Shown in pieces: positions 1 through 64,000 of a DNA stretch of 64,000 bases (the stretch's first letter is position 1; each line of letters opens with the position of its first letter). Source of the DNA: Polaribacter vadi (GTDB lineage Bacteria > Bacteroidota > Bacteroidia > Flavobacteriales > Flavobacteriaceae); NCBI RefSeq assembly GCF_001761365.1, contig NZ_CP017477.1, forward strand, positions 1,014,501 through 1,078,500, written 5' to 3'. The notes beneath the pieces are model-generated. The model did not search any database. It was not told the origin of the DNA and worked only from the letters and a program-made list of their open reading frames with translations. The position numbers were made by a program, and so were the translations under genes.

Positions 1-2616
1 TACTGAAGAATCTAAAGTGTCTTCTTCAATAGCAAAATGCTCTAAAACTGGTAATACTGCATTTTTTATGGCGCTATCTAATAAGTTTTCTAAAAGTTCG
101 ATGGCATTTATTTTAGCTTCTTTTATTTCGCTCTTCATCGCCTTAAAAATAATCTGAATATCTTCTTCATTATAAAGCAAACTCAATAAATTAAATAAGG
201 TTAAAAAAGATTTATTTAACTCTAATTCTAAAGCATTGCTCAGATTTTTTCTAGCTTCGTAAATTGTTTGGTTATTTTCGTTAGCTTCATCAACCAAATC
301 TTTATTAATTGTGTGTTGAATAGACGTTAAAACCTCTAAAATATCTTCATAAAAACCACATTCTTTATAAATTTGATTTTTAATAACTCTGTTAGAAATC
401 GTTAAATTTAAATTTTTCCTTTTAATTTTTCGTAATGATTTTGTAGCCTCTAATCTACTGGTAGAATCTTTACTTTTTAATATTTTTAATAGCATTTTTA
501 CGGCATTTTCATTCTGAAATGCACCTACTATTTTTGGAATGTTCTTTTTAACTTTCGATTTTAATTCGCCTTTAGACTCTAAATCTAACAAAACATTTAT
601 AATTCTTGGTCCGTAATTTTTTAGCGATTTTATCGCTCTTTTTCTATGTCTTTTGATCGCTAGTAAATTTAACAAATCGCTAATAAACACTTCATGTGCA
701 GTAATCCCAGCAGCAATTGTTGCAAATTTTACAATATAAGGGTGCTTATTATTTAAGTGTTTTGTAATAAAATCGTAATGATTCGTCATTCTAGAATATG
801 CAATACTCAAAAGTAAGCCTGCAATAATTTCTTTTTTTACATAATCGTCATCAGCAGTATGTAACTCTATTTTATCTTCTAAACGTTTTCTTAATTGATA
901 TAAAACACCTAAAGATTGGTTATTCTGACTTTGTTTTGCCAATGCTAAAAGTGCGCCATTAGCTATATAAACATCACTATGATTTAAATACGTATTAAAA
1001 AAATGTTCTTCTGTTTTAGGTGAATGAGCCAAAATATAATCTAAAGCAATGTATACAAGTGTATCATCTTTTTCATACACCAACGCTTCTATTTTAGTTA
1101 AGATATTATTGTCATCAAAAAAATCTAAATACTCTATAGCTTCTATTTTTACTTTGTTGGATGAATGCTGTAAAAGTTGAATAATAGGTTTTTGAAGTGC
1201 TTTTAGTTTGTAATCTTTTAAACGATCAAACATATTTAAAATAGCTTCTTCTGTTCCGTTTTCTAATACGTTTTTGATATCGAATAAATTATTACCTTTT
1301 TGAGGTTTTACATTGTTATTACTGGCAAATGTTAGCGTTTTCTGAATATTTTTCTTGAAAGATTCGAAATACGCTTCTCTTAATTTGTAGATTAAAACGA
1401 TCCAAATAAAAACAAATAGAATTACAATAACAGTAATGTAAGACGTACTTAAATTTAGCTTTTTGATAAAAAATATCAACAAAAAACCTGCAAAACCAGT
1501 GGCAATACTATCTACAGCAACATCTATATAAGATTTTGCCTGGTTTTTAATATGCAAAGGAATTGGCATAATAGACAACTCAACAGCAGCTTTATTCAAA
1601 CTTTGCTTAAAACTACCATCAATACCTTTTATAATAATTAAAACCCACAATTCAGGAAACGTTAAAAACAATAAACTTCCTAAACCTATGGTTAAAGGCA
1701 ACACTAATAAAGAAGAAGAAACTCCTAATTTATTTAAAATTTTATTGGTAAAAAATAATTGAAGTACAAGCGCAACAACATTAAAAGTAGAAAACCAAAA
1801 ACCAAAAAAAGCAGCTAATTCATCTGAATTTGGTATGGCTTTATTCGCAAAATCACTAAATTGAAAATCTACCAACTTTGCAACGATTACACTAATCCCA
1901 GTTATAAATGCTAAATAACTTAAATGTTTAGATTTCGATATAAGTTTTAAAGAAGACTTTTCTAATTGATCTTGACTCGCAATTACTTGTTTTCTCTTAA
2001 AAGTGTTTAAATATTGTATTCTTAACGTATATACTTTTCTTAAAATAGGAATACAAGCTAATAATAAAATAGAGGCCAGAAAAACGGTATATTCTTTCCC
2101 AAAATTACTGGCAATAATACTTGTTAAATATCCACCAAAAATACCACCTGCTATAGCTCCTGCTCCAATAAAGCCAAAGATTCTTTTGGCTTCTCTTGCA
2201 TTAAAAACCATGTTGGCAAAAATCCAAAATTGCGATGTAGCAACAACTGCAAACAACGAAACAAATACATAATAAAAATATAAAATGAATTTATTTATAA
2301 AATTAAAATTTAATAAAACAGCTAAAATGGTAAAGACTAAACTAAAAACAACTAAAGATAAAACTGTAATTTTTACTAACGAAAAATTACGGATTGCTTT
2401 GCTATAAAAATAAGTGGTTGCTACTGCAATAAAAGCGACTAATAAATAACCATAAGGCAAATTATCTGCACCTAATTGAGATACAAATAAGGCATTTACA
2501 GTTGGTTTTACAATTAACAAAACTGTTATAATTATAAAAATATACAACTGCATTAAAAAAGAGATGAAGATTTCTCCATCTCTTAATCCGAATGTTTTAT
2601 GAATTAATTTTCTCAC
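1..2616 (-). CDS. MFS-type transporter with C-terminal HEAT repeats (partial, 3' end outside window)
   Basis: The minus-strand frame stays open for 872 codons and runs off the left edge, so the C-terminus is missing. The first ~440 residues are a polytopic membrane domain of about 12 helices resembling MFS or ATP/ADP-translocase (Npt) carriers. The remaining ~430 residues are soluble, helical and HEAT-like, with recurring leucine-rich helix pairs. I start it at GTG (2616): an in-frame TGA lies at 2635-2637 and the first in-frame ATG would remove 21 conserved-looking residues. It begins 22 bp after the serine hydrolase gene, so the two are probably co-transcribed. Substrate is unknown; nucleotide transport is only one possibility. 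Confidence 0.8.
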   Translation of the reverse strand, partial: MRKLIHKTFGLRDGEIFISFLMQLYIFIIITVLLIVKPTVNALFVSQLGADNLPYGYLLVAFIAVATTYFYSKAIRNFSLVKITVLSLVVFSLVFTILAVLLNFNFINKFILYFYYVFVSLFAVVATSQFWIFANMVFNAREAKRIFGFIGAGAIAGGIFGGYLTSIIASNFGKEYTVFLASILLLACIPILRKVYTLRIQYLNTFKRKQVIASQDQLEKSSLKLISKSKHLSYLAFITGISVIVAKLVDFQFSDFANKAIPNSDELAAFFGFWFSTFNVVALVLQLFFTNKILNKLGVSSSLLVLPLTIGLGSLLFLTFPELWVLIIIKGIDGSFKQSLNKAAVELSIMPIPLHIKNQAKSYIDVAVDSIATGFAGFLLIFFIKKLNLSTSYITVIVILFVFIWIVLIYKLREAYFESFKKNIQKTLTFASNNNVKPQKGNNLFDIKNVLENGTEEAILNMFDRLKDYKLKALQKPIIQLLQHSSNKVKIEAIEYLDFFDDNNILTKIEALVYEKDDTLVYIALDYILAHSPKTEEHFFNTYLNHSDVYIANGALLALAKQSQNNQSLGVLYQLRKRLEDKIELHTADDDYVKKEIIAGLLLSIAYSRMTNHYDFITKHLNNKHPYIVKFATIAAGITAHEVFISDLLNLLAIKRHRKRAIKSLKNYGPRIINVLLDLESKGELKSKVKKNIPKIVGAFQNENAVKMLLKILKSKDSTSRLEATKSLRKIKRKNLNLTISNRVIKNQIYKECGFYEDILEVLTSIQHTINKDLVDEANENNQTIYEARKNLSNALELELNKSFLTLFNLLSLLYNEEDIQIIFKAMKSEIKEAKINAIELLENLLDSAIKNAVLPVLEHFAIEEDTLDSSV

Positions 2617-2637
2617 TTTTAAGTTAAATCTTGCTCA

Positions 2638-3594
2638 CTACAAAGTACGTCTTTTTTTCAATACCTTTTCTAATGGTCTTACTAAATCTCTTATGGTTTG
2701 CTCTCCATAATCATAATCTACCAAAGCTACAATAATATATTTTCTTTTTGGGCCCCAAACTAAAGCAGAATCTGAATGATAATTTCTCCAAGAACCAGAT
2801 TTACGGTATACATCTGCTTTTGGTGCAATTTTATCTAAAGTATTTACAAATTTATGATGTAAAGCTGGCTTTTTCATAATTTGTAACATTTCTTTAGAAC
2901 GTTCTGTACTAATTAAATTACCCAAAGCTAATTGATAATAAAAACTACAAACTTGTCTTGTAGTTGCTGCATGGCTTAAACCTTTTATAGGATCTGGATA
3001 ACGTCTGCCAGCTGCAGCATATCTTTTACCAACCCATAAACCACCACCAACTTCTTCATCGTACAATTTATGTTTTGGCGATCTTAAAACTTCTTCTATT
3101 TTTTCATACCCTACTCTATCAATATTTCTAGTAGATGCTTGGTTGTTAGATTTACTAATCATTAAACGTAAATCTTGTTTAACTTCTTTAGTATATGCTA
3201 ACTCTCCTTTATCAACAGCATCCATAACAGCTAGTAAAATTGCAATTTTAGGCAAACTTGCTGCATACATCATAAAATTATCATTTAAACCAGCATATCT
3301 AAAATTTGTGCTATCACTTAAATCTACAATAGCAACAGACATTTGTTTTCCTTTTATTAAACGCTTCCAAGTTTCATTAGAATTAATTTCTTTCTCTAAA
3401 ACACTTTGTAAATAAGGATCTTCAATTTCTTGAATCGGTTTTATTTCCTTTTTTAAATGAACAGGTAAAACTACCTTGCTATTTTTGTATGTTTTAGACG
3501 AATATATTAAAGGCCCATTTAAATTTTGGCTTGGCTTTTGTGCAAAAGTATAAAGAGACAATAAAGCAAATAAAGTTACGAATGTATATTTCAT
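2638..3594 (-). CDS. Exported serine hydrolase of the class A beta-lactamase/PBP fold
   Basis: The 318-residue protein has a signal peptide ending near FAQ at about residue 19. It carries the three signatures of penicillin-recognising serine hydrolases: SLPK (Ser113, Lys116), SNN (149-151, the SDN-equivalent loop) and KSG (265-267). The Glu166-type deacylation residue of true class A beta-lactamases is not evident, so peptidoglycan-related hydrolysis is as likely as antibiotic resistance. An upstream in-frame ATG at 3660 would add 22 hydrophobic residues before the signal peptide; I prefer 3594 (ATG), with 3612 as a second option. It sits between the DinB gene and the HEAT transporter on the same strand. 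Confidence 0.8.
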   Translation of the reverse strand: MKYTFVTLFALLSLYTFAQKPSQNLNGPLIYSSKTYKNSKVVLPVHLKKEIKPIQEIEDPYLQSVLEKEINSNETWKRLIKGKQMSVAIVDLSDSTNFRYAGLNDNFMMYAASLPKIAILLAVMDAVDKGELAYTKEVKQDLRLMISKSNNQASTRNIDRVGYEKIEEVLRSPKHKLYDEEVGGGLWVGKRYAAAGRRYPDPIKGLSHAATTRQVCSFYYQLALGNLISTERSKEMLQIMKKPALHHKFVNTLDKIAPKADVYRKSGSWRNYHSDSALVWGPKRKYIIVALVDYDYGEQTIRDLVRPLEKVLKKRRTL

Positions 3595-3699
3595 ATTTTT
3601 TAATTGAATCATATTAAATTTATTATTAATTAAATATATAAGATACAAAATTAATACCAAGAGGTGTATATTAGATGTTAACGTTTTCCAAAAAAAACA

Positions 3700-4194
3700 T
3701 TAATCTTTTGTTTTCTTTATAGTTGAGGGGTTAAAACCAAAATCTTTTGCTGGTAATGCTATTTTTAATTGATAAATTAAATAGCCAATACTTGCATAAT
3801 GATGTGTTGTGTGGCTTTGCGCTTGCATTAAAATACTGCCTAAAGTATATATTGCAGTTTCGTTTCCTAAACCTAAATCGTCTGTTACTTCTAATAATTC
3901 AGATAAATCGTTATTATTAAGTAAATTTTTAAGTTGATCGATTACTGAATTAAAGTAATCGATCCCCAAACTTGCTTGTAGCTCCACATTTAAATTTCGC
4001 TCTCTTGCTGTTAAATCGATTTTTTTTGATGCAAAACCATTTAAAATACAAGAATAAACATCTAAAATATGACGAACATGGCAACCAATACTTGCATAAT
4101 AAGGTCCTAAAGAAGCATCTGCATACGTTTCATCTGAAATTGAATTTAAAAGTTGTACTCCTTTTTGCAAGTTTTTTTCGATTGCAATAATCAT
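3700..4194 (-). CDS. DinB family protein (putative metal-binding four-helix protein)
   Basis: The 164-residue, mostly helical protein has the histidine pattern of the DinB/YfiT superfamily: His39 and His42 in GCHVRH, and a second cluster His128/His131/His132 in QSHTTHHYA, suited to binding a divalent metal. Members are often thiol transferases or stress proteins, but the substrate is not deducible here. It is the first gene of the leftward run 4194 to 1, and its ATG is 229 bp from the divergent gene at 4424. Confidence 0.8.
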   Translation of the reverse strand: MIIAIEKNLQKGVQLLNSISDETYADASLGPYYASIGCHVRHILDVYSCILNGFASKKIDLTARERNLNVELQASLGIDYFNSVIDQLKNLLNNNDLSELLEVTDDLGLGNETAIYTLGSILMQAQSHTTHHYASIGYLIYQLKIALPAKDFGFNPSTIKKTKD

Positions 4195-4340
4195 TTAAAA
4201 AAAATTAAAATTAAAGATGATAAATATAAATTATTAATTCACTAAAATACTGATTTCCATTATTTTTTAAAAACTAATAACCAATTATCTATCCAAAAAA
4301 AAATCACCCTAAAAATATGATATCCCCTAAAAATAATTAT

Positions 4341-4357
4341 TTGGCACGCTCTTTGAA
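4341..4357 (+). promoter_or_regulatory. Sigma-54 (RpoN) type promoter candidate
   Basis: TTGGCACGCTCTTTGAA matches the -24/-12 consensus TGGCAC-N5-TTGCA, with TGGCAC at 4342-4347, exactly five spacer bases, then TTGAA. It lies 67 bp before the ATG at 4424. No enhancer-binding activator gene is next to it, so activation in trans is assumed. Confidence 0.6.
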
Positions 4358-4423
4358 ATTGCAATAACAAATGCGGATGTCGAAAAGCAATTAGAGTAGG
4401 CAAAAACCCTTAAACCATATATT

Positions 4424-5344
4424 ATGAAAAAAGGTATACTTATTTTATTAGGAATGTTCATGATAGTTTCAACCATAGAAGCTAAAGATGGCGAAATTTT
4501 ATCAAACAAATTAAATAACGAGACTTCTTATAATGTTTACAATAACGCTGTTAACTTTTTTGAAAGAGGCATTGAATTTTTTGTTTTTACAAATGGTGAA
4601 TTTGATTTTGATACACGTTTTAATAGCAGAGGAATTAGAATAAACAGAGATTTTAGAGGAAGAATAAGAAACGTAGGCAACGTTTTTATTAGTTATGATA
4701 TAAGAGGAAATGTAACTAGAATTGGTACTGTTTTAATTAGATATAGCAGAGGAATCCTAACTAATGTTGGCGATTTAAGTGTTCGATATGACCATTGGAA
4801 TACTCCTATTTTTTATGGAAATGTTAGAAATTTCTATTATGATAATGGCATACGATTTAATGTTAGTTTTGGTGATGTTTATGCTCATAATGATGTTTAT
4901 TTTTCTAGAAGTGATTTTGGAAGAAACTACGCTCAGTTTAGAGAAGACAACAATTTTTATTACTATAAAGCAAGACCAAATGCGAATATTGGGAAGCGAA
5001 GCACTATCTTGAAAAGAAGGAAACCAGTTTCTGTAACTAGAAAAAATTTTGTAAGAAACAATACTAATTCTTACAGAAAGACACCTCCAAATAATAGAGC
5101 TACAACTAATAATAGAGCTATTTCTAATAGAAGTTCTTCTAACGTTTATAGAAATACAAATCAAAATAGCACAACAAATAGAAGTTCTTCTTCAACCTCT
5201 AGAAACGAAAATACTTCTAGAAGTTCAGATACAAGGAGAAAAGCAACTAAAAATACTGATAGAAAAGTAGATCGTAAAAGAAATATAAATACAAAGAGTA
5301 AAATTTCTAAAAATACAACAACAAGAAGAAGAGGAAGTGAATAA
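4424..5344 (+). CDS. Exported protein with repeated beta motifs and a very basic Ser/Thr/Asn/Arg tail, function unknown
   Basis: The 306-residue product begins with a signal peptide (Lys-Lys then a hydrophobic stretch, cleaved near EAKDG at about residue 20). Residues ~60-120 hold a degenerate repeat of about 20 residues built on RG-(I/N)-x-R-(I/V)-G-x-(V/L)-x-(I/V)-x-Y, suggesting beta hairpins. From about residue 185 the sequence is low-complexity and strongly basic (Arg, Lys, Ser, Thr, Asn), so it may bind polyanions or envelope polymers. I do not recognise a named family. It is monocistronic, with a sigma-54-type promoter upstream and a terminator at 5372-5402. Confidence 0.75.
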   Translation: MKKGILILLGMFMIVSTIEAKDGEILSNKLNNETSYNVYNNAVNFFERGIEFFVFTNGEFDFDTRFNSRGIRINRDFRGRIRNVGNVFISYDIRGNVTRIGTVLIRYSRGILTNVGDLSVRYDHWNTPIFYGNVRNFYYDNGIRFNVSFGDVYAHNDVYFSRSDFGRNYAQFREDNNFYYYKARPNANIGKRSTILKRRKPVSVTRKNFVRNNTNSYRKTPPNNRATTNNRAISNRSSSNVYRNTNQNSTTNRSSSSTSRNENTSRSSDTRRKATKNTDRKVDRKRNINTKSKISKNTTTRRRGSE

Positions 5345-5371
5345 GTGCAAAGTTTTTTTAGGTAATGAATT

Positions 5372-5402
5372 AAGGTGGTATATAAAATACCACCTTTTTT
5401 TA
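5372..5402 (+). terminator. Rho-independent terminator of the gene at 4424
   Basis: Stem arms AAGGTGGTAT (5372-5381) and ATACCACCTT (5387-5396) close a 5-nt loop and are followed by a T run to 5402, 28 bp after the stop codon. Confidence 0.85.
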
Positions 5403-5785
5403 TGGTTATAAATAAACTATTTAAAAAGATAATAACTATAAATTAAATCATAAGATAGTTTATCAATAATTATAAAAATATAGAAAAGAAGCATTCCACA
5501 AATAGTTTCATATAATATTATCTATATAGTAATTCCTTAATACTAGAAAATAGAGTTTGAAGTGAATGATGTTATTCTTTAAAAAAGGAAACGTTTAATT
5601 AAATTTTATCTCAACAGATGTATTTTTAAGTTATTTGATAAGATTAAATCGCAAAATAATAAGCTCTTTTTAGAAAGCAGTTTGTAAAGAATAATATATT
5701 CAGAGAATTAAAATTTTATAGGTACTAATACTTATTTGCTGGTTTTATAAAATATTACTTGTATTCGTAAACAAAAGCTAAAAGT
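5403..5785. other. Gene-free AT-rich stretch
   Basis: About 380 bp between two terminators. I see no convincing ORF, RNA structure or repeat in it. Confidence 0.5.
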
Positions 5786-5818
5786 AAAAAAGCTTCACAT
5801 TTCTGTGAAGCTTTTTTA
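5785..5818 (-). terminator. Bidirectional terminator hairpin of a recurring family
   Basis: AGCTTCACA (5791-5799) pairs with TGTGAAGCT (5804-5812), with A and T runs on the two sides. It lies 25 bp beyond the stop of the leftward gene at 5843. Nearly the same hairpin recurs seven times in the array at 7.0-9.9 kb and after the tRNA genes at 20.05 kb. Confidence 0.8.
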
Positions 5819-5842
5819 CTTTATAATGGGTTTAAAGTTATC

Positions 5843-6328
5843 TTAACTATTTAATAACTTGTTTGTTGATATGATATATCTATTATAAATTAATTCAGAT
5901 TTTAAAAGATTTGCTAACTTAAATTCAGTATTCTTTTCATTATGAATTATTATATGTCCATTTTCTAATTCTGTAGTTTCTGAATTATTTATAATTTTAT
6001 CGTAATTTATAAGAGAGTCCTTATGATTGGCAACAATAATATTTTCATTAGCTAACATACTTTTTTGATTAGTAAGTTTATCGAAAACAAACACTTTTGC
6101 TTCAATTTTAGCATATCCTCTATATTTTTTAAGTAGTGTAGTTTCAACGTAAAAATTTAACTCAGAAGATGGTCTGCAACCAAACTCTTGTGCTGAAAGC
6201 ATTTTAACTATTTTTTCTTTTTCTAAACTTTTTAATAAAACTGGATTTGGATTAGTATGAGCATTTTTAAATGCAAAAAGACCAATTAACAAAACTGTAA
6301 CTGCTAAAGTATTTTTTATTTTTTTCAT
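5843..6328 (-). CDS. Small exported protein of unknown function
   Basis: The 161-residue protein has a clear N-terminal signal peptide (MKKIKN then a hydrophobic core ending at LFAFKNAH, about residue 24). No lipobox cysteine is present. The mature part mixes beta-prone stretches with a Cys51-containing segment (EFGCRPS) and matches no family I can name. It is the last gene read leftward below the 71-residue gene array, but 376 bp and a decayed terminator separate it from that array, so it is probably its own unit ending at the hairpin 5785-5818. Confidence 0.65.
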   Translation of the reverse strand: MKKIKNTLAVTVLLIGLFAFKNAHTNPNPVLLKSLEKEKIVKMLSAQEFGCRPSSELNFYVETTLLKKYRGYAKIEAKVFVFDKLTNQKSMLANENIIVANHKDSLINYDKIINNSETTELENGHIIIHNEKNTEFKLANLLKSELIYNRYIISTNKLLNS

Positions 6329-6704
6329 AATTAAGGGTATTTTTTAATAAAGTGTTTCAAACACACAACAAAAATAAAGGTTTTAAGAGCAACTAAATTT
6401 AAATTTCGACTATTGATCCAAATGTTTAGACGAACAAATATTTAGTTTCGGTAAAGAATAATTAATAACTTTTTTAAAAATAATTTTTATCATTTTTCCT
6501 TCTCCTAAAACTCATAAAACAATCAAATTCAATGTTTTAAATAATATTTTTGATACACAATTTGTTAATATATTTTTTTATGCTGAAAGTTGTAAGTTTT
6601 ACATTTCTATGAAACTTTTTTACAACTTAGGGATGCAAAACCATATAAATAGTTCTTACTATTTATAATTTTATATTCGGGATTATTGGGATGTATATTG
6701 ATTC
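6329..6704. other. Intergenic stretch with decayed terminator at the left edge of the array
   Basis: No ORF is apparent. Around 6584-6630 lies a degenerate version of the array hairpin (GTTTTACATTTCTATGAAAC core with a T run), which probably marks the leftmost, diverged end of the tandem array and terminates array copy 1. Confidence 0.5.
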
Positions 6705-6920
6705 TTAATGTGCAAATCTTACGATCGTTCTTAAAAACTCTCTTACTAAAGAAATGCTTACAATTAAAAAGGGAAAGAAACAGGTAAAAAATACCATTAC
6801 ATTCAAACCATCAAATAAGGTATCGATGTAAGACATTTCCATTAAGTAGTTTCCTGAAGAGTATAAACCTAGAGAACAGATTAATACTATAATAATGCGT
6901 TTTATATTATTCGCTTTCAT
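6705..6920 (-). CDS. Array copy 1: 71-residue two-helix membrane protein
   Basis: The protein is predicted to span the membrane twice: helix 1 about residues 8-24 after a basic start (KANNIKR), helix 2 about residues 39-59, then a basic tail (VREFLRTIVRFAH). The ends suggest both termini face the cytoplasm. A single cysteine sits in each helix (C15, C47). The family is unknown to me. Copy 1 has Asp33, Val43 and Val67, the same residues as copies 7 and 8. It is the last copy in the direction of transcription, and its downstream region differs from both linker types of the other copies. Confidence 0.8.
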   Translation of the reverse strand: MKANNIKRIIIVLICSLGLYSSGNYLMEMSYIDTLFDGLNVMVFFTCFFPFLIVSISLVREFLRTIVRFAH

Positions 6921-7027
6921 AATTGGGGGGAATTAATGATTATCTAATATACTGTAAAGATAAGAACTAATTAAAGGTTCTGAAATAAGCAATATCCTTA
7001 ATAATCATAAATCATATAAAAAAAAAA

Positions 7028-7047
7028 GCCTCACATTGCTGTGAAGC
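7028..7047 (-). terminator. Array terminator after copy 2
   Basis: GCCTCACA (7028-7035) and TGTGAAGC (7040-7047) around TTGC; an A run on the plus-strand left side gives the U tract of the leftward transcript. Confidence 0.8.
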
Positions 7048-7155
7048 TTTTTTGAAATTTAGGGGTCACTAAAATAAAAATAGTGTGTTACTATTATACT
7101 TTAATATTCGGGGTAATTGTATGTTGATGAAAAGTGGGGTATCTAAATAATATTC

Positions 7156-7371
7156 TTAATGTGCAAATCTTACGATCGTTCTTAAAAACTCTCTTACTAA
7201 AGAAATGCTTACAATTAAAAAGGGAAAGAAACAGGTAAAAAATATCATTACATTCAAACCATCAAATAAGGTATCGATGTAAGACATTTCCATTAAGTAG
7301 TTTCCTGAAGAGTATAAACCTAGAGAACAGATTAATACTATAATAATGCGTTTTATATTATTCGCTTTCAT
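7156..7371 (-). CDS. Array copy 2: 71-residue two-helix membrane protein
   Basis: It differs from copy 1 in protein only at residue 43 (Ile instead of Val, one base change). The leader with the C6 run directly before AATTATG is intact, and the short type of 3' linker with the hairpin 7028-7047 follows. Predicted topology is as for copy 1: two helices, basic ends. Confidence 0.8.
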   Translation of the reverse strand: MKANNIKRIIIVLICSLGLYSSGNYLMEMSYIDTLFDGLNVMIFFTCFFPFLIVSISLVREFLRTIVRFAH

Positions 7372-7485
7372 AATTGGGGGGAATTAATGATTATCTAATA
7401 TAATGTAAAGATAAGACACATTTAAAGGTTCTGAAATAAGCAATATCCTTAAAAACAAGAAATCAATAAAAAAAACAAAAAAAAA

Positions 7486-7505
7486 GCTTCACATTGCTGT
7501 GAAGC
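7486..7505 (-). terminator. Array terminator after copy 3
   Basis: Perfect GCTTCACA / TGTGAAGC stem around TTGC with long flanking A and T runs. Confidence 0.85.
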
Positions 7506-7613
7506 TTTTTTGAAATTCAGGGGTCACTAAAATAAAAATAGTGTGTTACTATTATACTTTAATATTCAGGGTAATTGTATGTTGATGAAAAGTGGGGTAT
7601 CTAAATAATATTC

Positions 7614-7829
7614 TTAGTGTGCAAATCTTACGATCGTTCTTAAAAACTCTCTTACTAAAGAAATACTTACAATTAAAAAGGGAAAGAAACAGGTAAAAAA
7701 TATCATAACATTCAAACCATCAAATAAGGTATCGATGTAAGACATTTCCATTAAGTAGTTTCCTGAAGAGTATAAACCTAGAGAACAGATTAATACTATA
7801 ATAATGCGTTTTATATTATTCGCTTTCAT
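7614..7829 (-). CDS. Array copy 3: 71-residue two-helix membrane protein
   Basis: The protein equals copy 2 (Ile43), with a few silent changes. Its leader is 4 bp shorter between the start codon and the upstream conserved block than in copies 1 and 2, showing that leaders drift by small deletions while the protein stays fixed. Short linker type, hairpin 7486-7505 downstream. Confidence 0.8.
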   Translation of the reverse strand: MKANNIKRIIIVLICSLGLYSSGNYLMEMSYIDTLFDGLNVMIFFTCFFPFLIVSISLVREFLRTIVRFAH

Positions 7830-7940
7830 AATTGGGGGGAATTAATGATTCTAATATACTGTAAAGATAACACACAACTATAGGTTCTGAAATAAGCAAT
7901 ATCCTTAAAAACAATAAATCATTTAAAAAACAAAAAAAAA

Positions 7941-7958
7941 CTTCACATTGCTGTGAAG
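7941..7958 (-). terminator. Array terminator after copy 4
   Basis: CTTCACA / TGTGAAG stem around TTGC, preceded on the plus strand by nine A. Confidence 0.8.
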
Positions 7959-8121
7959 CTTTTTTGGAATTTAGGGGTTACTAAAATAAAAATAGTGTGT
8001 ACTATTTATACTTTAATATTCGGGGTTTAGTTTTAAAATTTAGGGGTGTATTATCTTATATACTATTAATTTAATAGTATTCGTTTTTTTTTAAAGTTGA
8101 TGAATGCTTACCTAACTATTG

Positions 8122-8337
8122 TTAATGTGCAAATCTTACGATCGTTCTTAAAAACTCTCTTACTAAAGAAATGCTTACAATTAAAAAGGGAAAGAAACAG
8201 GTAAAAAATACCATTACATTCAAACCATCAAATAAGGTTTCGATGTAAGACATTTCCATTAAGTAGTTTCCTGAAGAGTATAAACCTAGAGAACAGATTA
8301 ATACTATAATAATGCGTTTTATATTATTCGCTTTCAT
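8122..8337 (-). CDS. Array copy 4: 71-residue two-helix membrane protein
   Basis: This is the only copy with Glu33 in place of Asp33, a conservative change in the loop between the helices; residue 43 is Val. The 3' linker is the longer type, with an ATACTATTAATTTAATAGTAT-like inverted repeat near 8060-8085 before the hairpin at 7941-7958. Confidence 0.8.
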   Translation of the reverse strand: MKANNIKRIIIVLICSLGLYSSGNYLMEMSYIETLFDGLNVMVFFTCFFPFLIVSISLVREFLRTIVRFAH

Positions 8338-8442
8338 AATTGGGGGGAATTAATGATTATCTAATATACTGTAAAGATAAGACACATTTAAAGGTTCTGA
8401 AATAAGCAATATCCTTAAAAACAATAAATCAATAAAAAAAAA

Positions 8443-8462
8443 GCCTCACATTACTGTGAAAC
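8443..8462 (-). terminator. Array terminator after copy 5
   Basis: GCCTCACA / TGTGAAAC, weakened stem around TTAC, A run on the left. Confidence 0.7.
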
Positions 8463-8622
8463 TTTTTTGGAATTTAGGGGTTACTAAAATAAAAATAGTG
8501 TGTACTATTTATATTTTAATATTCGGGGTTTTATTTTAAAATTTAGGGATGTATTCTCCTTTATACTATGAATTATATAGTATTCGTTTTTTTTAAGTTG
8601 ATGAATGCTGATCTAACTATTG

Positions 8623-8838
8623 TTAGTGTGCAAATCTTACGATCGTTCTTAAAAACTCTCTTACTAAAGAAATGCTTACGATTAGAAAGGGAAAGAAACA
8701 GGTAAAAAATATCATTACATTCAAACCATCAAATAAGGTATCGATGTAAGACATTTCCATTAAGTAGTTTCCTGAAGAGTATAAACCTAGAGAACAGATT
8801 AATACTATAATAATGCGTTTTATATTATTCGCTTTCAT
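8623..8838 (-). CDS. Array copy 5: 71-residue two-helix membrane protein
   Basis: Ile43 variant, identical in protein to copies 2 and 3. It shares with copy 7 a paired silent change near 8680 (CGATTAGAAAG on the plus strand instead of CAATTAAAAAG), so sequence has been exchanged between non-adjacent copies. Long 3' linker, hairpin 8443-8462. Confidence 0.8.
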   Translation of the reverse strand: MKANNIKRIIIVLICSLGLYSSGNYLMEMSYIDTLFDGLNVMIFFTCFFPFLIVSISLVREFLRTIVRFAH

Positions 8839-8944
8839 AATTGGGGGGAATTAATGATTATCTAATATACTGTAAAGATAAGACACATTTAAAGGTTCTG
8901 AAATAAGCAATATCCTTAAAAACAATAAATCAATAAAAAAAAAA

Positions 8945-8964
8945 GCCTCACATTACTGTGAAAC
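8945..8964 (-). terminator. Array terminator after copy 6
   Basis: Same weakened GCCTCACA / TGTGAAAC form as after copy 5, consistent with these two units being sister duplicates. Confidence 0.7.
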
Positions 8965-9142
8965 TTTTTTGGAATTTAGGGGTTACTAAAATAAAAATAG
9001 TGTGTACTATTTATATTTTAATATTCGGGGTTTTATTTTAAAATTTAGGGATGTATTCTACTTTATACTATGAATTATATAGTATTCATTTTTTTTAAGT
9101 TGATGAATGCTGATCTAACTAATGTTGCTGATCTAACTATTG

Positions 9143-9358
9143 TTAATGTGCAAATCTTATGATCGTTCTTAAAAACTCTCTTACTAAAGAAATGCTTACA
9201 ATTAAAAAGGGAAAGAAACAGGTAAAAAATACCATAACATTCAACCCATCAAATAAGGTATCGATGTAAGACATTTCCATTAAGTAGTTTCCTGAAGAGT
9301 ATAAACCTAGAGAACAGATTAATACTATAATAATGCGTTTTATATTATTCGCTTTCAT
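9143..9358 (-). CDS. Array copy 6: 71-residue two-helix membrane protein
   Basis: Val43 variant and the only copy with Ile67 (RTIIRFAH). The pre-start run is five C rather than six. Its long 3' linker contains an extra ~17-bp duplication of GCTGATCTAACTAATGTT type just after the stop codon, which explains its 520-bp period. Hairpin 8945-8964 follows. Confidence 0.8.
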   Translation of the reverse strand: MKANNIKRIIIVLICSLGLYSSGNYLMEMSYIDTLFDGLNVMVFFTCFFPFLIVSISLVREFLRTIIRFAH

Positions 9359-9471
9359 AATTAGGGGGAATTAATGATTAACTAATATAATGTAAAGATA
9401 AGAACTAATTAAAGGTTCTGAAATAAGCAATATCCTTAAAAACAATAAATCATTTAAAAAGTCAAGAAAAA

Positions 9472-9491
9472 GCTTCACATTGTTGTGAAGC
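9472..9491 (-). terminator. Array terminator after copy 7
   Basis: GCTTCACA / TGTGAAGC stem around TTGT. Confidence 0.8.
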
Positions 9492-9598
9492 TTTTTTGAA
9501 ATTTAGGGGTTACTAAAATAAAAATAGTGTGTACTATTATACTTTAATATTTGGGGTAATTCTATGTTGATGAAAAGTGGGGTATCTAAATAATATTC

Positions 9599-9814
9599 TT
9601 AGTGTGCAAATCTTACGATCGTTCTTAAAAACTCTCTTACTAAAGAAATGCTTACGATTAGAAAGGGAAAGAAACAGGTAAAAAATACCATTACATTCAA
9701 ACCATCAAATAAGGTATCGATGTAAGACATTTCCATTAAGTAGTTTCCTGAAGAGTATAAACCTAGAGAACAGATTAATACTATAATAATGCGTTTTATA
9801 TTATTCGCTTTCAT
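9599..9814 (-). CDS. Array copy 7: 71-residue two-helix membrane protein
   Basis: Protein identical to copies 1 and 8. The pre-start run is five C as in copy 6, and the silent CGATTAGAAAG block matches copy 5. Short 3' linker with hairpin 9472-9491. Confidence 0.8.
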   Translation of the reverse strand: MKANNIKRIIIVLICSLGLYSSGNYLMEMSYIDTLFDGLNVMVFFTCFFPFLIVSISLVREFLRTIVRFAH

Positions 9815-9927
9815 AATTAGGGGGAATTAATGATTAACTAATATACTGTAAAGATAAGGCACATTTAAAGGTTCTGAAATAAGCAATATCCTTAAAAACA
9901 ATAAATCATTTAAAAAACAAAAAAAAA

Positions 9928-9945
9928 CTTCACATTGCTGTGAAG
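9928..9945 (-). terminator. Array terminator after copy 8
   Basis: CTTCACA / TGTGAAG stem around TTGC with an A run on the left, same form as after copy 4. Confidence 0.8.
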
Positions 9946-10054
9946 CTTTTTTGAAATTCAGGGGTCACTAAAATAAAAATAGTGTGTTACTATTATACTT
10001 TAATATTCGGGGTAATTGTATGTTGATGAAAAGTGGGGTTTCTAAATAACATTC

Positions 10055-10270
10055 TTAATGTGCAAATCTTACGATCGTTCTTAAAAACTCTCTTACTAAA
10101 GAAATGCTTACAATTAAAAAGGGAAAGAAACAGGTAAAAAATACCATTACATTCAAACCATCAAATAAGGTATCGATGTAAGACATTTCCATTAAGTAGT
10201 TTCCTGAAGAGTATAAACCTAGAGAACAGATTAATACTATAATAATGCGTTTTATATTATTCGCTTTCAT
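10055..10270 (-). CDS. Array copy 8: 71-residue two-helix membrane protein (first in transcription direction)
   Basis: Protein identical to copies 1 and 7. Its leader keeps the conserved block and a TATCTTTA box about 45 bp before the ATG. The hairpin upstream of it (10375-10403) is degenerate, marking the array edge next to the SprF-like gene that ends at 10434. Short 3' linker, hairpin 9928-9945. Confidence 0.8.
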   Translation of the reverse strand: MKANNIKRIIIVLICSLGLYSSGNYLMEMSYIDTLFDGLNVMVFFTCFFPFLIVSISLVREFLRTIVRFAH

Positions 10271-10433
10271 AATTGGGGGGAATTAATGATTAACTAATAT
10301 ACTGTAAAGATAACACACAATTAAAGGTTCTGAAATAAGCAATATCCTTAAAAACAAGAAATCATTTAAAAAATAGAAGAATTCAAATTATTATGAAGCT
10401 TTAATCAATCTTAAATTTTTAAATGATATCAAC

Positions 10434-11432
10434 TTAAAAAGAAGAAATACACTTGTATCTATTTAAAGCTCTAATATTGATATCAAAATCATAAGAAACA
10501 GAAAACTCATGAATACCACCTGTATTTAATAGGTTTGTTGTATTAAAATCATACGAATAACCAAATCTAAAACCTTGCCATCTAAAACCTACAAATGTAC
10601 TTACAGCGCTTACTATTGAAGATGTAAATTCATTTTTTATAGGTGTTAAACCAGCAGTAATTCCTAAAGAAAATTGATTTTCAAAAACATATTGTCCTCC
10701 AACATCTAATCGATTATAAGGTCCTTGCATCATGAAATTAGAAAGTAGATACACTTTACTTTTTCGATTAAATAATGTTCTTTGATTTTCTAAAAAAGGA
10801 AGATAATATTTTGCATGCACTGACAAAAACATATTTAATGGAGCATTTCCATTTTCAGTTAAAGAAATATTAGGTTTATTTAAATGTCTTACTGTAATCC
10901 CAATCCAACTATCAGCATTGTTAAATAGCAAAGAAGAACTAAAATCGAAAAAATTACGCTGACTACGAAGTATAGCAGGATCTATACTTGATGTATTTAT
11001 TGTATAGGTATTCAAATTAATTTGGTCTCCTAATAATAAATTTTGAAAACCATAATTTTTCATTCCAAAACCGGCCACAATACTTGGTCTAAAAAACCAG
11101 GTATCATTTAATTGAAATGCCATTGAATAATTAAAATTAACTTGATTATATGTATAGCTTGAAATATTTTCTGTTTGATTTAGGAAACTAACACCAACTC
11201 CTATTTTATAACGCTCTAACCAAGTATCAAAAAAACCATAATTAGAGTTTGTTTTAAATGTGGAGTTCCTCCATTGAGATCTATATAAAGAGCCAACTTT
11301 GGTACTTCTTAAAGAACCCGTAAATGAAGAGTTTAAAGTCTCTGGCACCAAAAAAGCTTGCGAAAAAATAACATCTTGTGCATAACTAACCATACTTGTA
11401 AAAACAAAAAATAGAATAAGAACTCTCTTCAT
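10434..11432 (-). CDS. PorP/SprF family type IX secretion-associated outer membrane protein
   Basis: The 332-residue protein has a signal peptide (MKRVLILFF... cleaved after SYAQ, about residue 18) followed at once by DVIFSQAF, the typical PorP/SprF start. The rest is alternating beta strands with Asn/Gly turns as in an outer-membrane barrel. Family members are encoded next to large T9SS cargo carrying a type B C-terminal signal and help secrete or anchor that cargo. Here the ATG follows the stop of the 1830-residue adhesin by 1 bp, so the two are translationally linked and almost certainly function as a pair. Confidence 0.88.
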   Translation of the reverse strand: MKRVLILFFVFTSMVSYAQDVIFSQAFLVPETLNSSFTGSLRSTKVGSLYRSQWRNSTFKTNSNYGFFDTWLERYKIGVGVSFLNQTENISSYTYNQVNFNYSMAFQLNDTWFFRPSIVAGFGMKNYGFQNLLLGDQINLNTYTINTSSIDPAILRSQRNFFDFSSSLLFNNADSWIGITVRHLNKPNISLTENGNAPLNMFLSVHAKYYLPFLENQRTLFNRKSKVYLLSNFMMQGPYNRLDVGGQYVFENQFSLGITAGLTPIKNEFTSSIVSAVSTFVGFRWQGFRFGYSYDFNTTNLLNTGGIHEFSVSYDFDINIRALNRYKCISSF

Positions 11433-11433
11433 A

Positions 11434-14400
11434 TTATTTTATTAATGTAAATGGTAAAGTTTCAATGATTTCACCTTTGTAAAAAGTAAGCCCTTTTATA
11501 ACAATCACATAATTCCCATTTTCGGCTGGCAAACCTTTTATAAATCCATCCCAGCCCTTAAAATTTAAACTCTTTTCATAATAAACTGTGGCACCCCAAG
11601 TAGTATAAATTGTTATTTCTATTTCTGAAAAACCTTCATGAACGGGTTTCATCCTATCATTATAACCATCTCCATTAGGAGTAAAGGAATTTGGGGTTAT
11701 TAAAATATAGCCTTTGGTAATATGTACAATTCTTTCTAAAACATATGTGCATCCAACTTCATATTCCACAGTATATATAATGGTATAAAAACCTTCTTTG
11801 GTATAGGTATAAGTTGGATTTTCTTCATGTATAGTTGGACTCCCATCACCAAAATTCCAAGTGATTTTACGAATATCTCCTGTTGATAAACTTGTAAACT
11901 GTATAGGATCTTTGATGGATAGTAAGTTGTAATTATCAAAAGCAAAAGAACTATACTCAAAATCTGTAGCGCCTATTGTTGGTACACTAACATTAAAAGA
12001 TTTTTGTCGGGAACAACCTGCACTGTCTGTAATGGTTACTGAATAAACATCATTATCTGAAGTAGTCATTATATGATTGTCTACACCAGAGATTGTTCCT
12101 GAAGACCATGAATAGGTATAAGGTGAAAAACCTCCACTACCATTTGCGGTTAATTGTTTGCTAGCTGTTCTTAAATCACAATCTTTAATAATTACCTCAT
12201 CAACCAAAATATCTAAGGGTTCTTGCCTAAAAATAGTGTATTGCTCTGTAAAAACACAGCCTACTGCATCCGTAATTTGAACTGAATACACTCCTGCTCC
12301 AATATTATTTAAGTCTTCTGAAGTTTCATTTGTATTCCATAAAAAAGAGTATGGCTCTACACCTCCAGAGATTTCTAAATTGATACTTCCACTATTTTCA
12401 ATAGCACAATCTGTGGCATCTATCACAGTTTCAACAACTACAATTGGTGCTGGATTCGAAATAATAAAAGTTTCTTTTATCGGGCATTGTGTTGGATTGC
12501 TATCTGTTATTGTAACAGTATAGGTACCTGCTGCAAGATTACTTCTTTGAGCTGCATCTGTAACACCATCATTCCAAACGATCGAAATTGGAGCAATACC
12601 TCCAGTTAAATTCAAATTAATAGAAGCATCATTTTCTGAGTTACATGTTATTGGTGATGTTGTAGGTTCAATATAAAAAATAGCTTCGTTAATTACTATG
12701 GATGTTTGTTCTGTACAATTATTAGCATCTGTAACATTTATTGTATATCTATCTGGAGCTAAATTTGATAATGATAAATCTGTTGCTGAATTACTCCAAG
12801 TAAAAGTATAGGGTGCCTTTCCTCCTGTTAAAGTTACATCAATAGTTCCATCGCTTTTTTGGTAACAACTTTCATCTGTTTTTACAACATCAATCTTAAT
12901 TTGATCTGCTTGATTTATAGTAAAAGTAGCATTTGTTGTACAACCCAAATCGTCAATTACATGTAAAGTGTAAACTCCTGCCATTAAATTATCAATATTT
13001 TTTGAAGTACTCGTATATCCATTTGGTCCAGACCAAGAATACAAATAATCAAAAGCACCTGAAGATATTGCTGTTTTTACACCTCCAGAAACAGCAACTT
13101 CCAAAGAACCAGCTGCATCTCCAAAACATAGAATATCCTTTTTATCAAGCAATGTAATTTTTATTTCTTCTGGCTCTGTAAGAACAAAGCTTGTTGAAAT
13201 TGTACAGTTATTTTGATCGATAACTTCTAATGTATAATTTCCTTTTGTTAACGTATGTTGATTTTTTTGGTTAGATATAATTCCACTACCATTTGTGGTT
13301 GTCCAATTATAAGTGTAGGGCATTGTGCCTCCATTCATAGTAATTTCTATGTTACCATTATTGCCATTAAAACACGACACATTTTTTTCTATATCTTTAG
13401 TAATTTCTAATATATCTGGTTGTGTAATTGTAAAATCTTCTGTTGTTCTAAATCCTTCTTTATCTTCAATAGTAATGGTATACAGCCCTGCTATTAAATT
13501 TGATATGGAACTTTCGGATGAAGAAAAACCATTTGGCCCAGACCAAGAAACATTATAAGGATTGCCAGTATCAAAAGGAACACCTCCTATTATATTAGTA
13601 GTGATAGCTCCATCATTAGCTTGAAAACAACTAGCAGGAACAACGACAGCATTTGCATTGATACTCGCAAGTACAGTAATTTCTAACATAAAAGAATTCC
13701 CTGTACAATCTGCTGTTGCAGGCGTTATCAAATACGTAACTTTTATAGGTGAACTTGTTGTGTTCTCTAACGTTTGACTTATGAGTTGCTGAGGAGTTGT
13801 TGCGTCAGAAGCGCCAATAATCGCATCTGTAGGATTAAAGTTTGGAGCTGTCCATGTATAAAACGTATTGTTAGGTATGGTATTTCCAGAAACTGAATTT
13901 GGGCTGAATATAAATGCTTCATCACTATTAATAGTTATTGTTGCATTCGCAATAACAGGTGTTTCATTTACGATAACACTTGCTGAATTAGAAATAAGGG
14001 TAGCACAATCGCCTCTAGAAAAATAAATTTCTACATAATAATACATTGTTCCAACAGCATTTGTTGGTGGATTGTAGGAATCTGTAGTTTCATCAACTAA
14101 AGGATTTCCATCAGCAGTTGAATTCATAGTATTTGAGAACCATTGGTACCTTACCTCTACTCCTGTTGCTCCTGAATAGGTAACTTCTAACGATTTTGAA
14201 ATATCATCAATGCAATAATTTTGTACAGTTTCTATGGGATTAATTACTGGTTGTTCTAGTACATTTACCCTAGCAGTATTTGAAACAATTTGAGTACAGG
14301 AACCAGATGAAAAAGAAATTTCAACATAATAAAATAATGCTCCCACATTTTCAGTTGGTGGGTTATAAGTATTAGTGTTTGCATCAGAAATTGGAATTCC

Positions 14401-16926
14401 TCCAAAATTTGTATCTGTAGTATTGTAAAACCATTGATAGGTTGCAGTTCCTGTTCCGTTTTCAAAAACCACTTCTAAAAGCGTTGCAACACTATTTTTA
14501 CAAACTTCTGATGATAAAGGTTGTGTTGTAATTTTTGGAGTTGGGTTTACAGTAACTACAAAATCCACAGCATCTCCAATACAATCATTATTCTCAGGTA
14601 TTACTGTATAAGTGACTTGACCATTTGTATTTTGACTATTGATTAAAGTTTGAGTTGGTATTGTATTTGTACTTCCATTGGCTATAAAACCAGTAATACC
14701 AGTAGAAGCCACAGCAGACCAAGAAAATGTTGTATTTGCAATACTCGATGTCAAATCAATCGCTACTGTATTTTGATTGGAACATATTTCTTGAGTTAAA
14801 TTCGTGTTGGTAATCACTGGCTTTTCAAATACTTCAAAAGTTTGGGTTGCTAAATTAGATAGGCCACATTCAGATGTAATTTGTAAGGTTACCTCGTAAA
14901 TTCCAGGAGCATCGTACACAATATTTCCAGGATCTAAGGTATTTGCTGTTGATGGATTCCCTCCTGTAAATGTCCAATTATAGGTACTACCAGATTCATT
15001 AGAAGTACAATTTTGAATAGTTGCTGTTGGATTTATCGTAGGATTATCACAGGCATTATCAATAGGATCAATACTTACTATTGCTGGTTTTTTAACTTCA
15101 ATTATTTTGGAGTTTGTTTCAATGCCACAACCTGTAATTATTTTTTGTGTTAGTGTATATAAGCCAGCATTCGTAAATAAAAATTGTGGGTTTTCCGAGT
15201 TTTGGTCTGTTCCATTGGTAAAAGCCCAAGCTCCAACTGTTTCACAATTGCTTGCAGCATATGTAACTTCCCACTCATAACTAGCAGTACTGCATACTGT
15301 ATTTTCTGTGGTTGTATTTGTTGCTGCTATATTTAAGGGAATACAGCCTGCCTCTTCATCAATCGTAAAAGTTGGCGTATTTACTTCTTCTATACAAATA
15401 TTCTTTGTAAAAACATCTGAGCCACATTGTGTTGCTACTGTTAACGTAACTGTATAAGTACCAGAATTTGTATATTGATGTGATTGGTTTGTTGCTGTAT
15501 TTGCACCATTATCGTTTACGATGGTTCCATCACCAAAATCCCAAATAAAGTTTGCAGCTTTGTTACAATCGTCATTTTCACCAATCAAAGATGTATTTAT
15601 AAATGCTACATCACTATTGATACAAGCAATTTCTTGGGACTCAAATTCAGCTATTGATGGCGCTAATATTTTAATATTATTGAGGGTTCGTTCAGTTTTT
15701 GAACATAAATTTTCTATAGTTAACGTTGCTATGAATTCGCCATTAGGTTCACTACAACTTCCTTCATCATAAACATGACTAAGTTTGCTGTTATTTTGAA
15801 TTTCAGCATGTGTGTATGTTTCTATGGATGATCCATCACCAAAATCAACACTATACATAGTATCTGGCCAATTCGTTTGCCAGTTTATAATTTCAAAGTC
15901 TATTTCTGCATCCGTTAAACATACATTATTGGTAGTTTCAAGACTTGTAATATCTCCTACAGGATGGCTAATGTTTATAACTTGATACTCCAATTCGTTA
16001 TAACACCCATTTTTACCAAGACCTCTAACTTTCATTGCATATACACCTAACTCTGCATAGGTATGCTCAATTGGAAATTCAATAGAATCTTCTGTAGTTC
16101 CATCACCCCAATCTATAGAATAGTTATCCACACAAGGAGATTTTGAGTTATTACCTACATTTACGGTAAATTCAGGATTGGCAATTGTGGCATTATCACA
16201 ATTATTAAAATCGTTGGCATCTATATCGAAAAATTCAAGATCTGGTTTTGGTATCACTGTTATAAATTTTGCAACAGAACTAAAACAACCATTTTCGTCA
16301 GTAACCAATAATGTAACTCCAAACGTTCGTTCTGCTGTAGAGCAGCCAAAATACTCAAAAGAATGAGAGGGGTTTTCTAAATCCGACTGTACATTATCAT
16401 TAAAATCCCATAGATAAGTAAGCTCTCCAGCACCAGTGGCTTCTGCTGTAAACTGAATAGGTTCACCAGCACAAATCGATGTTTGATCGAATGTAAATTC
16501 AACCAAAGGCACAGCGTTCACAAGAATACTGACTTCTTGATCTGCTATTTGAGTAACTTGGGAATTAGCATCTGTAACACTCGTAAGTTTATAATTAAAA
16601 GTACCCGCAAAAACTTCTCTAAAGTTAATTTCTGCGATTCCTGCATTGTTAGAGGTAATGCTTTTTTCTGCACCACCATTAATGGTGTACTTAAAAAGAT
16701 AAGGAGCTGTGCCTTCTGAGCCTTCAAGGGTAATGATCATAATTTCTCTTTCACAAATTTCATTACTGTCGGCTTTTATAGTTACTTTAGGGTTGTAAGC
16801 AAAAGCTCCTTTTACATCCGTGTTTTGATGGGCATACGATTTCAACAGCATGCAACCAAGCACTATGACAGCAAAAAGTATAAGGTTCTTATTGCGTAAA
16901 ACGGGTAAATGCTGTTTAAACTTCAT
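11434..16926 (-). CDS. Giant T9SS-secreted adhesin with PKD domains, SprB repeats and type B (gliding-associated) C-terminal domain
   Basis: The 1830-residue protein starts with an N-terminal signal (hydrophobic residues ~14-30). PKD-like domains follow, recognisable by W-(D/N)-F-x-D-(G/N) near residue 172 and by DWGDGT and WDFGDG further on, then Ig-like segments. At least six SprB-type repeats occupy roughly residues 1110-1620; each has a C-(F/Y/N/A) start, an (I/L)xGG-xxP(Y/F) core and an AG-x-Y-x-(I/V)-x-(I/V)-xD end. A last PKD (WNFGDG, ~1690) precedes the C-terminal domain PNSFTPNGDGYND (~1743) of the CHU_C/type B sorting family. It is a probable surface adhesin for gliding or attachment, exported with the SprF-like partner downstream. 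Confidence 0.93.
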   Translation of the reverse strand: MKFKQHLPVLRNKNLILFAVIVLGCMLLKSYAHQNTDVKGAFAYNPKVTIKADSNEICEREIMIITLEGSEGTAPYLFKYTINGGAEKSITSNNAGIAEINFREVFAGTFNYKLTSVTDANSQVTQIADQEVSILVNAVPLVEFTFDQTSICAGEPIQFTAEATGAGELTYLWDFNDNVQSDLENPSHSFEYFGCSTAERTFGVTLLVTDENGCFSSVAKFITVIPKPDLEFFDIDANDFNNCDNATIANPEFTVNVGNNSKSPCVDNYSIDWGDGTTEDSIEFPIEHTYAELGVYAMKVRGLGKNGCYNELEYQVINISHPVGDITSLETTNNVCLTDAEIDFEIINWQTNWPDTMYSVDFGDGSSIETYTHAEIQNNSKLSHVYDEGSCSEPNGEFIATLTIENLCSKTERTLNNIKILAPSIAEFESQEIACINSDVAFINTSLIGENDDCNKAANFIWDFGDGTIVNDNGANTATNQSHQYTNSGTYTVTLTVATQCGSDVFTKNICIEEVNTPTFTIDEEAGCIPLNIAATNTTTENTVCSTASYEWEVTYAASNCETVGAWAFTNGTDQNSENPQFLFTNAGLYTLTQKIITGCGIETNSKIIEVKKPAIVSIDPIDNACDNPTINPTATIQNCTSNESGSTYNWTFTGGNPSTANTLDPGNIVYDAPGIYEVTLQITSECGLSNLATQTFEVFEKPVITNTNLTQEICSNQNTVAIDLTSSIANTTFSWSAVASTGITGFIANGSTNTIPTQTLINSQNTNGQVTYTVIPENNDCIGDAVDFVVTVNPTPKITTQPLSSEVCKNSVATLLEVVFENGTGTATYQWFYNTTDTNFGGIPISDANTNTYNPPTENVGALFYYVEISFSSGSCTQIVSNTARVNVLEQPVINPIETVQNYCIDDISKSLEVTYSGATGVEVRYQWFSNTMNSTADGNPLVDETTDSYNPPTNAVGTMYYYVEIYFSRGDCATLISNSASVIVNETPVIANATITINSDEAFIFSPNSVSGNTIPNNTFYTWTAPNFNPTDAIIGASDATTPQQLISQTLENTTSSPIKVTYLITPATADCTGNSFMLEITVLASINANAVVVPASCFQANDGAITTNIIGGVPFDTGNPYNVSWSGPNGFSSSESSISNLIAGLYTITIEDKEGFRTTEDFTITQPDILEITKDIEKNVSCFNGNNGNIEITMNGGTMPYTYNWTTTNGSGIISNQKNQHTLTKGNYTLEVIDQNNCTISTSFVLTEPEEIKITLLDKKDILCFGDAAGSLEVAVSGGVKTAISSGAFDYLYSWSGPNGYTSTSKNIDNLMAGVYTLHVIDDLGCTTNATFTINQADQIKIDVVKTDESCYQKSDGTIDVTLTGGKAPYTFTWSNSATDLSLSNLAPDRYTINVTDANNCTEQTSIVINEAIFYIEPTTSPITCNSENDASINLNLTGGIAPISIVWNDGVTDAAQRSNLAAGTYTVTITDSNPTQCPIKETFIISNPAPIVVVETVIDATDCAIENSGSINLEISGGVEPYSFLWNTNETSEDLNNIGAGVYSVQITDAVGCVFTEQYTIFRQEPLDILVDEVIIKDCDLRTASKQLTANGSGGFSPYTYSWSSGTISGVDNHIMTTSDNDVYSVTITDSAGCSRQKSFNVSVPTIGATDFEYSSFAFDNYNLLSIKDPIQFTSLSTGDIRKITWNFGDGSPTIHEENPTYTYTKEGFYTIIYTVEYEVGCTYVLERIVHITKGYILITPNSFTPNGDGYNDRMKPVHEGFSEIEITIYTTWGATVYYEKSLNFKGWDGFIKGLPAENGNYVIVIKGLTFYKGEIIETLPFTLIK

Positions 16927-17211
16927 ATCTTATATAAGAACTATTGGCAGCAACACAAAAAAGACTTTATTTTTAATACAATAAGTCTTGTTTTTAGAAA
17001 AGTTGCAATTTTTTTAACAATCAAATTTAGTTAAAATATTCCTAAAAGAATCTTATTTCATATCCTAAAATCAATGAAATTCCGTGAACAAGTATTCTTG
17101 AAAACCATACAAAAGGGTTGCTTTTAAACTGGGTAGCGCATGTGTATTGCACCTATAAGCCTCTAATTTATTTCATCTTTTATTATTTTTTCTTTTTCAA
17201 TTCCTGTTTTT
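16927..17211. other. Upstream region of the adhesin operon
   Basis: About 285 bp without an ORF. It should contain the adhesin promoter, but I cannot single out a convincing -33/-7 pair. No repeat or hairpin stands out. Confidence 0.4.
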
Positions 17212-17237
17212 AGATTGCCTCGTAAACTCGCAATGAC
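17212..17237. repeat. Partial dispersed palindromic element (GTCATTGCGAG type)
   Basis: On the minus strand the DNA directly after the RM remnant's stop codon reads GTCATTGCGAG-TTTACGAGGCAATCT, the core of a widespread intergenic palindrome family. Only one arm-like unit is present. Confidence 0.5.
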
Positions 17238-17504
17238 TTACGAGTTTTCAACTATTGCTATTTCATCCTCGGTCAAACCATACAACTCATAAACCATAGT
17301 ATCTATTGCTGCGTCTGTTTGGTTAATTTGGGTTTGTAAGGCTTGTGCTTTTTGTTTGTTTTCTTCAAAAAGATCTAACCATTCAAACTCATCTTTTTTG
17401 GTTAGGGTTGGCACTTCTTGTAAGTTGTCTTTTAAACGTTGCTTATTGCTTGTTTTAATAGCTTTATTTAGCTCTTTTATAAAGTCTCCAAATTCTAAAT
17501 TTAA
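17238..17504 (-). pseudogene. C-terminal remnant of a type IIG/Eco57I-like restriction-modification enzyme
   Basis: An open minus-strand frame of 88 codons without a start codon at its head encodes LEFGDFIKELNKAIK, then a charged helix with EWLDLFEENKQKAQ, and ends in AIDTMVYELYGLTEDEIAIVEN. The last block is the characteristic C-terminal end of Eco57I-type methyltransferase/endonuclease fusions and PglX-like methylases. In-frame stop TAA at 17505-17507 (minus strand) and no recognisable methylase motifs upstream show that at least 90% of the gene is gone. A start-less fragment next to tRNA genes fits decay of an acquired defence island. Confidence 0.65.
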
Positions 17505-17640
17505 TTATTTTCGCCTATAAAAGAGTATAATTTAGCACTAAAAAACCACAATTTTGGGCTTGTAAGCTTGTTAAAAAGCCTCAAAAAAGCGCTTATTTTC
17601 TATAAAAAGGCACCAAATATTCGTTAAAAGCGCTTTAAAA

Positions 17641-17701
17641 ACTGCATCAGGATGCAGTAAAAGTTGCCTCAAGACGCGATTAAAGTTGCGTCTTGATGCA
17701 A
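17641..17701. repeat. Two adjacent palindromes sharing a GCATC/GATGC theme
   Basis: ACTGCATC-AG-GATGCAGT (17641-17658) is a perfect palindrome. It is followed by TTGCCTCAAGACGC (17664-17677) and GCGTCTTGATGCAA (17688-17701), an inverted repeat with one mismatch and a 10-bp loop. No T run follows, so they look like REP-type elements or protein sites rather than terminators. Confidence 0.6.
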
Positions 17702-17733
17702 TTTTGGCTAAAATTCAAAAAAAAGCAACAAAA

Positions 17734-17764
17734 AAAGCGACAATAACTAGGTTATTGTCGCTTT
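17734..17764 (-). terminator. Terminator of the HU-like gene
   Basis: AAAGCGACAATAAC (17734-17747) pairs perfectly with GTTATTGTCGCTTT (17751-17764) around TAG; the minus transcript ends in a U7 tract. It lies 37 bp beyond the stop at 17801. Confidence 0.85.
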
Positions 17765-17800
17765 AAAATGAAGCAAATAAATGCTTACATGCGCTTTAAC

Positions 17801-18184
17801 TTAACTCACTTTTCTAAAAGTTAAATCGTTTAACAAGGCTCGCATTTTTTTTGCAGGTCTAAATAATATTCTAGCCTTTTTAACGGCATTGGCAGTAACT
17901 TCTTCCTCCGTTTCAAAACCATCTGAACTTAAACTTACTTGAAAGTTTCCTAACTTTCCTAAACGCACAATGCGCCCTTCTTTAAGTTCTCTAATAATAT
18001 TTTTTTCAAGAACGTTTAACACAGCAATACAATCTGTATCTGTTACTGTACATTGTTCTGAAATTAAAACTGCTAAAGACTCAAAGTCTACGCTTCCGTT
18101 TGGACTTACAGCAGCATAATATTTTTCTGGTGCTACTAAATCTCTTGGATTTTTTCTGGTAATCGTTTTATATGTAATCGACAT
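17801..18184 (-). CDS. HU-like DNA-binding protein (Bacteroidota HU-HIG type)
   Basis: The 127-residue protein fits the HU-like DNA-binding family of Bacteroidota. N-terminal ITYKTITRKNPRD, a central ALA-type helix with ISEQCTVTD, then EGRIVRLGKLGNFQVSLSSDG, which is the HU beta-arm signature (here LGxFxVxxxSxG), and a C-terminal FRPAKKMRALL helix. It is likely a nucleoid protein whose paralogs are often numerous and strain-specific. It stands alone between a defence-gene remnant and a candidate RNA, with its own terminator. The 18204-18231 inverted repeat (GTATTAC/GTAATAC) just upstream could be an autoregulatory site. Confidence 0.8.
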   Translation of the reverse strand: MSITYKTITRKNPRDLVAPEKYYAAVSPNGSVDFESLAVLISEQCTVTDTDCIAVLNVLEKNIIRELKEGRIVRLGKLGNFQVSLSSDGFETEEEVTANAVKKARILFRPAKKMRALLNDLTFRKVS

Positions 18185-18289
18185 AATATTAAATGTTAAA
18201 TAAGTATTACTTTTAAAAAAGGTAGTAATACAAAAACCTGATAGAATGCGCTTTAAAAACTCAGCAAATTGCCAATAAGGTACACGTCT

Positions 18290-18519
18290 TTATACAGTAT
18301 TACCAAGTAGCAAAAACCACTACTCAGGAGTTAAGATGTTAAAAGTTAAGTCATTATCTTACCAAATGCAGCATGATGGACTGCTTTAAATTTATAAAAA
18401 TAAATTTGGTAAGCTATAAGAAGTATTGTAATTTTAAAGTGCAAATCAAAACTACGCACTTCTTATAGTGTTACCGTTTTAAAAAAGGCCTTAAAGCATC
18501 ATCTTTAAGGTTTTTTTTT
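18290..18519 (+). ncRNA. Candidate structured RNA with its own terminator
   Basis: No plus-strand ORF precedes the strong terminator at 18489-18519, yet the preceding 200 bp are rich in pairing. CTATAAGAAGT (18414-18424) pairs with ACTTCTTATAG (18458-18468) and the stem extends outward through GGTAAG and (with one bulge) GTTACC to about 17 bp. ACCAAAT (18361-18367) pairs with ATTTGGT (18404-18410) enclosing a GCAG/CTGC mini-stem. AGTAG/CTACT flank 18306-18325. It does not match tmRNA, RNase P RNA or SRP RNA motifs that I know. The 5' end is a guess. Confidence 0.35.
18489..18519 (+). terminator. Strong rho-independent terminator without an upstream ORF
   Basis: CCTTAAAG (18489-18496) and CTTTAAGG (18503-18510) around CATCAT, followed by nine T. 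It reads in the plus direction, away from the HU-like gene. Confidence 0.8.
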
Positions 18520-19038
18520 GCTAAACTACAAAGTGTTCTTTTGTTTTTTAAGACATGAGAAATAAATCTTTGTTTTCTTTTTTTTTTAGGAATCTAATCT
18601 ATAAACAATTAAAGTCTAGCCATGTAAATTTCGGAGTTATGGCTTGTATAACAAAGCTTTACTTATACACAAAACCCATGATTTGTAAACAAATTGCCTA
18701 TTTTTTTTGCTTATTTGCAAAAACCCCTGCTTATTTAGCTTTTTTTTATCAAAAGAAATACTAGGATATCTTTTAAAAAAAAGTGTTTTAAAGAAAAGAA
18801 TAACAAAAACTATAGCAGGTTATCTGGCTAGGGATTGTACGATTCAATACCTGTTTAGCATATTGCTAAAATTCTGTCTATATAAATAAAGTTTACGATT
18901 TGCTTAGAGCATAAGAATTTTAGTTTCTAAACTAGTTTTCTATACAATTTTTTATTAAAAATCATCATAATTTACATTGTAGAATCCATTTTAAGTTTAA
19001 AATACACAACAACTCTTCATTGAAGTTTTATAATGATC
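18520..19038. other. Gene-free accessory stretch
   Basis: Very AT-rich. Short frames here have no initiation context, coding bias or family resemblance. A partly self-complementary segment around 18818-18870 (CAGGTTAT ... ATACCTG) is the only structure I noticed. Confidence 0.4.
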
Positions 19039-19200
19039 TTATAATTTGAAAACCCACTGAGTTCGGTTTTTAAAGTTTTCTGTCTTCTGGTTATGCAAGT
19101 CATATGCTTCTAAAATTATATTTTCTTCTTTAGAATCTTCCCCTTTATACTTCCTATAGATGTCATCTACATCAAACTCATTTGGCAAGATTTGGAGCAT
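19039..19200 (-). pseudogene. Possible gene fragment (53 codons), family unknown
   Basis: The minus-strand frame begins MLQILPNEFDVDDIYRKY and ends NRTQWVFKL. Its acidic/basic composition looks more like a coding remnant than random AT-rich translation. A terminator lies immediately upstream of its ATG, and no promoter is visible, so I treat it as a leftover C-terminal piece rather than a working gene. It could also be a small real ORF. Confidence 0.25.
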
Positions 19201-19201
19201 T

Positions 19202-19235
19202 AAAAAAAACCTTATCTATCTGTTGATGAATAAGG
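19202..19235 (-). terminator. Leftward terminator following a gene remnant
   Basis: CCTTAT (19210-19215) and ATAAGG (19230-19235) with an eight-A run on the plus strand (U tract of the minus transcript). Confidence 0.6.
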
Positions 19236-19240
19236 CTTAG

Positions 19241-19351
19241 TTAATAATTTAAAATGATGCTTTCTTTGTTCTTTGGAAAAGCTTTTTGTTTCTTATTTAA
19301 CCAAATATTAGGGCCAATAATATCTCTATAGGAAATTACTTTCTTATTTTT
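19241..19351 (-). pseudogene. Possible C-terminal gene fragment (36 codons)
   Basis: Minus-strand frame with VISYRDIIGPNIWLNKKQK and FPKNKESIILNY before TAA, followed six bases later by the leftward terminator 19202-19235. The stop-plus-terminator arrangement suggests the true 3' end of a former gene whose 5' part is lost. I cannot assign a family. Confidence 0.3.
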
Positions 19352-19485
19352 TTATAAGTAATTCTACATTTCATAGGGCATTGTCCTTTTTATTTTTTGA
19401 CTTGATCTAAGTTAAATAGAATATGTAATTTATATGATAGCATAGCTTTATCTTTTTGGTTGTTAATGAATTGTGAAAAACTTTT

Positions 19486-19520
19486 AATTAGGTATTTATA
19501 TATTTTTTATACCTTTAATT
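19486..19520 (+). promoter_or_regulatory. Promoter region of the YegP-like gene with an inverted repeat
   Basis: AATTAGGTAT (19486-19495) faces ATACCTTTAATT (19509-19520). The right arm contains TACCTTTA (19510-19517), a TAnnTTTG-like -7 box, placing the transcript start about 20 bp before the ATG. The repeat would let a repressor cover the -7 box. Confidence 0.4.
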
Positions 19521-19544
19521 TTATTAATATAAAAATTTATAAGA

Positions 19545-19874
19545 ATGGGAAAATTTGTTATTTCTAAAAGAACCAATGGAGAGTTTCAGTTTAACTTAAA
19601 AGCTAATAATGGTCAAGTAATATTAACGAGTGAAGGGTATTCTTCAAAAGCTGGTTGTGAAAATGGTATATTATCTGTTAAAACGAACTCTCAAGATGAC
19701 TCTAAATTTGATAAAAAAACATCCTCTAATGGCAAACCTTATTTCAATTTAAAAGCTAGTAATGGTCAAATTATTGGCACGAGTGAAATGTATGAAAGTA
19801 CAAGTGGAAGAGATAATGGTATTGCATCTGTAAAAAGCAATGCACCATCAGCATCTACAGAAGATTTATCTTAA
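19545..19874 (+). CDS. YegP-like (DUF1508) tandem-repeat protein
   Basis: The 109-residue protein consists of two copies of the DUF1508 unit: FNLKANNGQVILTSEGYSS (about residues 17-35) and FNLKASNGQIIGTSEMYES (about 67-85), each followed by a (C/R)(E/D)NGI-x-SVK-(T/S)N block. E. coli YegP has the same two-unit build; its role is unknown, with suggested links to stress. It is monocistronic, with an inverted-repeat promoter and a terminator at 19902-19927. Confidence 0.88.
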   Translation: MGKFVISKRTNGEFQFNLKANNGQVILTSEGYSSKAGCENGILSVKTNSQDDSKFDKKTSSNGKPYFNLKASNGQIIGTSEMYESTSGRDNGIASVKSNAPSASTEDLS

Positions 19875-19901
19875 TAACTTAAATTTATTTAGAACTAATT
19901 G

Positions 19902-19927
19902 GAGCTTAATTTTAAGCTCCTTTTTTA
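19902..19927 (+). terminator. Terminator of the YegP-like gene
   Basis: GGAGCTTA (19902-19909) pairs with TAAGCTCC (19914-19921), then six T. Confidence 0.85.
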
Positions 19928-20047
19928 TATATAATCAATTTTAATATGGGGTACTTTTAAAATACCTTATTGAACGTTAGATTATAATTTAGAGAATCCA
20001 ATAAAGTACTATAAAACTTCTACAAACCCTTATAAAACTTATAGAAA

Positions 20048-20075
20048 ACAAAAAAGCCTCACATTTCTGTGAAGC
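20048..20075 (-). terminator. Terminator of the tRNA operon
   Basis: GCCTCACA (20056-20063) / TGTGAAGC (20068-20075) around TTTC, with eight A on the left; it begins 7 bp after the tRNA-Arg 3' end and belongs to the same hairpin family as the 71-residue gene array. Confidence 0.75.
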
Positions 20076-20081
20076 TTTAAG

Positions 20082-20155
20082 TGAGCCCTGGAGGATTCGA
20101 ACCTCCGACCGCCTCCTTAGAAGGGAGGTGCTCTATCCAGCTGAGCTAAGAGCCC
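20082..20155 (-). tRNA. tRNA-Arg (anticodon TCT)
   Basis: The minus strand folds as a cloverleaf: acceptor GGGCTCT with AGGGCTC (two G-U pairs), D arm TAGCTCAGCTGGATAGAGC, anticodon loop CTTCTAA, and T arm GGAGGTTCGAATCCTCC. The CCA end is not encoded. It is the last of three tRNAs read leftward. Confidence 0.95.
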
Positions 20156-20184
20156 GTAGTTTTTATGTTTCTACGAAAACAGTG

Positions 20185-20259
20185 TCGGGGTGGCAGGATT
20201 CGAACCTGCGACCTCCTCGTCCCAAACGAGGCGCGATGACCGGGCTACGCTACACCCCG
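20185..20259 (-). tRNA. tRNA-Pro (anticodon TGG)
   Basis: Acceptor CGGGGTG pairs with CACCCCG. The anticodon loop is TTTGGGA between CTCG and CGAG, and the T arm contains GGTTCGAATCC. CCA is not encoded. Middle gene of the tRNA cluster. Confidence 0.95.
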
Positions 20260-20320
20260 AAAATAAATTATTAATTACGAATAAAAAACAATTTAATTTC
20301 TTTACTTTATATATTATTTG

Positions 20321-20404
20321 CGGAGAGACAGGGACTCGAACCCTGGCGACAGTTACCCGTCGACAGATTAGCAATCTGCTCCATTACCACTCTGGCACCT
20401 CTCC
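20321..20404 (-). tRNA. tRNA-Ser (anticodon GCT)
   Basis: Acceptor GGAGAGG pairs with TCTCTCC, the anticodon loop is TTGCTAA, and a long variable arm (GTCGACGGGTAACTGTCGC region) identifies a class II tRNA. The discriminator is G, as usual for tRNA-Ser. First gene of the cluster. Confidence 0.95.
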
Positions 20405-20503
20405 TACTTTATGAACTTATTTGCATTTGTTTAAATGCGAGTGCAAATGTAATATTAGAATTACAATTTAGCAAGATGTTTTTAACTTTTTTCTGTATTT
20501 TTT

Positions 20504-22567
20504 TTATTCTGGATATTCTACTCGTAAATGATAGATATTCATCAATTTTTTTTTGATGACTTTTTTGATCACTTTTATCTCTCTAAATGTAATATCTGAG
20601 TTTAAAAATTGATTATCTGCCATTTGTTTATCAATAATTTTATCAATTAAATTACTGATAGACTGCGCTGTAGGATTTTTAATACTTTTTGAGGCAGCTT
20701 CAGCAGCATCACACATCATTAAAATAGCGGTTTCTTTAGAGAATGGAATCGGGCCTTTATATTGAAAGTTTTTAATATCAATTTTTGTATCTGGATTTAA
20801 TTCTTGCTCCTTTTTATAAAAATAGTAAGTAGAACTTGTTCCATGATGTGTTCTTATAAAATCTATAATTCTATCTGGTAAATTATATTTCTTGGCTAAT
20901 TCTACTCCTTTTATAACATGATCTGTTATGATTTTAGAACTATCTCTAGGTGATAAATCGTTATGAGGATTTACGCCTGTAGATTGATTTTCTATAAAAT
21001 ACATAGGATTAAGCATCTTTCCAATATCATGATATAACGCACCTGTTCTTACTAACATGGAGTTTGCTCCTATTTCATTGGCTGCAGCTTCTGCTAAATT
21101 TGCTACTTGCATAGAGTGCTGAAAAGTTCCTGGGGCTTTTTCATTTAATTCTCTTAACAGTTTTGCATTTGTGTTTGATAATTCTAAAAGTGTAACATCA
21201 GAAACCAACCCAAAAACTTTTTCATACATATAAATTAAAATAATCGACAAAAAGGATAATAAACCATTCATGGCAAATAGAATAAAATAATCCCAATTAA
21301 TTTGTGATGCATTGCCTTCTTTTATAATTGAAAAAGCAAAATAAGTAATCATATAAATACCTGTAATCTGCGCAACAGATATAAATAAATTAGCTCTTTT
21401 ATACAACTCAGAGACTGTAAGTATGGTAACAATACCTGCAATAATATGGAGATAAATAAATTCAAAACTATTAGGAACAATATATCCTAAAAGCAGTACT
21501 GTTAAAACATGAGTAAACAAACCCAATCTAGCATCAAAAAATGCTTTTATAATTATTGGTAATATACTTAAGGGAACCACATACAAATAGTCTGCGTTAT
21601 ATTTGATAACCAATGTTTGAATAAAAATGATGGCAAATACATTAAAAAATATAAAAGTTACTTTGTTATTGTTTTCAAAAATTTCTATTCTATATTTATG
21701 CAGAAATAATAATAGCATCAATAATGCAAGTGACACTAAAATTGTGTATCCAAACACAATCCAGTTATAATTAGAATCTGTCCAAACTTTTGATGCTGAC
21801 TCACTTTTTAACGAATTTAGAATAGCGAGTTTTTTACCTTCTACAATCCCCCCTTTTAAAATTATTAATTCGCCTTCTGTAACTTTACCTTTGGTGTATG
21901 AAATTTTACCAATTTCGTTTTCTATTACTTTATTCGTATATATTTCATCGAAAGTAACGTTTGGTTTTACAATACCTGCTAATATATTTAAGAGCGATTT
22001 TTGTCCGTAATTATAAGGTTCTTTTCCTAAGTTAATTTTAATGATTTTTAATACATCTTTAGAAGTCAATAAGTTTTTAAATGAAACATCCTCTACTTCA
22101 TTATCTTTTTTTAAAGCTATAATTTGATTATTATCAGCAACTACATTTTCACTTGCTACTTCTAAAAACCCTGAATTATAAATTTTATTAATAATACTTT
22201 CACCAATTACTTCAAGGCGATTTATTTCAGTAATGGATAATGAATCCTCTACTTTTAAAATTCCTATTCTGTTTTTAAAAGTTTCATTTACTTTAGATAC
22301 AACATCTGTTTTGTAGTTAAAATAAAGTTTGGAATTCGCTTTAATCTCTTTCTTTTCTAATGAAATTTCTTCATCCGTTTTTTGAATCGCAAAATCGAAT
22401 GTTGCATACAAATTATCATATTTCCAAAGTTGCCCGTTGTTAAAATCATATTTAAACTGCCCTCCTTTTGGAAATAAATACACAATAGCAACCGTAGTAA
22501 TTAAAAACAAAATTACCTTGTAGATAATCGTATTGTTTCTATATATTTTATTTACAAATTCACTCAT
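20504..22567 (-). CDS. 7TM-HD domain phosphohydrolase (PgpH/YqfF-like, probable c-di-AMP phosphodiesterase)
   Basis: The 687-residue protein has an N-terminal membrane anchor (about residues 17-30), a large extracytoplasmic 7TMR-HDED domain (about 40-260), seven membrane helices (about 265-450) and a cytoplasmic HD domain. The latter shows HSMQVANLAEAAA, YHDIGKMLNP (the HDIG metal site), RTHHGTS and MMCDAAEAASKS, in the usual order. PgpH of Firmicutes with this build degrades c-di-AMP to pApA; the same activity is inferred here. It lies alone, downstream of no promoter-sharing gene, and divergent from the thiolase. Confidence 0.88.
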   Translation of the reverse strand: MSEFVNKIYRNNTIIYKVILFLITTVAIVYLFPKGGQFKYDFNNGQLWKYDNLYATFDFAIQKTDEEISLEKKEIKANSKLYFNYKTDVVSKVNETFKNRIGILKVEDSLSITEINRLEVIGESIINKIYNSGFLEVASENVVADNNQIIALKKDNEVEDVSFKNLLTSKDVLKIIKINLGKEPYNYGQKSLLNILAGIVKPNVTFDEIYTNKVIENEIGKISYTKGKVTEGELIILKGGIVEGKKLAILNSLKSESASKVWTDSNYNWIVFGYTILVSLALLMLLLFLHKYRIEIFENNNKVTFIFFNVFAIIFIQTLVIKYNADYLYVVPLSILPIIIKAFFDARLGLFTHVLTVLLLGYIVPNSFEFIYLHIIAGIVTILTVSELYKRANLFISVAQITGIYMITYFAFSIIKEGNASQINWDYFILFAMNGLLSFLSIILIYMYEKVFGLVSDVTLLELSNTNAKLLRELNEKAPGTFQHSMQVANLAEAAANEIGANSMLVRTGALYHDIGKMLNPMYFIENQSTGVNPHNDLSPRDSSKIITDHVIKGVELAKKYNLPDRIIDFIRTHHGTSSTYYFYKKEQELNPDTKIDIKNFQYKGPIPFSKETAILMMCDAAEAASKSIKNPTAQSISNLIDKIIDKQMADNQFLNSDITFREIKVIKKVIKKKLMNIYHLRVEYPE

Positions 22568-22705
22568 AAAAATTTTGTTATTTACACAAACTTAGTGCAA
22601 ATATACGAACGCAAAAAATTACACCTGTATTTAAGATTTCTTTTTGATTTAAAATGGTTAATTTAGCACCAGAATTAAAAACGAAATAACACTTAAATAT
22701 CACGC

Positions 22706-23881
22706 ATGAAAGACGTAGTAATTGTATCTGTAGCAAGAACTCCTATTGGAAGTTTTATGGGTAGTTTATCATCAATACCTGCAACAATTTTAGGAGCAAC
22801 TGCCATAAAAGGAGCATTAAGTAAAATAAATTTAGATCCAAATTTAGTTCAAGAAGTTTTTATGGGGAATGTAGTTTCTGCTGGTTTAGGACAAGCACCT
22901 GCAAGACAAGCTGCAATTCATGCTGGTATTCCAAATACTGTTCCTTGTACAACTGTAAACAAAGTATGTGCTTCTGGTATGAAATCGATTATGCTAGCTG
23001 CCCAAACCATTGCTTTAGGTGATGCTGATATTGTTATTGCTGGTGGTATGGAAAACATGAGCTCTATTCCTCATTATCAACATGCAAGAAATGGATCGAA
23101 ATTTGGACCAATTACGATGGAAGATGGGTTGCAAAGAGATGGTTTGGTAGATGCCTATGAGAATGTTGCAATGGGTGTTTGTGCAGATGAATGTGCTACT
23201 GAATACGGTTTTTCTAGAGAAGATCAAGATGCATTTGCTATACAATCTTATGAACGTTCTGCAAAAGCTTGGAGCGAAGGTAAATTTGCTGATGAAATTG
23301 TACCAGTTTCAATACCACAAAGACGTGGAGAAGATATTGTTTTTTCTGAAGACGAAGAGTTTAAGAATGTAAAAATGGATAAAATTCCTGCTTTAAGAGC
23401 GGCTTTTACAAAAGATGGAACAGTTACTGCTGCAAACGCATCTACTATTAATGATGGTGGAGCTGCTTTAGTTTTAATGTCTGCTGAGAAAGCAAAAGAA
23501 TTAAATATTACACCACTTGCAAAAATACTAAGTTATGCAGATGCTGCTCACGAACCAAAATGGTTTACAACTGCGCCTGCAAAAGCATTACCAAAAGCGT
23601 TGGCAAAAGCAAATATATCTATTAATGATGTAGATTATTTTGAATTAAATGAAGCTTTTTCTATTGTTGGTTTGGCAAACATGAAACTTTTAAATATTAC
23701 TGATAAAAATACAAATGTAAATGGTGGTGCTGTTTCTTTAGGACATCCTTTAGGCGTTTCTGGAGCTAGAGTTGTTATTGCATTAACATCTATTTTAAAA
23801 CAAAATAATGCAAAAATTGGAGCTGCTGCTATCTGTAATGGTGGTGGTGGTGCTAGTGCATTAATTATTGAAAGAATTTAA
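22706..23881 (+). CDS. Acetyl-CoA C-acyltransferase (thiolase II family)
   Basis: The 391-residue protein is full length for a biosynthetic/degradative thiolase. It has the nucleophile Cys in NKVCASGMKS (about residue 90), the NEAFS box (about 314), the HPLGVSGAR His loop (about 347) and the second catalytic Cys in CNGGGGAS (about 378). It condenses two acetyl-CoA or cleaves 3-ketoacyl-CoA. The NlpC/P60 gene follows after 11 bp on the same strand, a linkage often seen in Flavobacteriaceae with no obvious functional tie. Confidence 0.93.
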   Translation: MKDVVIVSVARTPIGSFMGSLSSIPATILGATAIKGALSKINLDPNLVQEVFMGNVVSAGLGQAPARQAAIHAGIPNTVPCTTVNKVCASGMKSIMLAAQTIALGDADIVIAGGMENMSSIPHYQHARNGSKFGPITMEDGLQRDGLVDAYENVAMGVCADECATEYGFSREDQDAFAIQSYERSAKAWSEGKFADEIVPVSIPQRRGEDIVFSEDEEFKNVKMDKIPALRAAFTKDGTVTAANASTINDGGAALVLMSAEKAKELNITPLAKILSYADAAHEPKWFTTAPAKALPKALAKANISINDVDYFELNEAFSIVGLANMKLLNITDKNTNVNGGAVSLGHPLGVSGARVVIALTSILKQNNAKIGAAAICNGGGGASALIIERI

Positions 23882-23892
23882 TTTTATACAAT

Positions 23893-24660
23893 TTGTACGG
23901 AATTTGTAATTTAAGTATTGTTCCTTTAAGAGCAGCACCTTCAGACTCATCAGAAATGGTGAGTCAAATTTTATTTGGAGAGTTTTTTACAATTCTTGAA
24001 CAACAAAAATATTGGAGTAAAATTCGATTGGCTTCCGATGATTTTGAGGGCTTTATAGATCATAAACAATTTGAAAAAATTTCTGAAGATTTATATCAAA
24101 AATTAGTATTAGATGCTCCTGTTTATAGTGGCGAGTTCGTCGATTTCATAACAGATGCTACAAATAATCTATTAACAATTCCTATAGGATCGAGATTGCC
24201 TTTTTTTGCTGATCATCATTTTTTTATCAATTCTAAAAAATATAATTACCAAGGTAAAGTATTTTCTAATAAAATGGCTAAAAGTGAAATAATTCGAAAC
24301 GCTTTTACTTTTTTAAACGCTCCTTTTTTATGGGGAGGCAAAACTCCTTTTGGTATAGATTGTTCTGGTTTTACTCAAATGGTTTATAAAATTTGTGGTT
24401 ATAAATTATTAAGAGATGCAAAACAGCAAGCAAAACAAGGAGAGGTTTTAAGTTTTATTGAAGAGAGTGAACCTGGAGATTTAGCTTTTTTTGATAATGA
24501 TGAAGGAGAAATAATTCACGTTGGTATTATTTTAAAAGATTATCATATTATTCATGCACATGGTAAAGTAAGAATTGACACTTTAGATCATAGTGGTATT
24601 TTTAACCACGATTTGCAAACGCACACTCATAAATTAAGAGTTATTAAAAAAATTATATAA
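23893..24660 (+). CDS. NlpC/P60 cell-wall cysteine peptidase with N-terminal SH3-like domain
   Basis: The 255-residue protein has an SH3-like first half (PLRAAPSD ... GEFFTILEQ ... WSKIRLASDDFEGFI) and a C-terminal NlpC/P60 domain. The catalytic Cys lies in FGIDCSGF (about residue 157), the His in EIIHVGI (about 206), and the third polar residue is the His of IIHAHG. It should cut peptidoglycan stem peptides. No signal peptide is visible. The start is TTG at 23893: no ATG precedes it in frame and the conserved GICNLSIVPLR begins three codons later. Confidence 0.87.
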   Translation: MYGICNLSIVPLRAAPSDSSEMVSQILFGEFFTILEQQKYWSKIRLASDDFEGFIDHKQFEKISEDLYQKLVLDAPVYSGEFVDFITDATNNLLTIPIGSRLPFFADHHFFINSKKYNYQGKVFSNKMAKSEIIRNAFTFLNAPFLWGGKTPFGIDCSGFTQMVYKICGYKLLRDAKQQAKQGEVLSFIEESEPGDLAFFDNDEGEIIHVGIILKDYHIIHAHGKVRIDTLDHSGIFNHDLQTHTHKLRVIKKII

Positions 24661-24690
24661 AAAAACCGAAATCGTAAGATTTCGGTTTTT
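24661..24690. terminator. Bidirectional terminator between convergent genes
   Basis: AAAAACCGAAATC (24661-24673) pairs perfectly with GATTTCGGTTTTT (24678-24690) around GTAA. It serves the NlpC/P60 gene and the TPR gene ending at 24712. Confidence 0.9.
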
Positions 24691-24711
24691 ATTTTTTATC
24701 AATTAGAAAGA

Positions 24712-25956
24712 TTACATACCTCTCATTTTTTTATAGATAGGTCTTAAAGTCTCAGCTTTTTTATTCCCTGTAAGGTCATAAATATTTAAAAGAGATTTTA
24801 CAGTATCTTCAGTTCTACCAAGTTCATCTGCTTTCTCTAAATAAGGAAGTGCTTTATTATACAACGCTTTTTGTTTTAGCTCTAATTCATCATATTTTTT
24901 AAAGTTAGATAAATTTTTATTCATTTCCTCTACAATAGCTTGTTCTCCAGATAAAATCGCTACAGATATATTCATATAAGCATCAGCATATTCTGGATCT
25001 AACTCAATAGCTCTTTTATAGTATTCAATAGCTTCTTCAGATTTTCCTTGGTTATGATTTACAACACCTAGATTAAAAAATAGAGTAGGGTTTTCAGGAT
25101 CTAATTGTACAGCTTCTTCCATTAATTCTTGAAATTTATCCATCTTCTCTAACTTGATGTACAATTGAGCTTCGTTTAATAAAAGATTTAAATCTTTAGG
25201 CTCATTCTTTCTTGCTTCTTTAATAGCAACAACTGCTTCATCCGTTTTACCTTGCGCAATTAGAATAAAACTAAGATTCTTTATAATATCTGCTTGTTTA
25301 GACTCAGTATTTTCGTCTGTTGGTGTACTGTATTGACCAGTTTTCACCATTAAATCTCTTTGACTTTTTCCTCCTAAATTTTCTTTAACTCCAGTTTCTT
25401 TGTTCACTGCAAAATATTGCGTGGTAACACCTGTATACCCAATATCTTGTAATTCTTTATAATACTCAAAAGAAGTATCATAATCTTTCTGTAAAGAAGC
25501 ACTCACAGCAGCATTGTATAAAAAAATGGTGTCAGTAGGACTTAACTTATATGTTAAATAGAAATTTTTAGTAGCAGTAACATAATCTTTATCATCATTA
25601 TAAGCATTAATTGCCTTATTTGAAACAAACTGAATTAATTCATTTAACTTTGGTTTCGCTTCATTTGTATATTTCGATTTTCCACTTTCTTTTTCTATTT
25701 CAAACAATTTATCATAAGCTTCAACAGCTTTTTCTACGTTCGATTTTCCATAAGCAGAACCTTTTAAGTAATAATACCAAGCTTCATATTTTTGTTCTAT
25801 GGCACTTTCATTACCTTCTAAAGCTGCAATTCCTTCTTGTGCAGTTTTAAAGTCGCTTTTATCGATAGCTTTATCGATAGTTCTTAATTCTTTTTTTTGC
25901 GCAAACATTCCAATTGACATCAATCCTAATGAAATTGCTATAATCTGTTTTTTCAT
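24712..25956 (-). CDS. Exported TPR repeat protein
   Basis: The 414-residue protein has a signal peptide (MKKQIIAISLGLMSIGMFAQ) and tetratricopeptide repeats through the mature part. The clearest are ALIAQGKTDEAVVAIKEA, NLGVVNHNQGKSEEAIEYY (canonical A-x-x-x-L-G pattern with Pro at the unit end) and ELDPEYADAYMNISVAI. It is probably a periplasmic scaffold. It is 23 bp downstream of gyrA on the same strand, so it is likely co-transcribed with it. Confidence 0.85.
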   Translation of the reverse strand: MKKQIIAISLGLMSIGMFAQKKELRTIDKAIDKSDFKTAQEGIAALEGNESAIEQKYEAWYYYLKGSAYGKSNVEKAVEAYDKLFEIEKESGKSKYTNEAKPKLNELIQFVSNKAINAYNDDKDYVTATKNFYLTYKLSPTDTIFLYNAAVSASLQKDYDTSFEYYKELQDIGYTGVTTQYFAVNKETGVKENLGGKSQRDLMVKTGQYSTPTDENTESKQADIIKNLSFILIAQGKTDEAVVAIKEARKNEPKDLNLLLNEAQLYIKLEKMDKFQELMEEAVQLDPENPTLFFNLGVVNHNQGKSEEAIEYYKRAIELDPEYADAYMNISVAILSGEQAIVEEMNKNLSNFKKYDELELKQKALYNKALPYLEKADELGRTEDTVKSLLNIYDLTGNKKAETLRPIYKKMRGM

Positions 25957-25979
25957 TTTAATATGTGTTTAATTTATAA

Positions 25980-28529
25980 TTACTCTTTATTATCTTCTGT
26001 ATCATTTTCAATATCCGTGCCATTTTCTGTTTGTTCTTCAGAATTAGTATCAATAGCCTCTAAGTTTTCATCCTCTGCTTCTACCTCTTCATCTTCATGC
26101 ATCACTTTAGCTACAGCAGCAATACTGTCATCTTCTTTGATCTTAATTAAACGAACACCTTGTGTTGCACGCCCCATAACACGTAAATCTTCTACAGCCA
26201 TTCTAATGGTTAAGCCAGATTTATTAATAATCATTAAATCATTAGAATCATCAACATTTTTAATCGCTACTAAATTACCTGTTTTTTCAGAAATGTTAAG
26301 CGTTTTAACACCTTTACCTCCTCTATTGGTAATTCTATAATCCTCTAGTTTAGAACGTTTTCCATATCCTTTTTCAGAAACCACTAAAATATTGCTTTCC
26401 ATATCGTTTACAGCAACCATACCAATTACTTCATCATTTTCATGTTGTAAAGTTATTCCACGAACTCCAGAAGCTGTTCTTCCCATTGGTCTTGTTTTTG
26501 CTTCTTCAAAACGAATCGATTTCCCAGATGCTAAAGCCAACATTACTTGACTATCTCCTGTTGTTAATTTTGCTGATAATAATTCATCACCTTCTTTGAT
26601 AGTGATTGCATTAATACCATTTGTTCTTGGACGCGAATATTGCTCTAAAGAAGTCTTTTTAACTTGACCTTTTTTGGTAGCCATAATTACATAATGACTA
26701 TTAATGTATTCTTCGTCTTTTAAATCTTGTGTTACTAAAAATGCTTTTACAGAATCATCAGGTTCTATATTGATTAAGTTCTGCATTGCTCTACCTTTGG
26801 TGTTTTTACCACCTTCAGGAATTTCATACACACGCATCCAGAATACTTTTCCTTTTTGTGTAAAGAACATCATATATTGATGATTTGTACCAACAAATAA
26901 ATGCTCTAAGAAATCTTCATTTCTTGTAGTTGCTCCTTTTTGACCTCTACCTCCTCTATTTTGAACTTTATATTCATCTAAATTTGTACGTTTTAAATAT
27001 CCAGCATTAGAGATTGTTACCACAACTTTTGTGTCAGGAATCATATCTTCAATACGCATATCACCTCCAGCATATTCTATAATAGATCTACGCTCATCAC
27101 CATACTTATCTTTAATATGTAATAATTCTTCTTTGATAATTTCATAACGTCTTGATTCGTTCGCTAAAATATCTTTCAAATCCGTAATTGTTAACATAAT
27201 TTCGTCAAACTCTGCACGTAATTTGTCTTGCTCTAAACCTGTTAGTTGACGCAAACGCATTTCTACAATTGCCTTTGCTTGAATTTCAGTCAACTCAAAA
27301 CGTTCAATTAAACTTTCTCTAGCCTCATCTGCATTACCAGAAGCTCTAATTATTTTTATAACTTCATCAATATTATCTGAAGCAATAATTAATCCTTCTA
27401 AAATATGCGCTCTAGCTTCTGCTTTCTTTAATAAAAATTCTGTTCTACGAACAATAACTTCATGTCTGTGTTCAACAAAATAATGTATTAATTGTTTTAG
27501 ATTTAATTGTTCTGGTCTTCCTTTTACTAAGGCAATATTATTTACACTAAAAGAAGTTTGTAGTTGAGTGTATTTAAATAATTTGTTTAATACGATATTA
27601 GGAATTGCATCACGCTTTAAAATATAGACAATTCGCATTCCATTTCTATCAGACTCATCACGAATATTGGCAATACCAGAAAGTTTTTTCTCGTTTACCA
27701 AATCAGCAGTTTTCTTGATCATGTCTGCTTTATTCACTTGGTAAGGAATTTCAGTTACAATAATGCACTCACGTCCTTTTATCTCTTCAATAATAGCTTT
27801 TGCACGCATAACAATACGTCCACGACCTGTATGAAAAGCCTCTCTAACACCATCATAACCATAAATTATTCCACCTGTTGGAAAATCTGGTGCAGTTATA
27901 TGTTGCATTAACTCATCAATCTCAATATCGTTATTATCAATATAAGCAATGGTTCCGTTAATAACTTCTGTTAAGTTATGAGGTGCCATATTTGTAGCCA
28001 TACCAACAGCAATTCCTGAAGCTCCATTTACCAATAGATTAGGAATCTTAGTTGGTAAAACAGTAGGTTCTTGCAAAGTATCATCGAAATTTAAACGATG
28101 ATCTACAGTATCTTTTTCAATATCAGCCAACATATCTTCTGATATTTTTTGCATTCTAACCTCTGTATAACGCATTGCTGCAGGCGAATCTCCATCTACA
28201 GAACCAAAGTTTCCTTGGCCATCAACCATCATGTAACGTACACTCCAACTCTGTGCCATACGCACCATAGAATCGTACACAGAAGTATCTCCATGAGGAT
28301 GATACTTTCCTAAAACTTCCCCAACAATTCTTGCAGACTTCTTGTAAGACCCTGTTGCTTTAATTCCTAACTCGTGCATACCATACAAAACTCTTCTATG
28401 AACTGGTTTTAAACCATCTCTAACATCTGGCAATGCTCTTGAAACTATTACTGACATTGAATAATCAATGTATGCAGATTTCATCTGCTCTTCAATATTA
28501 ATTGGAATTAATTTTTCCCCTTCTGACAT
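25980..28529 (-). CDS. gyrA: DNA gyrase subunit A
   Basis: The 849-residue protein shows the whole GyrA layout. The N-terminal breakage-reunion domain has [16 protein letters not shown], the quinolone-region block [17 protein letters not shown] and the catalytic Tyr in [10 protein letters not shown] (about 121). The C-terminal six-bladed beta-pinwheel carries the GyrA box [10 protein letters not shown] (about 531-540), which separates gyrase from topoisomerase IV. The tail is a very acidic Glu/Asp/Asn stretch. The Thr in GDTS at the position of E. coli Ser83 is the usual wild type in some flavobacteria, so I do not read it as resistance. Confidence 0.97.
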
Positions 28530-28728
28530 ATATAATTCTTATTAGTATTTATCCAAATTTTTAAAACAAGGCAAGATACTATTTCTTACAGTATCTACAA
28601 AGGTTTTATCGACTGTAAAACATCATAGTTATCAACATTTTTTGATAATTTTTAACAGTCTTTTATTTGTTTCATTTGTAATAGTTTTATACCTTTAATT
28701 TATTAGTCAGTTTGTCAGTTTTTTATAT

Positions 28729-28744
28729 TGGCATCTTTTTTGTA
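28729..28744 (+). promoter_or_regulatory. Sigma-54-like promoter candidate of clpC
   Basis: TGGCAT-CTTTT-TTGTA keeps the GG of -24, the 5-bp spacer and the TTG of the -12 element, differing from TGGCAC-N5-TTGCA at two positions. It lies 49 bp before the clpC ATG and after the T-rich stretch GTCAGTTTTTTATA. It is weaker than the site at 4341. Confidence 0.4.
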
Positions 28745-28792
28745 ATTATGTAAAAAAGAAAGAGACTAATTTTACCTCAAGACAAAAGAAAT

Positions 28793-31360
28793 ATGGACGA
28801 TAATTTTTCACCAAAAGTAAGAGATGTAATCACCTTCAGTAAAGAAGAAGCCTTAAGATTAGGGCATGAATTTATTGGAACAGAACATCTTTTATTAGGT
28901 TTAATAAGAAAAGGGGATGGAAAAGCAATTGAGATATTAACAGCATTTGATGTTGATTTAATTTTGCTGCGTAAAAAGTTAGAGCAACTAAACCCATCTA
29001 ACCCAACATTTATAGAAAACACAGACAAACCTAGTTTACGCTTAACAAGGCAAGCTGAAAAAGCTCTAAAAACTACTTTTTTAGAAGCTAAATTATATCA
29101 AAGTGAAGCTATTGATACAGCTCATTTACTACTTTGTATTTTAAGAAATGAAAACGACCCAACTACAAAGTTGATTCAGAAATATCATGTAAATTATGAT
29201 GAAGCAAAAGCTTTATACAAACAATTACATGTAGATGATGTTGATGATGCTATTTTACCAACAAACCCAATTGCAGAAACGCCTTCTGATGATAGTTATC
29301 CGTCAGAAAAATCAAATCCTTTTGAACAACAAAAAGGAAAAACCATCAAAAAATCGAAAACACCTGTTTTAGATAATTTTGGTAGAGATTTAACAGATTT
29401 AGCAGAAAAAGGAAAACTAGATCCTGTTGTGGGTCGTCAAAAAGAAATTGAGCGTGTTTCGCAAATTTTAAGTCGAAGAAAAAAGAACAATCCAATGTTA
29501 ATTGGAGAACCTGGAGTTGGTAAATCTGCCATTGCTGAAGGTTTAGCGTTGCGAATTGTAGATAGAAAAGTATCTAGAATTTTGTTTGATAAACGTATTG
29601 TTTCTTTAGATTTAGCAAGTTTGGTTGCTGGTACAAAATATAGAGGTCAGTTTGAAGAACGCATGAAAGCCTTAATGAACGAGCTTGAAAAGAATGATGA
29701 TATTATTCTTTTTATTGATGAAATTCATACCATAGTTGGTGCTGGAGGAGCCACTGGTTCTTTGGATGCTTCTAACATGTTAAAACCTGCTTTGGCAAGA
29801 GGCGAAATACAATGTATTGGTGCTACAACTTTAGATGAATTTAGAACAAATATCGAAAAAGATGGTGCTTTAGAACGTCGTTTTCAAAAGGTAATTGTAG
29901 AACCAACTTCTGTAGAAGAAACTATTCAGATTTTACAAAATATTAAAAATAAATATGAGGAACATCATCATGTAAATTATACAGATGATGCTATTGAAGC
30001 GTGTGTAAAATTAACGAACAGATATATGACTGATCGTTATTTACCAGACAAAGCCATTGATGCTTTAGATGAAGCTGGTTCTCGAATTCATATCACAAAT
30101 ATTATTGTTCCTAAACAAGTTTTGGAATTAGAATCTCAATTAGAAATAATTCGCGATTTAAAAACAAAAGCCGTTAATGGACAAAAATATGAGGAAGCTG
30201 CCAAGTTAAGAGACGATGAAAAGAACATGGAAGCTGCTTTAAATTCTGCTCAAAAACAATGGGAAGATGACTCTAAATTAAACAGAGAAATTGTTACTGA
30301 AGATAATGTTGCAGAAGTAGTTTCTATGATGACAGGAATTCCTGTTAACAGAGTTGCAGAAGCAGAAAGCCACAGATTGCATGAATTACCTGCCATGATT
30401 AAAGGTAAAGTAGTTGGGCAAGATGAAGCTGTTACCAAAGTTGTAAAAGCGATTCAAAGAAATAGAGTTGGTCTAAAAGACCCTAACAAACCAATTGGTT
30501 CTTTTATTTTCTTAGGACAAACTGGTGTTGGTAAAACGCAATTAGCAAAAGTTTTAGCACGTGAATTATTTGATTCTGACGATTCTTTAATTAGAATTGA
30601 TATGAGTGAATATATGGAGAAATTTGCAATTTCTCGTTTAATTGGTGCACCTCCAGGATATGTAGGTTATGAAGAAGGTGGACAATTAACAGAAAAAGTT
30701 CGTAGAAAACCGTATTCTGTAATCTTGTTAGATGAAATTGAAAAAGCGCATCCAGATGTATTTAATATGTTATTACAAATTTTAGATGATGGACATATTA
30801 CTGATAGTCTAGGACGTAAAATCGATTTTAGAAATACCATTATTATCATGACTTCTAACATTGGAGCTCGTCAATTAAAAGATTTTGGTGGTGGAGTTGG
30901 TTTTGGAACTTCCTCTAAAGCTGCACAAGCAGATGAATATGCAAAAGGAATTATTGAAGGAGCTTTAAAGAAATCTTTTGCACCAGAATTCTTAAACAGA
31001 ATTGATGATGTTATTGTTTTTAATGCTTTAGAAAGAGAAGATATTCATTCTATTATTGATATTGAATTAGACAAACTTTTAAACAGAATATTAGATTTAG
31101 GCTATACTTTAAACTTAAGTGAAAAAGCAAAAGATTATATTGCAGATAAAGGTTTCGATAAAAAATATGGTGCAAGACCATTAAAAAGAGCCATTCAGAA
31201 ATATATTGAAGATGCTTTAGCTGAAGAAATTGTAAACTCCAACCTTACTGAAGGAGATGTGATTGCAATGGATTTAGACGAAGATAAGAATGAGCTTACC
31301 ATAAATATTGTAAAAGGTGAAAAGAAGAAAGAAACTAGAACAGAAAGTAATTCTAAATAG
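28793..31360 (+). CDS. clpC: ATP-dependent Clp protease ATPase subunit ClpC
   Basis: The 855-residue Hsp100 unfoldase has two Clp-N repeats (about residues 5-145), AAA-1 with Walker A GEPGVGKS (about 240) and Walker [10 protein letters not shown] (about 306), and AAA-2 with GQTGVGKTQ (about 577) and [13 protein letters not shown]. The middle contains a UVR motif ([18 protein letters not shown], about 463-480), which marks ClpC rather than ClpB or ClpA. It feeds unfolded proteins to ClpP. It is divergent from gyrA, with a possible sigma-54-type promoter and a terminator at 31382. Confidence 0.95.
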
Positions 31361-31381
31361 TATTTCTTTTTTAATTGATAT

Positions 31382-31409
31382 AAAAACTCGCATTTATTGC
31401 GAGTTTTTT
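31382..31409 (+). terminator. Terminator of clpC
   Basis: AACTCGCA (31385-31392) and TGCGAGTT (31398-31405) around TTTAT, then T residues to 31409; A-rich on the other side. Confidence 0.85.
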
Positions 31410-31465
31410 GTTTTGGTTTAGTTTGATAGTTTATTAAAAATAGTAATCTTAGATAGTAAACAAAA

Positions 31466-31490
31466 AAACGCTTGGAAAATCCAAGCGTTT
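31466..31490 (-). terminator. Terminator of the E2 gene
   Basis: AAACGCTTGGA (31466-31476) pairs perfectly with TCCAAGCGTTT (31480-31490); the minus side ends in U-rich sequence (A7 on the plus strand). It lies 23 bp after the stop at 31514. Confidence 0.88.
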
Positions 31491-31513
31491 TATAATTTAT
31501 ATGAATTGTTAAT

Positions 31514-32842
31514 CTAAAAATCAGCGTTTACATCCCAAGCTTCTAGAATATCTTTTAAAGTTTTAATAAACATTCCACCTAAAGCACCATTTACAACTCT
31601 ATGATCATAAGAATGAGAAACAAACATTTTTTGTCTGATTCCAATAAAATCTCCTTCTGGAGTTTCAATAACTGCTGGTACTTTTCTAATAGCTCCTAAA
31701 GCTAAAATAGCAACTTGCGGTTGGTTAATTATTGGTGTTCCCATTACAGAACCAAAACTACCAACATTCGTAACTGTATAAGTTCCACCTTGAATTTCAT
31801 CTGGTTTTAAAGCGTTATTTCTTGCTCTATTTGCCAAATCGTTCACAGCTTTTGTCATCCCTACTAAATTCAACTGGTCTGCATTTTTAATTACAGGCAC
31901 AATTAAATTTCCATCAGGTAAAGCAGCAGCCATTCCTAAATTTATATTTTTCTTTTTAATGATGCTATCGCCATTTAAAGCAATATTTATCATTGGATAT
32001 TTTTTTATGGTTGCAGCAATTGCATGCATCAAAATTGGCGTAAAAGTTAGTTTTTCTCCTTCTCTTTTTAAGAAAGCATCTTTTACTTTACCTCTCCATT
32101 TTACAATATTGGACACATCAATTTCAATAAACGATTGTACATGAGCAGAAGTCTGAACAGAATCTACCATGTGTTTTGCAATCAATTTACCCATTCTGCT
32201 CATTTCAATGATTTCATCACCTCCATTAACAGAAACAGGACTTACTTTTGAAACCGTTTTTTCAGCAACTTTTTCAGTTGATTTTGGAGTTTCAACCTTA
32301 GCTGAAGTTTCTTTTTGAGTTCCTGTACCTTTATTTTTTAAGTACAATAAAATATCGTCTTTTGTTACTCTATTATCTTTTCCTGTTCCAGAAATTGTTT
32401 CTAATTCGTCCATAGAAACTCCTTCTTTTTGAGCAATATTTCTTACTAAAGGCGAATAAAATTTACCAGAATCGGAGTTTTTAGCAATTGGAGTTTCTAC
32501 AACTTCAGCAGCTTTTTCGATTGTCTTCTCTACTTCCTTAACTTCTTTTAAAGTTTCCTCACCCTTTTTTGGAGCAGCATTTTCTATATTAGAATCTCCT
32601 CCATCAGTTTCTATCAAAGCAATTGTTTCACCAACAGCAACAACTTCATCTTTTTGAAAACGAATTTCAATCAACTTCCCTTCTACTTCACTTGGCACTT
32701 CAGAATCTACTTTATCAGTTGCAATTTCTACAACAGCTTCATCCAATTCAATAGTATCACCAACCTCTTTTAACCAAGAAGTGATTGTTGCTTCTGCAAC
32801 ACTTTCGCCCATTTTAGGGAGTTTTAATTCAAAAATTGCCAT
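31514..32842 (-). CDS. 2-oxoacid dehydrogenase complex E2 component (dihydrolipoamide acyltransferase)
   Basis: The 442-residue protein has one N-terminal lipoyl domain with the lipoylated Lys in EIATDKVDSEVPSE (about residue 43), a Glu/Lys-rich linker, a peripheral E1/E3-binding domain (SPLVRNIAQKEGVSMDEL ... GTGKDNRVTKDDIL, about 133-168) and the catalytic acyltransferase core ending in SHSYDHRVVNGALGG. The last motif has Asn where most E2s have Asp (HRVVDG); this variant occurs in branched-chain or 2-oxoisovalerate E2s. No E1 or E3 gene is in the window, so substrate (pyruvate or branched-chain acids) is open. Confidence 0.9.
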   Translation of the reverse strand: MAIFELKLPKMGESVAEATITSWLKEVGDTIELDEAVVEIATDKVDSEVPSEVEGKLIEIRFQKDEVVAVGETIALIETDGGDSNIENAAPKKGEETLKEVKEVEKTIEKAAEVVETPIAKNSDSGKFYSPLVRNIAQKEGVSMDELETISGTGKDNRVTKDDILLYLKNKGTGTQKETSAKVETPKSTEKVAEKTVSKVSPVSVNGGDEIIEMSRMGKLIAKHMVDSVQTSAHVQSFIEIDVSNIVKWRGKVKDAFLKREGEKLTFTPILMHAIAATIKKYPMINIALNGDSIIKKKNINLGMAAALPDGNLIVPVIKNADQLNLVGMTKAVNDLANRARNNALKPDEIQGGTYTVTNVGSFGSVMGTPIINQPQVAILALGAIRKVPAVIETPEGDFIGIRQKMFVSHSYDHRVVNGALGGMFIKTLKDILEAWDVNADF

Positions 32843-33112
32843 TTTATCTGTTTTAAGAGATTGTAAAAGTACAAAAAAGGGATGATTTTACATTTAAATA
32901 TATCATAAAAAAAAGCAGTTTGAAAATTAATATTTTTAAACTATTCTTATTTTTAAATTAAAAAAAATGTTTATTTTGTTTTATTTGATATATAAACTGC
33001 ACTTATTTTACGAAATTCACATCAATATTTTTAAAACCTAAGAATCAATTTTTAAAATGTAATCTACTAAAAAACAAAAAACTTAAGGTTTCTATAAAGC
33101 AATATTGTAACA

Positions 33113-34015
33113 TTAAACCCAATCTTTAGGATTTTCTAAAACTGCCAAAAGTTTAGCTTCTTCTGAGTTTTCTTCTGGTTGATGATTGTATTTCCATTGC
33201 ACAACTGGTGGCAAACTCATTAAAATACTTTCAATTCTACCATTGGTTTTTAGGCCAAAAAGTGTTCCTCTATCGTGCACTAAATTAAACTCTACATACC
33301 TTCCTCTTCTTACTTCTTGCCAATCTTTATGTTCTTTTGTAAACTTTAATTGTTTTCTTTTTTCAACAATTGGCACATAGCTTTCTAAAAAACTATTCCC
33401 AACTTCTGTCACAAAATTGAATCGATCTTCAATTGAAAATTCTTCGTTTTCTTTTAAATAATCAAAAAACAAACCTCCAATTCCTCTTGCTTCGTTTCTG
33501 TGTGCATTCCAAAAATATTCGTCACATGTTTTTTTAAACTTCGGATAAAATTCTTGATGATGTTGATCACAAGCGGATTTACAAACCGTGTGAAAATGAG
33601 TTGCATCTTCATCAAACAAATAATAAGGTGTTAAATCTTGACCTCCACCAAACCATTGAGTTACAATATTTCCATCAGCATCGTACATTTCGAAATAGCG
33701 CCAATTTGCGTGTACTGTAGGTATAAACGGATTAATAGGATGCAAAACCAAACTTAACCCACAAGCAAAGAAATTACCTTCTTTTACTTTAAATTGATTT
33801 CTTAAAGCTTCAGGTAATTCACCATGAACTGCAGAAATATTTACACCTCCTTTTTCGAAGATTGCACCATTTTCTATCACTCTAGTTCTTCCTCCTCCAC
33901 CTTCTTTTCTTTCCCAAAGATCTTCCTCAAAGGTAGCTTTTCCATCTACTTTTTCTAAAGTTGATGTAATTGTATCTTGTAAGTTTTCTATGTATTTGTA
34001 AAATTTATTTTTCAT
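33113..34015 (-). CDS. hemF: Oxygen-dependent coproporphyrinogen III oxidase
   Basis: The 300-residue protein is full length for HemF. Diagnostic blocks are GGGGRTRVIENG-like glycine turn (about 38-48), VHANWRYFE (about 108-116), WFGGGQDLTPYYLFDED (about 125-141) and RRGRYVEFNLVHDRGT. It decarboxylates two propionates to vinyls using O2, implying heme synthesis under aerobic conditions. It is the last gene of the minus-strand heme cluster and its start overlaps the EI24 gene by 11 bp. Confidence 0.96.
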   Translation of the reverse strand: MKNKFYKYIENLQDTITSTLEKVDGKATFEEDLWERKEGGGGRTRVIENGAIFEKGGVNISAVHGELPEALRNQFKVKEGNFFACGLSLVLHPINPFIPTVHANWRYFEMYDADGNIVTQWFGGGQDLTPYYLFDEDATHFHTVCKSACDQHHQEFYPKFKKTCDEYFWNAHRNEARGIGGLFFDYLKENEEFSIEDRFNFVTEVGNSFLESYVPIVEKRKQLKFTKEHKDWQEVRRGRYVEFNLVHDRGTLFGLKTNGRIESILMSLPPVVQWKYNHQPEENSEEAKLLAVLENPKDWV

Positions 34016-34763
34016 AAACGATTTCGTGTTTGTTGTGCATCAATTTAACCGTTTTTTTAGATGCTGCTGTTACAGAAAGTGGTAAAACAATAATAATTCC
34101 AATAACAGGAATTAATAAAAAAAGCATAAATACAATTCCGTTTCCGATTGCAAAACCTTTATTTTTTCTAACAAAATTGATGCTTTCTTTATAGTTTAAA
34201 TGACGTTCTAAAGTATAATCCATATTTCCAAAACCTGCATAATATGCTTGAACTATAAATAATAAAATAGTTGAAAATATATTTACAATTGGAATAAATT
34301 TTAATAGTAAGATTGGAAATGTAAATAAAAGTTCGCGAATTAGATTTCTAACATTAATTCTGATTCCTCTTATTAATTGTTCTGTATTGCTTGTTTTTCT
34401 GTGTAAATGTTTTGTTTCTCCATAATAATGATGTTCAATTTTTTCTGAAACAGGACTCATAAATGGCGCAGAAAAAGCCATGATAATATGCTTGTATAAA
34501 ATTAAGCCAATAACCAAAACAATAATTCCGCCAACAAAATTACTAATGGCAGTAAAACCTTCTTTTCCCCAATCCCAAATCCATAATTTAGCAATTACGC
34601 CACCAACATTATCATATAAAACGTACACTTCTACTCCAATTAAAACCGCTGTTAGAATGCTTATTAGAATAGGAACTATAAAATACTTCCAGAGTTTTAA
34701 TTCAGAAATTAATGCAAAAGCACCTGTATATTCTTTAATTCCTAAAACAATGTTTTTTATCAT
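34005..34763 (-). CDS. EI24/CysZ-like multi-spanning membrane protein
   Basis: The 252-residue protein has four to five hydrophobic helices (about residues 28-50, 78-96, 148-170, 205-235) and the conserved HIIMAFSAPFMSPVSEKIE segment of the EI24 (CysZ) family; sulfate transport by E. coli CysZ is known, but that role is unproven here. Its end overlaps hemF by 11 bp and it starts 31 bp after the DUF6973-type gene, so it is in the heme operon, where it might move a heme intermediate or act independently. Confidence 0.8.
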   Translation of the reverse strand: MIKNIVLGIKEYTGAFALISELKLWKYFIVPILISILTAVLIGVEVYVLYDNVGGVIAKLWIWDWGKEGFTAISNFVGGIIVLVIGLILYKHIIMAFSAPFMSPVSEKIEHHYYGETKHLHRKTSNTEQLIRGIRINVRNLIRELLFTFPILLLKFIPIVNIFSTILLFIVQAYYAGFGNMDYTLERHLNYKESINFVRKNKGFAIGNGIVFMLFLLIPVIGIIIVLPLSVTAASKKTVKLMHNKHEIVYEK

Positions 34764-34794
34764 TTTCAGCTGATTTTTCTTTTCTAAAAATAAT

Positions 34795-35283
34795 TTATTT
34801 TTCTAAATAAACTAATTGGTTCTCTAAATTTTTAAATTCTGATGTATGTTTTACTTGAACTGCATTAGTAAATTCATTTTTTAAAGAAATTACAATCGTT
34901 TCTGTTGATTTTTCTTTTAAATCCAAAAACTTATTTCTACCAAATTGGTTATTGTGTAAATCCATAAGTCTTGCCATTTCTTTATTGGGCGAAAATTCTT
35001 CATGCCAATCTGTAATTATTTTTGTCCAATTTAAAACAGCTTCTACATCTGAACTAAATTTAGCACTTTCTTTTGCAATTAATATATTCCATAAAGCGTG
35101 ACGAAATGCGTTTGCTTTATTATCTTGATCATGAATACCTGGAAATTCTTTTTGCGCAATTCTAATTGTAAAATATGTTGCTTTTGCAGTCGCAAACATA
35201 AATAACGGATGTTGTAGAAACCATAGAAACAGAATCCACAGTTGTTTAAAATTTAAGCTTTTTATAATATTCCAAAATGACAT
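34795..35283 (-). CDS. DUF6973-type small protein
   Basis: The 162-residue protein has a hydrophobic N-terminus (about 15-40) and a helical core with KANAFRHALWN, a downstream Trp-His-Glu (TDWHEEFS) and MDLHNNQFGR. This spaced His/Asn pattern defines a small flavobacterial family annotated as DUF6973; a metal or nuclease-like role has not been shown. It follows hemE after a 210-bp gap filled by two repeats, and precedes the EI24 gene. Confidence 0.65.
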   Translation of the reverse strand: MSFWNIIKSLNFKQLWILFLWFLQHPLFMFATAKATYFTIRIAQKEFPGIHDQDNKANAFRHALWNILIAKESAKFSSDVEAVLNWTKIITDWHEEFSPNKEMARLMDLHNNQFGRNKFLDLKEKSTETIVISLKNEFTNAVQVKHTSEFKNLENQLVYLEK

Positions 35284-35349
35284 TTATAGTTTTTTTTGCT
35301 TTTAAGAAATTCTGAATTTGTTCTAAATTCTATTGACTGGCAAAAGTTT

Positions 35350-35429
35350 GCGTTAGCGATTGAAATGGCATCCTTTTGCCTTTTTTAGGCAAAAGATACA
35401 ATAGAAAGCGCGACCTTTTTAGGGAACGC
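35350..35429. repeat. Dispersed palindromic element in the heme cluster
   Basis: The segment opens GCGTTAGCGATTGAAATGG, has an internal hairpin CTTTTGCC (35373-35380) / GGCAAAAG (35388-35395), and closes with GCGCGACC...AGGGAACGC, so GCGTT and AACGC form the ends. It resembles a repeat common between genes of Flavobacteriaceae. Confidence 0.6.
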
Positions 35430-35442
35430 CAAAAATATTATA

Positions 35443-35479
35443 ATTATTGAAACCTGCAAGATTATTGAAACCTTGCAAG
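35443..35479. repeat. Direct repeat, two units of 18-19 bp
   Basis: ATTATTGAAACCTGCAAG (35443-35460) is repeated as ATTATTGAAACCTTGCAAG (35461-35479), just downstream of hemE. Confidence 0.8.
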
Positions 35480-35493
35480 ATTTTTGTGTTATT

Positions 35494-36525
35494 TTAAGAT
35501 GGACTCTTATACTCTTTTACAGCATCTATAAACGCTTTTGCATTGTCTAGAGGAATATTTGGCAAAATTCCATGTCCTAGATTTACAATATATTTATCTT
35601 TTCCAAATTCATTAATCATTTGCGTTACCATTTTTTTGATTTCTGATGGTGGAGAAAACAATCTTGTAGGATCGAAATTACCTTGCAAAGTAATATTACC
35701 TCCAGACAAATAACGTGCGTTTCTTGCAGAACACGTCCAATCTACACCCAAAGCAGAAGCTCCTGATTTAGCCATTTCGTTTAATGCAAACCAACAACCT
35801 TTTCCGAATGCAATTACAGGAATACTGTCTTTTAAAGCATCGATAATTTGCTGCATATATTGCCAAGAAAATTCTTGATAATCTACAGGAGATAACATGC
35901 CTCCCCAAGAATCAAACACCTGAACAGCATCTACTCCAGCTGCTACTTTTGCTTTTAAATACGCAATTGTTGTATCTGTAATTTTTTGCAATAAAGAATG
36001 TGCAACTACAGGATTTGTAAAACACAATTCTTTAGCTTTATCGAAGTTTTTAGAACCTTGACCTTGCACACAATAACATAAAATTGTCCAAGGTGAACCT
36101 GCAAAACCTATTAAAGGAACTTCATCATTTAGTTTTTCTTTGGTCGCTTTTATAGCATCCATTACATAGCCTAATGTATCTTGAATATCTGGAACAATTA
36201 CTGAATCTAAATCTTTTTGTGTACGAATTGGGTTTGGTAAATAAGGTCCAAAATTTGGTTTCATTTCCACATGAATATTCATGGCTTGTGGAATTACCAA
36301 AATATCTGAAAACAGAATTGCAGCATCCATACCATATCTTCTAATTGGCTGAACCGTAATTTCTGAAGCTAATTCTGGAGTTTGGCAACGTGTAAAAAAA
36401 TCGTATTTCTTTTTGATTTCTTGAAATTCTGGCAAATATCTACCTGCTTGTCTCATCATCCAAACTGGTGGTCTGTCTACAGTTTCTCCTTTTAAAGCTC
36501 TTAAAAATAAATCGTTTTTTATCAT
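35494..36525 (-). CDS. hemE: Uroporphyrinogen decarboxylase
   Basis: The 343-residue protein has both HemE signatures: [18 protein letters not shown] (about 18-35) and [16 protein letters not shown] (about 138-153), with conserved Asp and Tyr of the active cleft ([13 protein letters not shown]). It removes four carboxyls from uroporphyrinogen III to give coproporphyrinogen III. Its ATG overlaps the stop of the upstream membrane protein (4 bp, ATGA type), so the two are translationally coupled. Confidence 0.96.
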
Positions 36526-36941
36526 GAATAAATAATTGTAATAATTTGTAAAATAAACCCTAACGTAAATAATATCGCAGCCGTTTTTAATAATGAGAAT
36601 CGAAAATTTTGATTAATAATTAATTTATTAAGCAAAGGAACAGATATTTTCTCATCCAGTATTTTTTGTATTTTTTTAGAGAGAATAAGAATTAATATAA
36701 GTATTAAAACTAAAGGAATTAAAATTTTTAAATTAAATTCATCTAATGTTTTAGGAGTTATAACTCCTATAATAGCGCCTAAAATAAACATTAAAATGGT
36801 GGGAATTGTTTTAATTCCTTTTCTAATAATAGCTTCTGCTTTTTGCAACCATTCACTCCCTAAAACCTCTGGTGCTGCAAACCAAAATGAAATAAATTGT
36901 AATGAAATTGAAACAATACTAGCTATTTTTATCCAGTCCAT
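36522..36941 (-). CDS. Four-helix membrane protein, function unknown
   Basis: The 139-residue protein has hydrophobic segments at about 5-25, 45-65, 70-88 and 115-137, without charged pockets or motifs that I recognise. It is tightly packed between hemL (3-bp gap) and hemE (4-bp overlap), so it belongs to the heme operon and may help membrane steps such as porphyrin handling; that is inference from position only. Confidence 0.7.
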
Positions 36942-36944
36942 TTT

Positions 36945-38234
36945 TTACATTTTAGAAACTTTTTCCATTGCTTTATCAACTGCTTCTGCTATTATTTTAA
37001 TATCCTTATCTGATAAAGCTGATGATAAAAACCAAGCTTCAAACTGACTTGGAGGTAAAAACACACCATTTTTAATCATTTCCCAAAAGAAAACCGCAAA
37101 CTTTTTTGTGTCAGACAATTGTGCCTCCACAAAATTAGTCACTTCACTATTTACAAAGAAAGGATTCAACATAGAACCAAATCGATTTACAGTTAAGGCT
37201 ACATTGTATTTTTTAGCAGTTTCTAATAAAATCACTTCTATAATAGAACCAATTTCCTCAAACTTTTTATACGGATCTTGTTTTTTTAATTCTGTTAATG
37301 TAGCAATTCCACCTGCCATTGCAATTGGATTTCCACTTAACGTTCCTGCTTGATACATGCCTCCTAAAGGTGCAACTTCTTGCATTATTTCTTCTCTTGC
37401 TCCATAAGCTCCAACAGGAAAACCTCCACCAATAACTTTACCTAAGCATGTAATATCTGCTTCTACACCTAATAATTCTTGTGCTCCACCAAATTTAGAA
37501 CGGAAACCTGTCATTACTTCATCAGCAATTAATAGCGCTCCTTGTGTTTCTAAATATGCTTTTAACTCTACTAAGAAATTATTTTCAGGAATAACAACTC
37601 CCATATTTCCTGCAATTGGCTCAATAATTACTCCAGCAATATCTTTATGCTTTTTAAAATGTGCTTTTACACTGTCTAAATCATTATAATTTGCAATTAA
37701 AGTATTTTTTACAGCTCCTTCTGGAACACCTTTACTTCCTGGCATACTTAACGTTGCTAAACCAGAACCTGCTGCTACTAACAATGAATCTTGATGACCA
37801 TGATAACAGCCAGAAAATTTGATTATTTTATCTTTTCCTGTAAATGCTCTTGCCAAACGAACTGCGCTTAAAACAGCTTCTGTTCCTGAATTTACAAAAC
37901 GAACTTTATCCATTCCTGGAAAAGCATCACAAACAATTTTTGCTAATTTTATTTCAGCTTCTGTAGATGCTCCAAAAGAATAGCCCTTTTTTAAGGCTTT
38001 ATCTACACCTTTTTGTACTTTTTTATGACGATGACCTAAAATCATTGGGCCATAAGAAAGTACTAAATCTACATATTCATTTCCATCTACATCTGTAATT
38101 TTAGTTCCTTTTGCTTTTTTGATAAACAACGGATTTCCACCAACTGAAGAAAAGGCTCTTACTGGAGAATTTACTGCTCCAACCAAGTTTTTTAATCCTT
38201 TTTCGTATAACTTTTGTGATTTTTTGAATTTCAT
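36945..38234 (-). CDS. hemL: Glutamate-1-semialdehyde 2,1-aminomutase
   Basis: The 429-residue fold-type I PLP enzyme converts glutamate-1-semialdehyde to 5-aminolevulinate. Visible marks are NSGTEAVLSAVRLARA (about 113), the SGCYHGHQD loop, IADEVMTGFR (about 241) and the PLP Lys in LGKVIGGGFPVGAYG (about 270). Its presence with hemA shows the C5 (tRNA-Glu) route, not the Shemin pathway. A palindromic repeat separates it from hemB. Confidence 0.97.
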   Translation of the reverse strand: MKFKKSQKLYEKGLKNLVGAVNSPVRAFSSVGGNPLFIKKAKGTKITDVDGNEYVDLVLSYGPMILGHRHKKVQKGVDKALKKGYSFGASTEAEIKLAKIVCDAFPGMDKVRFVNSGTEAVLSAVRLARAFTGKDKIIKFSGCYHGHQDSLLVAAGSGLATLSMPGSKGVPEGAVKNTLIANYNDLDSVKAHFKKHKDIAGVIIEPIAGNMGVVIPENNFLVELKAYLETQGALLIADEVMTGFRSKFGGAQELLGVEADITCLGKVIGGGFPVGAYGAREEIMQEVAPLGGMYQAGTLSGNPIAMAGGIATLTELKKQDPYKKFEEIGSIIEVILLETAKKYNVALTVNRFGSMLNPFFVNSEVTNFVEAQLSDTKKFAVFFWEMIKNGVFLPPSQFEAWFLSSALSDKDIKIIAEAVDKAMEKVSKM

Positions 38235-38250
38235 TTCTATAAGCTTTTTG

Positions 38251-38306
38251 TCAGTTCGAGCGCAGTCGAGAACTATTAAGACCTCTCGACTGCGCTCGAG
38301 GAGACA
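38251..38306. repeat. Palindromic dispersed repeat between hemB and hemL
   Basis: TTCGAGCGCAGTCGAGA (38255-38271) and TCTCGACTGCGCTCGAG (38284-38300) form a 16/17 inverted repeat around a 12-bp loop, flanked by TCAG and GAGACAT. A related element is at 39299-39398. Confidence 0.85.
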
Positions 38307-38315
38307 TTTATAATT

Positions 38316-39281
38316 TTATTTCTTTAACAAAACCTTTGCTGCTTCCTTTGCAAAATAAGTGATAATAATATCTGCTCCTGCTCTTTTCATTGAGAGTAAA
38401 CTTTCCATCATTACTTTTTCGCCATCAATCCAACCTTTTTCTGCAGCTGCTTTTACCATTGCATATTCTCCACTTACATTATAGCAAGCAATTGGTCTAT
38501 CAAAATTATTTTTTAAATCTCTAATGATATCCAAGTATGATAATGCTGGTTTCACCATTAAAATATCTGCTCCTTCTTGATCATCAAAAGTTGCTTCACG
38601 CATTCCTTCATCTCTGTTTGATGGATCCATTTGATACGTTCTTCTATCGCCAAATGTTGGTGCAGAATCTGCTGCATCTCTAAATGGTCCATAAAATGCG
38701 GATGCATATTTTACAGAATATGCCATAATTGGCAAGTTAACAAAACCTGTATTGTCTAAAGATTGACGAATCATATCAATCGTTCCATCCATCATTCCTG
38801 AAGGTGCAACCATATCGACTCCAGCTTTTGCGTGAGAAATTACTTGTTTTGCAATATTTACTAAAGTAGCATCATTATCAACATCATTATCATGTATAAT
38901 TCCACAATGTCCATGAGAAGTATATTCGCAAAAACAAACATCAGTAATTACATATAAACTTGGGTAATTTTTCTTGATAAAACGAATTGCTTGTTGCATA
39001 ATTCCATCATCATTCCAAGTTTCTGTTCCTTCTTCATCTTTAGTAGATGGTATTCCAAACAACAAAACTGCTGGAATCTTTAAAGCTACAACCTCATCTA
39101 ATTCTTTCGAAATTCTATCCAAAGAAAAACGTTTAATTCCTGGCATCGAAACAATTTCTGTTTCTATATTTTCGCCTTCTTCAATAAATAATGGATATAC
39201 AAAATCATCAACAGAAAGTCTTGTTTCTTTAACAAGTCTTCTAATTCCTTCGTGTTTTCTAAGTCTTCTTGTTCTAAACAT
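38316..39281 (-). CDS. hemB: Delta-aminolevulinic acid dehydratase (porphobilinogen synthase)
   Basis: The 321-residue protein is a normal-length HemB. It has the zinc site [14 protein letters not shown] (about 117-130, Cys-x-Cys-x8-Cys arrangement), the two Schiff-base lysines in [15 protein letters not shown] and [10 protein letters not shown], and the flexible lid between them ([13 protein letters not shown]). It condenses two 5-aminolevulinates. It lies between hemC-hemD and hemL, with dispersed palindromes on both sides. Confidence 0.97.
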
Positions 39282-39298
39282 TTCCTAAAACTTATTGT

Positions 39299-39398
39299 CT
39301 GTTCGAGCGCAGTCGAGAACTAAATTAACCTCTCGAGAACTGCGTTCGTACTTTCAATCAAAAAATATTTTGATTTCAGTAATGCTCGAGGAGACATT
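39299..39398. repeat. Interrupted copy of the TTCGAGCGCAGTCGAGA palindrome
   Basis: The left arm TGTTCGAGCGCAGTCGAGAAC (39300-39320) is intact. The right arm is broken after CTCTCGAGAACTGCG and resumes ~45 bp later as GCTCGAGGAGACATT. The inserted part contains its own palindrome ATCAAAAAATATTTTGAT. Confidence 0.75.
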
Positions 39399-39403
39399 TT
39401 TTA

Positions 39404-40993
39404 TTATTTTGAAAAATAAGTATTCACCAATTCTAAAACACTTTCTACACTTGGCATATTTGCAACTTCAACTGTATCAAAATGTTTTCTTGCTACTTGT
39501 GCTGTAGTTTCTCCAATACAAAAAGCTACTTTTTTTGTATTATTTTCTTGTAAATAACTTTCAATTCCTGAAGGGCTATAAAACAAAACTCCCGAAATTT
39601 CATCACTTAAAGTCTCTGGACTTAACATTGTTTTATAAGCTTCAACTTCATTTACAACAATACTATGCGTTTTTAAATAAGCTGGTAAAATATCCATTCG
39701 TAAATTACTACAAAAATAAGTAACTTCTTTATTTTCTAATTCTTTTGATAAATATTCAGCTAACGTTTTTGCATTTTTTGCAACCTTGGTAACTTTCCCT
39801 ATTCTGTTTTCGATTAGCTTTTTAGTTCTTCTACCAACACAATAAATATTCTTAAATTTTAATTCGTTTTTAGTGAACGAGTTTAAAACTGCCTCTACTC
39901 CATTTTGACTCGTGATAATTACGTTTTCAATTTCGTTTTTTATCACTTTAGCAGGAATTCTATTAAAACGGATTTTAATAAAATCGCTATCTTCTATCCC
40001 AATTGCTTCCGATAAAGTTTCTTTTTGAAGTTCAGAAAGTTTCTTTGTAGAATAAATGGAGGCGATTTTAGATTGATTTTCATCATCCTCTAACATCAGT
40101 TCTTTTCCACCTCTATTAATCACATAATCTGCACAATCTTTTGCTAAAAATTTATGATTACCAAGTTTGGCAGTTTTTTCTACTTTTATCTTTTTAGAAC
40201 CGTCTTTACTTAATAAAACACCTTTAAAATTAACCTCTTCAGTTTTTGAGTTTACGTAGGCTAAAGCACCAATTGGAGCTGTACAACCACCTTCTAGCAA
40301 TCGTAAAAACTCACGCTCAACACCAACACAAACTTTGGTTTCATGATGGTTTAATTGCTCACAAGCATCTAATACGAAATTATCTTTTTCTAAAGCAGTA
40401 ATCATAATTGCACCTTGTCCAGGAGCAGAAATCATCCAAGAAAGATCTATAGCTCCTTCAGGATTAATACCTAATCTTTCTAATCCTGCAGCTGCAAAAA
40501 TTGCTCCATTCCAAGTTTCACTATCCTCTAACTTTTGCAAACGTGTGTTTACATTTCCTCTTAAACCTTCTACTTTATGAGTTGGGTATCTGTTTAACCA
40601 CATGGCTTTTCTTCGCAAACTTCCTGTTGCAATAATTCCATTTGGTGTTCCAAAAAACTCTTCATTTCCTTTTAAAACTAAAACATCGTTATAATTACCA
40701 CGTTTTAAAACGGCTGCTTGCACAATACCTTCTGGCAAAGCTGTTGGCACATCTTTTAAGGAATGTACAGCTATATCAATATCACCATTTAACATAGCAA
40801 TATCTAAAGATTTAGTAAAAACGCCTGTAACTCCAAGCTCGTACAAAGGCTTGTCTAAAACAATATCTCCTAAAGATTTTATGGGTACTAAAATAGATTC
40901 GTAGCCAAATTCAGCTAATTCTGTGCGCACTTTATTTGCTTGCCAAAGAGCCAATTGACTTTCGCGAGTTCCTATTCTAATTATTTTTTGCAT
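39404..40993 (-). CDS. hemCD: Bifunctional hydroxymethylbilane synthase / uroporphyrinogen-III synthase
   Basis: One continuous frame of 529 residues joins two heme enzymes. Residues 1-~305 are HemC: IGTRESQLALWQA, the substrate Asp/Lys block AVHSLKDVPTALP, and the dipyrromethane-cofactor Cys in LLEGGCTAPIGA (about 235). Residues ~310-529 resemble HemD, with VIITSQNGVEAV, a central YFCSNLRMD block and SPSGIESYL, in the weakly conserved HemD fold. The fusion would pass the unstable linear hydroxymethylbilane directly to the cyclising enzyme. It follows hemA by 10 bp. Confidence 0.92.
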   Translation of the reverse strand: MQKIIRIGTRESQLALWQANKVRTELAEFGYESILVPIKSLGDIVLDKPLYELGVTGVFTKSLDIAMLNGDIDIAVHSLKDVPTALPEGIVQAAVLKRGNYNDVLVLKGNEEFFGTPNGIIATGSLRRKAMWLNRYPTHKVEGLRGNVNTRLQKLEDSETWNGAIFAAAGLERLGINPEGAIDLSWMISAPGQGAIMITALEKDNFVLDACEQLNHHETKVCVGVEREFLRLLEGGCTAPIGALAYVNSKTEEVNFKGVLLSKDGSKKIKVEKTAKLGNHKFLAKDCADYVINRGGKELMLEDDENQSKIASIYSTKKLSELQKETLSEAIGIEDSDFIKIRFNRIPAKVIKNEIENVIITSQNGVEAVLNSFTKNELKFKNIYCVGRRTKKLIENRIGKVTKVAKNAKTLAEYLSKELENKEVTYFCSNLRMDILPAYLKTHSIVVNEVEAYKTMLSPETLSDEISGVLFYSPSGIESYLQENNTKKVAFCIGETTAQVARKHFDTVEVANMPSVESVLELVNTYFSK

Positions 40994-41003
40994 TGGTTTG
41001 TTG

Positions 41004-42239
41004 TTAAGATTGAAAAACCTTATTAATTACTTCTAAACTTTGCGAAACAGATGTTTTATCATCCTTTAAATGTTTTACAAATTGAGTGGTTATTTTTTGA
41101 ATAAAACGCGAAGTTAAAATTTCTGCTTGATGTTCATCAAAATCAGTGATTTTTTTCTTCTGAAAATTAATTTCGTCGTTTTTAATATTTTCTAATGATA
41201 ATTTTAAAGCGGCAATTGCTGGTGTAAATCTTCTATGATTTAACCAACTATTAAATTCTAACTTATGTTTTGCTATAATTGCTTCTGCAAGCGGAATTTC
41301 TTGTTGACGAACTGATAATGTTTCATCTGTAATTTTAGAAAGCTCATCTACATTTACCAAAGAAACCCCCTCAAAATCAGTAACATTTTTAGCGACATTT
41401 TCTGGCATTGATAAGTCTAAAATAAGCATTTTTTTGTTTGCAGCAATATGTTCTTTTGTAATTGTAGGCTTGTCTGCACCTGTAGAGACAATTAAAACAT
41501 CTGCTTTTGCAACTTCTTCTGATAAGTTTTCTATGATAGATTTCCTAATCATAGCATGGTCCTTAATAAATTCAGTTGCTTTTTGCTCTGTTCTATTAAT
41601 TAAACAAACCGATTTATTTTGCGTGTATTCAGCTAAATTTTTACAGGTATGTTTTCCCATTTTACCTAATCCAAAAACTAAAATGTTTTTAGAATTATAA
41701 TTTGGTAAATTTTTTACGATATATTGCACTGCAGCATAAGAAACAGACGTTGTTCCTGAACTTAATTTTGTTTCGTTTTTAACCCTTTTACTTGCTTGTA
41801 AAACGCTATTTATTAACCTTTCTAAATAGCTATTTGTGGTATTGTATAATTTTGCTAATTTAAAAGATTGTCTTAATTGACCAACAATTTCATAGTCTCC
41901 TAAAATCTGACTTTCTAAACCTGTACCCATTCTAAACAAATGATCTACAGCTTCCTGATTTTTATAAACATTAGAAATCGATGCAAATTCTTCTACAGAA
42001 CCTTCAGAAAAATGACACAATAATTGAATTAATTGGAAAGGATGTTCTGCAAAACCACAAATTTCGGTTCTATTACAAGTTGATAAAACAAAAACACCAT
42101 CAAAGTCTTTAGCCTTTGCCATTTCTAACAAAGCAACCTGATTTTGTTTCGATAAAGAAAATTTACCACGAGTTTTAGCGTCGGCTTTTATATAACTGAC
42201 ACCAATATTGTAAAAATGAGTTTTCGTAGTTTCTTGCAT
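41004..42239 (-). CDS. hemA: Glutamyl-tRNA reductase
   Basis: The 411-residue enzyme reduces Glu-tRNA to glutamate-1-semialdehyde, the committed step of the C5 heme pathway. It shows the catalytic Cys in VLSTCNRTEIC (about residue 54), the substrate block GLESQILGDYEIVGQLR (about 103-119), the NADPH loop VFGLGKMGKH (about 185) and the helical dimerisation tail. It is the first gene of the minus-strand heme operon. TACTTTTG (42264-42257) just upstream is a plausible -7 box, only about 18 bp before the ATG. Confidence 0.97.
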   Translation of the reverse strand: MQETTKTHFYNIGVSYIKADAKTRGKFSLSKQNQVALLEMAKAKDFDGVFVLSTCNRTEICGFAEHPFQLIQLLCHFSEGSVEEFASISNVYKNQEAVDHLFRMGTGLESQILGDYEIVGQLRQSFKLAKLYNTTNSYLERLINSVLQASKRVKNETKLSSGTTSVSYAAVQYIVKNLPNYNSKNILVFGLGKMGKHTCKNLAEYTQNKSVCLINRTEQKATEFIKDHAMIRKSIIENLSEEVAKADVLIVSTGADKPTITKEHIAANKKMLILDLSMPENVAKNVTDFEGVSLVNVDELSKITDETLSVRQQEIPLAEAIIAKHKLEFNSWLNHRRFTPAIAALKLSLENIKNDEINFQKKKITDFDEHQAEILTSRFIQKITTQFVKHLKDDKTSVSQSLEVINKVFQS

Positions 42240-42256
42240 AAACTTAAAAAGTTGGT

Positions 42257-42264
42257 CAAAAGTA
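42257..42264 (-). promoter_or_regulatory. Candidate -7 box for hemA
   Basis: TACTTTTG on the minus strand matches TAnnTTTG and would start transcription about 11 nt before the hemA ATG. No clear -33 TTG is at the usual distance, so an activator may be needed. Confidence 0.35.
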
Positions 42265-42359
42265 AAAACTTAATCCATAAAAAAACATCGCTAAAAGTAC
42301 TTTTAATAACGTTGTATGTTTTTTAGTTAATTTTTAATAAATAAACTTACAGAAAACCT

Positions 42360-42367
42360 TATTTTTG
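42360..42367 (+). promoter_or_regulatory. Candidate -7 box for the AraC-type regulator gene
   Basis: TATTTTTG fits TAnnTTTG; the start codon is about 75 bp downstream, leaving a leader that contains a weak CCTTA/TAAGG hairpin. Confidence 0.35.
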
Positions 42368-42442
42368 TTGTTGTGTAAGGATTTACATGGATTTTATATA
42401 GAACGATTCTAAATAGAAACAGATTGATTAAATTTATTTTTT

Positions 42443-43327
42443 ATGTTTAAAAATGTCGGAGAAAGTACACTTGATGAAATAACGCTTGAAAAAGGCTTTT
42501 ATGTTCTTCATTTTCAGAACGAAAGCAATGAGGTTTTAAATTTTGAGCGCGAAATTAATAGCACTTTTATACAAATGCACTTTTGTTTACGAGGTAATTC
42601 TAAATTTTTATTTAATAATGGTTCTTATTCTTTTGATGTTTTAGACAATAGATCTATTCTATTATATAACCCACAGAGAACTTTACCTATTAATTTAGAA
42701 ATTCAACCAAAAACAACCTTGCTTTCTATCTTAATTTCTATCGAAAAATTCCATTCTTTATTTTCTAAGGAATCTGGTTATATTCCTTTCTTAAGCAACG
42801 AAAATAGCAACAAAAAATATTATGATGATGCAGAAATAAAACCAACAGTTAGTATTGTTTTGCAACAAATTATCAACTCAAATATTAATAGTTCTATAAG
42901 AGAACTATATGTAAAAGGTAAAGTTTACGAATTATTGAGTTTACATTTTCAAAAAGATGAAACTGCAGAAGGTGAATATTGTCCTTTTTTGGTTGATGAA
43001 CAAAATGTTCTTAAAATTAGAAAAGCGAAGGAAATTATCATCTCAAGAATGGCTGAACCACCAAGTTTACAAGAATTAGCGAATGAGATTGGTTTGAACA
43101 TCAAAAAATTAAAAGAAGGTTTTAAACAAATTTATGGAGATACTGTCTATAGTTTTCTGTTCGATTATAAAATGGAACATTCAAGAAGATTGCTAGAAAC
43201 GAATCAATATAATGTAAATGAAGTTGGTTTGCAGGTTGGTTATAGCACCTCAAGTCATTTTATTGCTGCTTTTAAAAAGAAATTCGGCACAACACCGAAA
43301 AAATATGTAATGAGTTTACAGAGTTAG
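42443..43327 (+). CDS. AraC/XylS family transcriptional regulator
   Basis: The 294-residue protein has an N-terminal cupin-like sensing half (about 1-180, with QMHFCLRG and ILLYNP) and a C-terminal double helix-turn-helix (about 195-292). The first helix pair includes PSLQELANEIGLNIKKLKEGFKQIYG and the second NVNEVGLQVGYSTSSHFIAAFKKKFGTTP, the AraC signature. It is divergent from hemA, so control of the heme operon in response to a small ligand or iron state is the simplest guess. Its stop codon TAG lies inside the first unit of a heptamer repeat. Confidence 0.88.
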   Translation: MFKNVGESTLDEITLEKGFYVLHFQNESNEVLNFEREINSTFIQMHFCLRGNSKFLFNNGSYSFDVLDNRSILLYNPQRTLPINLEIQPKTTLLSILISIEKFHSLFSKESGYIPFLSNENSNKKYYDDAEIKPTVSIVLQQIINSNINSSIRELYVKGKVYELLSLHFQKDETAEGEYCPFLVDEQNVLKIRKAKEIIISRMAEPPSLQELANEIGLNIKKLKEGFKQIYGDTVYSFLFDYKMEHSRRLLETNQYNVNEVGLQVGYSTSSHFIAAFKKKFGTTPKKYVMSLQS

Positions 43328-43406
43328 AAGTTAGAAGTTAGAAGTTAGAAGTTAGAAGTTAGAAGTTAGAAGTTAGAAGTTAGAAGTTAGAAGTTAGAAG
43401 TTAGAA
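43323..43406 (+). repeat. Heptanucleotide tandem repeat, GTTAGAA x 12
   Basis: Twelve perfect copies of GTTAGAA (84 bp) begin within the end of the AraC-type gene and finish 13 bp before the SpoU start. Each unit contains TAG; since 7 leaves remainder 1 on division by 3, any frame entering the tract meets a stop within 21 bp, whatever the copy number. Confidence 0.97.
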
Positions 43407-43419
43407 AAAAATATAGAAT

Positions 43420-43935
43420 TTGAAACAGCTTTCGCACGAAAACGTAGAAAATACGCAACAAAAGTTTCCGATAACTATTGTTTGTGATGCAATTAGAACA
43501 CCTGAAAACATTGGAATGTGTTTTAGAATTTCAGAAAGTTTTGGAGTGGAGAAAATTTATTTTCACGAAAATTCGCCATCCGTAGAAAACAGAAAAGTTA
43601 TCAATACTGCAAGAAATACAATCAACCAAATTGCTCATGATTATTATAACGATTTTAACTCGCTAATTAACAATTTAAAAGACGAAGGCAATACAATTAT
43701 TGGTATAGAAATTACTGATAAAAGCATCAATATTCAAGATTTTAATTTTAAAAATCATGAAAAAATCGTACTACTTTTGGGTAGTGAAAGAAATGGAATT
43801 GAAAATGTAGATTTAGTAGATTTTACAATTTCAATACCCATGTATGGCAGAAATTCGAGCATGAATGTAGTGCATAGTTTGGCAATTATGCTGTATGAAG
43901 TTACGAATCAGATGTCAGTAAGCAGTAAGCAGTAA
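43420..43935 (+). CDS. SpoU/TrmH family RNA 2'-O-methyltransferase
   Basis: The 171-residue protein has the three SpoU motifs of the SPOUT knot: motif 1 DAIRTPENIGMCFR (about 21-34, with the catalytic Arg), motif 2 VLLLGSERNGIE (about 114-125) and motif 3 ISIPMYGRNSSMNVVHSLAIMLYE (split here: IPMYGR, SSMNV, SLAIMLYE). It methylates a ribose in tRNA or rRNA; the exact site is unknown. Start is TTG at 43420; no ATG is available upstream because the GTTAGAA tract blocks all frames. The last six codons come from the CAGTAAG repeat. Confidence 0.9.
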   Translation: MKQLSHENVENTQQKFPITIVCDAIRTPENIGMCFRISESFGVEKIYFHENSPSVENRKVINTARNTINQIAHDYYNDFNSLINNLKDEGNTIIGIEITDKSINIQDFNFKNHEKIVLLLGSERNGIENVDLVDFTISIPMYGRNSSMNVVHSLAIMLYEVTNQMSVSSKQ

Positions 43936-43950
43936 GCAGTAAGCAGTAAG
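43916..43950 (+). repeat. Heptanucleotide tandem repeat, CAGTAAG x 5
   Basis: Five perfect CAGTAAG units overlap the 3' end of the SpoU gene and supply its stop codon (TAA in the third unit). The next gene starts 5 bp after the tract (ATG at 43955), so copy number also sets the spacing between the two genes. Confidence 0.95.
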
Positions 43951-43954
43951 CAAA

Positions 43955-44560
43955 ATGAAAAATATAATTATTCTTGTATTTCTTACAGTTTCTTTGAATT
44001 TATTCAGTCAAGAAATTATTACGATTAAAGGAAAATTATTTTTTTCTGAAGAATTTTATAGAAATTTCTCAAATCTTTTAGTTAAGATTGATGATGCTGA
44101 TGAATATGTTAAAATTGAAGAAGATGGAATATTTGAAATTAAAACATCAACTAAAAAAGAGAATTATAAATTGATTTTTTCATACGGAAGTATCAAATTT
44201 AAAGAATACAATTATAAATTTGAATGGACGAAAAGATATAAACCAAAATCTATTTCTTTAGCTGAAAATTGTAGAATCAATAAAAATATTGCGCAAGAAG
44301 ATTTTAGAGAGAAAAGAAAATTAAAGCTTTACGTTTATAATAAATTAGACACTTTAATTTTATCAAAAAAAGACAAAAGAGTTCAAAAGAAAACAAATAG
44401 TGAATTTGTAAAAATGTCTTATGAAGATTTAAATAAATTTGAATGTATATCAGATTATAATAAACGAGTTTTTAAAATTTTATATTTATCAGGGAAAGTC
44501 AAGTTCTTGAAAAATTTGAGAAAAGATGTAATTAGTTACAATTATAGATATAATAGATAA
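43955..44560 (+). CDS. Exported protein of unknown function
   Basis: The 201-residue protein begins with a signal peptide (MKNIIILVFLTVSLNLFS, cleaved near FSQE). The next ~90 residues look like a beta-sandwich of the carboxypeptidase-regulatory or transthyretin-like type (IKGKLFFSEE ... LLVKIDDAD ... EEDGIFEIKT). The C-terminal half is Lys-rich and helical with no motif that I recognise. It follows the CAGTAAG repeat and precedes hemH on the same strand. Confidence 0.65.
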   Translation: MKNIIILVFLTVSLNLFSQEIITIKGKLFFSEEFYRNFSNLLVKIDDADEYVKIEEDGIFEIKTSTKKENYKLIFSYGSIKFKEYNYKFEWTKRYKPKSISLAENCRINKNIAQEDFREKRKLKLYVYNKLDTLILSKKDKRVQKKTNSEFVKMSYEDLNKFECISDYNKRVFKILYLSGKVKFLKNLRKDVISYNYRYNR

Positions 44561-44625
44561 TAAAGTTCTGAAATAAAAATCAGAATAAAACATAAAAATA
44601 AAACCTGAAACAAATTCAGCAAAAG

Positions 44626-45645
44626 ATGAAAGGAGTTTTACTTAACAATTTAGGATCACCAGACACAACTAATGTTAATGATGTAAAAACTTATTTAGAT
44701 GAGTTTTTAATGGATGAACGTGTAATTGATATTCCATACTGGAAACGTTATGTTTTAATTAAAGGAATTATCTTAAATACAAGACCAAAAAAATCTGCAG
44801 CAGCTTATAAAAAAATTTGGTGGGATGAAGGCTCTCCTTTAGTGGTAATTTCTGAAAGATTTACAGAAAAATTAAAAAAGAAAGTCGATATTCCTGTAGA
44901 ACTTGCCATGCGTTATGGATCTATGACTATGGAACAAGGTATTAAAAACCTAGTTGATAAAGGCGTAACAGAAATATTTTTAGCACCTTTATATCCTCAT
45001 TATGCAATGTCTTCTTACGAAACTGTGGTTGTAAAAGCTGAAGAAATTTTGGCAGAACATTATCCACATGTAAAATTAGATACATTGCCTCCTTTTTATA
45101 ACGAGCCAGATTATATAAAAGCAATGAGTAATAATATTGCAAATCATTTAGAAGGTTTTGACTATGATCACATTTTATTCTCATATCATGGAATTCCTGA
45201 AAGACACATCAAAAAATCTGACCCAACAAATTCGCACTGTAAAATAGATGGTTCTTGTTGTGAACGCAATTCAGTTGCACATCATACTTGTTATAGACAT
45301 CAATGTTTTGAAACTACAAAAGCAATTGCAAAAGAATTAAATTTAGAAGAAGGAACCTGGAGTAATTCTTTTCAATCTCGTTTATTAAAAGATCCTTGGT
45401 TAAAACCTTATACAGATTTTGAGTTGGAGAAATTTCCAGAACTGGGAAAGAAAAAATTAGCAGTAATTACCCCTGCTTTTGTATCTGATTGCTTGGAAAC
45501 TTTAGAGGAAATTGCCATGGAAGGAGAAGAGGATTTCTTTAAAGCTGGTGGAACAAATTACAAACACATACCTTGCATGAACGATAATGACGATTGGGTT
45601 GATGTGATGAAAAACTGGATTTATGATTGGAAAATCAGCAGTTAA
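44626..45645 (+). CDS. hemH: Ferrochelatase
   Basis: The 339-residue protein inserts iron into protoporphyrin (or coproporphyrin) and shows GVLLNNLGSPDT at the start, the metal-site block FSYHGIPERHIKKSDPT with its catalytic His (about residue 189), and QSRLLKDPWLKPYTD plus PAFVSDCLETLEEI at the end. It also contains CCERN...TCYRHQC (about 205-220), a Cys-rich insert of the kind that binds an Fe-S cluster in some ferrochelatases. It is separate from the minus-strand hem operon but only 2.4 kb from hemA. Confidence 0.96.
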   Translation: MKGVLLNNLGSPDTTNVNDVKTYLDEFLMDERVIDIPYWKRYVLIKGIILNTRPKKSAAAYKKIWWDEGSPLVVISERFTEKLKKKVDIPVELAMRYGSMTMEQGIKNLVDKGVTEIFLAPLYPHYAMSSYETVVVKAEEILAEHYPHVKLDTLPPFYNEPDYIKAMSNNIANHLEGFDYDHILFSYHGIPERHIKKSDPTNSHCKIDGSCCERNSVAHHTCYRHQCFETTKAIAKELNLEEGTWSNSFQSRLLKDPWLKPYTDFELEKFPELGKKKLAVITPAFVSDCLETLEEIAMEGEEDFFKAGGTNYKHIPCMNDNDDWVDVMKNWIYDWKISS

Positions 45646-45870
45646 ATTTTAAATAATTTATGAATTCCATTTAATTATTTGAAGCTATTTCCTGCTTTCC
45701 ATTATATCTTTTTATGCTGAATTTATTTCAGCATCTGTTCTTATTTAAAAGCTAATTTATTTAATTTAGCAGATATAGAATCTAGTTCAGCATAAAAAGG
45801 ATGTCATTTCAATCAGGGCTAAACCTGTTTGCAAACAAAAAGTATAAACTAAAATTTTTTTTTTTAATCT

Positions 45871-46470
45871 ATGGATTTTTTATACGTAAAAGCATTACAC
45901 ATCATATTTGTGGTAACTTGGTTTGCTGGGTTATTTTACATACCTAGATTGTTTATTTATCAAACTGAAGCCGAAGACAAGTTAGAACCTGCAAAATCAA
46001 TTTTACAAACACAATATAAGTTAATGACCAAACGTCTTTGGTATATTATTACTTGGCCTTCTGCAATTTTAGCCAGTATTTTTGGCATTTGGATGCTTAT
46101 TCAAAATCCATATTATTTATCAGAACCTTGGATGTTGGTAAAAATAGCATTTGTTTTTGCGTTGTATTTTTATCACGGATTTTGCCAAAAGATCTATAAC
46201 AAACTTCAGAGAGATATTATAAAATACTCCGCTTTTAAATTGCGCATTTTCAATGAAATTTCTACCATAATCCTTTTTGCAGTTGTTTTTTTAGTTACTG
46301 TAAAAAGTGCTATCAATTGGATTTGGGGAGTTGTTGGTATTATCCTTTTTGGCATTTTAATGATGTTAGGCATCAAACTTTATAAAAGAATTAGAGAAAA
46401 AAATTCTTGGGAAAAAACTGAAAAAGAGATTTTAAATGCCCCAAAAGATGAAAATAAAAAAACTTTGTAA
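45871..46470 (+). CDS. hemJ: Protoporphyrinogen IX oxidase HemJ-like membrane protein
   Basis: The 199-residue protein has four or five membrane helices and the HemJ (CopD-like) signature LYVKALHIIFVVTWFAGLF with the heme-ligand His10, followed by YIPRLFIYQ and LMTKRLWYIITWPSA. HemJ oxidises protoporphyrinogen IX in bacteria lacking HemG/HemY; neither of those is in the window, so this gene completes the pathway here. It is 226 bp downstream of hemH; that gap holds a small ATGCTGAA/TTCAGCAT hairpin (45714-45734). Confidence 0.9.
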   Translation: MDFLYVKALHIIFVVTWFAGLFYIPRLFIYQTEAEDKLEPAKSILQTQYKLMTKRLWYIITWPSAILASIFGIWMLIQNPYYLSEPWMLVKIAFVFALYFYHGFCQKIYNKLQRDIIKYSAFKLRIFNEISTIILFAVVFLVTVKSAINWIWGVVGIILFGILMMLGIKLYKRIREKNSWEKTEKEILNAPKDENKKTL

Positions 46471-46712
46471 TTAAAATTATACTATTTTAAAAACATATAA
46501 ATCTTCTTTTTATTATTTTTCTAATAGGCAAATAAAACAACAGCATAATTCCTGAGAGCCATTGTTAAAGGTAGATAAATAACTATGAACATCTTCGTCT
46601 GTTATTCTTAATCAGCTTTCAGCTAAATTATTCCTGGCTGCAATTCAAAAAAATCCAAAAACATAATTATTTTCTTTAGCTATTTAATAAATATCTAAAA
46701 AAAACTGTTTGA
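46471..46712. other. Intergenic stretch after hemJ
   Basis: No ORF is credible. Part of it (46535-46660) has a higher-GC patch with CTTTCAGCTAAATTATTCCTGGCTGC but no clear palindrome or T run. The regulatory site of the next gene begins at 46713. Confidence 0.4.
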
Positions 46713-46755
46713 TGATTAATATCATATTGTTTGTTATAAATGATGATTATTTTTA
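46713..46755 (+). promoter_or_regulatory. CRP/FNR-type site plus -7 box, Usp gene at 46774
   Basis: TGATTAATATCA (46713-46724), 23 nt spacer, TATTTTTA (46748-46755). The palindrome centre falls near -41.5, as in class II activation. Confidence 0.75.
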
Positions 46756-46773
46756 AAAATAAAAAATCAACTT

Positions 46774-47607
46774 ATGAAAAACATTCTCTTACTCACAGAT
46801 TTTTCGAAAAACTCAATTAATGCCATTCGCTATGCTTTAAATTTATTTGAAAATGATATATGTACTTTTCATATTCTTAATGTAAGAAGTCCTTCTGGAT
46901 ATGCTGCTGTAGATTTAATTTCTGCTGATCATGAAAGTATTTATGATAATGTTATTAAAAAAACTAAGCATAAGATTTATAAACTTATTGTTAAATTAGA
47001 AAATGAATTTGAGAATAAAAACTTTTCTTACGATACTCTAGTTAGTTATAACGATTTTGTAGCTGTGATAAATCAAATAAAAAAAATAAAAAAAATTGAT
47101 TTAATTGTAATGGGCACTAATGGTGCTACTGGTGCAAAAGAAGTTATTTTTGGTAGTAATACTATAAATGTGCTAAGAAAAGTTAATTGTCCAACATTAG
47201 TTATTCCTGAAGGATGCATCTATAAACTACCAAAAGAAATACTTTTACCTTTAGATATATTAGATTCTTTAAGCGGAAATGCATTTAAAAAGCTTTTAGT
47301 TTTTGCAAAAAACTTTACTAATACATTACATATTTTAAGAATAAAACCTACTAATGAAATTTCTATAGAAGAAAAAAATGATAAAGAAAACATCAGTAAA
47401 TTCTCAAAAAAATTATCTTTTAAATATTATAGGATAAGCAATGTACCAATGCAGTATGCAGTAAGTTTTTACATGCAAACGCATTCTATAGATTTAATTT
47501 CGTTATTAGTGGAAAAGGAAAGTTTTTTTGACAGATTTTTCACAGGCTCTTCCACCACTAAAATAAGTTATACTATTAATAAACCTTTACTAGTTTTCCA
47601 TAACTAA
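46774..47607 (+). CDS. Universal stress protein, two Usp domains
   Basis: The 277-residue protein has an N-terminal Usp domain starting ILLLTDFSKNSINAI and holding the ATP-binding loop GTNGATGAKEVIFGSNT (about 112-128). The C-terminal Usp half is degenerate and lacks the nucleotide loop. It is the only plus-strand member of seven Usp genes in this region, convergent with the TauE/SafE gene (4-bp gap), and has its own CRP/FNR-type site. Confidence 0.9.
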   Translation: MKNILLLTDFSKNSINAIRYALNLFENDICTFHILNVRSPSGYAAVDLISADHESIYDNVIKKTKHKIYKLIVKLENEFENKNFSYDTLVSYNDFVAVINQIKKIKKIDLIVMGTNGATGAKEVIFGSNTINVLRKVNCPTLVIPEGCIYKLPKEILLPLDILDSLSGNAFKKLLVFAKNFTNTLHILRIKPTNEISIEEKNDKENISKFSKKLSFKYYRISNVPMQYAVSFYMQTHSIDLISLLVEKESFFDRFFTGSSTTKISYTINKPLLVFHN

Positions 47608-47611
47608 AAAT

Positions 47612-48343
47612 TTATAAATTAGAACTTATACTCACAATTCCAATTACTAGAATAAGTAAAAGTACAATAACTCTAAACTGTTCTTGAGAAATTTTATCTA
47701 ATAATTTTTTACCTATCCAAGTACCTAAAATACTAACAACTATAAGTATTGGTACTAAATATAAATGTTCTTTATGCATATATCCATTAAAATAGTAGAT
47801 AATAGATCTACTAAAATCTACACCTAAATCGATTATTGCAGAAGTAGCAATAAACTTATTTTTATCCATCTTAAAAGCGGCTAAAGTTATACCTCTAATG
47901 GCGCCTCCAGTTCCTAAAAGTCCTGCACTTAATCCAGATAATGAACCACCAACAATTGCATTTTTTTTATTCGGATTTATTTTTAACTTTTTAAAAATCA
48001 AAAAAAGAAGACTTAAAAGAATAAGAAAAATACCCAAAATATAAGTAAGTATTTTAGGATCTAAAAACTTGCTAAAATAAGCACCAACTGACACAAACAA
48101 GATAGCAGGAATTCCTAAATTTAAAACGATTTTTTTATCAAAACCTTTTTTAAAAATAGCTATTTTACTTGCATTACTTGATAAATGAAATAAGGCTGTA
48201 ATTCCTAAAACTGACTGAAAATCGAAATAAAAATTAGCTATAGGTACAAAAAAAACAGAAGATCCAAAACCACCAACAGTTCCCAAGACTTCTGCTATTA
48301 AAGAGAGTATTATAAAAACAGGTAAATATCTTGAGAGCATCAA
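47612..48343 (-). CDS. TauE/SafE (DUF81) family membrane permease
   Basis: The 243-residue protein has about eight helices in two related halves. The first half bears EVLGTVGGFGSSVFFVP and the second SGLSAGLLGTGGAIRG, the paired Gly-rich motif of TauE/SafE exporters of sulfite, sulfoacetate or similar anions. It is the last gene of the leftward group and is 15 bp from the lipoprotein gene, so co-transcribed with it. Substrate unknown. Confidence 0.87.
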   Translation of the reverse strand: MMLSRYLPVFIILSLIAEVLGTVGGFGSSVFFVPIANFYFDFQSVLGITALFHLSSNASKIAIFKKGFDKKIVLNLGIPAILFVSVGAYFSKFLDPKILTYILGIFLILLSLLFLIFKKLKINPNKKNAIVGGSLSGLSAGLLGTGGAIRGITLAAFKMDKNKFIATSAIIDLGVDFSRSIIYYFNGYMHKEHLYLVPILIVVSILGTWIGKKLLDKISQEQFRVIVLLLILVIGIVSISSNL

Positions 48344-48358
48344 TAAGAAATTAATCGT

Positions 48359-49030
48359 TTAATTTATAGTTTTACTTTTAGTAATTTCTTCATCCAATAA
48401 TTTTTGATTGATTAGTTTTTCATCCTCTAAAACAAGCAGCATAAGGTTTACATAATCATAAACGGTTTCTTGTATTGATTCTGGATTTATAATATCTATA
48501 TACCCTTTCCAGATTAACTCACTATCTTTTGTTGGACAAATACAGTACAAAGATGTTTCTGCATGATATACTTTATATTCATTATAATATTCTGGATTGT
48601 AATAAATATCTTGATACTTTAAATAATCGTCCTTAAATCTTCTATTAGTTTTCTGTAATTTATAATAACTTTCTTTATAGGCAATTTTATCTTCTACACC
48701 TATCACTTTTGAAAACAAAACAGTGTCAAAACCATCATCTGTAAGTTTTTTTTCGAATTCTTTTAATTCTTCTTTCGTCATTTTTTCTGTTCTTAAAGAA
48801 GGGTCAAAAATTTCTATACTCATTATCGCATTTATTCCTCGTAATTCTAATTCGTTCTTTACATGCTGTTCAAATTTTAATCTTGCTACTGTATCTTGCG
48901 TCATTCCCACCACTAAAACTTTGTCTGCTGTATAAGATTCAACATTTGGACTTTTCCAACTATCTGTCAACTGTGTAGTTGTACAATTTATGAAAAAGAA
49001 CATCATAATTAAAAATAAGTAGCGTCTCAT
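48359..49030 (-). CDS. Lipoprotein, function unknown
   Basis: The 223-residue protein has a lipoprotein signal with the lipobox FFINC (Cys16). The mature part starts TTTQLTDSWKSP and contains KVLVVGMTQDTVARLKFEQHVKNEL, a pattern shared with lipoproteins of the DUF4136-like kind, though I cannot assign a family firmly. It lies between the coiled-coil protein (23-bp gap) and the permease gene, all leftward. Confidence 0.7.
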   Translation of the reverse strand: MRRYLFLIMMFFFINCTTTQLTDSWKSPNVESYTADKVLVVGMTQDTVARLKFEQHVKNELELRGINAIMSIEIFDPSLRTEKMTKEELKEFEKKLTDDGFDTVLFSKVIGVEDKIAYKESYYKLQKTNRRFKDDYLKYQDIYYNPEYYNEYKVYHAETSLYCICPTKDSELIWKGYIDIINPESIQETVYDYVNLMLLVLEDEKLINQKLLDEEITKSKTIN

Positions 49031-49053
49031 AATTTTGAATTTTAATAAATTAA

Positions 49054-49503
49054 TTATTCAAGCAAGCGTTTTTGTTTTCCAGTTTTTTTGATATCTTTTA
49101 TAATATCAAACAGTTGAATTTTAAGTAATTTGTAATCTTTTAAAAATTTATGAACGGTTACTGTTAAATGTTTATGTTCATTTTTGTATCTCTCTTCTTC
49201 TTTTGGTTGATCAATTCCATCAACCAAAATTTTAAGGTTATTTTTGTGATTATTTACTAGCTTAAGAAGTGTTTCATTTTCTTTCTTAAAACTACTTATT
49301 GTTTCAATAACTTTTTTATTTTCCTTAAAATGCTCTTTGTCAATTAATTGAAGTGTAAATGATTTTATTAAATCTTCTAAAAAGAGATGTTCGTCTTTTA
49401 CAAATTCTAATTCAGATAACCATTCTTTAGAATTACTATGCATATCATCTGCACTTAACCATTCAATAAGTTTTATACTTCTATCTGTGTGTGTTGTTTT
49501 CAT
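49054..49503 (-). CDS. Small helical coiled-coil protein, function unknown
   Basis: The 149-residue soluble protein is almost all charged helix, with heptad-like spacing from about residue 30 on. It is similar in size and build to the protein at 49814-50233 (also ~140 residues, start MKT, central helix pair). Its ATG is 17 bp after the predicted sRNA terminator 49525-49557, so it may be expressed by read-through from the CRP/FNR-type promoter at 49747-49789. Confidence 0.65.
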   Translation of the reverse strand: MKTTHTDRSIKLIEWLSADDMHSNSKEWLSELEFVKDEHLFLEDLIKSFTLQLIDKEHFKENKKVIETISSFKKENETLLKLVNNHKNNLKILVDGIDQPKEEERYKNEHKHLTVTVHKFLKDYKLLKIQLFDIIKDIKKTGKQKRLLE

Positions 49504-49519
49504 GATATTATTTTTTTAG

Positions 49520-49741
49520 ATGAAAAACAGAAAGTAATCCCCTATTACTTCCTGTTTAAAAAGAAGTTTTATACAACCTCTATAATTTTTTTTCCTGCTT
49601 TCTTTTTTAAGCAGGTTTAAGTTTAAAATTCCGTTTTTATAAGTTACTTTTATCTTTATTGGTTCAAGGAAATAAGCTATTTTGATTTATTTTAATTAGT
49701 GACATATACATAAATTTAAGATTAAACTATGTTTATAATTG
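49520..49741 (-). ncRNA. Predicted CRP/FNR-controlled small RNA (or long structured leader)
   Basis: A complete CRP/FNR-type promoter (49747-49789) points into 238 bp of noncoding DNA. The predicted transcript starts near 49741 and ends at the hairpin AAACAGGAAGTAAT / ATTACTTTCTGTTT followed by U5, giving about 220 nt. It also includes a CCTGCTT/AAGCAGG hairpin (49593-49615). The promoter tail (TAATTTAGTAT) and terminal hairpin resemble those at 58441-58668. It could instead be a regulated 5' leader of the gene at 49503. Confidence 0.5.
49525..49557 (-). terminator. Hairpin ending the predicted RNA
   Basis: AAACAGAAAGTAAT (49525-49538) and ATTACTTCCTGTTT (49544-49557), 13 of 14 paired, loop CCCCT. 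On the minus strand five U follow. Confidence 0.65.
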
Positions 49742-49746
49742 CTATA

Positions 49747-49789
49747 CTAAATTAGTTATTTAAGCTGCTTTTTAAAATGATATATATCA
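49747..49789 (-). promoter_or_regulatory. CRP/FNR-type site plus -7 box with no adjacent ORF
   Basis: TGATATATATCA (49778-49789), 23 nt, then TAATTTAG on the minus strand (49754-49747). The nearest downstream start codon is 244 bp away. Confidence 0.75.
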
Positions 49790-49813
49790 GTTTGTTATAA
49801 AAAGAAGAAACAG

Positions 49814-50233
49814 TTAGTTTTCAATCATTACATCTTGAAAATATTCAATCATTTGTAATTTTAAGGCCGTAATTTTAATTAAAAAATTATGAATTTTTAA
49901 TTCTAAAGTATCAATTTCTTTAATAAAGAAATTATCGCAAAATAAATCATCACACTCCACTTTTTTATCAATTTGAAATAATTGCACACCTATCTCATTT
50001 AACAACAATTTATTGGTTTCTGCAGTTTGTTTAAGTTCATTTTTAAAACCTTCTAATTTTTCAAATAAGTTTAGTTTTTCCGATTGATAAATTGGGGCAT
50101 TTAAAAGTTTTTTGTAAAATTCTTGCTCGATAATTAAATTGCCAAAAGTTTCTCTTTGTTGAAGTAGATTGTACTTCAACTCTTTAATACTTTTGTCTGT
50201 ATTAAAACTTTTATATTCGTTTTTAGTTTTCAT
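49814..50233 (-). CDS. Small helical protein, function unknown
   Basis: The 139-residue protein is mostly helical and charged, without a signal peptide or membrane segment; Cys residues sit in VECDDLFCDNFF. Layout resembles the 49054-49503 protein, suggesting distant paralogy. It ends the operon that begins with the Usp gene at 54632 and follows the beta-CASP gene by 10 bp. Confidence 0.65.
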   Translation of the reverse strand: MKTKNEYKSFNTDKSIKELKYNLLQQRETFGNLIIEQEFYKKLLNAPIYQSEKLNLFEKLEGFKNELKQTAETNKLLLNEIGVQLFQIDKKVECDDLFCDNFFIKEIDTLELKIHNFLIKITALKLQMIEYFQDVMIEN

Positions 50234-50243
50234 AAGTATTATT

Positions 50244-51617
50244 TTAAATCATAATTTCTTCAATATCATTTAATTTTGGAATGGTAACATTCCATTTGTA
50301 AGTATTTTTTATTTTTACACGAAATGCATCTAAAGAAGTAGGTTCTCCATGAATTAAATATACTTTTTCTGGGATGTTTTTTATGGAGCTCATCCAGTTT
50401 AATAATCCTTTTTGATCTGCATGAGCAGACAAACTTTCAATCGATTTTATGGTTGCTTTCACTGGGTAATATTTTCCGTAAAAACGGATTTCGCTTGCAC
50501 CATCTTGTAATTGTCTTCCTCTTGTTCCTTCAGCTTGATAACCAACCAATAAAACAGTTGTAGCAGTTTCATCAATTAATTGTTGTAAATACGTAAGTAC
50601 TCTTCCACCTGTAACCATACCACTTCCTGCAATTACAATTTTAGATACTTTGTTATCAATTGTTTCCCAAGTTTCTCTATACGATTGTATAATATTTATG
50701 TGATTGCACATGGAATTGTATTCAGATTCGGAAAGTTTATGCCATTTAGAAAAACGCTTAAAAACGTCTAAAACGTTATTTCCCATTGGACTATCTACAT
50801 AAATAGGAATATTAGGTATTTTATTTTCTTTATATAATTTCCAAAGTACATACATGAGCATTTGCAAACGTTCCACAGCAAAACTTGGAATAATGAGATT
50901 TCCTTTTTTATCAATTACTTCTCTAATTATTTTTGTTAAAACAGCTTCAACATTTTCTTCAGGGTGTAACTTGTTACCATACGTGCTTTCTATAAAAAGA
51001 AAATCTGCCCATGCTGGTTTTTTAGGATTGTCTAATAAATAATCATCAGTTCTACCAATATCACCAGAAAACACAAATCGTTTGCTGTATATATCTAATT
51101 CTATAAAAGTTGCACCAATAATATGTCCATTATATTGAAATCTATACTTAATATTTTCTGACAATGAAATCCATTTATCTTCTTGATTTGACTCGAAAAA
51201 ACTAATGGTTTTCTCTACATCTTTTTTAGTAAAAAAAGGCAATGCAGGCTGATGTTTTGTATATTTTTCTTTATTTGCCTTTTCTGCTTCTTCTTCATAA
51301 ATTTTAGCACTATCATTAAGAATAATTTCGGCAATTGCTAATGTTGGTGCAGTTCCTATAATTTTTCCAGAAAAACCTTGTTGTACCAATCTTGGTAAAT
51401 AACCAACATGATCTAAATGTCCATGCGTTAACAAAACAACATCAATTAAAGAAGCATTAAAAGACAACTCTTGCCAATTTTGTTCTCTTAATTCTTTAAG
51501 ACCTTGAAAAACACCACAATCTATTAGGATTTTTTTTTCTTGTAAATCAATCAAAAATTTTGATCCTGTAACAGTACCAACTCCGCCTAAAAAATGAATT
51601 TTTGCTAACTGTGTCAT
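50244..51617 (-). CDS. Metallo-beta-lactamase/beta-CASP RNase-like protein
   Basis: The 457-residue protein has the MBL motifs LTHGHLDHVGYLPRL (motif 2, about 59-73), a motif-3 His in NGHIIGATF and Asp in FSGDIGRTDD, and beta-CASP motifs including SAHADQKGL near the C-terminus, plus a final RMMBL stretch (VYLIHGEP). Such proteins are archaeal/bacterial CPSF-like ribonucleases. Being inside a Usp/eRF1-like stress operon points to RNA turnover under stress. It is 1 bp from the nuclease pseudogene upstream. Confidence 0.9.
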   Translation of the reverse strand: MTQLAKIHFLGGVGTVTGSKFLIDLQEKKILIDCGVFQGLKELREQNWQELSFNASLIDVVLLTHGHLDHVGYLPRLVQQGFSGKIIGTAPTLAIAEIILNDSAKIYEEEAEKANKEKYTKHQPALPFFTKKDVEKTISFFESNQEDKWISLSENIKYRFQYNGHIIGATFIELDIYSKRFVFSGDIGRTDDYLLDNPKKPAWADFLFIESTYGNKLHPEENVEAVLTKIIREVIDKKGNLIIPSFAVERLQMLMYVLWKLYKENKIPNIPIYVDSPMGNNVLDVFKRFSKWHKLSESEYNSMCNHINIIQSYRETWETIDNKVSKIVIAGSGMVTGGRVLTYLQQLIDETATTVLLVGYQAEGTRGRQLQDGASEIRFYGKYYPVKATIKSIESLSAHADQKGLLNWMSSIKNIPEKVYLIHGEPTSLDAFRVKIKNTYKWNVTIPKLNDIEEIMI

Positions 51618-51618
51618 A

Positions 51619-52469
51619 TTAATATTTTTTATAATTACATAATTGTTCTAACTCCTCTAAAATTCTTTTTTTACGGCTTTCAGAAATACCTAAATGATCT
51701 AAAAAAAATACATCTCCAATCAGATCTCTACACAAAACAATTTCTCTGCTTAACAAAAACTGTTTTTCTCTGTTTGTAAGTAATGTGGAAGTGGTAATAG
51801 GATACAATCCAAGTCTGTCTATTCGATCTTTTAGTCCATCATTTTCTGGATAATCCCAACTCAATAAGTACAACCCAATACAGTTACCAAATTTTATGGC
51901 ATCTTCTGTAAAACGTGTATTTGTAACTACCCATCCTGGAGTTAGAATCGTGTTATTTTTTTGTTAGTATCCCAATGTGTTTTTATATCTTGATATCGTG
52001 AGTTTATATATAAAGGAACTTTTACATTGCAGTTATAGCCTTGTTGACTATGAAATTTACACTCAATAACCGTTGTTTCATTATTTTTATGAGCGATTAC
52101 ATCTACCTCATGAGAGACACATTTTCCTTGAAGTATTTTACCGACTTCTGTAACGTAACCTGAATTTTTTAAAACAGCACTAATAAAATATTCAAAAGGA
52201 AAACCTGTTGGACCTAGCTCATAAATTGCTTTTTTAAGCTTGTATTTTGAGGCTAAATAACTATTCTTTTTTTTGAGTAATACAAACGCTCTGTTATAAA
52301 TTTCTTTTGTAGAAATTCCTTGATACAATTCATCTCTAACTTTATCTAAAATTTTATTTATTGTATCTTCATCTGCTCCAGTTCTTTTTAGAGATTTACT
52401 TAATTTATGTAAAGAAAATTTTACTTTTTTTCCAGAAGATTTTACAATATCTATATCTTGATTTTCCAT
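51619..52469 (-). pseudogene. ATP-cone plus Mrr-like restriction endonuclease-fold protein, split by a frameshift at an A7 tract
   Basis: Residues 1-~95 form an ATP-cone (VKSSGKKVKFSLHKLSKSLKRTGAD). A Mrr-like nuclease domain follows, with CVSHEVDVIAHKNNETTVIECKFHSQQG, a D-x(n)-E-x-K catalytic pattern. The frame stops at 51942-51944 after TNKKITRF. The remainder (ILTPGWVVTNTRFTEDA, then LYLLSWDYPENDGLKDRI to NYKKY) continues in another frame to 51619. Adding one base to the T7 run at 51956-51962 (A7 on the minus strand) joins both parts into 283 codons. Sequencing error, phase variation and true inactivation are all possible. It lies in the Usp operon. Confidence 0.8.
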
Positions 52470-52487
52470 ACTAGCTAAAAGAACTGT

Positions 52488-52895
52488 TTATTGATTTTTA
52501 AAGAAATCTCTTACCAAAGCAATTGTTTGATTATCTGTCATACTATCTGCATTTATTGCACCTTTAATTTTTATGTTCAGGTGTTGATAGTTTTCTTGTA
52601 ATTCTTTCTGAAACTTTAAATACGCTTCTGCAGGACCAAAAAGTACAATTGCATCTGCATCCTTAATTTCTTCAGAAATATTTTTAAAATATCTTTTAAG
52701 TTGATGTTTTTCACGTTCTAAATATTTACTATCCTGCACAACATCTTGTGGACCTCCTTTTAATCGAGTTCCAGAACCACCATGAATATGAAAATCTTCT
52801 ACCTCAGAAACAATCGTTTTTAAAGTTTCTTTTCCGTTTTCTATGGTAATTATTTGTGCCTTTTCTTTGTCTAACCAGACTCCAATATTTTTCAT
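52488..52895 (-). CDS. eRF1 domain-3-like (baeRF-type) small protein
   Basis: The 135-residue protein begins GVWLDKEKAQIITIENGKE and contains HIHGGSGTRLKGGPQD and a C-terminal alpha/beta region DADAIVLFGPAEAYLKFQKEL, the pattern of bacterial relatives of the eRF1 third domain or ribosomal L7Ae fold found in stress loci. A role on stalled or hibernating ribosomes is only inferred. It lies between a Usp gene (12-bp gap) and the split nuclease gene (18-bp gap). Confidence 0.6.
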   Translation of the reverse strand: MKNIGVWLDKEKAQIITIENGKETLKTIVSEVEDFHIHGGSGTRLKGGPQDVVQDSKYLEREKHQLKRYFKNISEEIKDADAIVLFGPAEAYLKFQKELQENYQHLNIKIKGAINADSMTDNQTIALVRDFFKNQ

Positions 52896-52907
52896 AATAT
52901 TCTATTT

Positions 52908-53759
52908 TTAGTTTCTTAAATCGTGCATTACCAGTATTGGAACTATTGAAATAAAACCTATTTCTTTTACCAAAGGTTGTGTTAAAACACTTCCAAAAAG
53001 CCAATGCTTTTTATTGATGAATGCAATCATATCACTATCTCTACTTTCCACAAAAATGTCTAATGCAGATTCTATGGAATGATGTGTTAATTCGTGAAAT
53101 TCATATGAGATTTCTTCAAAAATTTCTTCAAGCATTTGCTTGTTTTCCATTTGATTATCATTTAATTTGCTGTCTTTAGAAATGTGTAAGATTGCAGTTT
53201 TTGCATCACATTTCTTAGCGATATCTACCATCGTATTTAGCTCACGTCTTTTATAATGCGTTTTGTAACTAGTAAGAAATACTATTTCTTTAGGTAAATT
53301 CTGTTTTACATTTGCAGGAACTACAATTACTGGGCAGTTTCTAACTTTTTCCATCACATAAATAGAGGTACTTCCATAGGCTACTTTTGTCTTATTTGCA
53401 GCTCCTTTAGTTCCCATTACAATCATTTCGATGTCTTTTTTTTCAACCATATTTTTAATGGCTTCTAACGGATTGTTAAAAACTGAAATTGCTTCAAAAT
53501 GATGTTTAGGATTATTATATCCTTCCATTTTTATAAGATCAATTATTTTTTTTAAACCATCTTTAGATCTCGCTTTTGCCATTTCAAAAAGCTCACTACC
53601 AGGTTCTATATTTGTTAAGTTTATAACATTTCTTGTAGCAGAAAAAACATTTAAAATATAAAAATCACAATTGTCTTTTTTGTAGAGTTCTAATGCATAT
53701 TTAATGGCATGCCAAGCATTTTTTGAAAAATCTGTAGGTAATAATATTTTACGTCTCAT
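52908..53759 (-). CDS. Universal stress protein, two Usp domains
   Basis: The 283-residue tandem Usp has KILLPTDFSKNAWHAI at the start and the nucleotide loop GTKGAANKTKVAYGSTSI (about 117-134), which departs from the usual G-x2-G-x9-GS by having Ala-Ala-Asn. The second domain lacks the loop. It follows the Usp gene 53796 by 36 bp with no regulatory palindrome between, so shares its promoter. Confidence 0.9.
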   Translation of the reverse strand: MRRKILLPTDFSKNAWHAIKYALELYKKDNCDFYILNVFSATRNVINLTNIEPGSELFEMAKARSKDGLKKIIDLIKMEGYNNPKHHFEAISVFNNPLEAIKNMVEKKDIEMIVMGTKGAANKTKVAYGSTSIYVMEKVRNCPVIVVPANVKQNLPKEIVFLTSYKTHYKRRELNTMVDIAKKCDAKTAILHISKDSKLNDNQMENKQMLEEIFEEISYEFHELTHHSIESALDIFVESRDSDMIAFINKKHWLFGSVLTQPLVKEIGFISIVPILVMHDLRN

Positions 53760-53795
53760 AATAATGCATTTTAAAAAATGGATATCTAGTTTACT

Positions 53796-54632
53796 TTAGC
53801 CAACACTTGGTATTACTAAAAAAGGTACTTTAGGATGAAAGCCTATTTTTTTTATAACTGGCTCCTTCACAATATCTTCTATAAAGCTGTGTTTATAATT
53901 AATCATGGTGAGAATATCAATCTTAAATTCGTTAACAAATGTGTTAATAGCAACTTCCTTATTATCTACTCCTTCTCCCCAATGAAAACTAGTAGGATAA
54001 TCCTCTAAATAAGCTTTAAGCATCGTGAAATTATAGTTTTGTTTTTCTGATAGAATACACTTTTTACTCACATAAAATACTTTAATTTTAGAGTCATATA
54101 ATTTAGATAAATCTTTTATTTGTTCCAGTTCGTTGTCATAAAAATGATTGTAATCTGTTGGAAACCCTACAAACTTTGGTGTTACAAATTCAAATTCATC
54201 TGGCACTGCTAATATGGGACAGCTTTGTATTTTATTCATTAATGCAACTGTATTGCTACCAAATAAAAATTGATGAATACCAGAACTGCCTTTTGTGCCC
54301 ATAATAATCATATCAATCTTATACTTTTCCACGTTTAACTCCATACATTTCAAAAAATCATTAACACAAAACAATGTCTTAAATTCATGATCGGCATTAT
54401 TACTTTCCGCTTCAACTTTTTCTTTAAGTGCTTTTAATTTTTTTTCTGATGTTTCTTTTAAATCGTCTATATATGAAGTGGTTATATAAGTACGAGTGCC
54501 AGTATTTGTAAAAGTCCATGTGTGTAAAAGATAAAACACACAAGGTTCAGTATCATATAATTTTATAGCATATTTAATGGCACTCGATGCATTTTCTGAA
54601 AAATCTGTGGGTAATAATATTTTACGTTTCAT
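53796..54632 (-). CDS. Universal stress protein, two Usp domains
   Basis: The 278-residue tandem Usp begins KILLPTDFSENASSAI and has the loop GTKGSSGIHQFLFGSNTV (about 112-129). The C-terminal domain is diverged. It heads the operon 53796 to 49814 (Usp, Usp, eRF1-like, nuclease, beta-CASP, helical protein) under the site at 54657-54699. Confidence 0.92.
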   Translation of the reverse strand: MKRKILLPTDFSENASSAIKYAIKLYDTEPCVFYLLHTWTFTNTGTRTYITTSYIDDLKETSEKKLKALKEKVEAESNNADHEFKTLFCVNDFLKCMELNVEKYKIDMIIMGTKGSSGIHQFLFGSNTVALMNKIQSCPILAVPDEFEFVTPKFVGFPTDYNHFYDNELEQIKDLSKLYDSKIKVFYVSKKCILSEKQNYNFTMLKAYLEDYPTSFHWGEGVDNKEVAINTFVNEFKIDILTMINYKHSFIEDIVKEPVIKKIGFHPKVPFLVIPSVG

Positions 54633-54656
54633 ACTATTTTAGTTTAAAATCTGATA

Positions 54657-54699
54657 TAAAATTACTTGAATACTATGAACTCTACTATGATATTTATCA
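54657..54699 (-). promoter_or_regulatory. CRP/FNR-type site plus -7 box, Usp operon at 54632
   Basis: TGATAAATATCA read on the minus strand (54688-54699), 23 nt, then TAATTTTA (54664-54657). The site touches the stop codon of the upstream Usp gene at 54701. Confidence 0.8.
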
Positions 54700-54700
54700 G

Positions 54701-55531
54701 TTACTCTGGAATCACTAAAAAAGGAATAAAAGGCTGAAATCCAATTGTTTTTATAACAGGTTCTTTGGTGATTTTTTCAATAAAACTATGTTTATAATTT
54801 ACCATAGCAAGCATATTTATATTTTGCTCTTTTATAAAATCATTAATATCGTTTGCTTTTTTACCATAATTAGGAATCCAAAAAAAATGATGATTATAGT
54901 CTTTTAAATCGTTCTCCAGTATTTTAGAATTATACTCCTGAACCTCATTAAGGTGTTCTTCATTATTGAGATGCACAATATTTATTTCGGAATTATATAA
55001 ATCTGTTACCTCTTTTAATGGCGCTAATTCTTCCTCTTTGTACAAACGATTAAAATCTGTTGAAAAAGCAATCTTTTTTGGTTCAACAAAATCAAATTGA
55101 TCTGGAATCGTTAAAATTGGGCAAAGTCTAACTTTATTAATCACGTTAACGGTATTACTACCAAAGAAAAACTCTTTAGCACCACTTGCACCTTTAGTTC
55201 CCATAATAATCAACTGTATAGTATGTTTTTTAATGGCAGTTTCTAGTGCATCTTTTAAATCTGCATTGCTAACTAAAATTTCAAAATTATGATTCGCATT
55301 TGCATTAACTCTTTCTATCATTTGTTTTAACTCTAACATGTCTTTGAATGCCGACTTTCTGATTGTATTTGAGAGTTTACTTGAAAAATTTGACATTGTA
55401 GATCCTTTGATTTTTATTGAATTCAGTAAATAAAAATCACAGGTTTCGTTTGCGTATAATTTTAATGCATAAATAATAGCATTCCATGCATTGTCTGAAA
55501 AATCTGTAGGTAATAATATTTTCTTTTGCAT
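54701..55531 (-). CDS. Universal stress protein, two Usp domains
   Basis: The 276-residue tandem Usp begins KILLPTDFSDNAWNAI and carries GTKGASGAKEFFFGSNTV (about 113-130), the full nucleotide loop. The second half ends VKTIGFQPFIPFLVIPE-like, sharing the terminal (F/Y)x2-PFLVIP motif with the other copies. It has its own regulatory site at 55557-55599 and appears monocistronic up to the next site. Confidence 0.92.
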   Translation of the reverse strand: MQKKILLPTDFSDNAWNAIIYALKLYANETCDFYLLNSIKIKGSTMSNFSSKLSNTIRKSAFKDMLELKQMIERVNANANHNFEILVSNADLKDALETAIKKHTIQLIIMGTKGASGAKEFFFGSNTVNVINKVRLCPILTIPDQFDFVEPKKIAFSTDFNRLYKEEELAPLKEVTDLYNSEINIVHLNNEEHLNEVQEYNSKILENDLKDYNHHFFWIPNYGKKANDINDFIKEQNINMLAMVNYKHSFIEKITKEPVIKTIGFQPFIPFLVIPE

Positions 55532-55556
55532 GATAATTGTTTTATAATTAATACAC

Positions 55557-55599
55557 TAAAATTAAAATAAAACAGCATCACTAACAATGATATTAGTCA
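55557..55599 (-). promoter_or_regulatory. CRP/FNR-type site plus -7 box, Usp gene at 55531
   Basis: TGACTAATATCA on the minus strand (55588-55599), one mismatch in the distal half, 23 nt, then TAATTTTA (55564-55557). Confidence 0.7.
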
Positions 55600-55618
55600 G
55601 TTTACCAATGTATTAGAA

Positions 55619-56461
55619 TTATATTTTTGAAGGAATTACCAAAAAAGGAACATTTAAATGAAAACCAATTTGTTTTACTTTCGATTTAAAAAAAAGATTT
55701 TCAAAAAACGAATGCTTGTTGTTAATCATCACCAATAAATTAATCCGCGTTTTTAATTGAAAGTTATTAATTGCTTCTGGTACATTTTGATTACTTACAC
55801 TATGAAATAAATGTGCAATATGTTTAAAATAAGTAACTAATTTCTGCTTGTTTTCTGCTTGTTTTTCTGATAAAGGATATCCAAAAGAAGCATTTAAAAT
55901 ATTTATTCTTGTATTAAATAAAGCTGCTAAATCTTTAATTGGTTTAATATGTTTGTCTTGAAAATCAATTTCATAATCTGAAGGAAATAAGATTTCAATA
56001 GGGGTTTCAAAAGTAAAATTATTTGGTATTGCTAAAACCGGGCACTTTGTGTTTTTAATAACATGAACGGTATTTGAACCAAATAAAACCTCTTTTAAAC
56101 CACTTGCTCCTTGAGTGCCCATAACAATAAAATCGACAACATTACCATGGTAAAGTTCAGCTATTTCTCTCTCTAAAGTATTAAAGGAAGAAATGGTACT
56201 AAATGTGTGATTTTTATTTTTGAAGCTCTTGTTAATTTTGGCAAGTAACTTGTCTAATCCTTTTTTTGATGTTTCTTTCATTGCATCAATTAGTCCAGCT
56301 TGTGCAGCTCCTACCTCAAAATACTGAATATCATATATGATTGGTGTATACACATTTAATAAATGAAAAGTGCATTTTTGATCTTTAAATAATTGAAGTG
56401 CATATTGAATTGCATTCCAAGAATTATCAGAAAAATCTGTTGGTAAAAGGATATTTTTCAT
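55619..56461 (-). CDS. Universal stress protein, two Usp domains
   Basis: The 280-residue tandem Usp begins NILLPTDFSDNSWNAI with loop GTQGASGLKEVLFGSNTV (about 115-132). The C-terminal half lacks the loop and ends FHLNVPFLVIPSKI. It is 24 bp after the Usp gene 56486 and has no palindrome of its own, so it is the second gene of that operon. Confidence 0.92.
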   Translation of the reverse strand: MKNILLPTDFSDNSWNAIQYALQLFKDQKCTFHLLNVYTPIIYDIQYFEVGAAQAGLIDAMKETSKKGLDKLLAKINKSFKNKNHTFSTISSFNTLEREIAELYHGNVVDFIVMGTQGASGLKEVLFGSNTVHVIKNTKCPVLAIPNNFTFETPIEILFPSDYEIDFQDKHIKPIKDLAALFNTRINILNASFGYPLSEKQAENKQKLVTYFKHIAHLFHSVSNQNVPEAINNFQLKTRINLLVMINNKHSFFENLFFKSKVKQIGFHLNVPFLVIPSKI

Positions 56462-56485
56462 AATCTTTAGTTTTAGTTGTATTCT

Positions 56486-57334
56486 TTATTTGCGGTTGAT
56501 ATTTTGTAATACAAAAAAAGGAATGTCTATGCTTAATCCCATTTTATTTATGGTGTCTTGAAACAAAATATTTTCTAAAAAAGAATGTCTTCTATTAATC
56601 ATCACCAAAAGATCTGTAGGATGATTTTCCACAAAAGTGCGAATGGTATCTATAATATTTTTACCATCTACAGTAATAAAAGAGGTTTTATTATTTTTAA
56701 AACTTTCTTCTATAAAGTGTTTATTTTTTTCTTCTCTTAATGATAGTTTTTTTAATTCAGAAACATATAAAACATCTATTTGAGCTTGATAATCTGAAGC
56801 AATTTCACTTAAAAAACCTAACTCTCTTTGCTGATAAGGCATAGAAAAATCCGTAGAAAAAACAATTTCTTTGGGTACTGTGTATTTGTAACCTTTTGGA
56901 ATTACCAATACTGGACATTTTATATACTTTAAAACTTGTAATGTATGGCTCCCAAAAGTTAATTTAGAATTATTTGTCTTACCATGAGTACCCATAACAA
57001 CAAGATCAATATCTCTTTCTTCCACAATTTCATCTACCTCATCTACTAAAATATTATTAGCGGACATAATTTTATAATTGTGTTTTGGATTTGGTGAAAG
57101 TTCCTTAATTTGCTTTAAGGCTTTTTTTAAGTGTATTTGAGAATTTTCGTTGGCAGTTTTAGTAACTTCATGCAAATTTTCTTTGGTAATTAAAACATCA
57201 CTTTCATACACATCTTGTTGATAAGCGTGTAAAATATAAAAACGACATAAATCGTTTTCGAATAGCTTAACAGCATATTTTATGGCATTCATTGCAGTTT
57301 CGGAAAAATCTGTAGGAAGCACTATCTTTTTCAT
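56486..57334 (-). CDS. Universal stress protein, two Usp domains
   Basis: The 282-residue tandem Usp begins KIVLPTDFSETAMNAI, with loop GTHGKTNNSKLTFGSHTL (about 115-132), a variant with Lys-Thr in place of the Ala-Ser seen in its neighbours, so ATP binding is less certain. First gene of a two-gene Usp operon under the site 57360-57402. Confidence 0.9.
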   Translation of the reverse strand: MKKIVLPTDFSETAMNAIKYAVKLFENDLCRFYILHAYQQDVYESDVLITKENLHEVTKTANENSQIHLKKALKQIKELSPNPKHNYKIMSANNILVDEVDEIVEERDIDLVVMGTHGKTNNSKLTFGSHTLQVLKYIKCPVLVIPKGYKYTVPKEIVFSTDFSMPYQQRELGFLSEIASDYQAQIDVLYVSELKKLSLREEKNKHFIEESFKNNKTSFITVDGKNIIDTIRTFVENHPTDLLVMINRRHSFLENILFQDTINKMGLSIDIPFFVLQNINRK

Positions 57335-57359
57335 GGTGAAATGTATTTTAAGTATTCTC

Positions 57360-57402
57360 TAAAATTACATTTCAATTCCCTAACAAACAATGATATATAT
57401 CA
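57360..57402 (-). promoter_or_regulatory. CRP/FNR-type site plus -7 box, Usp operon at 57334
   Basis: TGATATATATCA (57391-57402), 23 nt, then TAATTTTA on the minus strand (57367-57360). Confidence 0.8.
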
Positions 57403-57425
57403 GTAAAAAACTAAAAATTGAAGTT

Positions 57426-57728
57426 TTACAAATAAGGTTTTACAATGCTTTTTCTCTTTTTTAATTGCTTTTCGAGATCGCTTATGGTGTTTTTAACGGC
57501 AAGTTCATAATTTTTTTCATTTGAAGACGCAAACAATCTTGGCCCAGAAAGACTTACTTCTATTTCGCAAATTTTGCCATTTCCTTTAGGATCATTTTCA
57601 TTTTTAAAGAATACCTGTAAAGCTATAATTGTGTCGTATATTTTAAAAAGTCTTTGTAGTTTTTTAATGGTGTATGCCTCCATCGTTTCACTTGTAGACA
57701 TATTAACAAATTGAATATCTATTTTCAT
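57426..57728 (-). CDS. hpf: Short ribosome hibernation promoting factor (HPF/RaiA family)
   Basis: The 100-residue protein has the HPF/RaiA fold: MKIDIQFVNMSTSETMEAY start, KKLQRLFKIYDTI helix, then ICEIEVSLSGPRLFASSNEKNYELAV and a basic last helix DLEKQLKKRKSI. It lacks the C-terminal dimerisation domain of long HPF. It would bind the small ribosomal subunit and idle ribosomes. I start at 57728 rather than the in-frame ATG at 57758, because the promoter at 57756-57798 would begin transcription near 57750 and the family starts at MKI. Confidence 0.87.
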   Translation of the reverse strand: MKIDIQFVNMSTSETMEAYTIKKLQRLFKIYDTIIALQVFFKNENDPKGNGKICEIEVSLSGPRLFASSNEKNYELAVKNTISDLEKQLKKRKSIVKPYL

Positions 57729-57755
57729 ATTATATGTATTTTGAATTGTTTTACT

Positions 57756-57798
57756 CAAAGTTATGTATTTTAAAGAATTTTTAGAATGATATTTATCA
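57756..57798 (-). promoter_or_regulatory. CRP/FNR-type site plus -7 box, hpf
   Basis: TGATAAATATCA on the minus strand (57787-57798), 23 nt, then TAACTTTG (57763-57756), a perfect TAnnTTTG. Confidence 0.82.
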
Positions 57799-58104
57799 GG
57801 TTTTGATCAACACCAAAAAATGAGAATACAAATGATAGATGAAAAATTCAATTAAATAATGATAAAATGGAATTTAAAGAAAGAATCTATAGAAGTGATA
57901 AATCTATTCTCATAAATTAAATAACTACAAATCGACGCATATTGTAAACTATAATCAGTTAGGAACTGATATATAAAATGAAGCAAACAATTCACAGAAT
58001 TAAAGCATAAATTTAAAGAATTTCACAACTATTTTAAATGATTTAAAATCATTAATATTGAAATAATTGAATTTCGAAATAGGAATTAAGTCTTATTTTT
58101 TAGA
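57799..58104. other. Gene-free stretch upstream of hpf
   Basis: About 300 bp, AT-rich, with no ORF or hairpin that I can support. It separates the hpf promoter from the terminator at 58105. Confidence 0.45.
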
Positions 58105-58133
58105 CAAAAAAATGGGGAGTTTTAACTCCCCAT
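58105..58133 (-). terminator. Strong leftward terminator in noncoding DNA
   Basis: ATGGGGAGTT (58112-58121) and AACTCCCCAT (58124-58133) pair perfectly; seven U follow on the minus strand. No ORF reads into it, so it should end a noncoding transcript from the right. Confidence 0.8.
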
Positions 58134-58259
58134 AGCAGAAGATTCTTAAAATTATTAGAAAACTTTTACGTTTTATAATAGCTAAAACATCTTCATGTCC
58201 TCCTAAATTACCATATAGATAATTATAGGCATATTTTAAATTAATTATTTTTTTAAATA

Positions 58260-58285
58260 AAACAGGAAGTCGAAACTTCCTGTTT
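58260..58285 (-). terminator. Second copy of the AACAGGAAG hairpin
   Basis: AAACAGGAAG (58260-58269) / CTTCCTGTTT (58276-58285) around TCGAAA, then TTATTT on the minus strand. Nearly identical to the hairpin at 58442-58467. Confidence 0.55.
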
Positions 58286-58440
58286 CTGAAGTTACTCAAC
58301 TAAATCTTTAACTTTTAGTAATTTTAATCCTTCTAGTTATTGCTAACAAGAAATCCTAAAAATTCCTTACTGTTAAATTCTAATTTCGACACTTCATAGC
58401 AGATTAAAATATTTTACAATTTAAAACCTGTGTACTTTAT

Positions 58441-58655
58441 AAAACAGGAAGCCGAAACTTCCTGTTTCCTATGAGAGTTTATCTTTATTATTTAATCCAC
58501 AAACTTTAAATATATTTTTTATTGCTAAAAAACTCATTAAAATTGAAGCTAATTAAATAACTGTTTTTAAACTCTCTGTTTGCTCTATAAATCTTTCAAT
58601 CTATAAAGCTATATTTTTTTAATTTTAGGTGATTTCAAAGAACGTTTTCTAATTA
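58441..58655 (-). ncRNA. Predicted CRP/FNR-controlled small RNA
   Basis: The promoter at 58661-58703 points left into 560 bp with no credible gene. The predicted RNA begins near 58655 and first meets the hairpin AAACAGGAAG / CTTCCTGTTT (58442-58467), giving about 215 nt. Because its U tract is short, read-through to the hairpins at 58260 and 58105 (about 400 or 550 nt) is possible. The promoter tail TAATTTAGTAT and the hairpin match the locus at 49520-49754. The further RNA contains AGGAGG-ACATGAAGATGTTTTAG, a 4-codon mini-ORF with a strong Shine-Dalgarno (about 58181-58203). Confidence 0.5.
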
Positions 58656-58660
58656 TGATA

Positions 58661-58703
58661 CTAAATTACAACACTTTCTAAAATTGAAATATGATATATA
58701 TCA
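58661..58703 (-). promoter_or_regulatory. CRP/FNR-type site plus -7 box reading into noncoding DNA
   Basis: TGATATATATCA (58692-58703), 23 nt, then TAATTTAG on the minus strand (58668-58661). It lies 27 bp beyond the stop of the gene at 58730. Confidence 0.75.
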
Positions 58704-58729
58704 GTTTTGAGATTTTTTTAAAAATTATT

Positions 58730-59116
58730 TCAAAAAAGCACAATTCCGTATGCAGTATTTAATAAAAAGACGCCAATAAAAAACAGCAGTGTATATATAA
58801 CCTGCACAAATTTAATATTCATAATCTCTAACCAAACAACCGTACGTTTTGGTAATACAAATAAGGATAGACCAATTGATAATGAAATCCACCCAATTAA
58901 AGTGATTATGATTTTCCAGTTTAGCTCCCAAATATTATGAAACATTATATTGAGTAAACCAACAATAATAGCTATCAATGATGATAAGATTAGAAATTTC
59001 TCGTCTTTTAAATCATTAAATATTTGTCTTGATCTTTTAGGATTAAAACTTAAAATCAAAAAGAAAATGATTAAATACCATCCCCAGAACTTTGCTAAAA
59101 AAATTGAAACATCCAT
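58730..59116 (-). CDS. Four-helix membrane protein, function unknown
   Basis: The 128-residue protein has hydrophobic helices at about 5-22, 42-60, 68-88 and 102-126, with KDEKF and LPKRT loops. I recognise no family. It is 12 bp after the Usp gene at 59129 and without its own palindrome, so it is the second gene of that regulated unit. Confidence 0.7.
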   Translation of the reverse strand: MDVSIFLAKFWGWYLIIFFLILSFNPKRSRQIFNDLKDEKFLILSSLIAIIVGLLNIMFHNIWELNWKIIITLIGWISLSIGLSLFVLPKRTVVWLEIMNIKFVQVIYTLLFFIGVFLLNTAYGIVLF

Positions 59117-59128
59117 TATAAATTTGTT

Positions 59129-59968
59129 TTATTCATGTAATACAAAAAAAGGAACACTAGTATGATAACTAATTTTTTCAACTTTTGTGTGAAAAAATAA
59201 TTGTTGAAAATAGTTTAAGTTTTTAGCAACCATTACAATCATATCTATATCTCTGCTTTCTACAAAACACTGCACTGCATCTTCCACTTTTTTATTGGTT
59301 AATGTATGAAAGCTGTAGTTGCGATTATAGAGTAAATCTTCTAGTAAATTCTTATTATTTTGTTGATCTATATTTAAAACAGCCTCTTGTTTACTAATAT
59401 GAACAACTCGTAATGAAGCCTCTTTATGTTCTGTAATTTCAAAAATAGGTTCCAATGCTTGTATATTATAATGTAGCACAAAATCTGTTGGAAAAGCAAT
59501 TTCTTTAAGCTCTTTAAATTTTGCATTCTCTGGCACAATTAAAGTGGTGCAAGCTACTTTTGTTATAACATCTCCTGCATTACTGCCTACTATTTTTTCT
59601 TTAAGACCAGAAGCGCCTTTTGTGCCCATTACAATAATGTCTATCTTTTTTTCTTTTACATGTTTACGTATGGCATCAATCAAATAACTGTACTCTGCCA
59701 ACATATAAAATTTATGTTTTTTATTTGTTGGGAATTCAACAGAAATACGTTTAATAATATTTCTTAATTTTATTTTTGCAGGATTAATGTAATCTTGTTC
59801 TAAAACTTTAGAGTCAGGAATATAAGGTGTATCTGTTACAATACTGGCAAAACCACCTACATTTAATAAATAAAAAGTGCACGCATCATTTTTATAAAAA
59901 TTGATGGCGTATACTATAGCATTCCAAGAATTTTCTGAAAAGTCTGTAGGTAATAAAATATTTTTCAT
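59129..59968 (-). CDS. Universal stress protein, two Usp domains
   Basis: The 279-residue tandem Usp begins NILLPTDFSENSWNAI and has the loop GTKGASGLKEKIVGSNAG (about 117-134). The C-terminal half ends FHTKVEKISYHTSVPFFVL. I start at ATG 59968 rather than the in-frame ATG at 59989, because the other six copies start with MK-(I/N)-(I/L)LPTDFS and the -7 box at 59987-59994 overlaps the longer start. Confidence 0.9.
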   Translation of the reverse strand: MKNILLPTDFSENSWNAIVYAINFYKNDACTFYLLNVGGFASIVTDTPYIPDSKVLEQDYINPAKIKLRNIIKRISVEFPTNKKHKFYMLAEYSYLIDAIRKHVKEKKIDIIVMGTKGASGLKEKIVGSNAGDVITKVACTTLIVPENAKFKELKEIAFPTDFVLHYNIQALEPIFEITEHKEASLRVVHISKQEAVLNIDQQNNKNLLEDLLYNRNYSFHTLTNKKVEDAVQCFVESRDIDMIVMVAKNLNYFQQLFFHTKVEKISYHTSVPFFVLHE

Positions 59969-59986
59969 TAATTTTTGCTTTGAAAA

Positions 59987-60029
59987 CAAATTTAAAAGTA
60001 AGGTGCCTTATAAAATATGATATTCATCA
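59987..60029 (-). promoter_or_regulatory. CRP/FNR-type site plus -7 box, Usp gene at 59968
   Basis: TGATGAATATCA on the minus strand (60018-60029), 23 nt, then TAAATTTG (59994-59987), a perfect TAnnTTTG. It fixes the Usp start at 59968. Confidence 0.8.
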
Positions 60030-60213
60030 TATTTAGTATTTATGAAGTAATTACATTAAAATGAAGTGTTTAATTTTTCTATATAGAAAACATAAGACTA
60101 TGTGATCCAATAGATTTCTATTGACACTAAAAATATCAGAAAAGATAAATAAGTGTCATTATGAATTCAATAGAGAATTACTTTTTTAAAAAAAGAAATA
60201 AAGAAGGCGTTAC

Positions 60214-61266
60214 TTAATAAATATTTTGCAGCTTTTGAATATCCAATATTCTAATATTTCTACCCTCAATAGCTATAAGTCCTTGCTTTTTAAAGTTAGA
60301 CATGGTTCTTATGAGTGTTTCTGTAGCAATGCCTGCAACACTTGCTAAATCGTTACGAGAAATTTTTATAGGTTCTTCTGGCTTCGTGTTTAGTTTTTCA
60401 GCAAATTTAAGTATGGTAATAGCGGTCTTTTTATTAACAGAACTATATGCCATTTGTAATAATTGATCTTTAACTCCTGTAAGATTATCGTTCAATAACT
60501 CTAAAAGTTCTAAGGTAACTGTGTGGTTATTAGCTAATACATTTGTAAGATTACTTTTAGAAATACCTACTAATTCTAAATTTTTTATAGCTTTTGTAGT
60601 TTCTTGATAAGGAATGTTTTGTGTAAAAGAAGTATAGCCAAATAAATCGTCTTCTTTATATAGTGCTGTAACAAGTTCTTTTCCTTTTTCATCTAATTTA
60701 TAAGATTTTACAACACCTTTAATGACCAAATAAATCAAGTTAGAATTATACCCTTCATTATAAATAATTTCATCTTTTTTAAAATTAAAGACTTCTCCAT
60801 TATCATCAAAAAAGTTTTTTAAATCATTTAGTGTTTTTATCTCATCTTCATTTTCAGGAACACTTTCATTTTGATTGTTTCTTTCATCTCTTAAGATCGC
60901 TGCTTTTGCTAATCTACTTTCTATAGCACTAATTAATTCTTCTTCTGTAAAAGGTTTTGTAATATAATCATCAGCACCTAAATCCATTCCTTTTCTTACA
61001 TCTGTGCGTTCTGTTTTTGCTGATAAAAATATAAAAGGAATATATTTAGTGTCATTATTTTTTGATAAAGCTTCAATTACTCCATAGCCATCTAATTCTG
61101 GCATCATAATATCGCAAACTACAATATCTGGAGTATCTCTTTTTGCTAATTCTACACCAATTTTTCCATTAGGAGCTGTTATAACGTTAAAGTTAGATAG
61201 CTCTAATAATTCTGCTGTATTTTCTCTTATGATGGCATCATCTTCTATTAATAATACTTTTTTCAT
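60214..61266 (-). CDS. Response regulator with receiver domain fused to a CRP/FNR-type DNA-binding domain
   Basis: The 350-residue protein has a receiver domain (1-~122: acidic pair D9/D10, phospho-acceptor D52 in VVCDIMMPELDG, Lys in ITKPF), a linker, a cyclic-nucleotide-binding-like beta roll (about 150-255, FKKDEIIYNEG to LFGYTSF) and a Crp-type helix-turn-helix (about 290-345). The recognition helix ATETLIRTMSNF keeps E316 and R320, matching FNR residues that read TGA. No N-terminal Cys cluster of FNR is present (Cys51 only). It is the obvious candidate to bind the nine TGAT-N4-ATCA sites. Its ATG overlaps the kinase stop (TAATG). Confidence 0.92.
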   Translation of the reverse strand: MKKVLLIEDDAIIRENTAELLELSNFNVITAPNGKIGVELAKRDTPDIVVCDIMMPELDGYGVIEALSKNNDTKYIPFIFLSAKTERTDVRKGMDLGADDYITKPFTEEELISAIESRLAKAAILRDERNNQNESVPENEDEIKTLNDLKNFFDDNGEVFNFKKDEIIYNEGYNSNLIYLVIKGVVKSYKLDEKGKELVTALYKEDDLFGYTSFTQNIPYQETTKAIKNLELVGISKSNLTNVLANNHTVTLELLELLNDNLTGVKDQLLQMAYSSVNKKTAITILKFAEKLNTKPEEPIKISRNDLASVAGIATETLIRTMSNFKKQGLIAIEGRNIRILDIQKLQNIY

Positions 61267-62507
61267 TATGTTGCTTTATTGGGAATTGTAATTGTAAATA
61301 TTGTTTCTATATTTTCCTTACTTGTAAAAGAAATGGTACCTCCAAGATTTTCGATATGACTTTTTACTATATTCAATCCAATTCCAGTACCTTGATTTAG
61401 TAAGGCATTGCCTGCTCTAAAATAACGGTTGAAGATATTTTTTTGATCTTTTTCTGGTATTCCAATACCATTATCTTTTACTTTAAAAACAGTTTTTGAA
61501 TCATCTTGAGTTATAAAAATATCTATAATTGTATTTTCTGACGAATACTTTATGGCATTATGTACTACATTAGAAAACGTTAATTCTATTATTTTTTCAT
61601 CTTGGCTTAATAAAAAATCATCAATATTCTCAGGATAATTAATTTTTTGACCTTCTTTTAAAAGCATGTTAGCATTATAAACTACCTCATTAAGCACCTT
61701 ACTCAACTTAAAAGTTGTTGGCTTATACATAATTTTACCACTTTCTAACTTTTCTACAGATAAAAAGTCATTCAGTATATTATTTAAATAATGAACTTTA
61801 TCTGTAATTGTTTTAATATGCTTATCTCTTTTTTGTTGTTGCTCTGCCAATTTATATTTACCTAACAACATTGCAGAAGTTAATATGCCACTTAAAGGTG
61901 TTTTGAATTCATGTGATACTAAAGACAAAAACTGGGTCTTTAATTCATTAAGTTCTTTTTCTTTTTTAAGTGCATTTTTTACATTTTTTTCAGCTTTAAT
62001 TCTTCTTTTATTTTCATCATCAAGCTCTATATTTAGTGTTTTTAAATCGGCAATAGCATGATTTAATTTTTTTGTTCGTTCTTTTACTTTAAACTCAAGA
62101 TCATTATTTAATTCTTGTATTTCTTGTTCTTGTTTTTTACGAACACTTATGTCTATAACCAAAGCCATAACATAATTTTTACCATAAATTGAAAAAGGAT
62201 TTAAACCTGCTTCTATAGGAAAAATACTTCCATCTTTTTTAGCTCCATAAATATCGCGACCAACGCCCATTTGACGACTTTCTTGTTGTTTCATAAAGCC
62301 TTTAAAATGTGCTCCATGTCCTGCACGAAAATTTTGAGGAATTAAAACATTTAAGGGTTGTTTTATAAGTTCATCAGCTTTATACCCAAACATACGTTTG
62401 GCAGAAACATTAGCCTCTACAATAGTTTGGTTTTCATCAACTACAATAACTCCCTCAGAAACAGCTCCTAAAAGAACATTAAAGATATCTTGGTCTTGCG
62501 TAAACAT
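61266..62507 (-). CDS. Soluble PAS-domain sensor histidine kinase, FixL-like
   Basis: The 413-residue protein has no membrane segment. Residues ~8-125 are a PAS domain whose helix F region LNVLIPQNFRAGHGAHFKGFM aligns with FixL MPEPYRxEHDGYLxxY, placing His64 at the heme-ligand position, followed by GVGRDIYGAKKDGSIFPIE. A coiled-coil (about 125-190) leads to the H box FLSLVSHEFKTPLSG (His199), N box (NVVHNAIKYSS), G1 (DNGIGIPEKD) and G2 (GTGIGLNIVK). Heme and O2 binding are inference; similar His-bearing PAS domains without heme exist. It heads the operon and may be driven leftward from the palindrome at 62574. Confidence 0.9.
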   Translation of the reverse strand: MFTQDQDIFNVLLGAVSEGVIVVDENQTIVEANVSAKRMFGYKADELIKQPLNVLIPQNFRAGHGAHFKGFMKQQESRQMGVGRDIYGAKKDGSIFPIEAGLNPFSIYGKNYVMALVIDISVRKKQEQEIQELNNDLEFKVKERTKKLNHAIADLKTLNIELDDENKRRIKAEKNVKNALKKEKELNELKTQFLSLVSHEFKTPLSGILTSAMLLGKYKLAEQQQKRDKHIKTITDKVHYLNNILNDFLSVEKLESGKIMYKPTTFKLSKVLNEVVYNANMLLKEGQKINYPENIDDFLLSQDEKIIELTFSNVVHNAIKYSSENTIIDIFITQDDSKTVFKVKDNGIGIPEKDQKNIFNRYFRAGNALLNQGTGIGLNIVKSHIENLGGTISFTSKENIETIFTITIPNKAT

Positions 62508-62573
62508 TTTTAGAGCTAATTATATTAGTGATTAGTGAGTTAAAGATACAATATATATACAAAAAATCAATCC

Positions 62574-62616
62574 TGATATATATCATTCTTAAGATAGACT
62601 ATGAATTATACTTTTG
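62574..62616 (+). promoter_or_regulatory. CRP/FNR-type site plus -7 box, TerB-like operon; possibly bidirectional
   Basis: TGATATATATCA (62574-62585), 23 nt, then TACTTTTG (62609-62616), a perfect TAnnTTTG. In the other direction a TATCTTTA box lies at 25 nt, so the kinase gene may be autoregulated from the same site. Confidence 0.82.
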
Positions 62617-62635
62617 TAAATATAAATTAGATGTT

Positions 62636-63043
62636 ATGTATAAAAAACTAAATACCAATTTTTACAAAAATGTGGCTAAATTATTTTATGCTATTGCTGC
62701 TGTAGACAAAGTTATAAAAGAAGAAGAGTTTACTGCTTTAAAAAAAATTGTAAAAAAAGAATGGTTAACTTTAGATGAAAGCGAAGATGAATATAGCACA
62801 GATGCTGCATATCAAATTGAATTTGTATTTGAAGGGTTGCAATTTAAAGGTTTAGATGCTTACGATTGTTATAATGAGTTTATCGAGTATAAGAATAAAC
62901 ATTCTTATTTTTTTACAGACCAATTAAATTCATTAATCATGAAAACAGCAGATAAAATAGCATCTTCATATGCAGGTAAAAATAAATCTGAGTTAATTAT
63001 GCTTGCAAAACTGGATCTTAATTTAAAAACTAAAACATCATGA
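62636..63043 (+). CDS. TerB-like small protein
   Basis: The 135-residue helical protein has the pattern VAKLFYAIAAVDKVIKEEE-FTALKKIV, as in TerB/DjlA N-domains, where Asp and Glu of AVD-x5-EE can bind metal. Function in tellurite or oxidative stress is not proven. An ATG at 62528 in the same frame is rejected because transcription should start near 62620, after it. Its stop overlaps the next gene by 4 bp. Confidence 0.65.
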   Translation: MYKKLNTNFYKNVAKLFYAIAAVDKVIKEEEFTALKKIVKKEWLTLDESEDEYSTDAAYQIEFVFEGLQFKGLDAYDCYNEFIEYKNKHSYFFTDQLNSLIMKTADKIASSYAGKNKSELIMLAKLDLNLKTKTS

Positions 63044-63438
63044 AATATTATTTTACAACAATAATTAAAGGAAATTTTGATATTATTATAGATAAAGTAA
63101 CAAATGAACTTAAAAAGGAAGGTTTTGGAGTATTAACAACTATTAATATACAACAAACACTTAAAAATAAGTTAGATGTTACTTTTAAAAAATACACCAT
63201 TTTAGGAGCATGTAATCCGTCTTTTGCTTATAAAGCCTTACAAGCAGAAGATAAAATAGGAACAATGTTGCCTTGTAATATTATTGTGCAAGAAATTGCT
63301 GTAAATACGATTGAAGTTTCAGCAATAAACCCTTTAGTTTCCATGCAAGCTGTTAATAATAATCAATTAGAGGATATTGCTAAAGAGGTTAGTAATAAAT
63401 TAGAAAATGTTATAAAAAATATGCACAATGAAAAATGA
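63040..63438 (+). CDS. DUF302 domain protein
   Basis: The 132-residue protein matches DUF302: N-terminal YYFTTIIKGNFDIIIDKVTNELKKEGFGVLTTINIQQTLKNKL, then LGACNPSFAYKALQAEDKIGTMLPCNIIVQE, with the conserved LGACNP and LPCN cysteines. Its function is not established; members are common near thiol, sulfur or low-oxygen genes. It overlaps the TerB-like gene by 4 bp, so belongs to the same CRP/FNR-type unit. Confidence 0.87.
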   Translation: MKYYFTTIIKGNFDIIIDKVTNELKKEGFGVLTTINIQQTLKNKLDVTFKKYTILGACNPSFAYKALQAEDKIGTMLPCNIIVQEIAVNTIEVSAINPLVSMQAVNNNQLEDIAKEVSNKLENVIKNMHNEK

Positions 63439-63729
63439 TTTTAATAGCATTATTAATTCACTCCCTATTGTTTTAGTTGTTTTTTTCTGCTGATTGATGT
63501 GGTTCATAGAAAACGTTAAGTGTTATTATATAAGAAGTAAAAAACATATTTAGACATAATGTAAAAATTATAAAAATTGATGTAGATAAAAACTAAAAAT
63601 TAGCATGTAACTATCAAGTGAAGTGTTACAGTATTTTACTTTTTAAAAGTCGGAAAACTGGTTTGGTGAGATCCAGGAGTTCATCAGAAAGAAAATTTAA
63701 AACAACTTATACAATCAAAAAAATAAAAA

Positions 63730-64000
63730 ATGAGTATTCATATTGAAGCCAAAAAAGGAGAAATAGCAGATACAATTTTATTACCAGGAGATCCAATGCG
63801 TGCTAAATGGATTGCAGAAAAATTTTTAAAAGATGCTGTCTGTTATAATAATGTACGAGGAATGTTTGGTTATACAGGTTTTTATAAAGGAAAAAAGGTT
63901 TCTGTACAAGGTACAGGAATGGGTATTCCTTCTGCACTTATTTATTGCCATGAACTAATAAACGAATATGGAGTTAAAAACCTTATTAGAGTTGGCTCTA
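63730..64000 (+). CDS. deoD: Purine nucleoside phosphorylase DeoD-type (partial, 3' end outside window)
   Basis: Ninety codons are visible. They start [32 protein letters not shown], with the phosphate loop LPGDP-x-R, followed by [19 protein letters not shown] and [18 protein letters not shown] (phosphate-binding G-x-G-M-G), typical of hexameric PNP. It cleaves purine nucleosides with phosphate. It is 291 bp after the DUF302 gene; no palindrome of the TGAT-N4-ATCA kind is in that gap. Confidence 0.93.

Follow-up and report, generated by a model that had tools for sequence, protein, structure and literature searches.

In Csr/Rsm circuits, with GacS/GacA, RsmY/RsmZ and CsrA as their parts, the recognized motif is GGA; no Csr system is known from Bacteroidota, where few Shine-Dalgarno signals are in use. 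The 6C RNA of Actinobacteria (RF01066) consists of two hairpins with C-rich loops, and FixJ itself is composed of receiver and GerE domains. Listeria is described as carrying several copies of one sRNA, LhrC1-5, that depend on the two-component system LisRK for expression (PMC4132741), while in Bacteroides the multicopy sRNAs of the FopS family bind near start codons with involvement of the RNA-binding protein RbpB (PMC11697453), and the FixJ site of Sinorhizobium is given as TAAGTAATTTGCTTAT and TAAGGAAATTACCTAT (PMC4999443). Here I discuss an array of eight small genes in a 64,000-nucleotide stretch of the Polaribacter vadi chromosome (the window), which reads, from sequence, as probably an output module of a two-component system, with C-tract titration as the working model. 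The promoter and C-run common to the array and to separate RNA units point to a shared RNA-level control circuit that is apparently undescribed: literature searches on small or noncoding RNAs with two-component systems or C-rich motifs in Polaribacter or Flavobacteriaceae returned nothing relevant by title and start of abstract.

Eight tandem units and their protein

The array spans 6705..10350 on the minus strand (ORF listing and repeat comparison; Table 1) of a 3.81-Mb, single-contig Polaribacter chromosome (99.97% complete), and repeats with a period of 451-520 nt. A sequence-only reading had proposed eight near-identical tandem ORFs for a two-helix protein, and both proposals stand: the eight 71-aa ORFs are all encoded on the minus strand and vary in amino acid only at residues 33 (D/E), 43 (V/I) and 67 (V/I), with silent variation at six more codons (38, 41, 52, 53, 55 and 71), and AlphaFold2 gives helices H3-28 and H35-70 (mean pLDDT 89.6, pTM 0.68). 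That reading also gave every unit its own terminator, which is right for seven of the eight, each with a clean intrinsic terminator, and wrong for unit 8, which has only a degenerate remnant; on sequence evidence, its picture of amplified monocistronic units, each transcribed on its own, is upheld. The 3'UTRs of units 2-7 carry two or three CCCC tracts each and that of unit 8 none, and Rfam over positions 5800-11400 of the window returned nine matches with E<=1, none of which reached gathering score and most of which fell on terminators.

Table 1. Features of the array locus (window coordinates)
Feature	Coordinates	Strand	Basis or detail
Unit 1 promoter	10305..10350	-	FixJ-like element 10335-10350, -7 box 10305-10312, 38-nt offset
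Unit 1 C-tract (C6)	10275..10280	-	
Unit 1 ORF, 71-aa two-helix membrane protein	10055..10270	-	ORF listing; predicted structure
Unit 1 3'UTR, three CCCC tracts	9961..10038	-	
Unit 1 terminator	9919..9952	-	
Unit 2 promoter	9849..9894	-	element 9879-9894, -7 box 9849-9856
Unit 2 C-tract (C5)	9820..9824	-	
Unit 2 ORF, 71 aa	9599..9814	-	ORF listing
Unit 2 terminator	9467..9497	-	
Unit 3 promoter	9393..9438	-	element 9423-9438, -7 box 9393-9400
Unit 3 C-tract (C5)	9364..9368	-	
Unit 3 ORF, 71 aa (V67I)	9143..9358	-	ORF listing, variant comparison
Unit 3 terminator	8935..8970	-	
Unit 4 promoter	8873..8918	-	element 8903-8918, -7 box 8873-8880
Unit 4 C-tract (C6)	8843..8848	-	
Unit 4 ORF, 71 aa (V43I)	8623..8838	-	ORF listing, variant comparison
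Unit 4 terminator	8434..8468	-	
Unit 5 promoter	8372..8417	-	element 8402-8417, -7 box 8372-8379
Unit 5 C-tract (C6)	8342..8347	-	
Unit 5 ORF, 71 aa (D33E)	8122..8337	-	ORF listing, variant comparison
Unit 5 terminator	7932..7965	-	
Unit 6 promoter	7862..7907	-	element 7892-7907, -7 box 7862-7869
Unit 6 C-tract (C6)	7834..7839	-	
Unit 6 ORF, 71 aa (V43I)	7614..7829	-	ORF listing, variant comparison
Unit 6 terminator	7477..7511	-	
Unit 7 promoter	7406..7451	-	element 7436-7451, -7 box 7406-7413
Unit 7 C-tract (C6)	7376..7381	-	
Unit 7 ORF, 71 aa (V43I)	7156..7371	-	ORF listing, variant comparison
Unit 7 terminator	7018..7053	-	
Unit 8 promoter	6955..7000	-	element 6985-7000, -7 box 6955-6962
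Unit 8 C-tract (C6)	6925..6930	-	
Unit 8 ORF, 71 aa	6705..6920	-	ORF listing
161-aa gene adjoining array	5843..6328	-	locus comparison

The protein matched no family at E<=1 in Pfam, NCBIfam or PADLOC, and its best PHROGs match (E 0.055) is a family of unknown function; profile searches with 35 family members gave at best E 0.057 in Pfam and E 0.011 in NCBIfam, for one member each, and the single profile match among solved structures (E 0.077) is not meaningful. A role as a membrane stress peptide is possible. Besides the eight array copies the genome holds one paralogue, 42% identical, at C1:3689957-3690169, and the 71-72-aa family is present in 19 of 97 genomes of the genus, with just two weak additional matches among 397 genomes of the wider taxonomic family. 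The 161-aa neighbour has no Pfam or NCBIfam family; it has relatives in 6/25 loci compared (window included), in L051 far from the 72-aa gene, and since its presence follows common flanking genes in L041, L042, L053 and L054, no link to the array is claimed.

The earlier suggestion of a recently amplified neutral gene fits poorly, as diverged loci repeatedly carry the promoter, the C-tract and a member of the protein family, and only 3/9 variable codons in the array are nonsynonymous versus about 79% expected (P 0.004), a small test beside which other pairs show no sign of purifying selection (synonymous versus nonsynonymous codons: 0 and 3 for L034 against L039, 15 and 24 for the window against L035). 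Selfish or neutral tandem amplification with no dosage role would account for near-identical copies and for mosaic spacers, which unequal exchange is expected to leave (units 2 and 4 have common silent variants, yet their spacers differ), but amplification recurs elsewhere, with arrays of 3 and 4 protein-gene copies in G062 and four units devoid of an ORF at ~188 nt in G050, and I consider this explanation improbable.

The promoter and its probable two-component system

In every unit the -7 box is preceded, at exactly 38 nt, by a FixJ-like palindrome (TAAGGATATTGCTTAT). A Bacteroidota-type promoter, TTTC-N19-TATCTTTA with two mismatches allowed, lies on the sense strand of 8/8 units. Such a scan is weak alone, finding about 13 sites in shuffled sequence, and the eight units are copies of one another, so the promoter is accepted because it is conserved across loci. 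The opposite strand bears on the proposal that this is an Ldr-kind type I toxin-antitoxin array, in which a small hydrophobic toxin would be repressed by a cis-antisense RNA: although the small hydrophobic two-helix protein, the ~0.5-kb tandem repeats and the long untranslated parts agree with it, only one two-mismatch site was found there, in one unit, so that no opposite-strand promoter of the one type scanned is conserved (other types are possible), while the sense promoters fall into what looks like an activator-controlled regulon, and other family members adjoin a presumed sugar-metabolism locus, named from its sequences. The toxin proposal is thus very improbable.

The element together with the -7 box has 11 exact matches in this genome: the eight array promoters, one RNA unit described below and, in both of the genome's kinase cassettes, the receiver gene, whose promoters had not gone into the pattern. 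The cassette combines a multi-PAS histidine kinase, a NarL-type regulator and a receiver, and the kinase has an N-terminal multi-helix VUPS domain. The promoter pattern found 72 sites in 25/97 genomes of the genus, all 25 kinase-positive, that is in 25/27 kinase-positive versus 0/70 kinase-negative genomes (Fisher 3e-21), and the reversed pattern found 0 sites in the 97; sites in 19 of those genomes had gone into the pattern, and with these 19 set aside it occurs in 6/8 kinase-positive versus 0/70 kinase-negative genomes (P 1e-7). Of these sites, 55 are at most 6 kb away from the kinase, and another 11 are within 300 nt of a 72-aa gene. From this co-occurrence the array is most likely the amplified output of this two-component system, and I hold its predicted membership in the regulon with high confidence.

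The gene is not itself bound to the system: across the 97 genomes its association with the kinase is moderate (10 with both, 9 with the gene alone, 17 with the kinase alone, 61 with neither; P 0.011), and none of nine member rows examined in kinase-negative genomes has the element, although 8/9 keep the C4 tract; even in kinase-positive genomes the element is missing from 15/28 member rows. These counts (17/27 kinase-positive genomes without the gene, 9/19 genomes with the gene but no kinase) speak against the idea that the protein modulates the sensor kinase by feedback, as MgrB does PhoQ, with copy number setting the strength of that feedback, and make it unlikely, even if a small membrane protein in the predicted regulon of a VUPS-domain kinase, encoded within the kinase cassette in four relatives (L036, L047, L048, L049), would suit it. 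More broadly, the two-helix protein may contribute from the membrane to an envelope response and might feed back on the kinase, a role that I regard as conceivable rather than probable.

C-tracts, C-loop RNAs and a working model

A run of five or six Cs closely precedes the start codon in every array unit; AATTCCCCCN0-6ATG occurs 8 times genome-wide, always inside the array, and CCCC or longer falls within 20 nt 5' of the ATG in 28/40 member rows versus 3/203 long ORFs of the same DNA. Among promoter sites with 220 nt of downstream sequence (n=67), 59 have a C4 run and 3 a G4 run; where an ORF follows, the C4 tract is present at 18/30, the remaining 12 preceding ORFs without one, and some unrelated regulon proteins are preceded by it as well. 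The leader C-tract is in all likelihood a functional RNA element. A hairpin around it (6 of 2000 permutations reach its score; 0 to -2 kcal/mol) was found in part of the family only and dropped as a family-wide feature, and a search for a G6-bearing partner RNA gave 14 C6/G6 places outside the array, two of them in no long open frame, neither of which led further.

The same promoter stands before ORF-less RNA units of ~75 nt, adjoining the kinase cassette, that are predicted to fold into two hairpins with C-rich loops (-13.2 kcal/mol, z -4.47); this sharing of promoter and C-tract at two-component loci lay outside the view of the sequence-only reading. Covariation exceeded all 500 shuffles on five measures in 34 distinct rows, an alignment fitted to the structure, and was weaker in the starting six-row alignment, where 18 (paired cells), 56 (double-change pairs), 5 (double-change cells), 75 (pair types) and 3 (score) of 500 shuffles reached the observed value. 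C4 or longer occupies loop 1 in 28/34, loop 2 in 24/34 and both in 19/34 distinct rows, GGGG occurs in the loops of 0/34, and the element is at the exact 38-nt offset in 33/42 units, a count that within arrays may include a neighbour's element. At 18 of the 20 loci taken from RNA-model matches a kinase, regulator or receiver gene is present; the other two are the weakest of the set. Matches to model R1 at E<=0.1 appear in 51/97 genomes, so weak ones are mostly uninformative, and the E<=5e-4 cut for RNA-positive genomes was set after seeing the genus-wide matches; L167 and L168, weak and kinase-free, were treated as chance, and a third weak match in this genome lies at C1:2106490 (E 0.076). Model R2 also matched nine genomes outside the genus, but these matches were bare terminators without C4 loops or kinase and were dropped. 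The units match no Rfam family (five loci at E<=1, six others at gathering threshold); the five loci gave four sub-gathering matches, the best to mir-208 (E 0.0009), none overlapping the units.

In the working model, a membrane-anchored multi-PAS kinase would activate a NarL/FixJ-type regulator predicted, with strong support from co-occurrence, to bind TAAG...YTAT, the palindrome-like site that precedes the -7 box by 38 nt, and this promoter would drive transcripts of three types: the receiver-only partner gene, the ORF-less RNAs and short mRNAs, many with a C-run shortly before the start codon and here encoding eight copies of the two-helix protein. Because the motif has the same sense in RNA loops and mRNA leaders, the two are unable to pair through it; instead, a putative common C-tract-binding factor may keep the leaders untranslated until C-loop RNAs draw it off, and I prefer such titration, tentatively, as the mechanism. 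With somewhat more reserve, one may see here a Csr/Rsm-type circuit on another motif, tandem C-loop decoys titrating a putative CCCCC-binding factor from the start codons of same-promoter mRNAs, with amplification affecting either the decoys or, as in the window, the coding output, depending on the species.

Alternatively, C-loop RNAs and mRNA 3' regions could be antisense regulators that, like LhrC, base-pair with other mRNAs at G-rich sites close to the start codon, the leader C-tract being a relic of RNA-unit origin and the small ORF a passenger, for which RNAIII with hld, a dual-function RNA, offers a parallel. The 3' regions of 72-aa genes (39 x 200 nt) do hold 28 C4 runs versus one G4 run, and LhrC as described (PMC4132741) is matched in its multicopy arrays, its C-rich loops, that of the terminator among them, and, by prediction, its two-component control. 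However, G4 occurs in just 1/203 regions upstream of start codons, and the C-tract is kept without the promoter element, in kinase-negative genomes and before some unrelated regulon proteins, which a relic origin fails to explain; the antisense reading therefore seems rather doubtful. A start-codon C-tract common to mRNAs and two-component-adjacent RNA units would amount to a post-transcriptional code of a new sort, open to testing in cultured Polaribacter. It also suggests why tiny membrane-protein genes and RNA units become tandemly amplified, and the promoter and C-tract profile lets the regulon be read from genomes.

Comparison with known systems

MgrB of Enterobacteria is likewise a small membrane protein in a two-component regulon, but has 47 aa, whereas the Polaribacter protein has two helices and is tied to its kinase through a predicted regulon. 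The RNA units share two hairpins and C-rich loops with 6C RNA, which is absent from the Rfam matches of five loci at E<=1 and six others at gathering threshold. The TAAGTAATTTCCCTTA of the Polaribacter element resembles the two Sinorhizobium sites (PMC4999443) and the regulator has the same receiver and GerE domains as FixJ, although its binding is predicted. FopS and RbpB offer a multicopy sRNA family with start-codon-proximal binding in Bacteroidota, in another genus; the main text of PMC11697453 does not use the term C-rich, and no two-component cassette appears in the passages compared. LhrC1-5 are alike, by described features, in having several copies, C-rich loops including the terminator loop, two-component dependence (in Polaribacter predicted from promoter-kinase co-occurrence) and a required upstream promoter region (PMC4132741). 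They differ in phylum; in Polaribacter, co-regulated mRNAs repeat the C-tract at the start codon, and few upstream regions are G-rich. With Csr/Rsm circuits (described in part in PMC4132741) the differences are that the motif is CCCCC, not GGA, that the mRNAs have the RNA units' own promoter and that the binding factor is putative, while the likeness lies in a NarL-type regulator, in decoy-like RNAs repeating one motif in their loops, and in the presence of that same motif in mRNA leaders at the start codon.

The eight-copy array and its protein family

The sequence-only reading had described eight tandem, almost identical ORFs for a 71-aa two-helix membrane protein, and this arrangement holds in a genome that forms one contig (C1) of 3.81 Mb, of which the window is C1:1014501-1078500; all eight read from the minus strand, each following the last in the same orientation, at a period of 451-520 nt. 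Leaders and coding parts are nearly invariant, 3' spacers are of several types, and since units 2 and 4 have silent variants in common and unlike spacers, the sequences suggest exchange between copies. Nine codons vary within the array, three of them nonsynonymously, where chance alone would make ~79% so (P 0.004); over longer distances a purifying signal is not strongly seen, as the comparison of the window with L035 has 24 nonsynonymous and 15 synonymous codons and that of L034 with L039 has 3 and 0 (L-handles are loci fetched from a 97-genome sample of the genus). The array is immediately preceded, in its own orientation, by genes for a PorP/SprF-family protein and for a protein of 1830 aa that has a T9SS type B sorting signal scoring below threshold. 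Elsewhere in the window two adjacent ORFs each have a heptamer array at the 3' end that overlaps the stop codon or abuts it.

A single-sequence search found relatives of the 71-aa protein in 13/97 genus genomes and a 35-row profile raised this 72-aa family to 19/97, while the same profile, run over 397 genomes of the taxonomic family, gave hits in the own genome and otherwise just two weak ones, one of them with internal stops. Members are mostly 66-75 aa long (some up to 88 as listed); M1, G23, F44 and F45 never vary among them, D37, F49 and P50 hardly do, and no family library searched gave a name. The AlphaFold2 model has two long helices, and these, together with exported-looking co-targets whose signal-like N-termini were judged by eye, point to a predicted role at the membrane. 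Loci L038 and L050-L058 hold a sub-family, single or paired, to which a ninth own-genome copy belongs; at most of them the neighbours are presumably an N-acetylhexosaminidase, a sugar kinase and a nucleotidyltransferase, at some also a sodium/solute symporter, and L052 is without these gene clusters.

C-loop RNAs beside a histidine kinase cassette

At loci L036, L047, L048 and L049, ORF-less units with the same promoter block flank the 72-aa gene, and the terminator hairpin that closes most of them has a C-rich loop. The first such C-loop RNA of the own genome is 78 nt long, folds at -13.2 kcal/mol (z -4.47) into two hairpins with CCCCC in each loop, and adjoins a cassette comprising a 2004-aa kinase (VUPS membrane domain, several PAS, HisKA_3, HATPase_c), a NarL-type regulator (receiver plus GerE) and a receiver-only partner; the kinase of the second own-genome cassette has 1594 aa and is without VUPS. 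The C-loop units match no Rfam family. R1, a covariance model from six RNAs, recovered many more across the genus, with matches in 51/97 genomes at E<=0.1 and 20/97 at E<=5e-4, and in genome G050 near-identical copies stand in tandem at 188-nt spacing. Across 34 distinct rows the RNA structure scores above all 500 shuffles on 5/5 measures in an alignment fitted to the model, the starting six-row alignment being weaker on the shuffle test; C4 or longer occupies loop 1 in 28/34 rows and loop 2 in 24/34, and GGGG occurs in 0/34.

Twenty loci were fetched from R1 matches, and 18 contain homologues of the kinase, regulator or receiver, with none at the two weakest. Scoring no more than 21 candidates from each genome, the search places a kinase orthologue in 27/97 genomes at E<=1e-60, and all 20 genomes with an RNA match at E<=5e-4 are kinase-positive; in G043 the RNA match and the kinase lie on different contigs. 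Outside the genus the refined model R2 matched nothing but bare terminators, in nine genomes, so that within this sample and under strict filters the cassette with its C-loop RNA is confined to Polaribacter.

Features and their coordinates (bare numbers are window positions; G000 is the own genome, G028 another genome of the genus sample)
Feature	Position	Strand	Remark
PorP/SprF-family and 1830-aa protein genes	10434-16926	minus	upstream of array
ORF	42443-43327		which we take to be AraC-like
AGTTAGA x12	43322-43406
ORF	43420-43935		presumably RNA-methyltransferase-like
CAGTAAG x5	43916-43952
C-loop RNA	G000:C1:2704145-2704220		found by pattern search
Second C-loop RNA	G000:C1:1722244-1722314		R1, E 2.6e-6
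Element before receiver gene	G000:C1:2703314-2703358
Element before receiver gene, other cassette	G000:C1:1722765-1722809
C6 run	G000:C1:1604830
C6 run	G000:C1:1935478
L246, tandem 144-aa genes	G028:C1:2939000-2947500		four copies

A promoter common to genes, RNAs and cassettes

The element, a FixJ-like palindrome (TAAGGATATTGCTTAT) upstream of a -7 box and a putative regulator site, starts exactly 38 nt 5' of that box in 8/8 window units and at the same offset in eight more family rows (L036, L041 twice, L042 twice, L047, L048, L049). RNA units have it in 38/42 cases by a loose pattern and in 33/42 at the 38-nt offset, the loose match at L161 being chance and the true element there, by the stricter pattern, sitting elsewhere. 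Exact promoter matches in the own genome number 11, of which the array supplies eight, a C-loop RNA one and the receiver genes of the two cassettes the other two, and one-mismatch matches add the second C-loop RNA and one further site, giving 13 against 7 for a reversed control. The element stands just upstream of both receiver-only genes, which suggests that the cassettes are autoregulated.

The stricter pattern, drawn from sites in 19 of 97 genomes, finds 72 sites in 25/97 genomes, every one kinase-positive, and is absent from two of the 27 kinase-positive genomes and from all kinase-negative ones (0/70); reversed, it finds 0 sites across the 97. Fisher's test on co-occurrence with the kinase gives 3e-21, and among the 78 genomes outside pattern building the promoter is found in 6/8 kinase-positive versus 0/70 kinase-negative ones (P 1e-7), so that membership of the array and the C-loop RNAs in one regulon is strongly supported, as read from genome comparison. 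By location, 55 of the 72 sites have the kinase at most 6 kb away, another 11 have a 72-aa gene no further than 300 nt off, and the remaining 6 are linked to neither: those of G057 and G019 have a lipoprotein-like ORF with CCCCC leaders, that of G028 an ORF of 172 aa whose leader has CCCC, and those of G031, G045 and G015 downstream ORFs without a C-tract. Two further proteins are encoded in the cassettes of G028 and G020, one of ~170 aa whose leaders carry CCCCC and one of 143-144 aa. At L246 the 144-aa gene stands in near-identical tandem copies with the same promoter and a CCCTC leader, a second case of a coding output multiplied in tandem. Over 67 distinct sites with 220 nt downstream, 36 have a C4 run and no ORF, 18 an ORF with C-tract, 12 an ORF without, and 1 neither, with C4 runs at 59 and G4 runs at 3.

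The Polaribacter element is similar to the FixJ site TAAGTAATTTCCCTTA (PMC4999443), and this likeness fits a NarL/FixJ-type regulator, which would be the protein that binds it. Loci L034, L035, L039, L040 and L043-L046, without the FixJ-like element, have, on inspection by eye, another upstream motif in common: CACTTATTCC or a sequence close to it, in part repeated every ~21 nt. This is perhaps the site of a different regulator.

The C-tract at start codons and a possible decoy

Just 5' of the start codon, 40 family rows (including three units of the window's array of eight, some rows being near-identical copies) have at least CCC in 37 cases, CCCC in 28 and CCCCC in 20, versus 18, 3 and 0 for 203 long ORFs of the same DNA. 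AATTCCCCCN0-6ATG occurs 8 times genome-wide, always in the array, and array leaders make up 6 of the 22 C6 matches listed in the own genome; the two C6 runs in the table, the sole others outside any long open frame, are possible further C-loop or G-rich RNAs. An AU stem surrounds the leader C-tract in some members of the family but not in all. On the sense strand, the 200-nt 3' stretches of 39 members, some of which extend into the next unit's leader, contain 28 C4 runs and a single G4 run. In kinase-negative genomes the promoter element is absent and the C4 tract is kept in 8/9 rows, which speaks against a strict link, so the function of the C-tract would be independent of this kinase.

The sequences themselves show the copies, the family, the C-tract, the C-loop RNA units, and the shared promoter with its kinase co-occurrence; transcription, binding by the regulator, titration and the protein's function are predicted from them. 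As the C-tract of the RNA loops has the same sense as that of the leaders, the two cannot base-pair through it, and the simplest reason for a motif kept in both is a shared trans factor, which favours titration of that factor by the C-loop RNAs. The factor would block the start codon, the kinase pathway would yield message and decoy RNA together by transcription from the common promoter, and translation would start once the factor was saturated; eight gene copies would give more output, and tandem RNA copies elsewhere more decoy. In the rival reading the C-loops would instead base-pair with targets rich in G, as LhrC does with lapB (PMC4132741).
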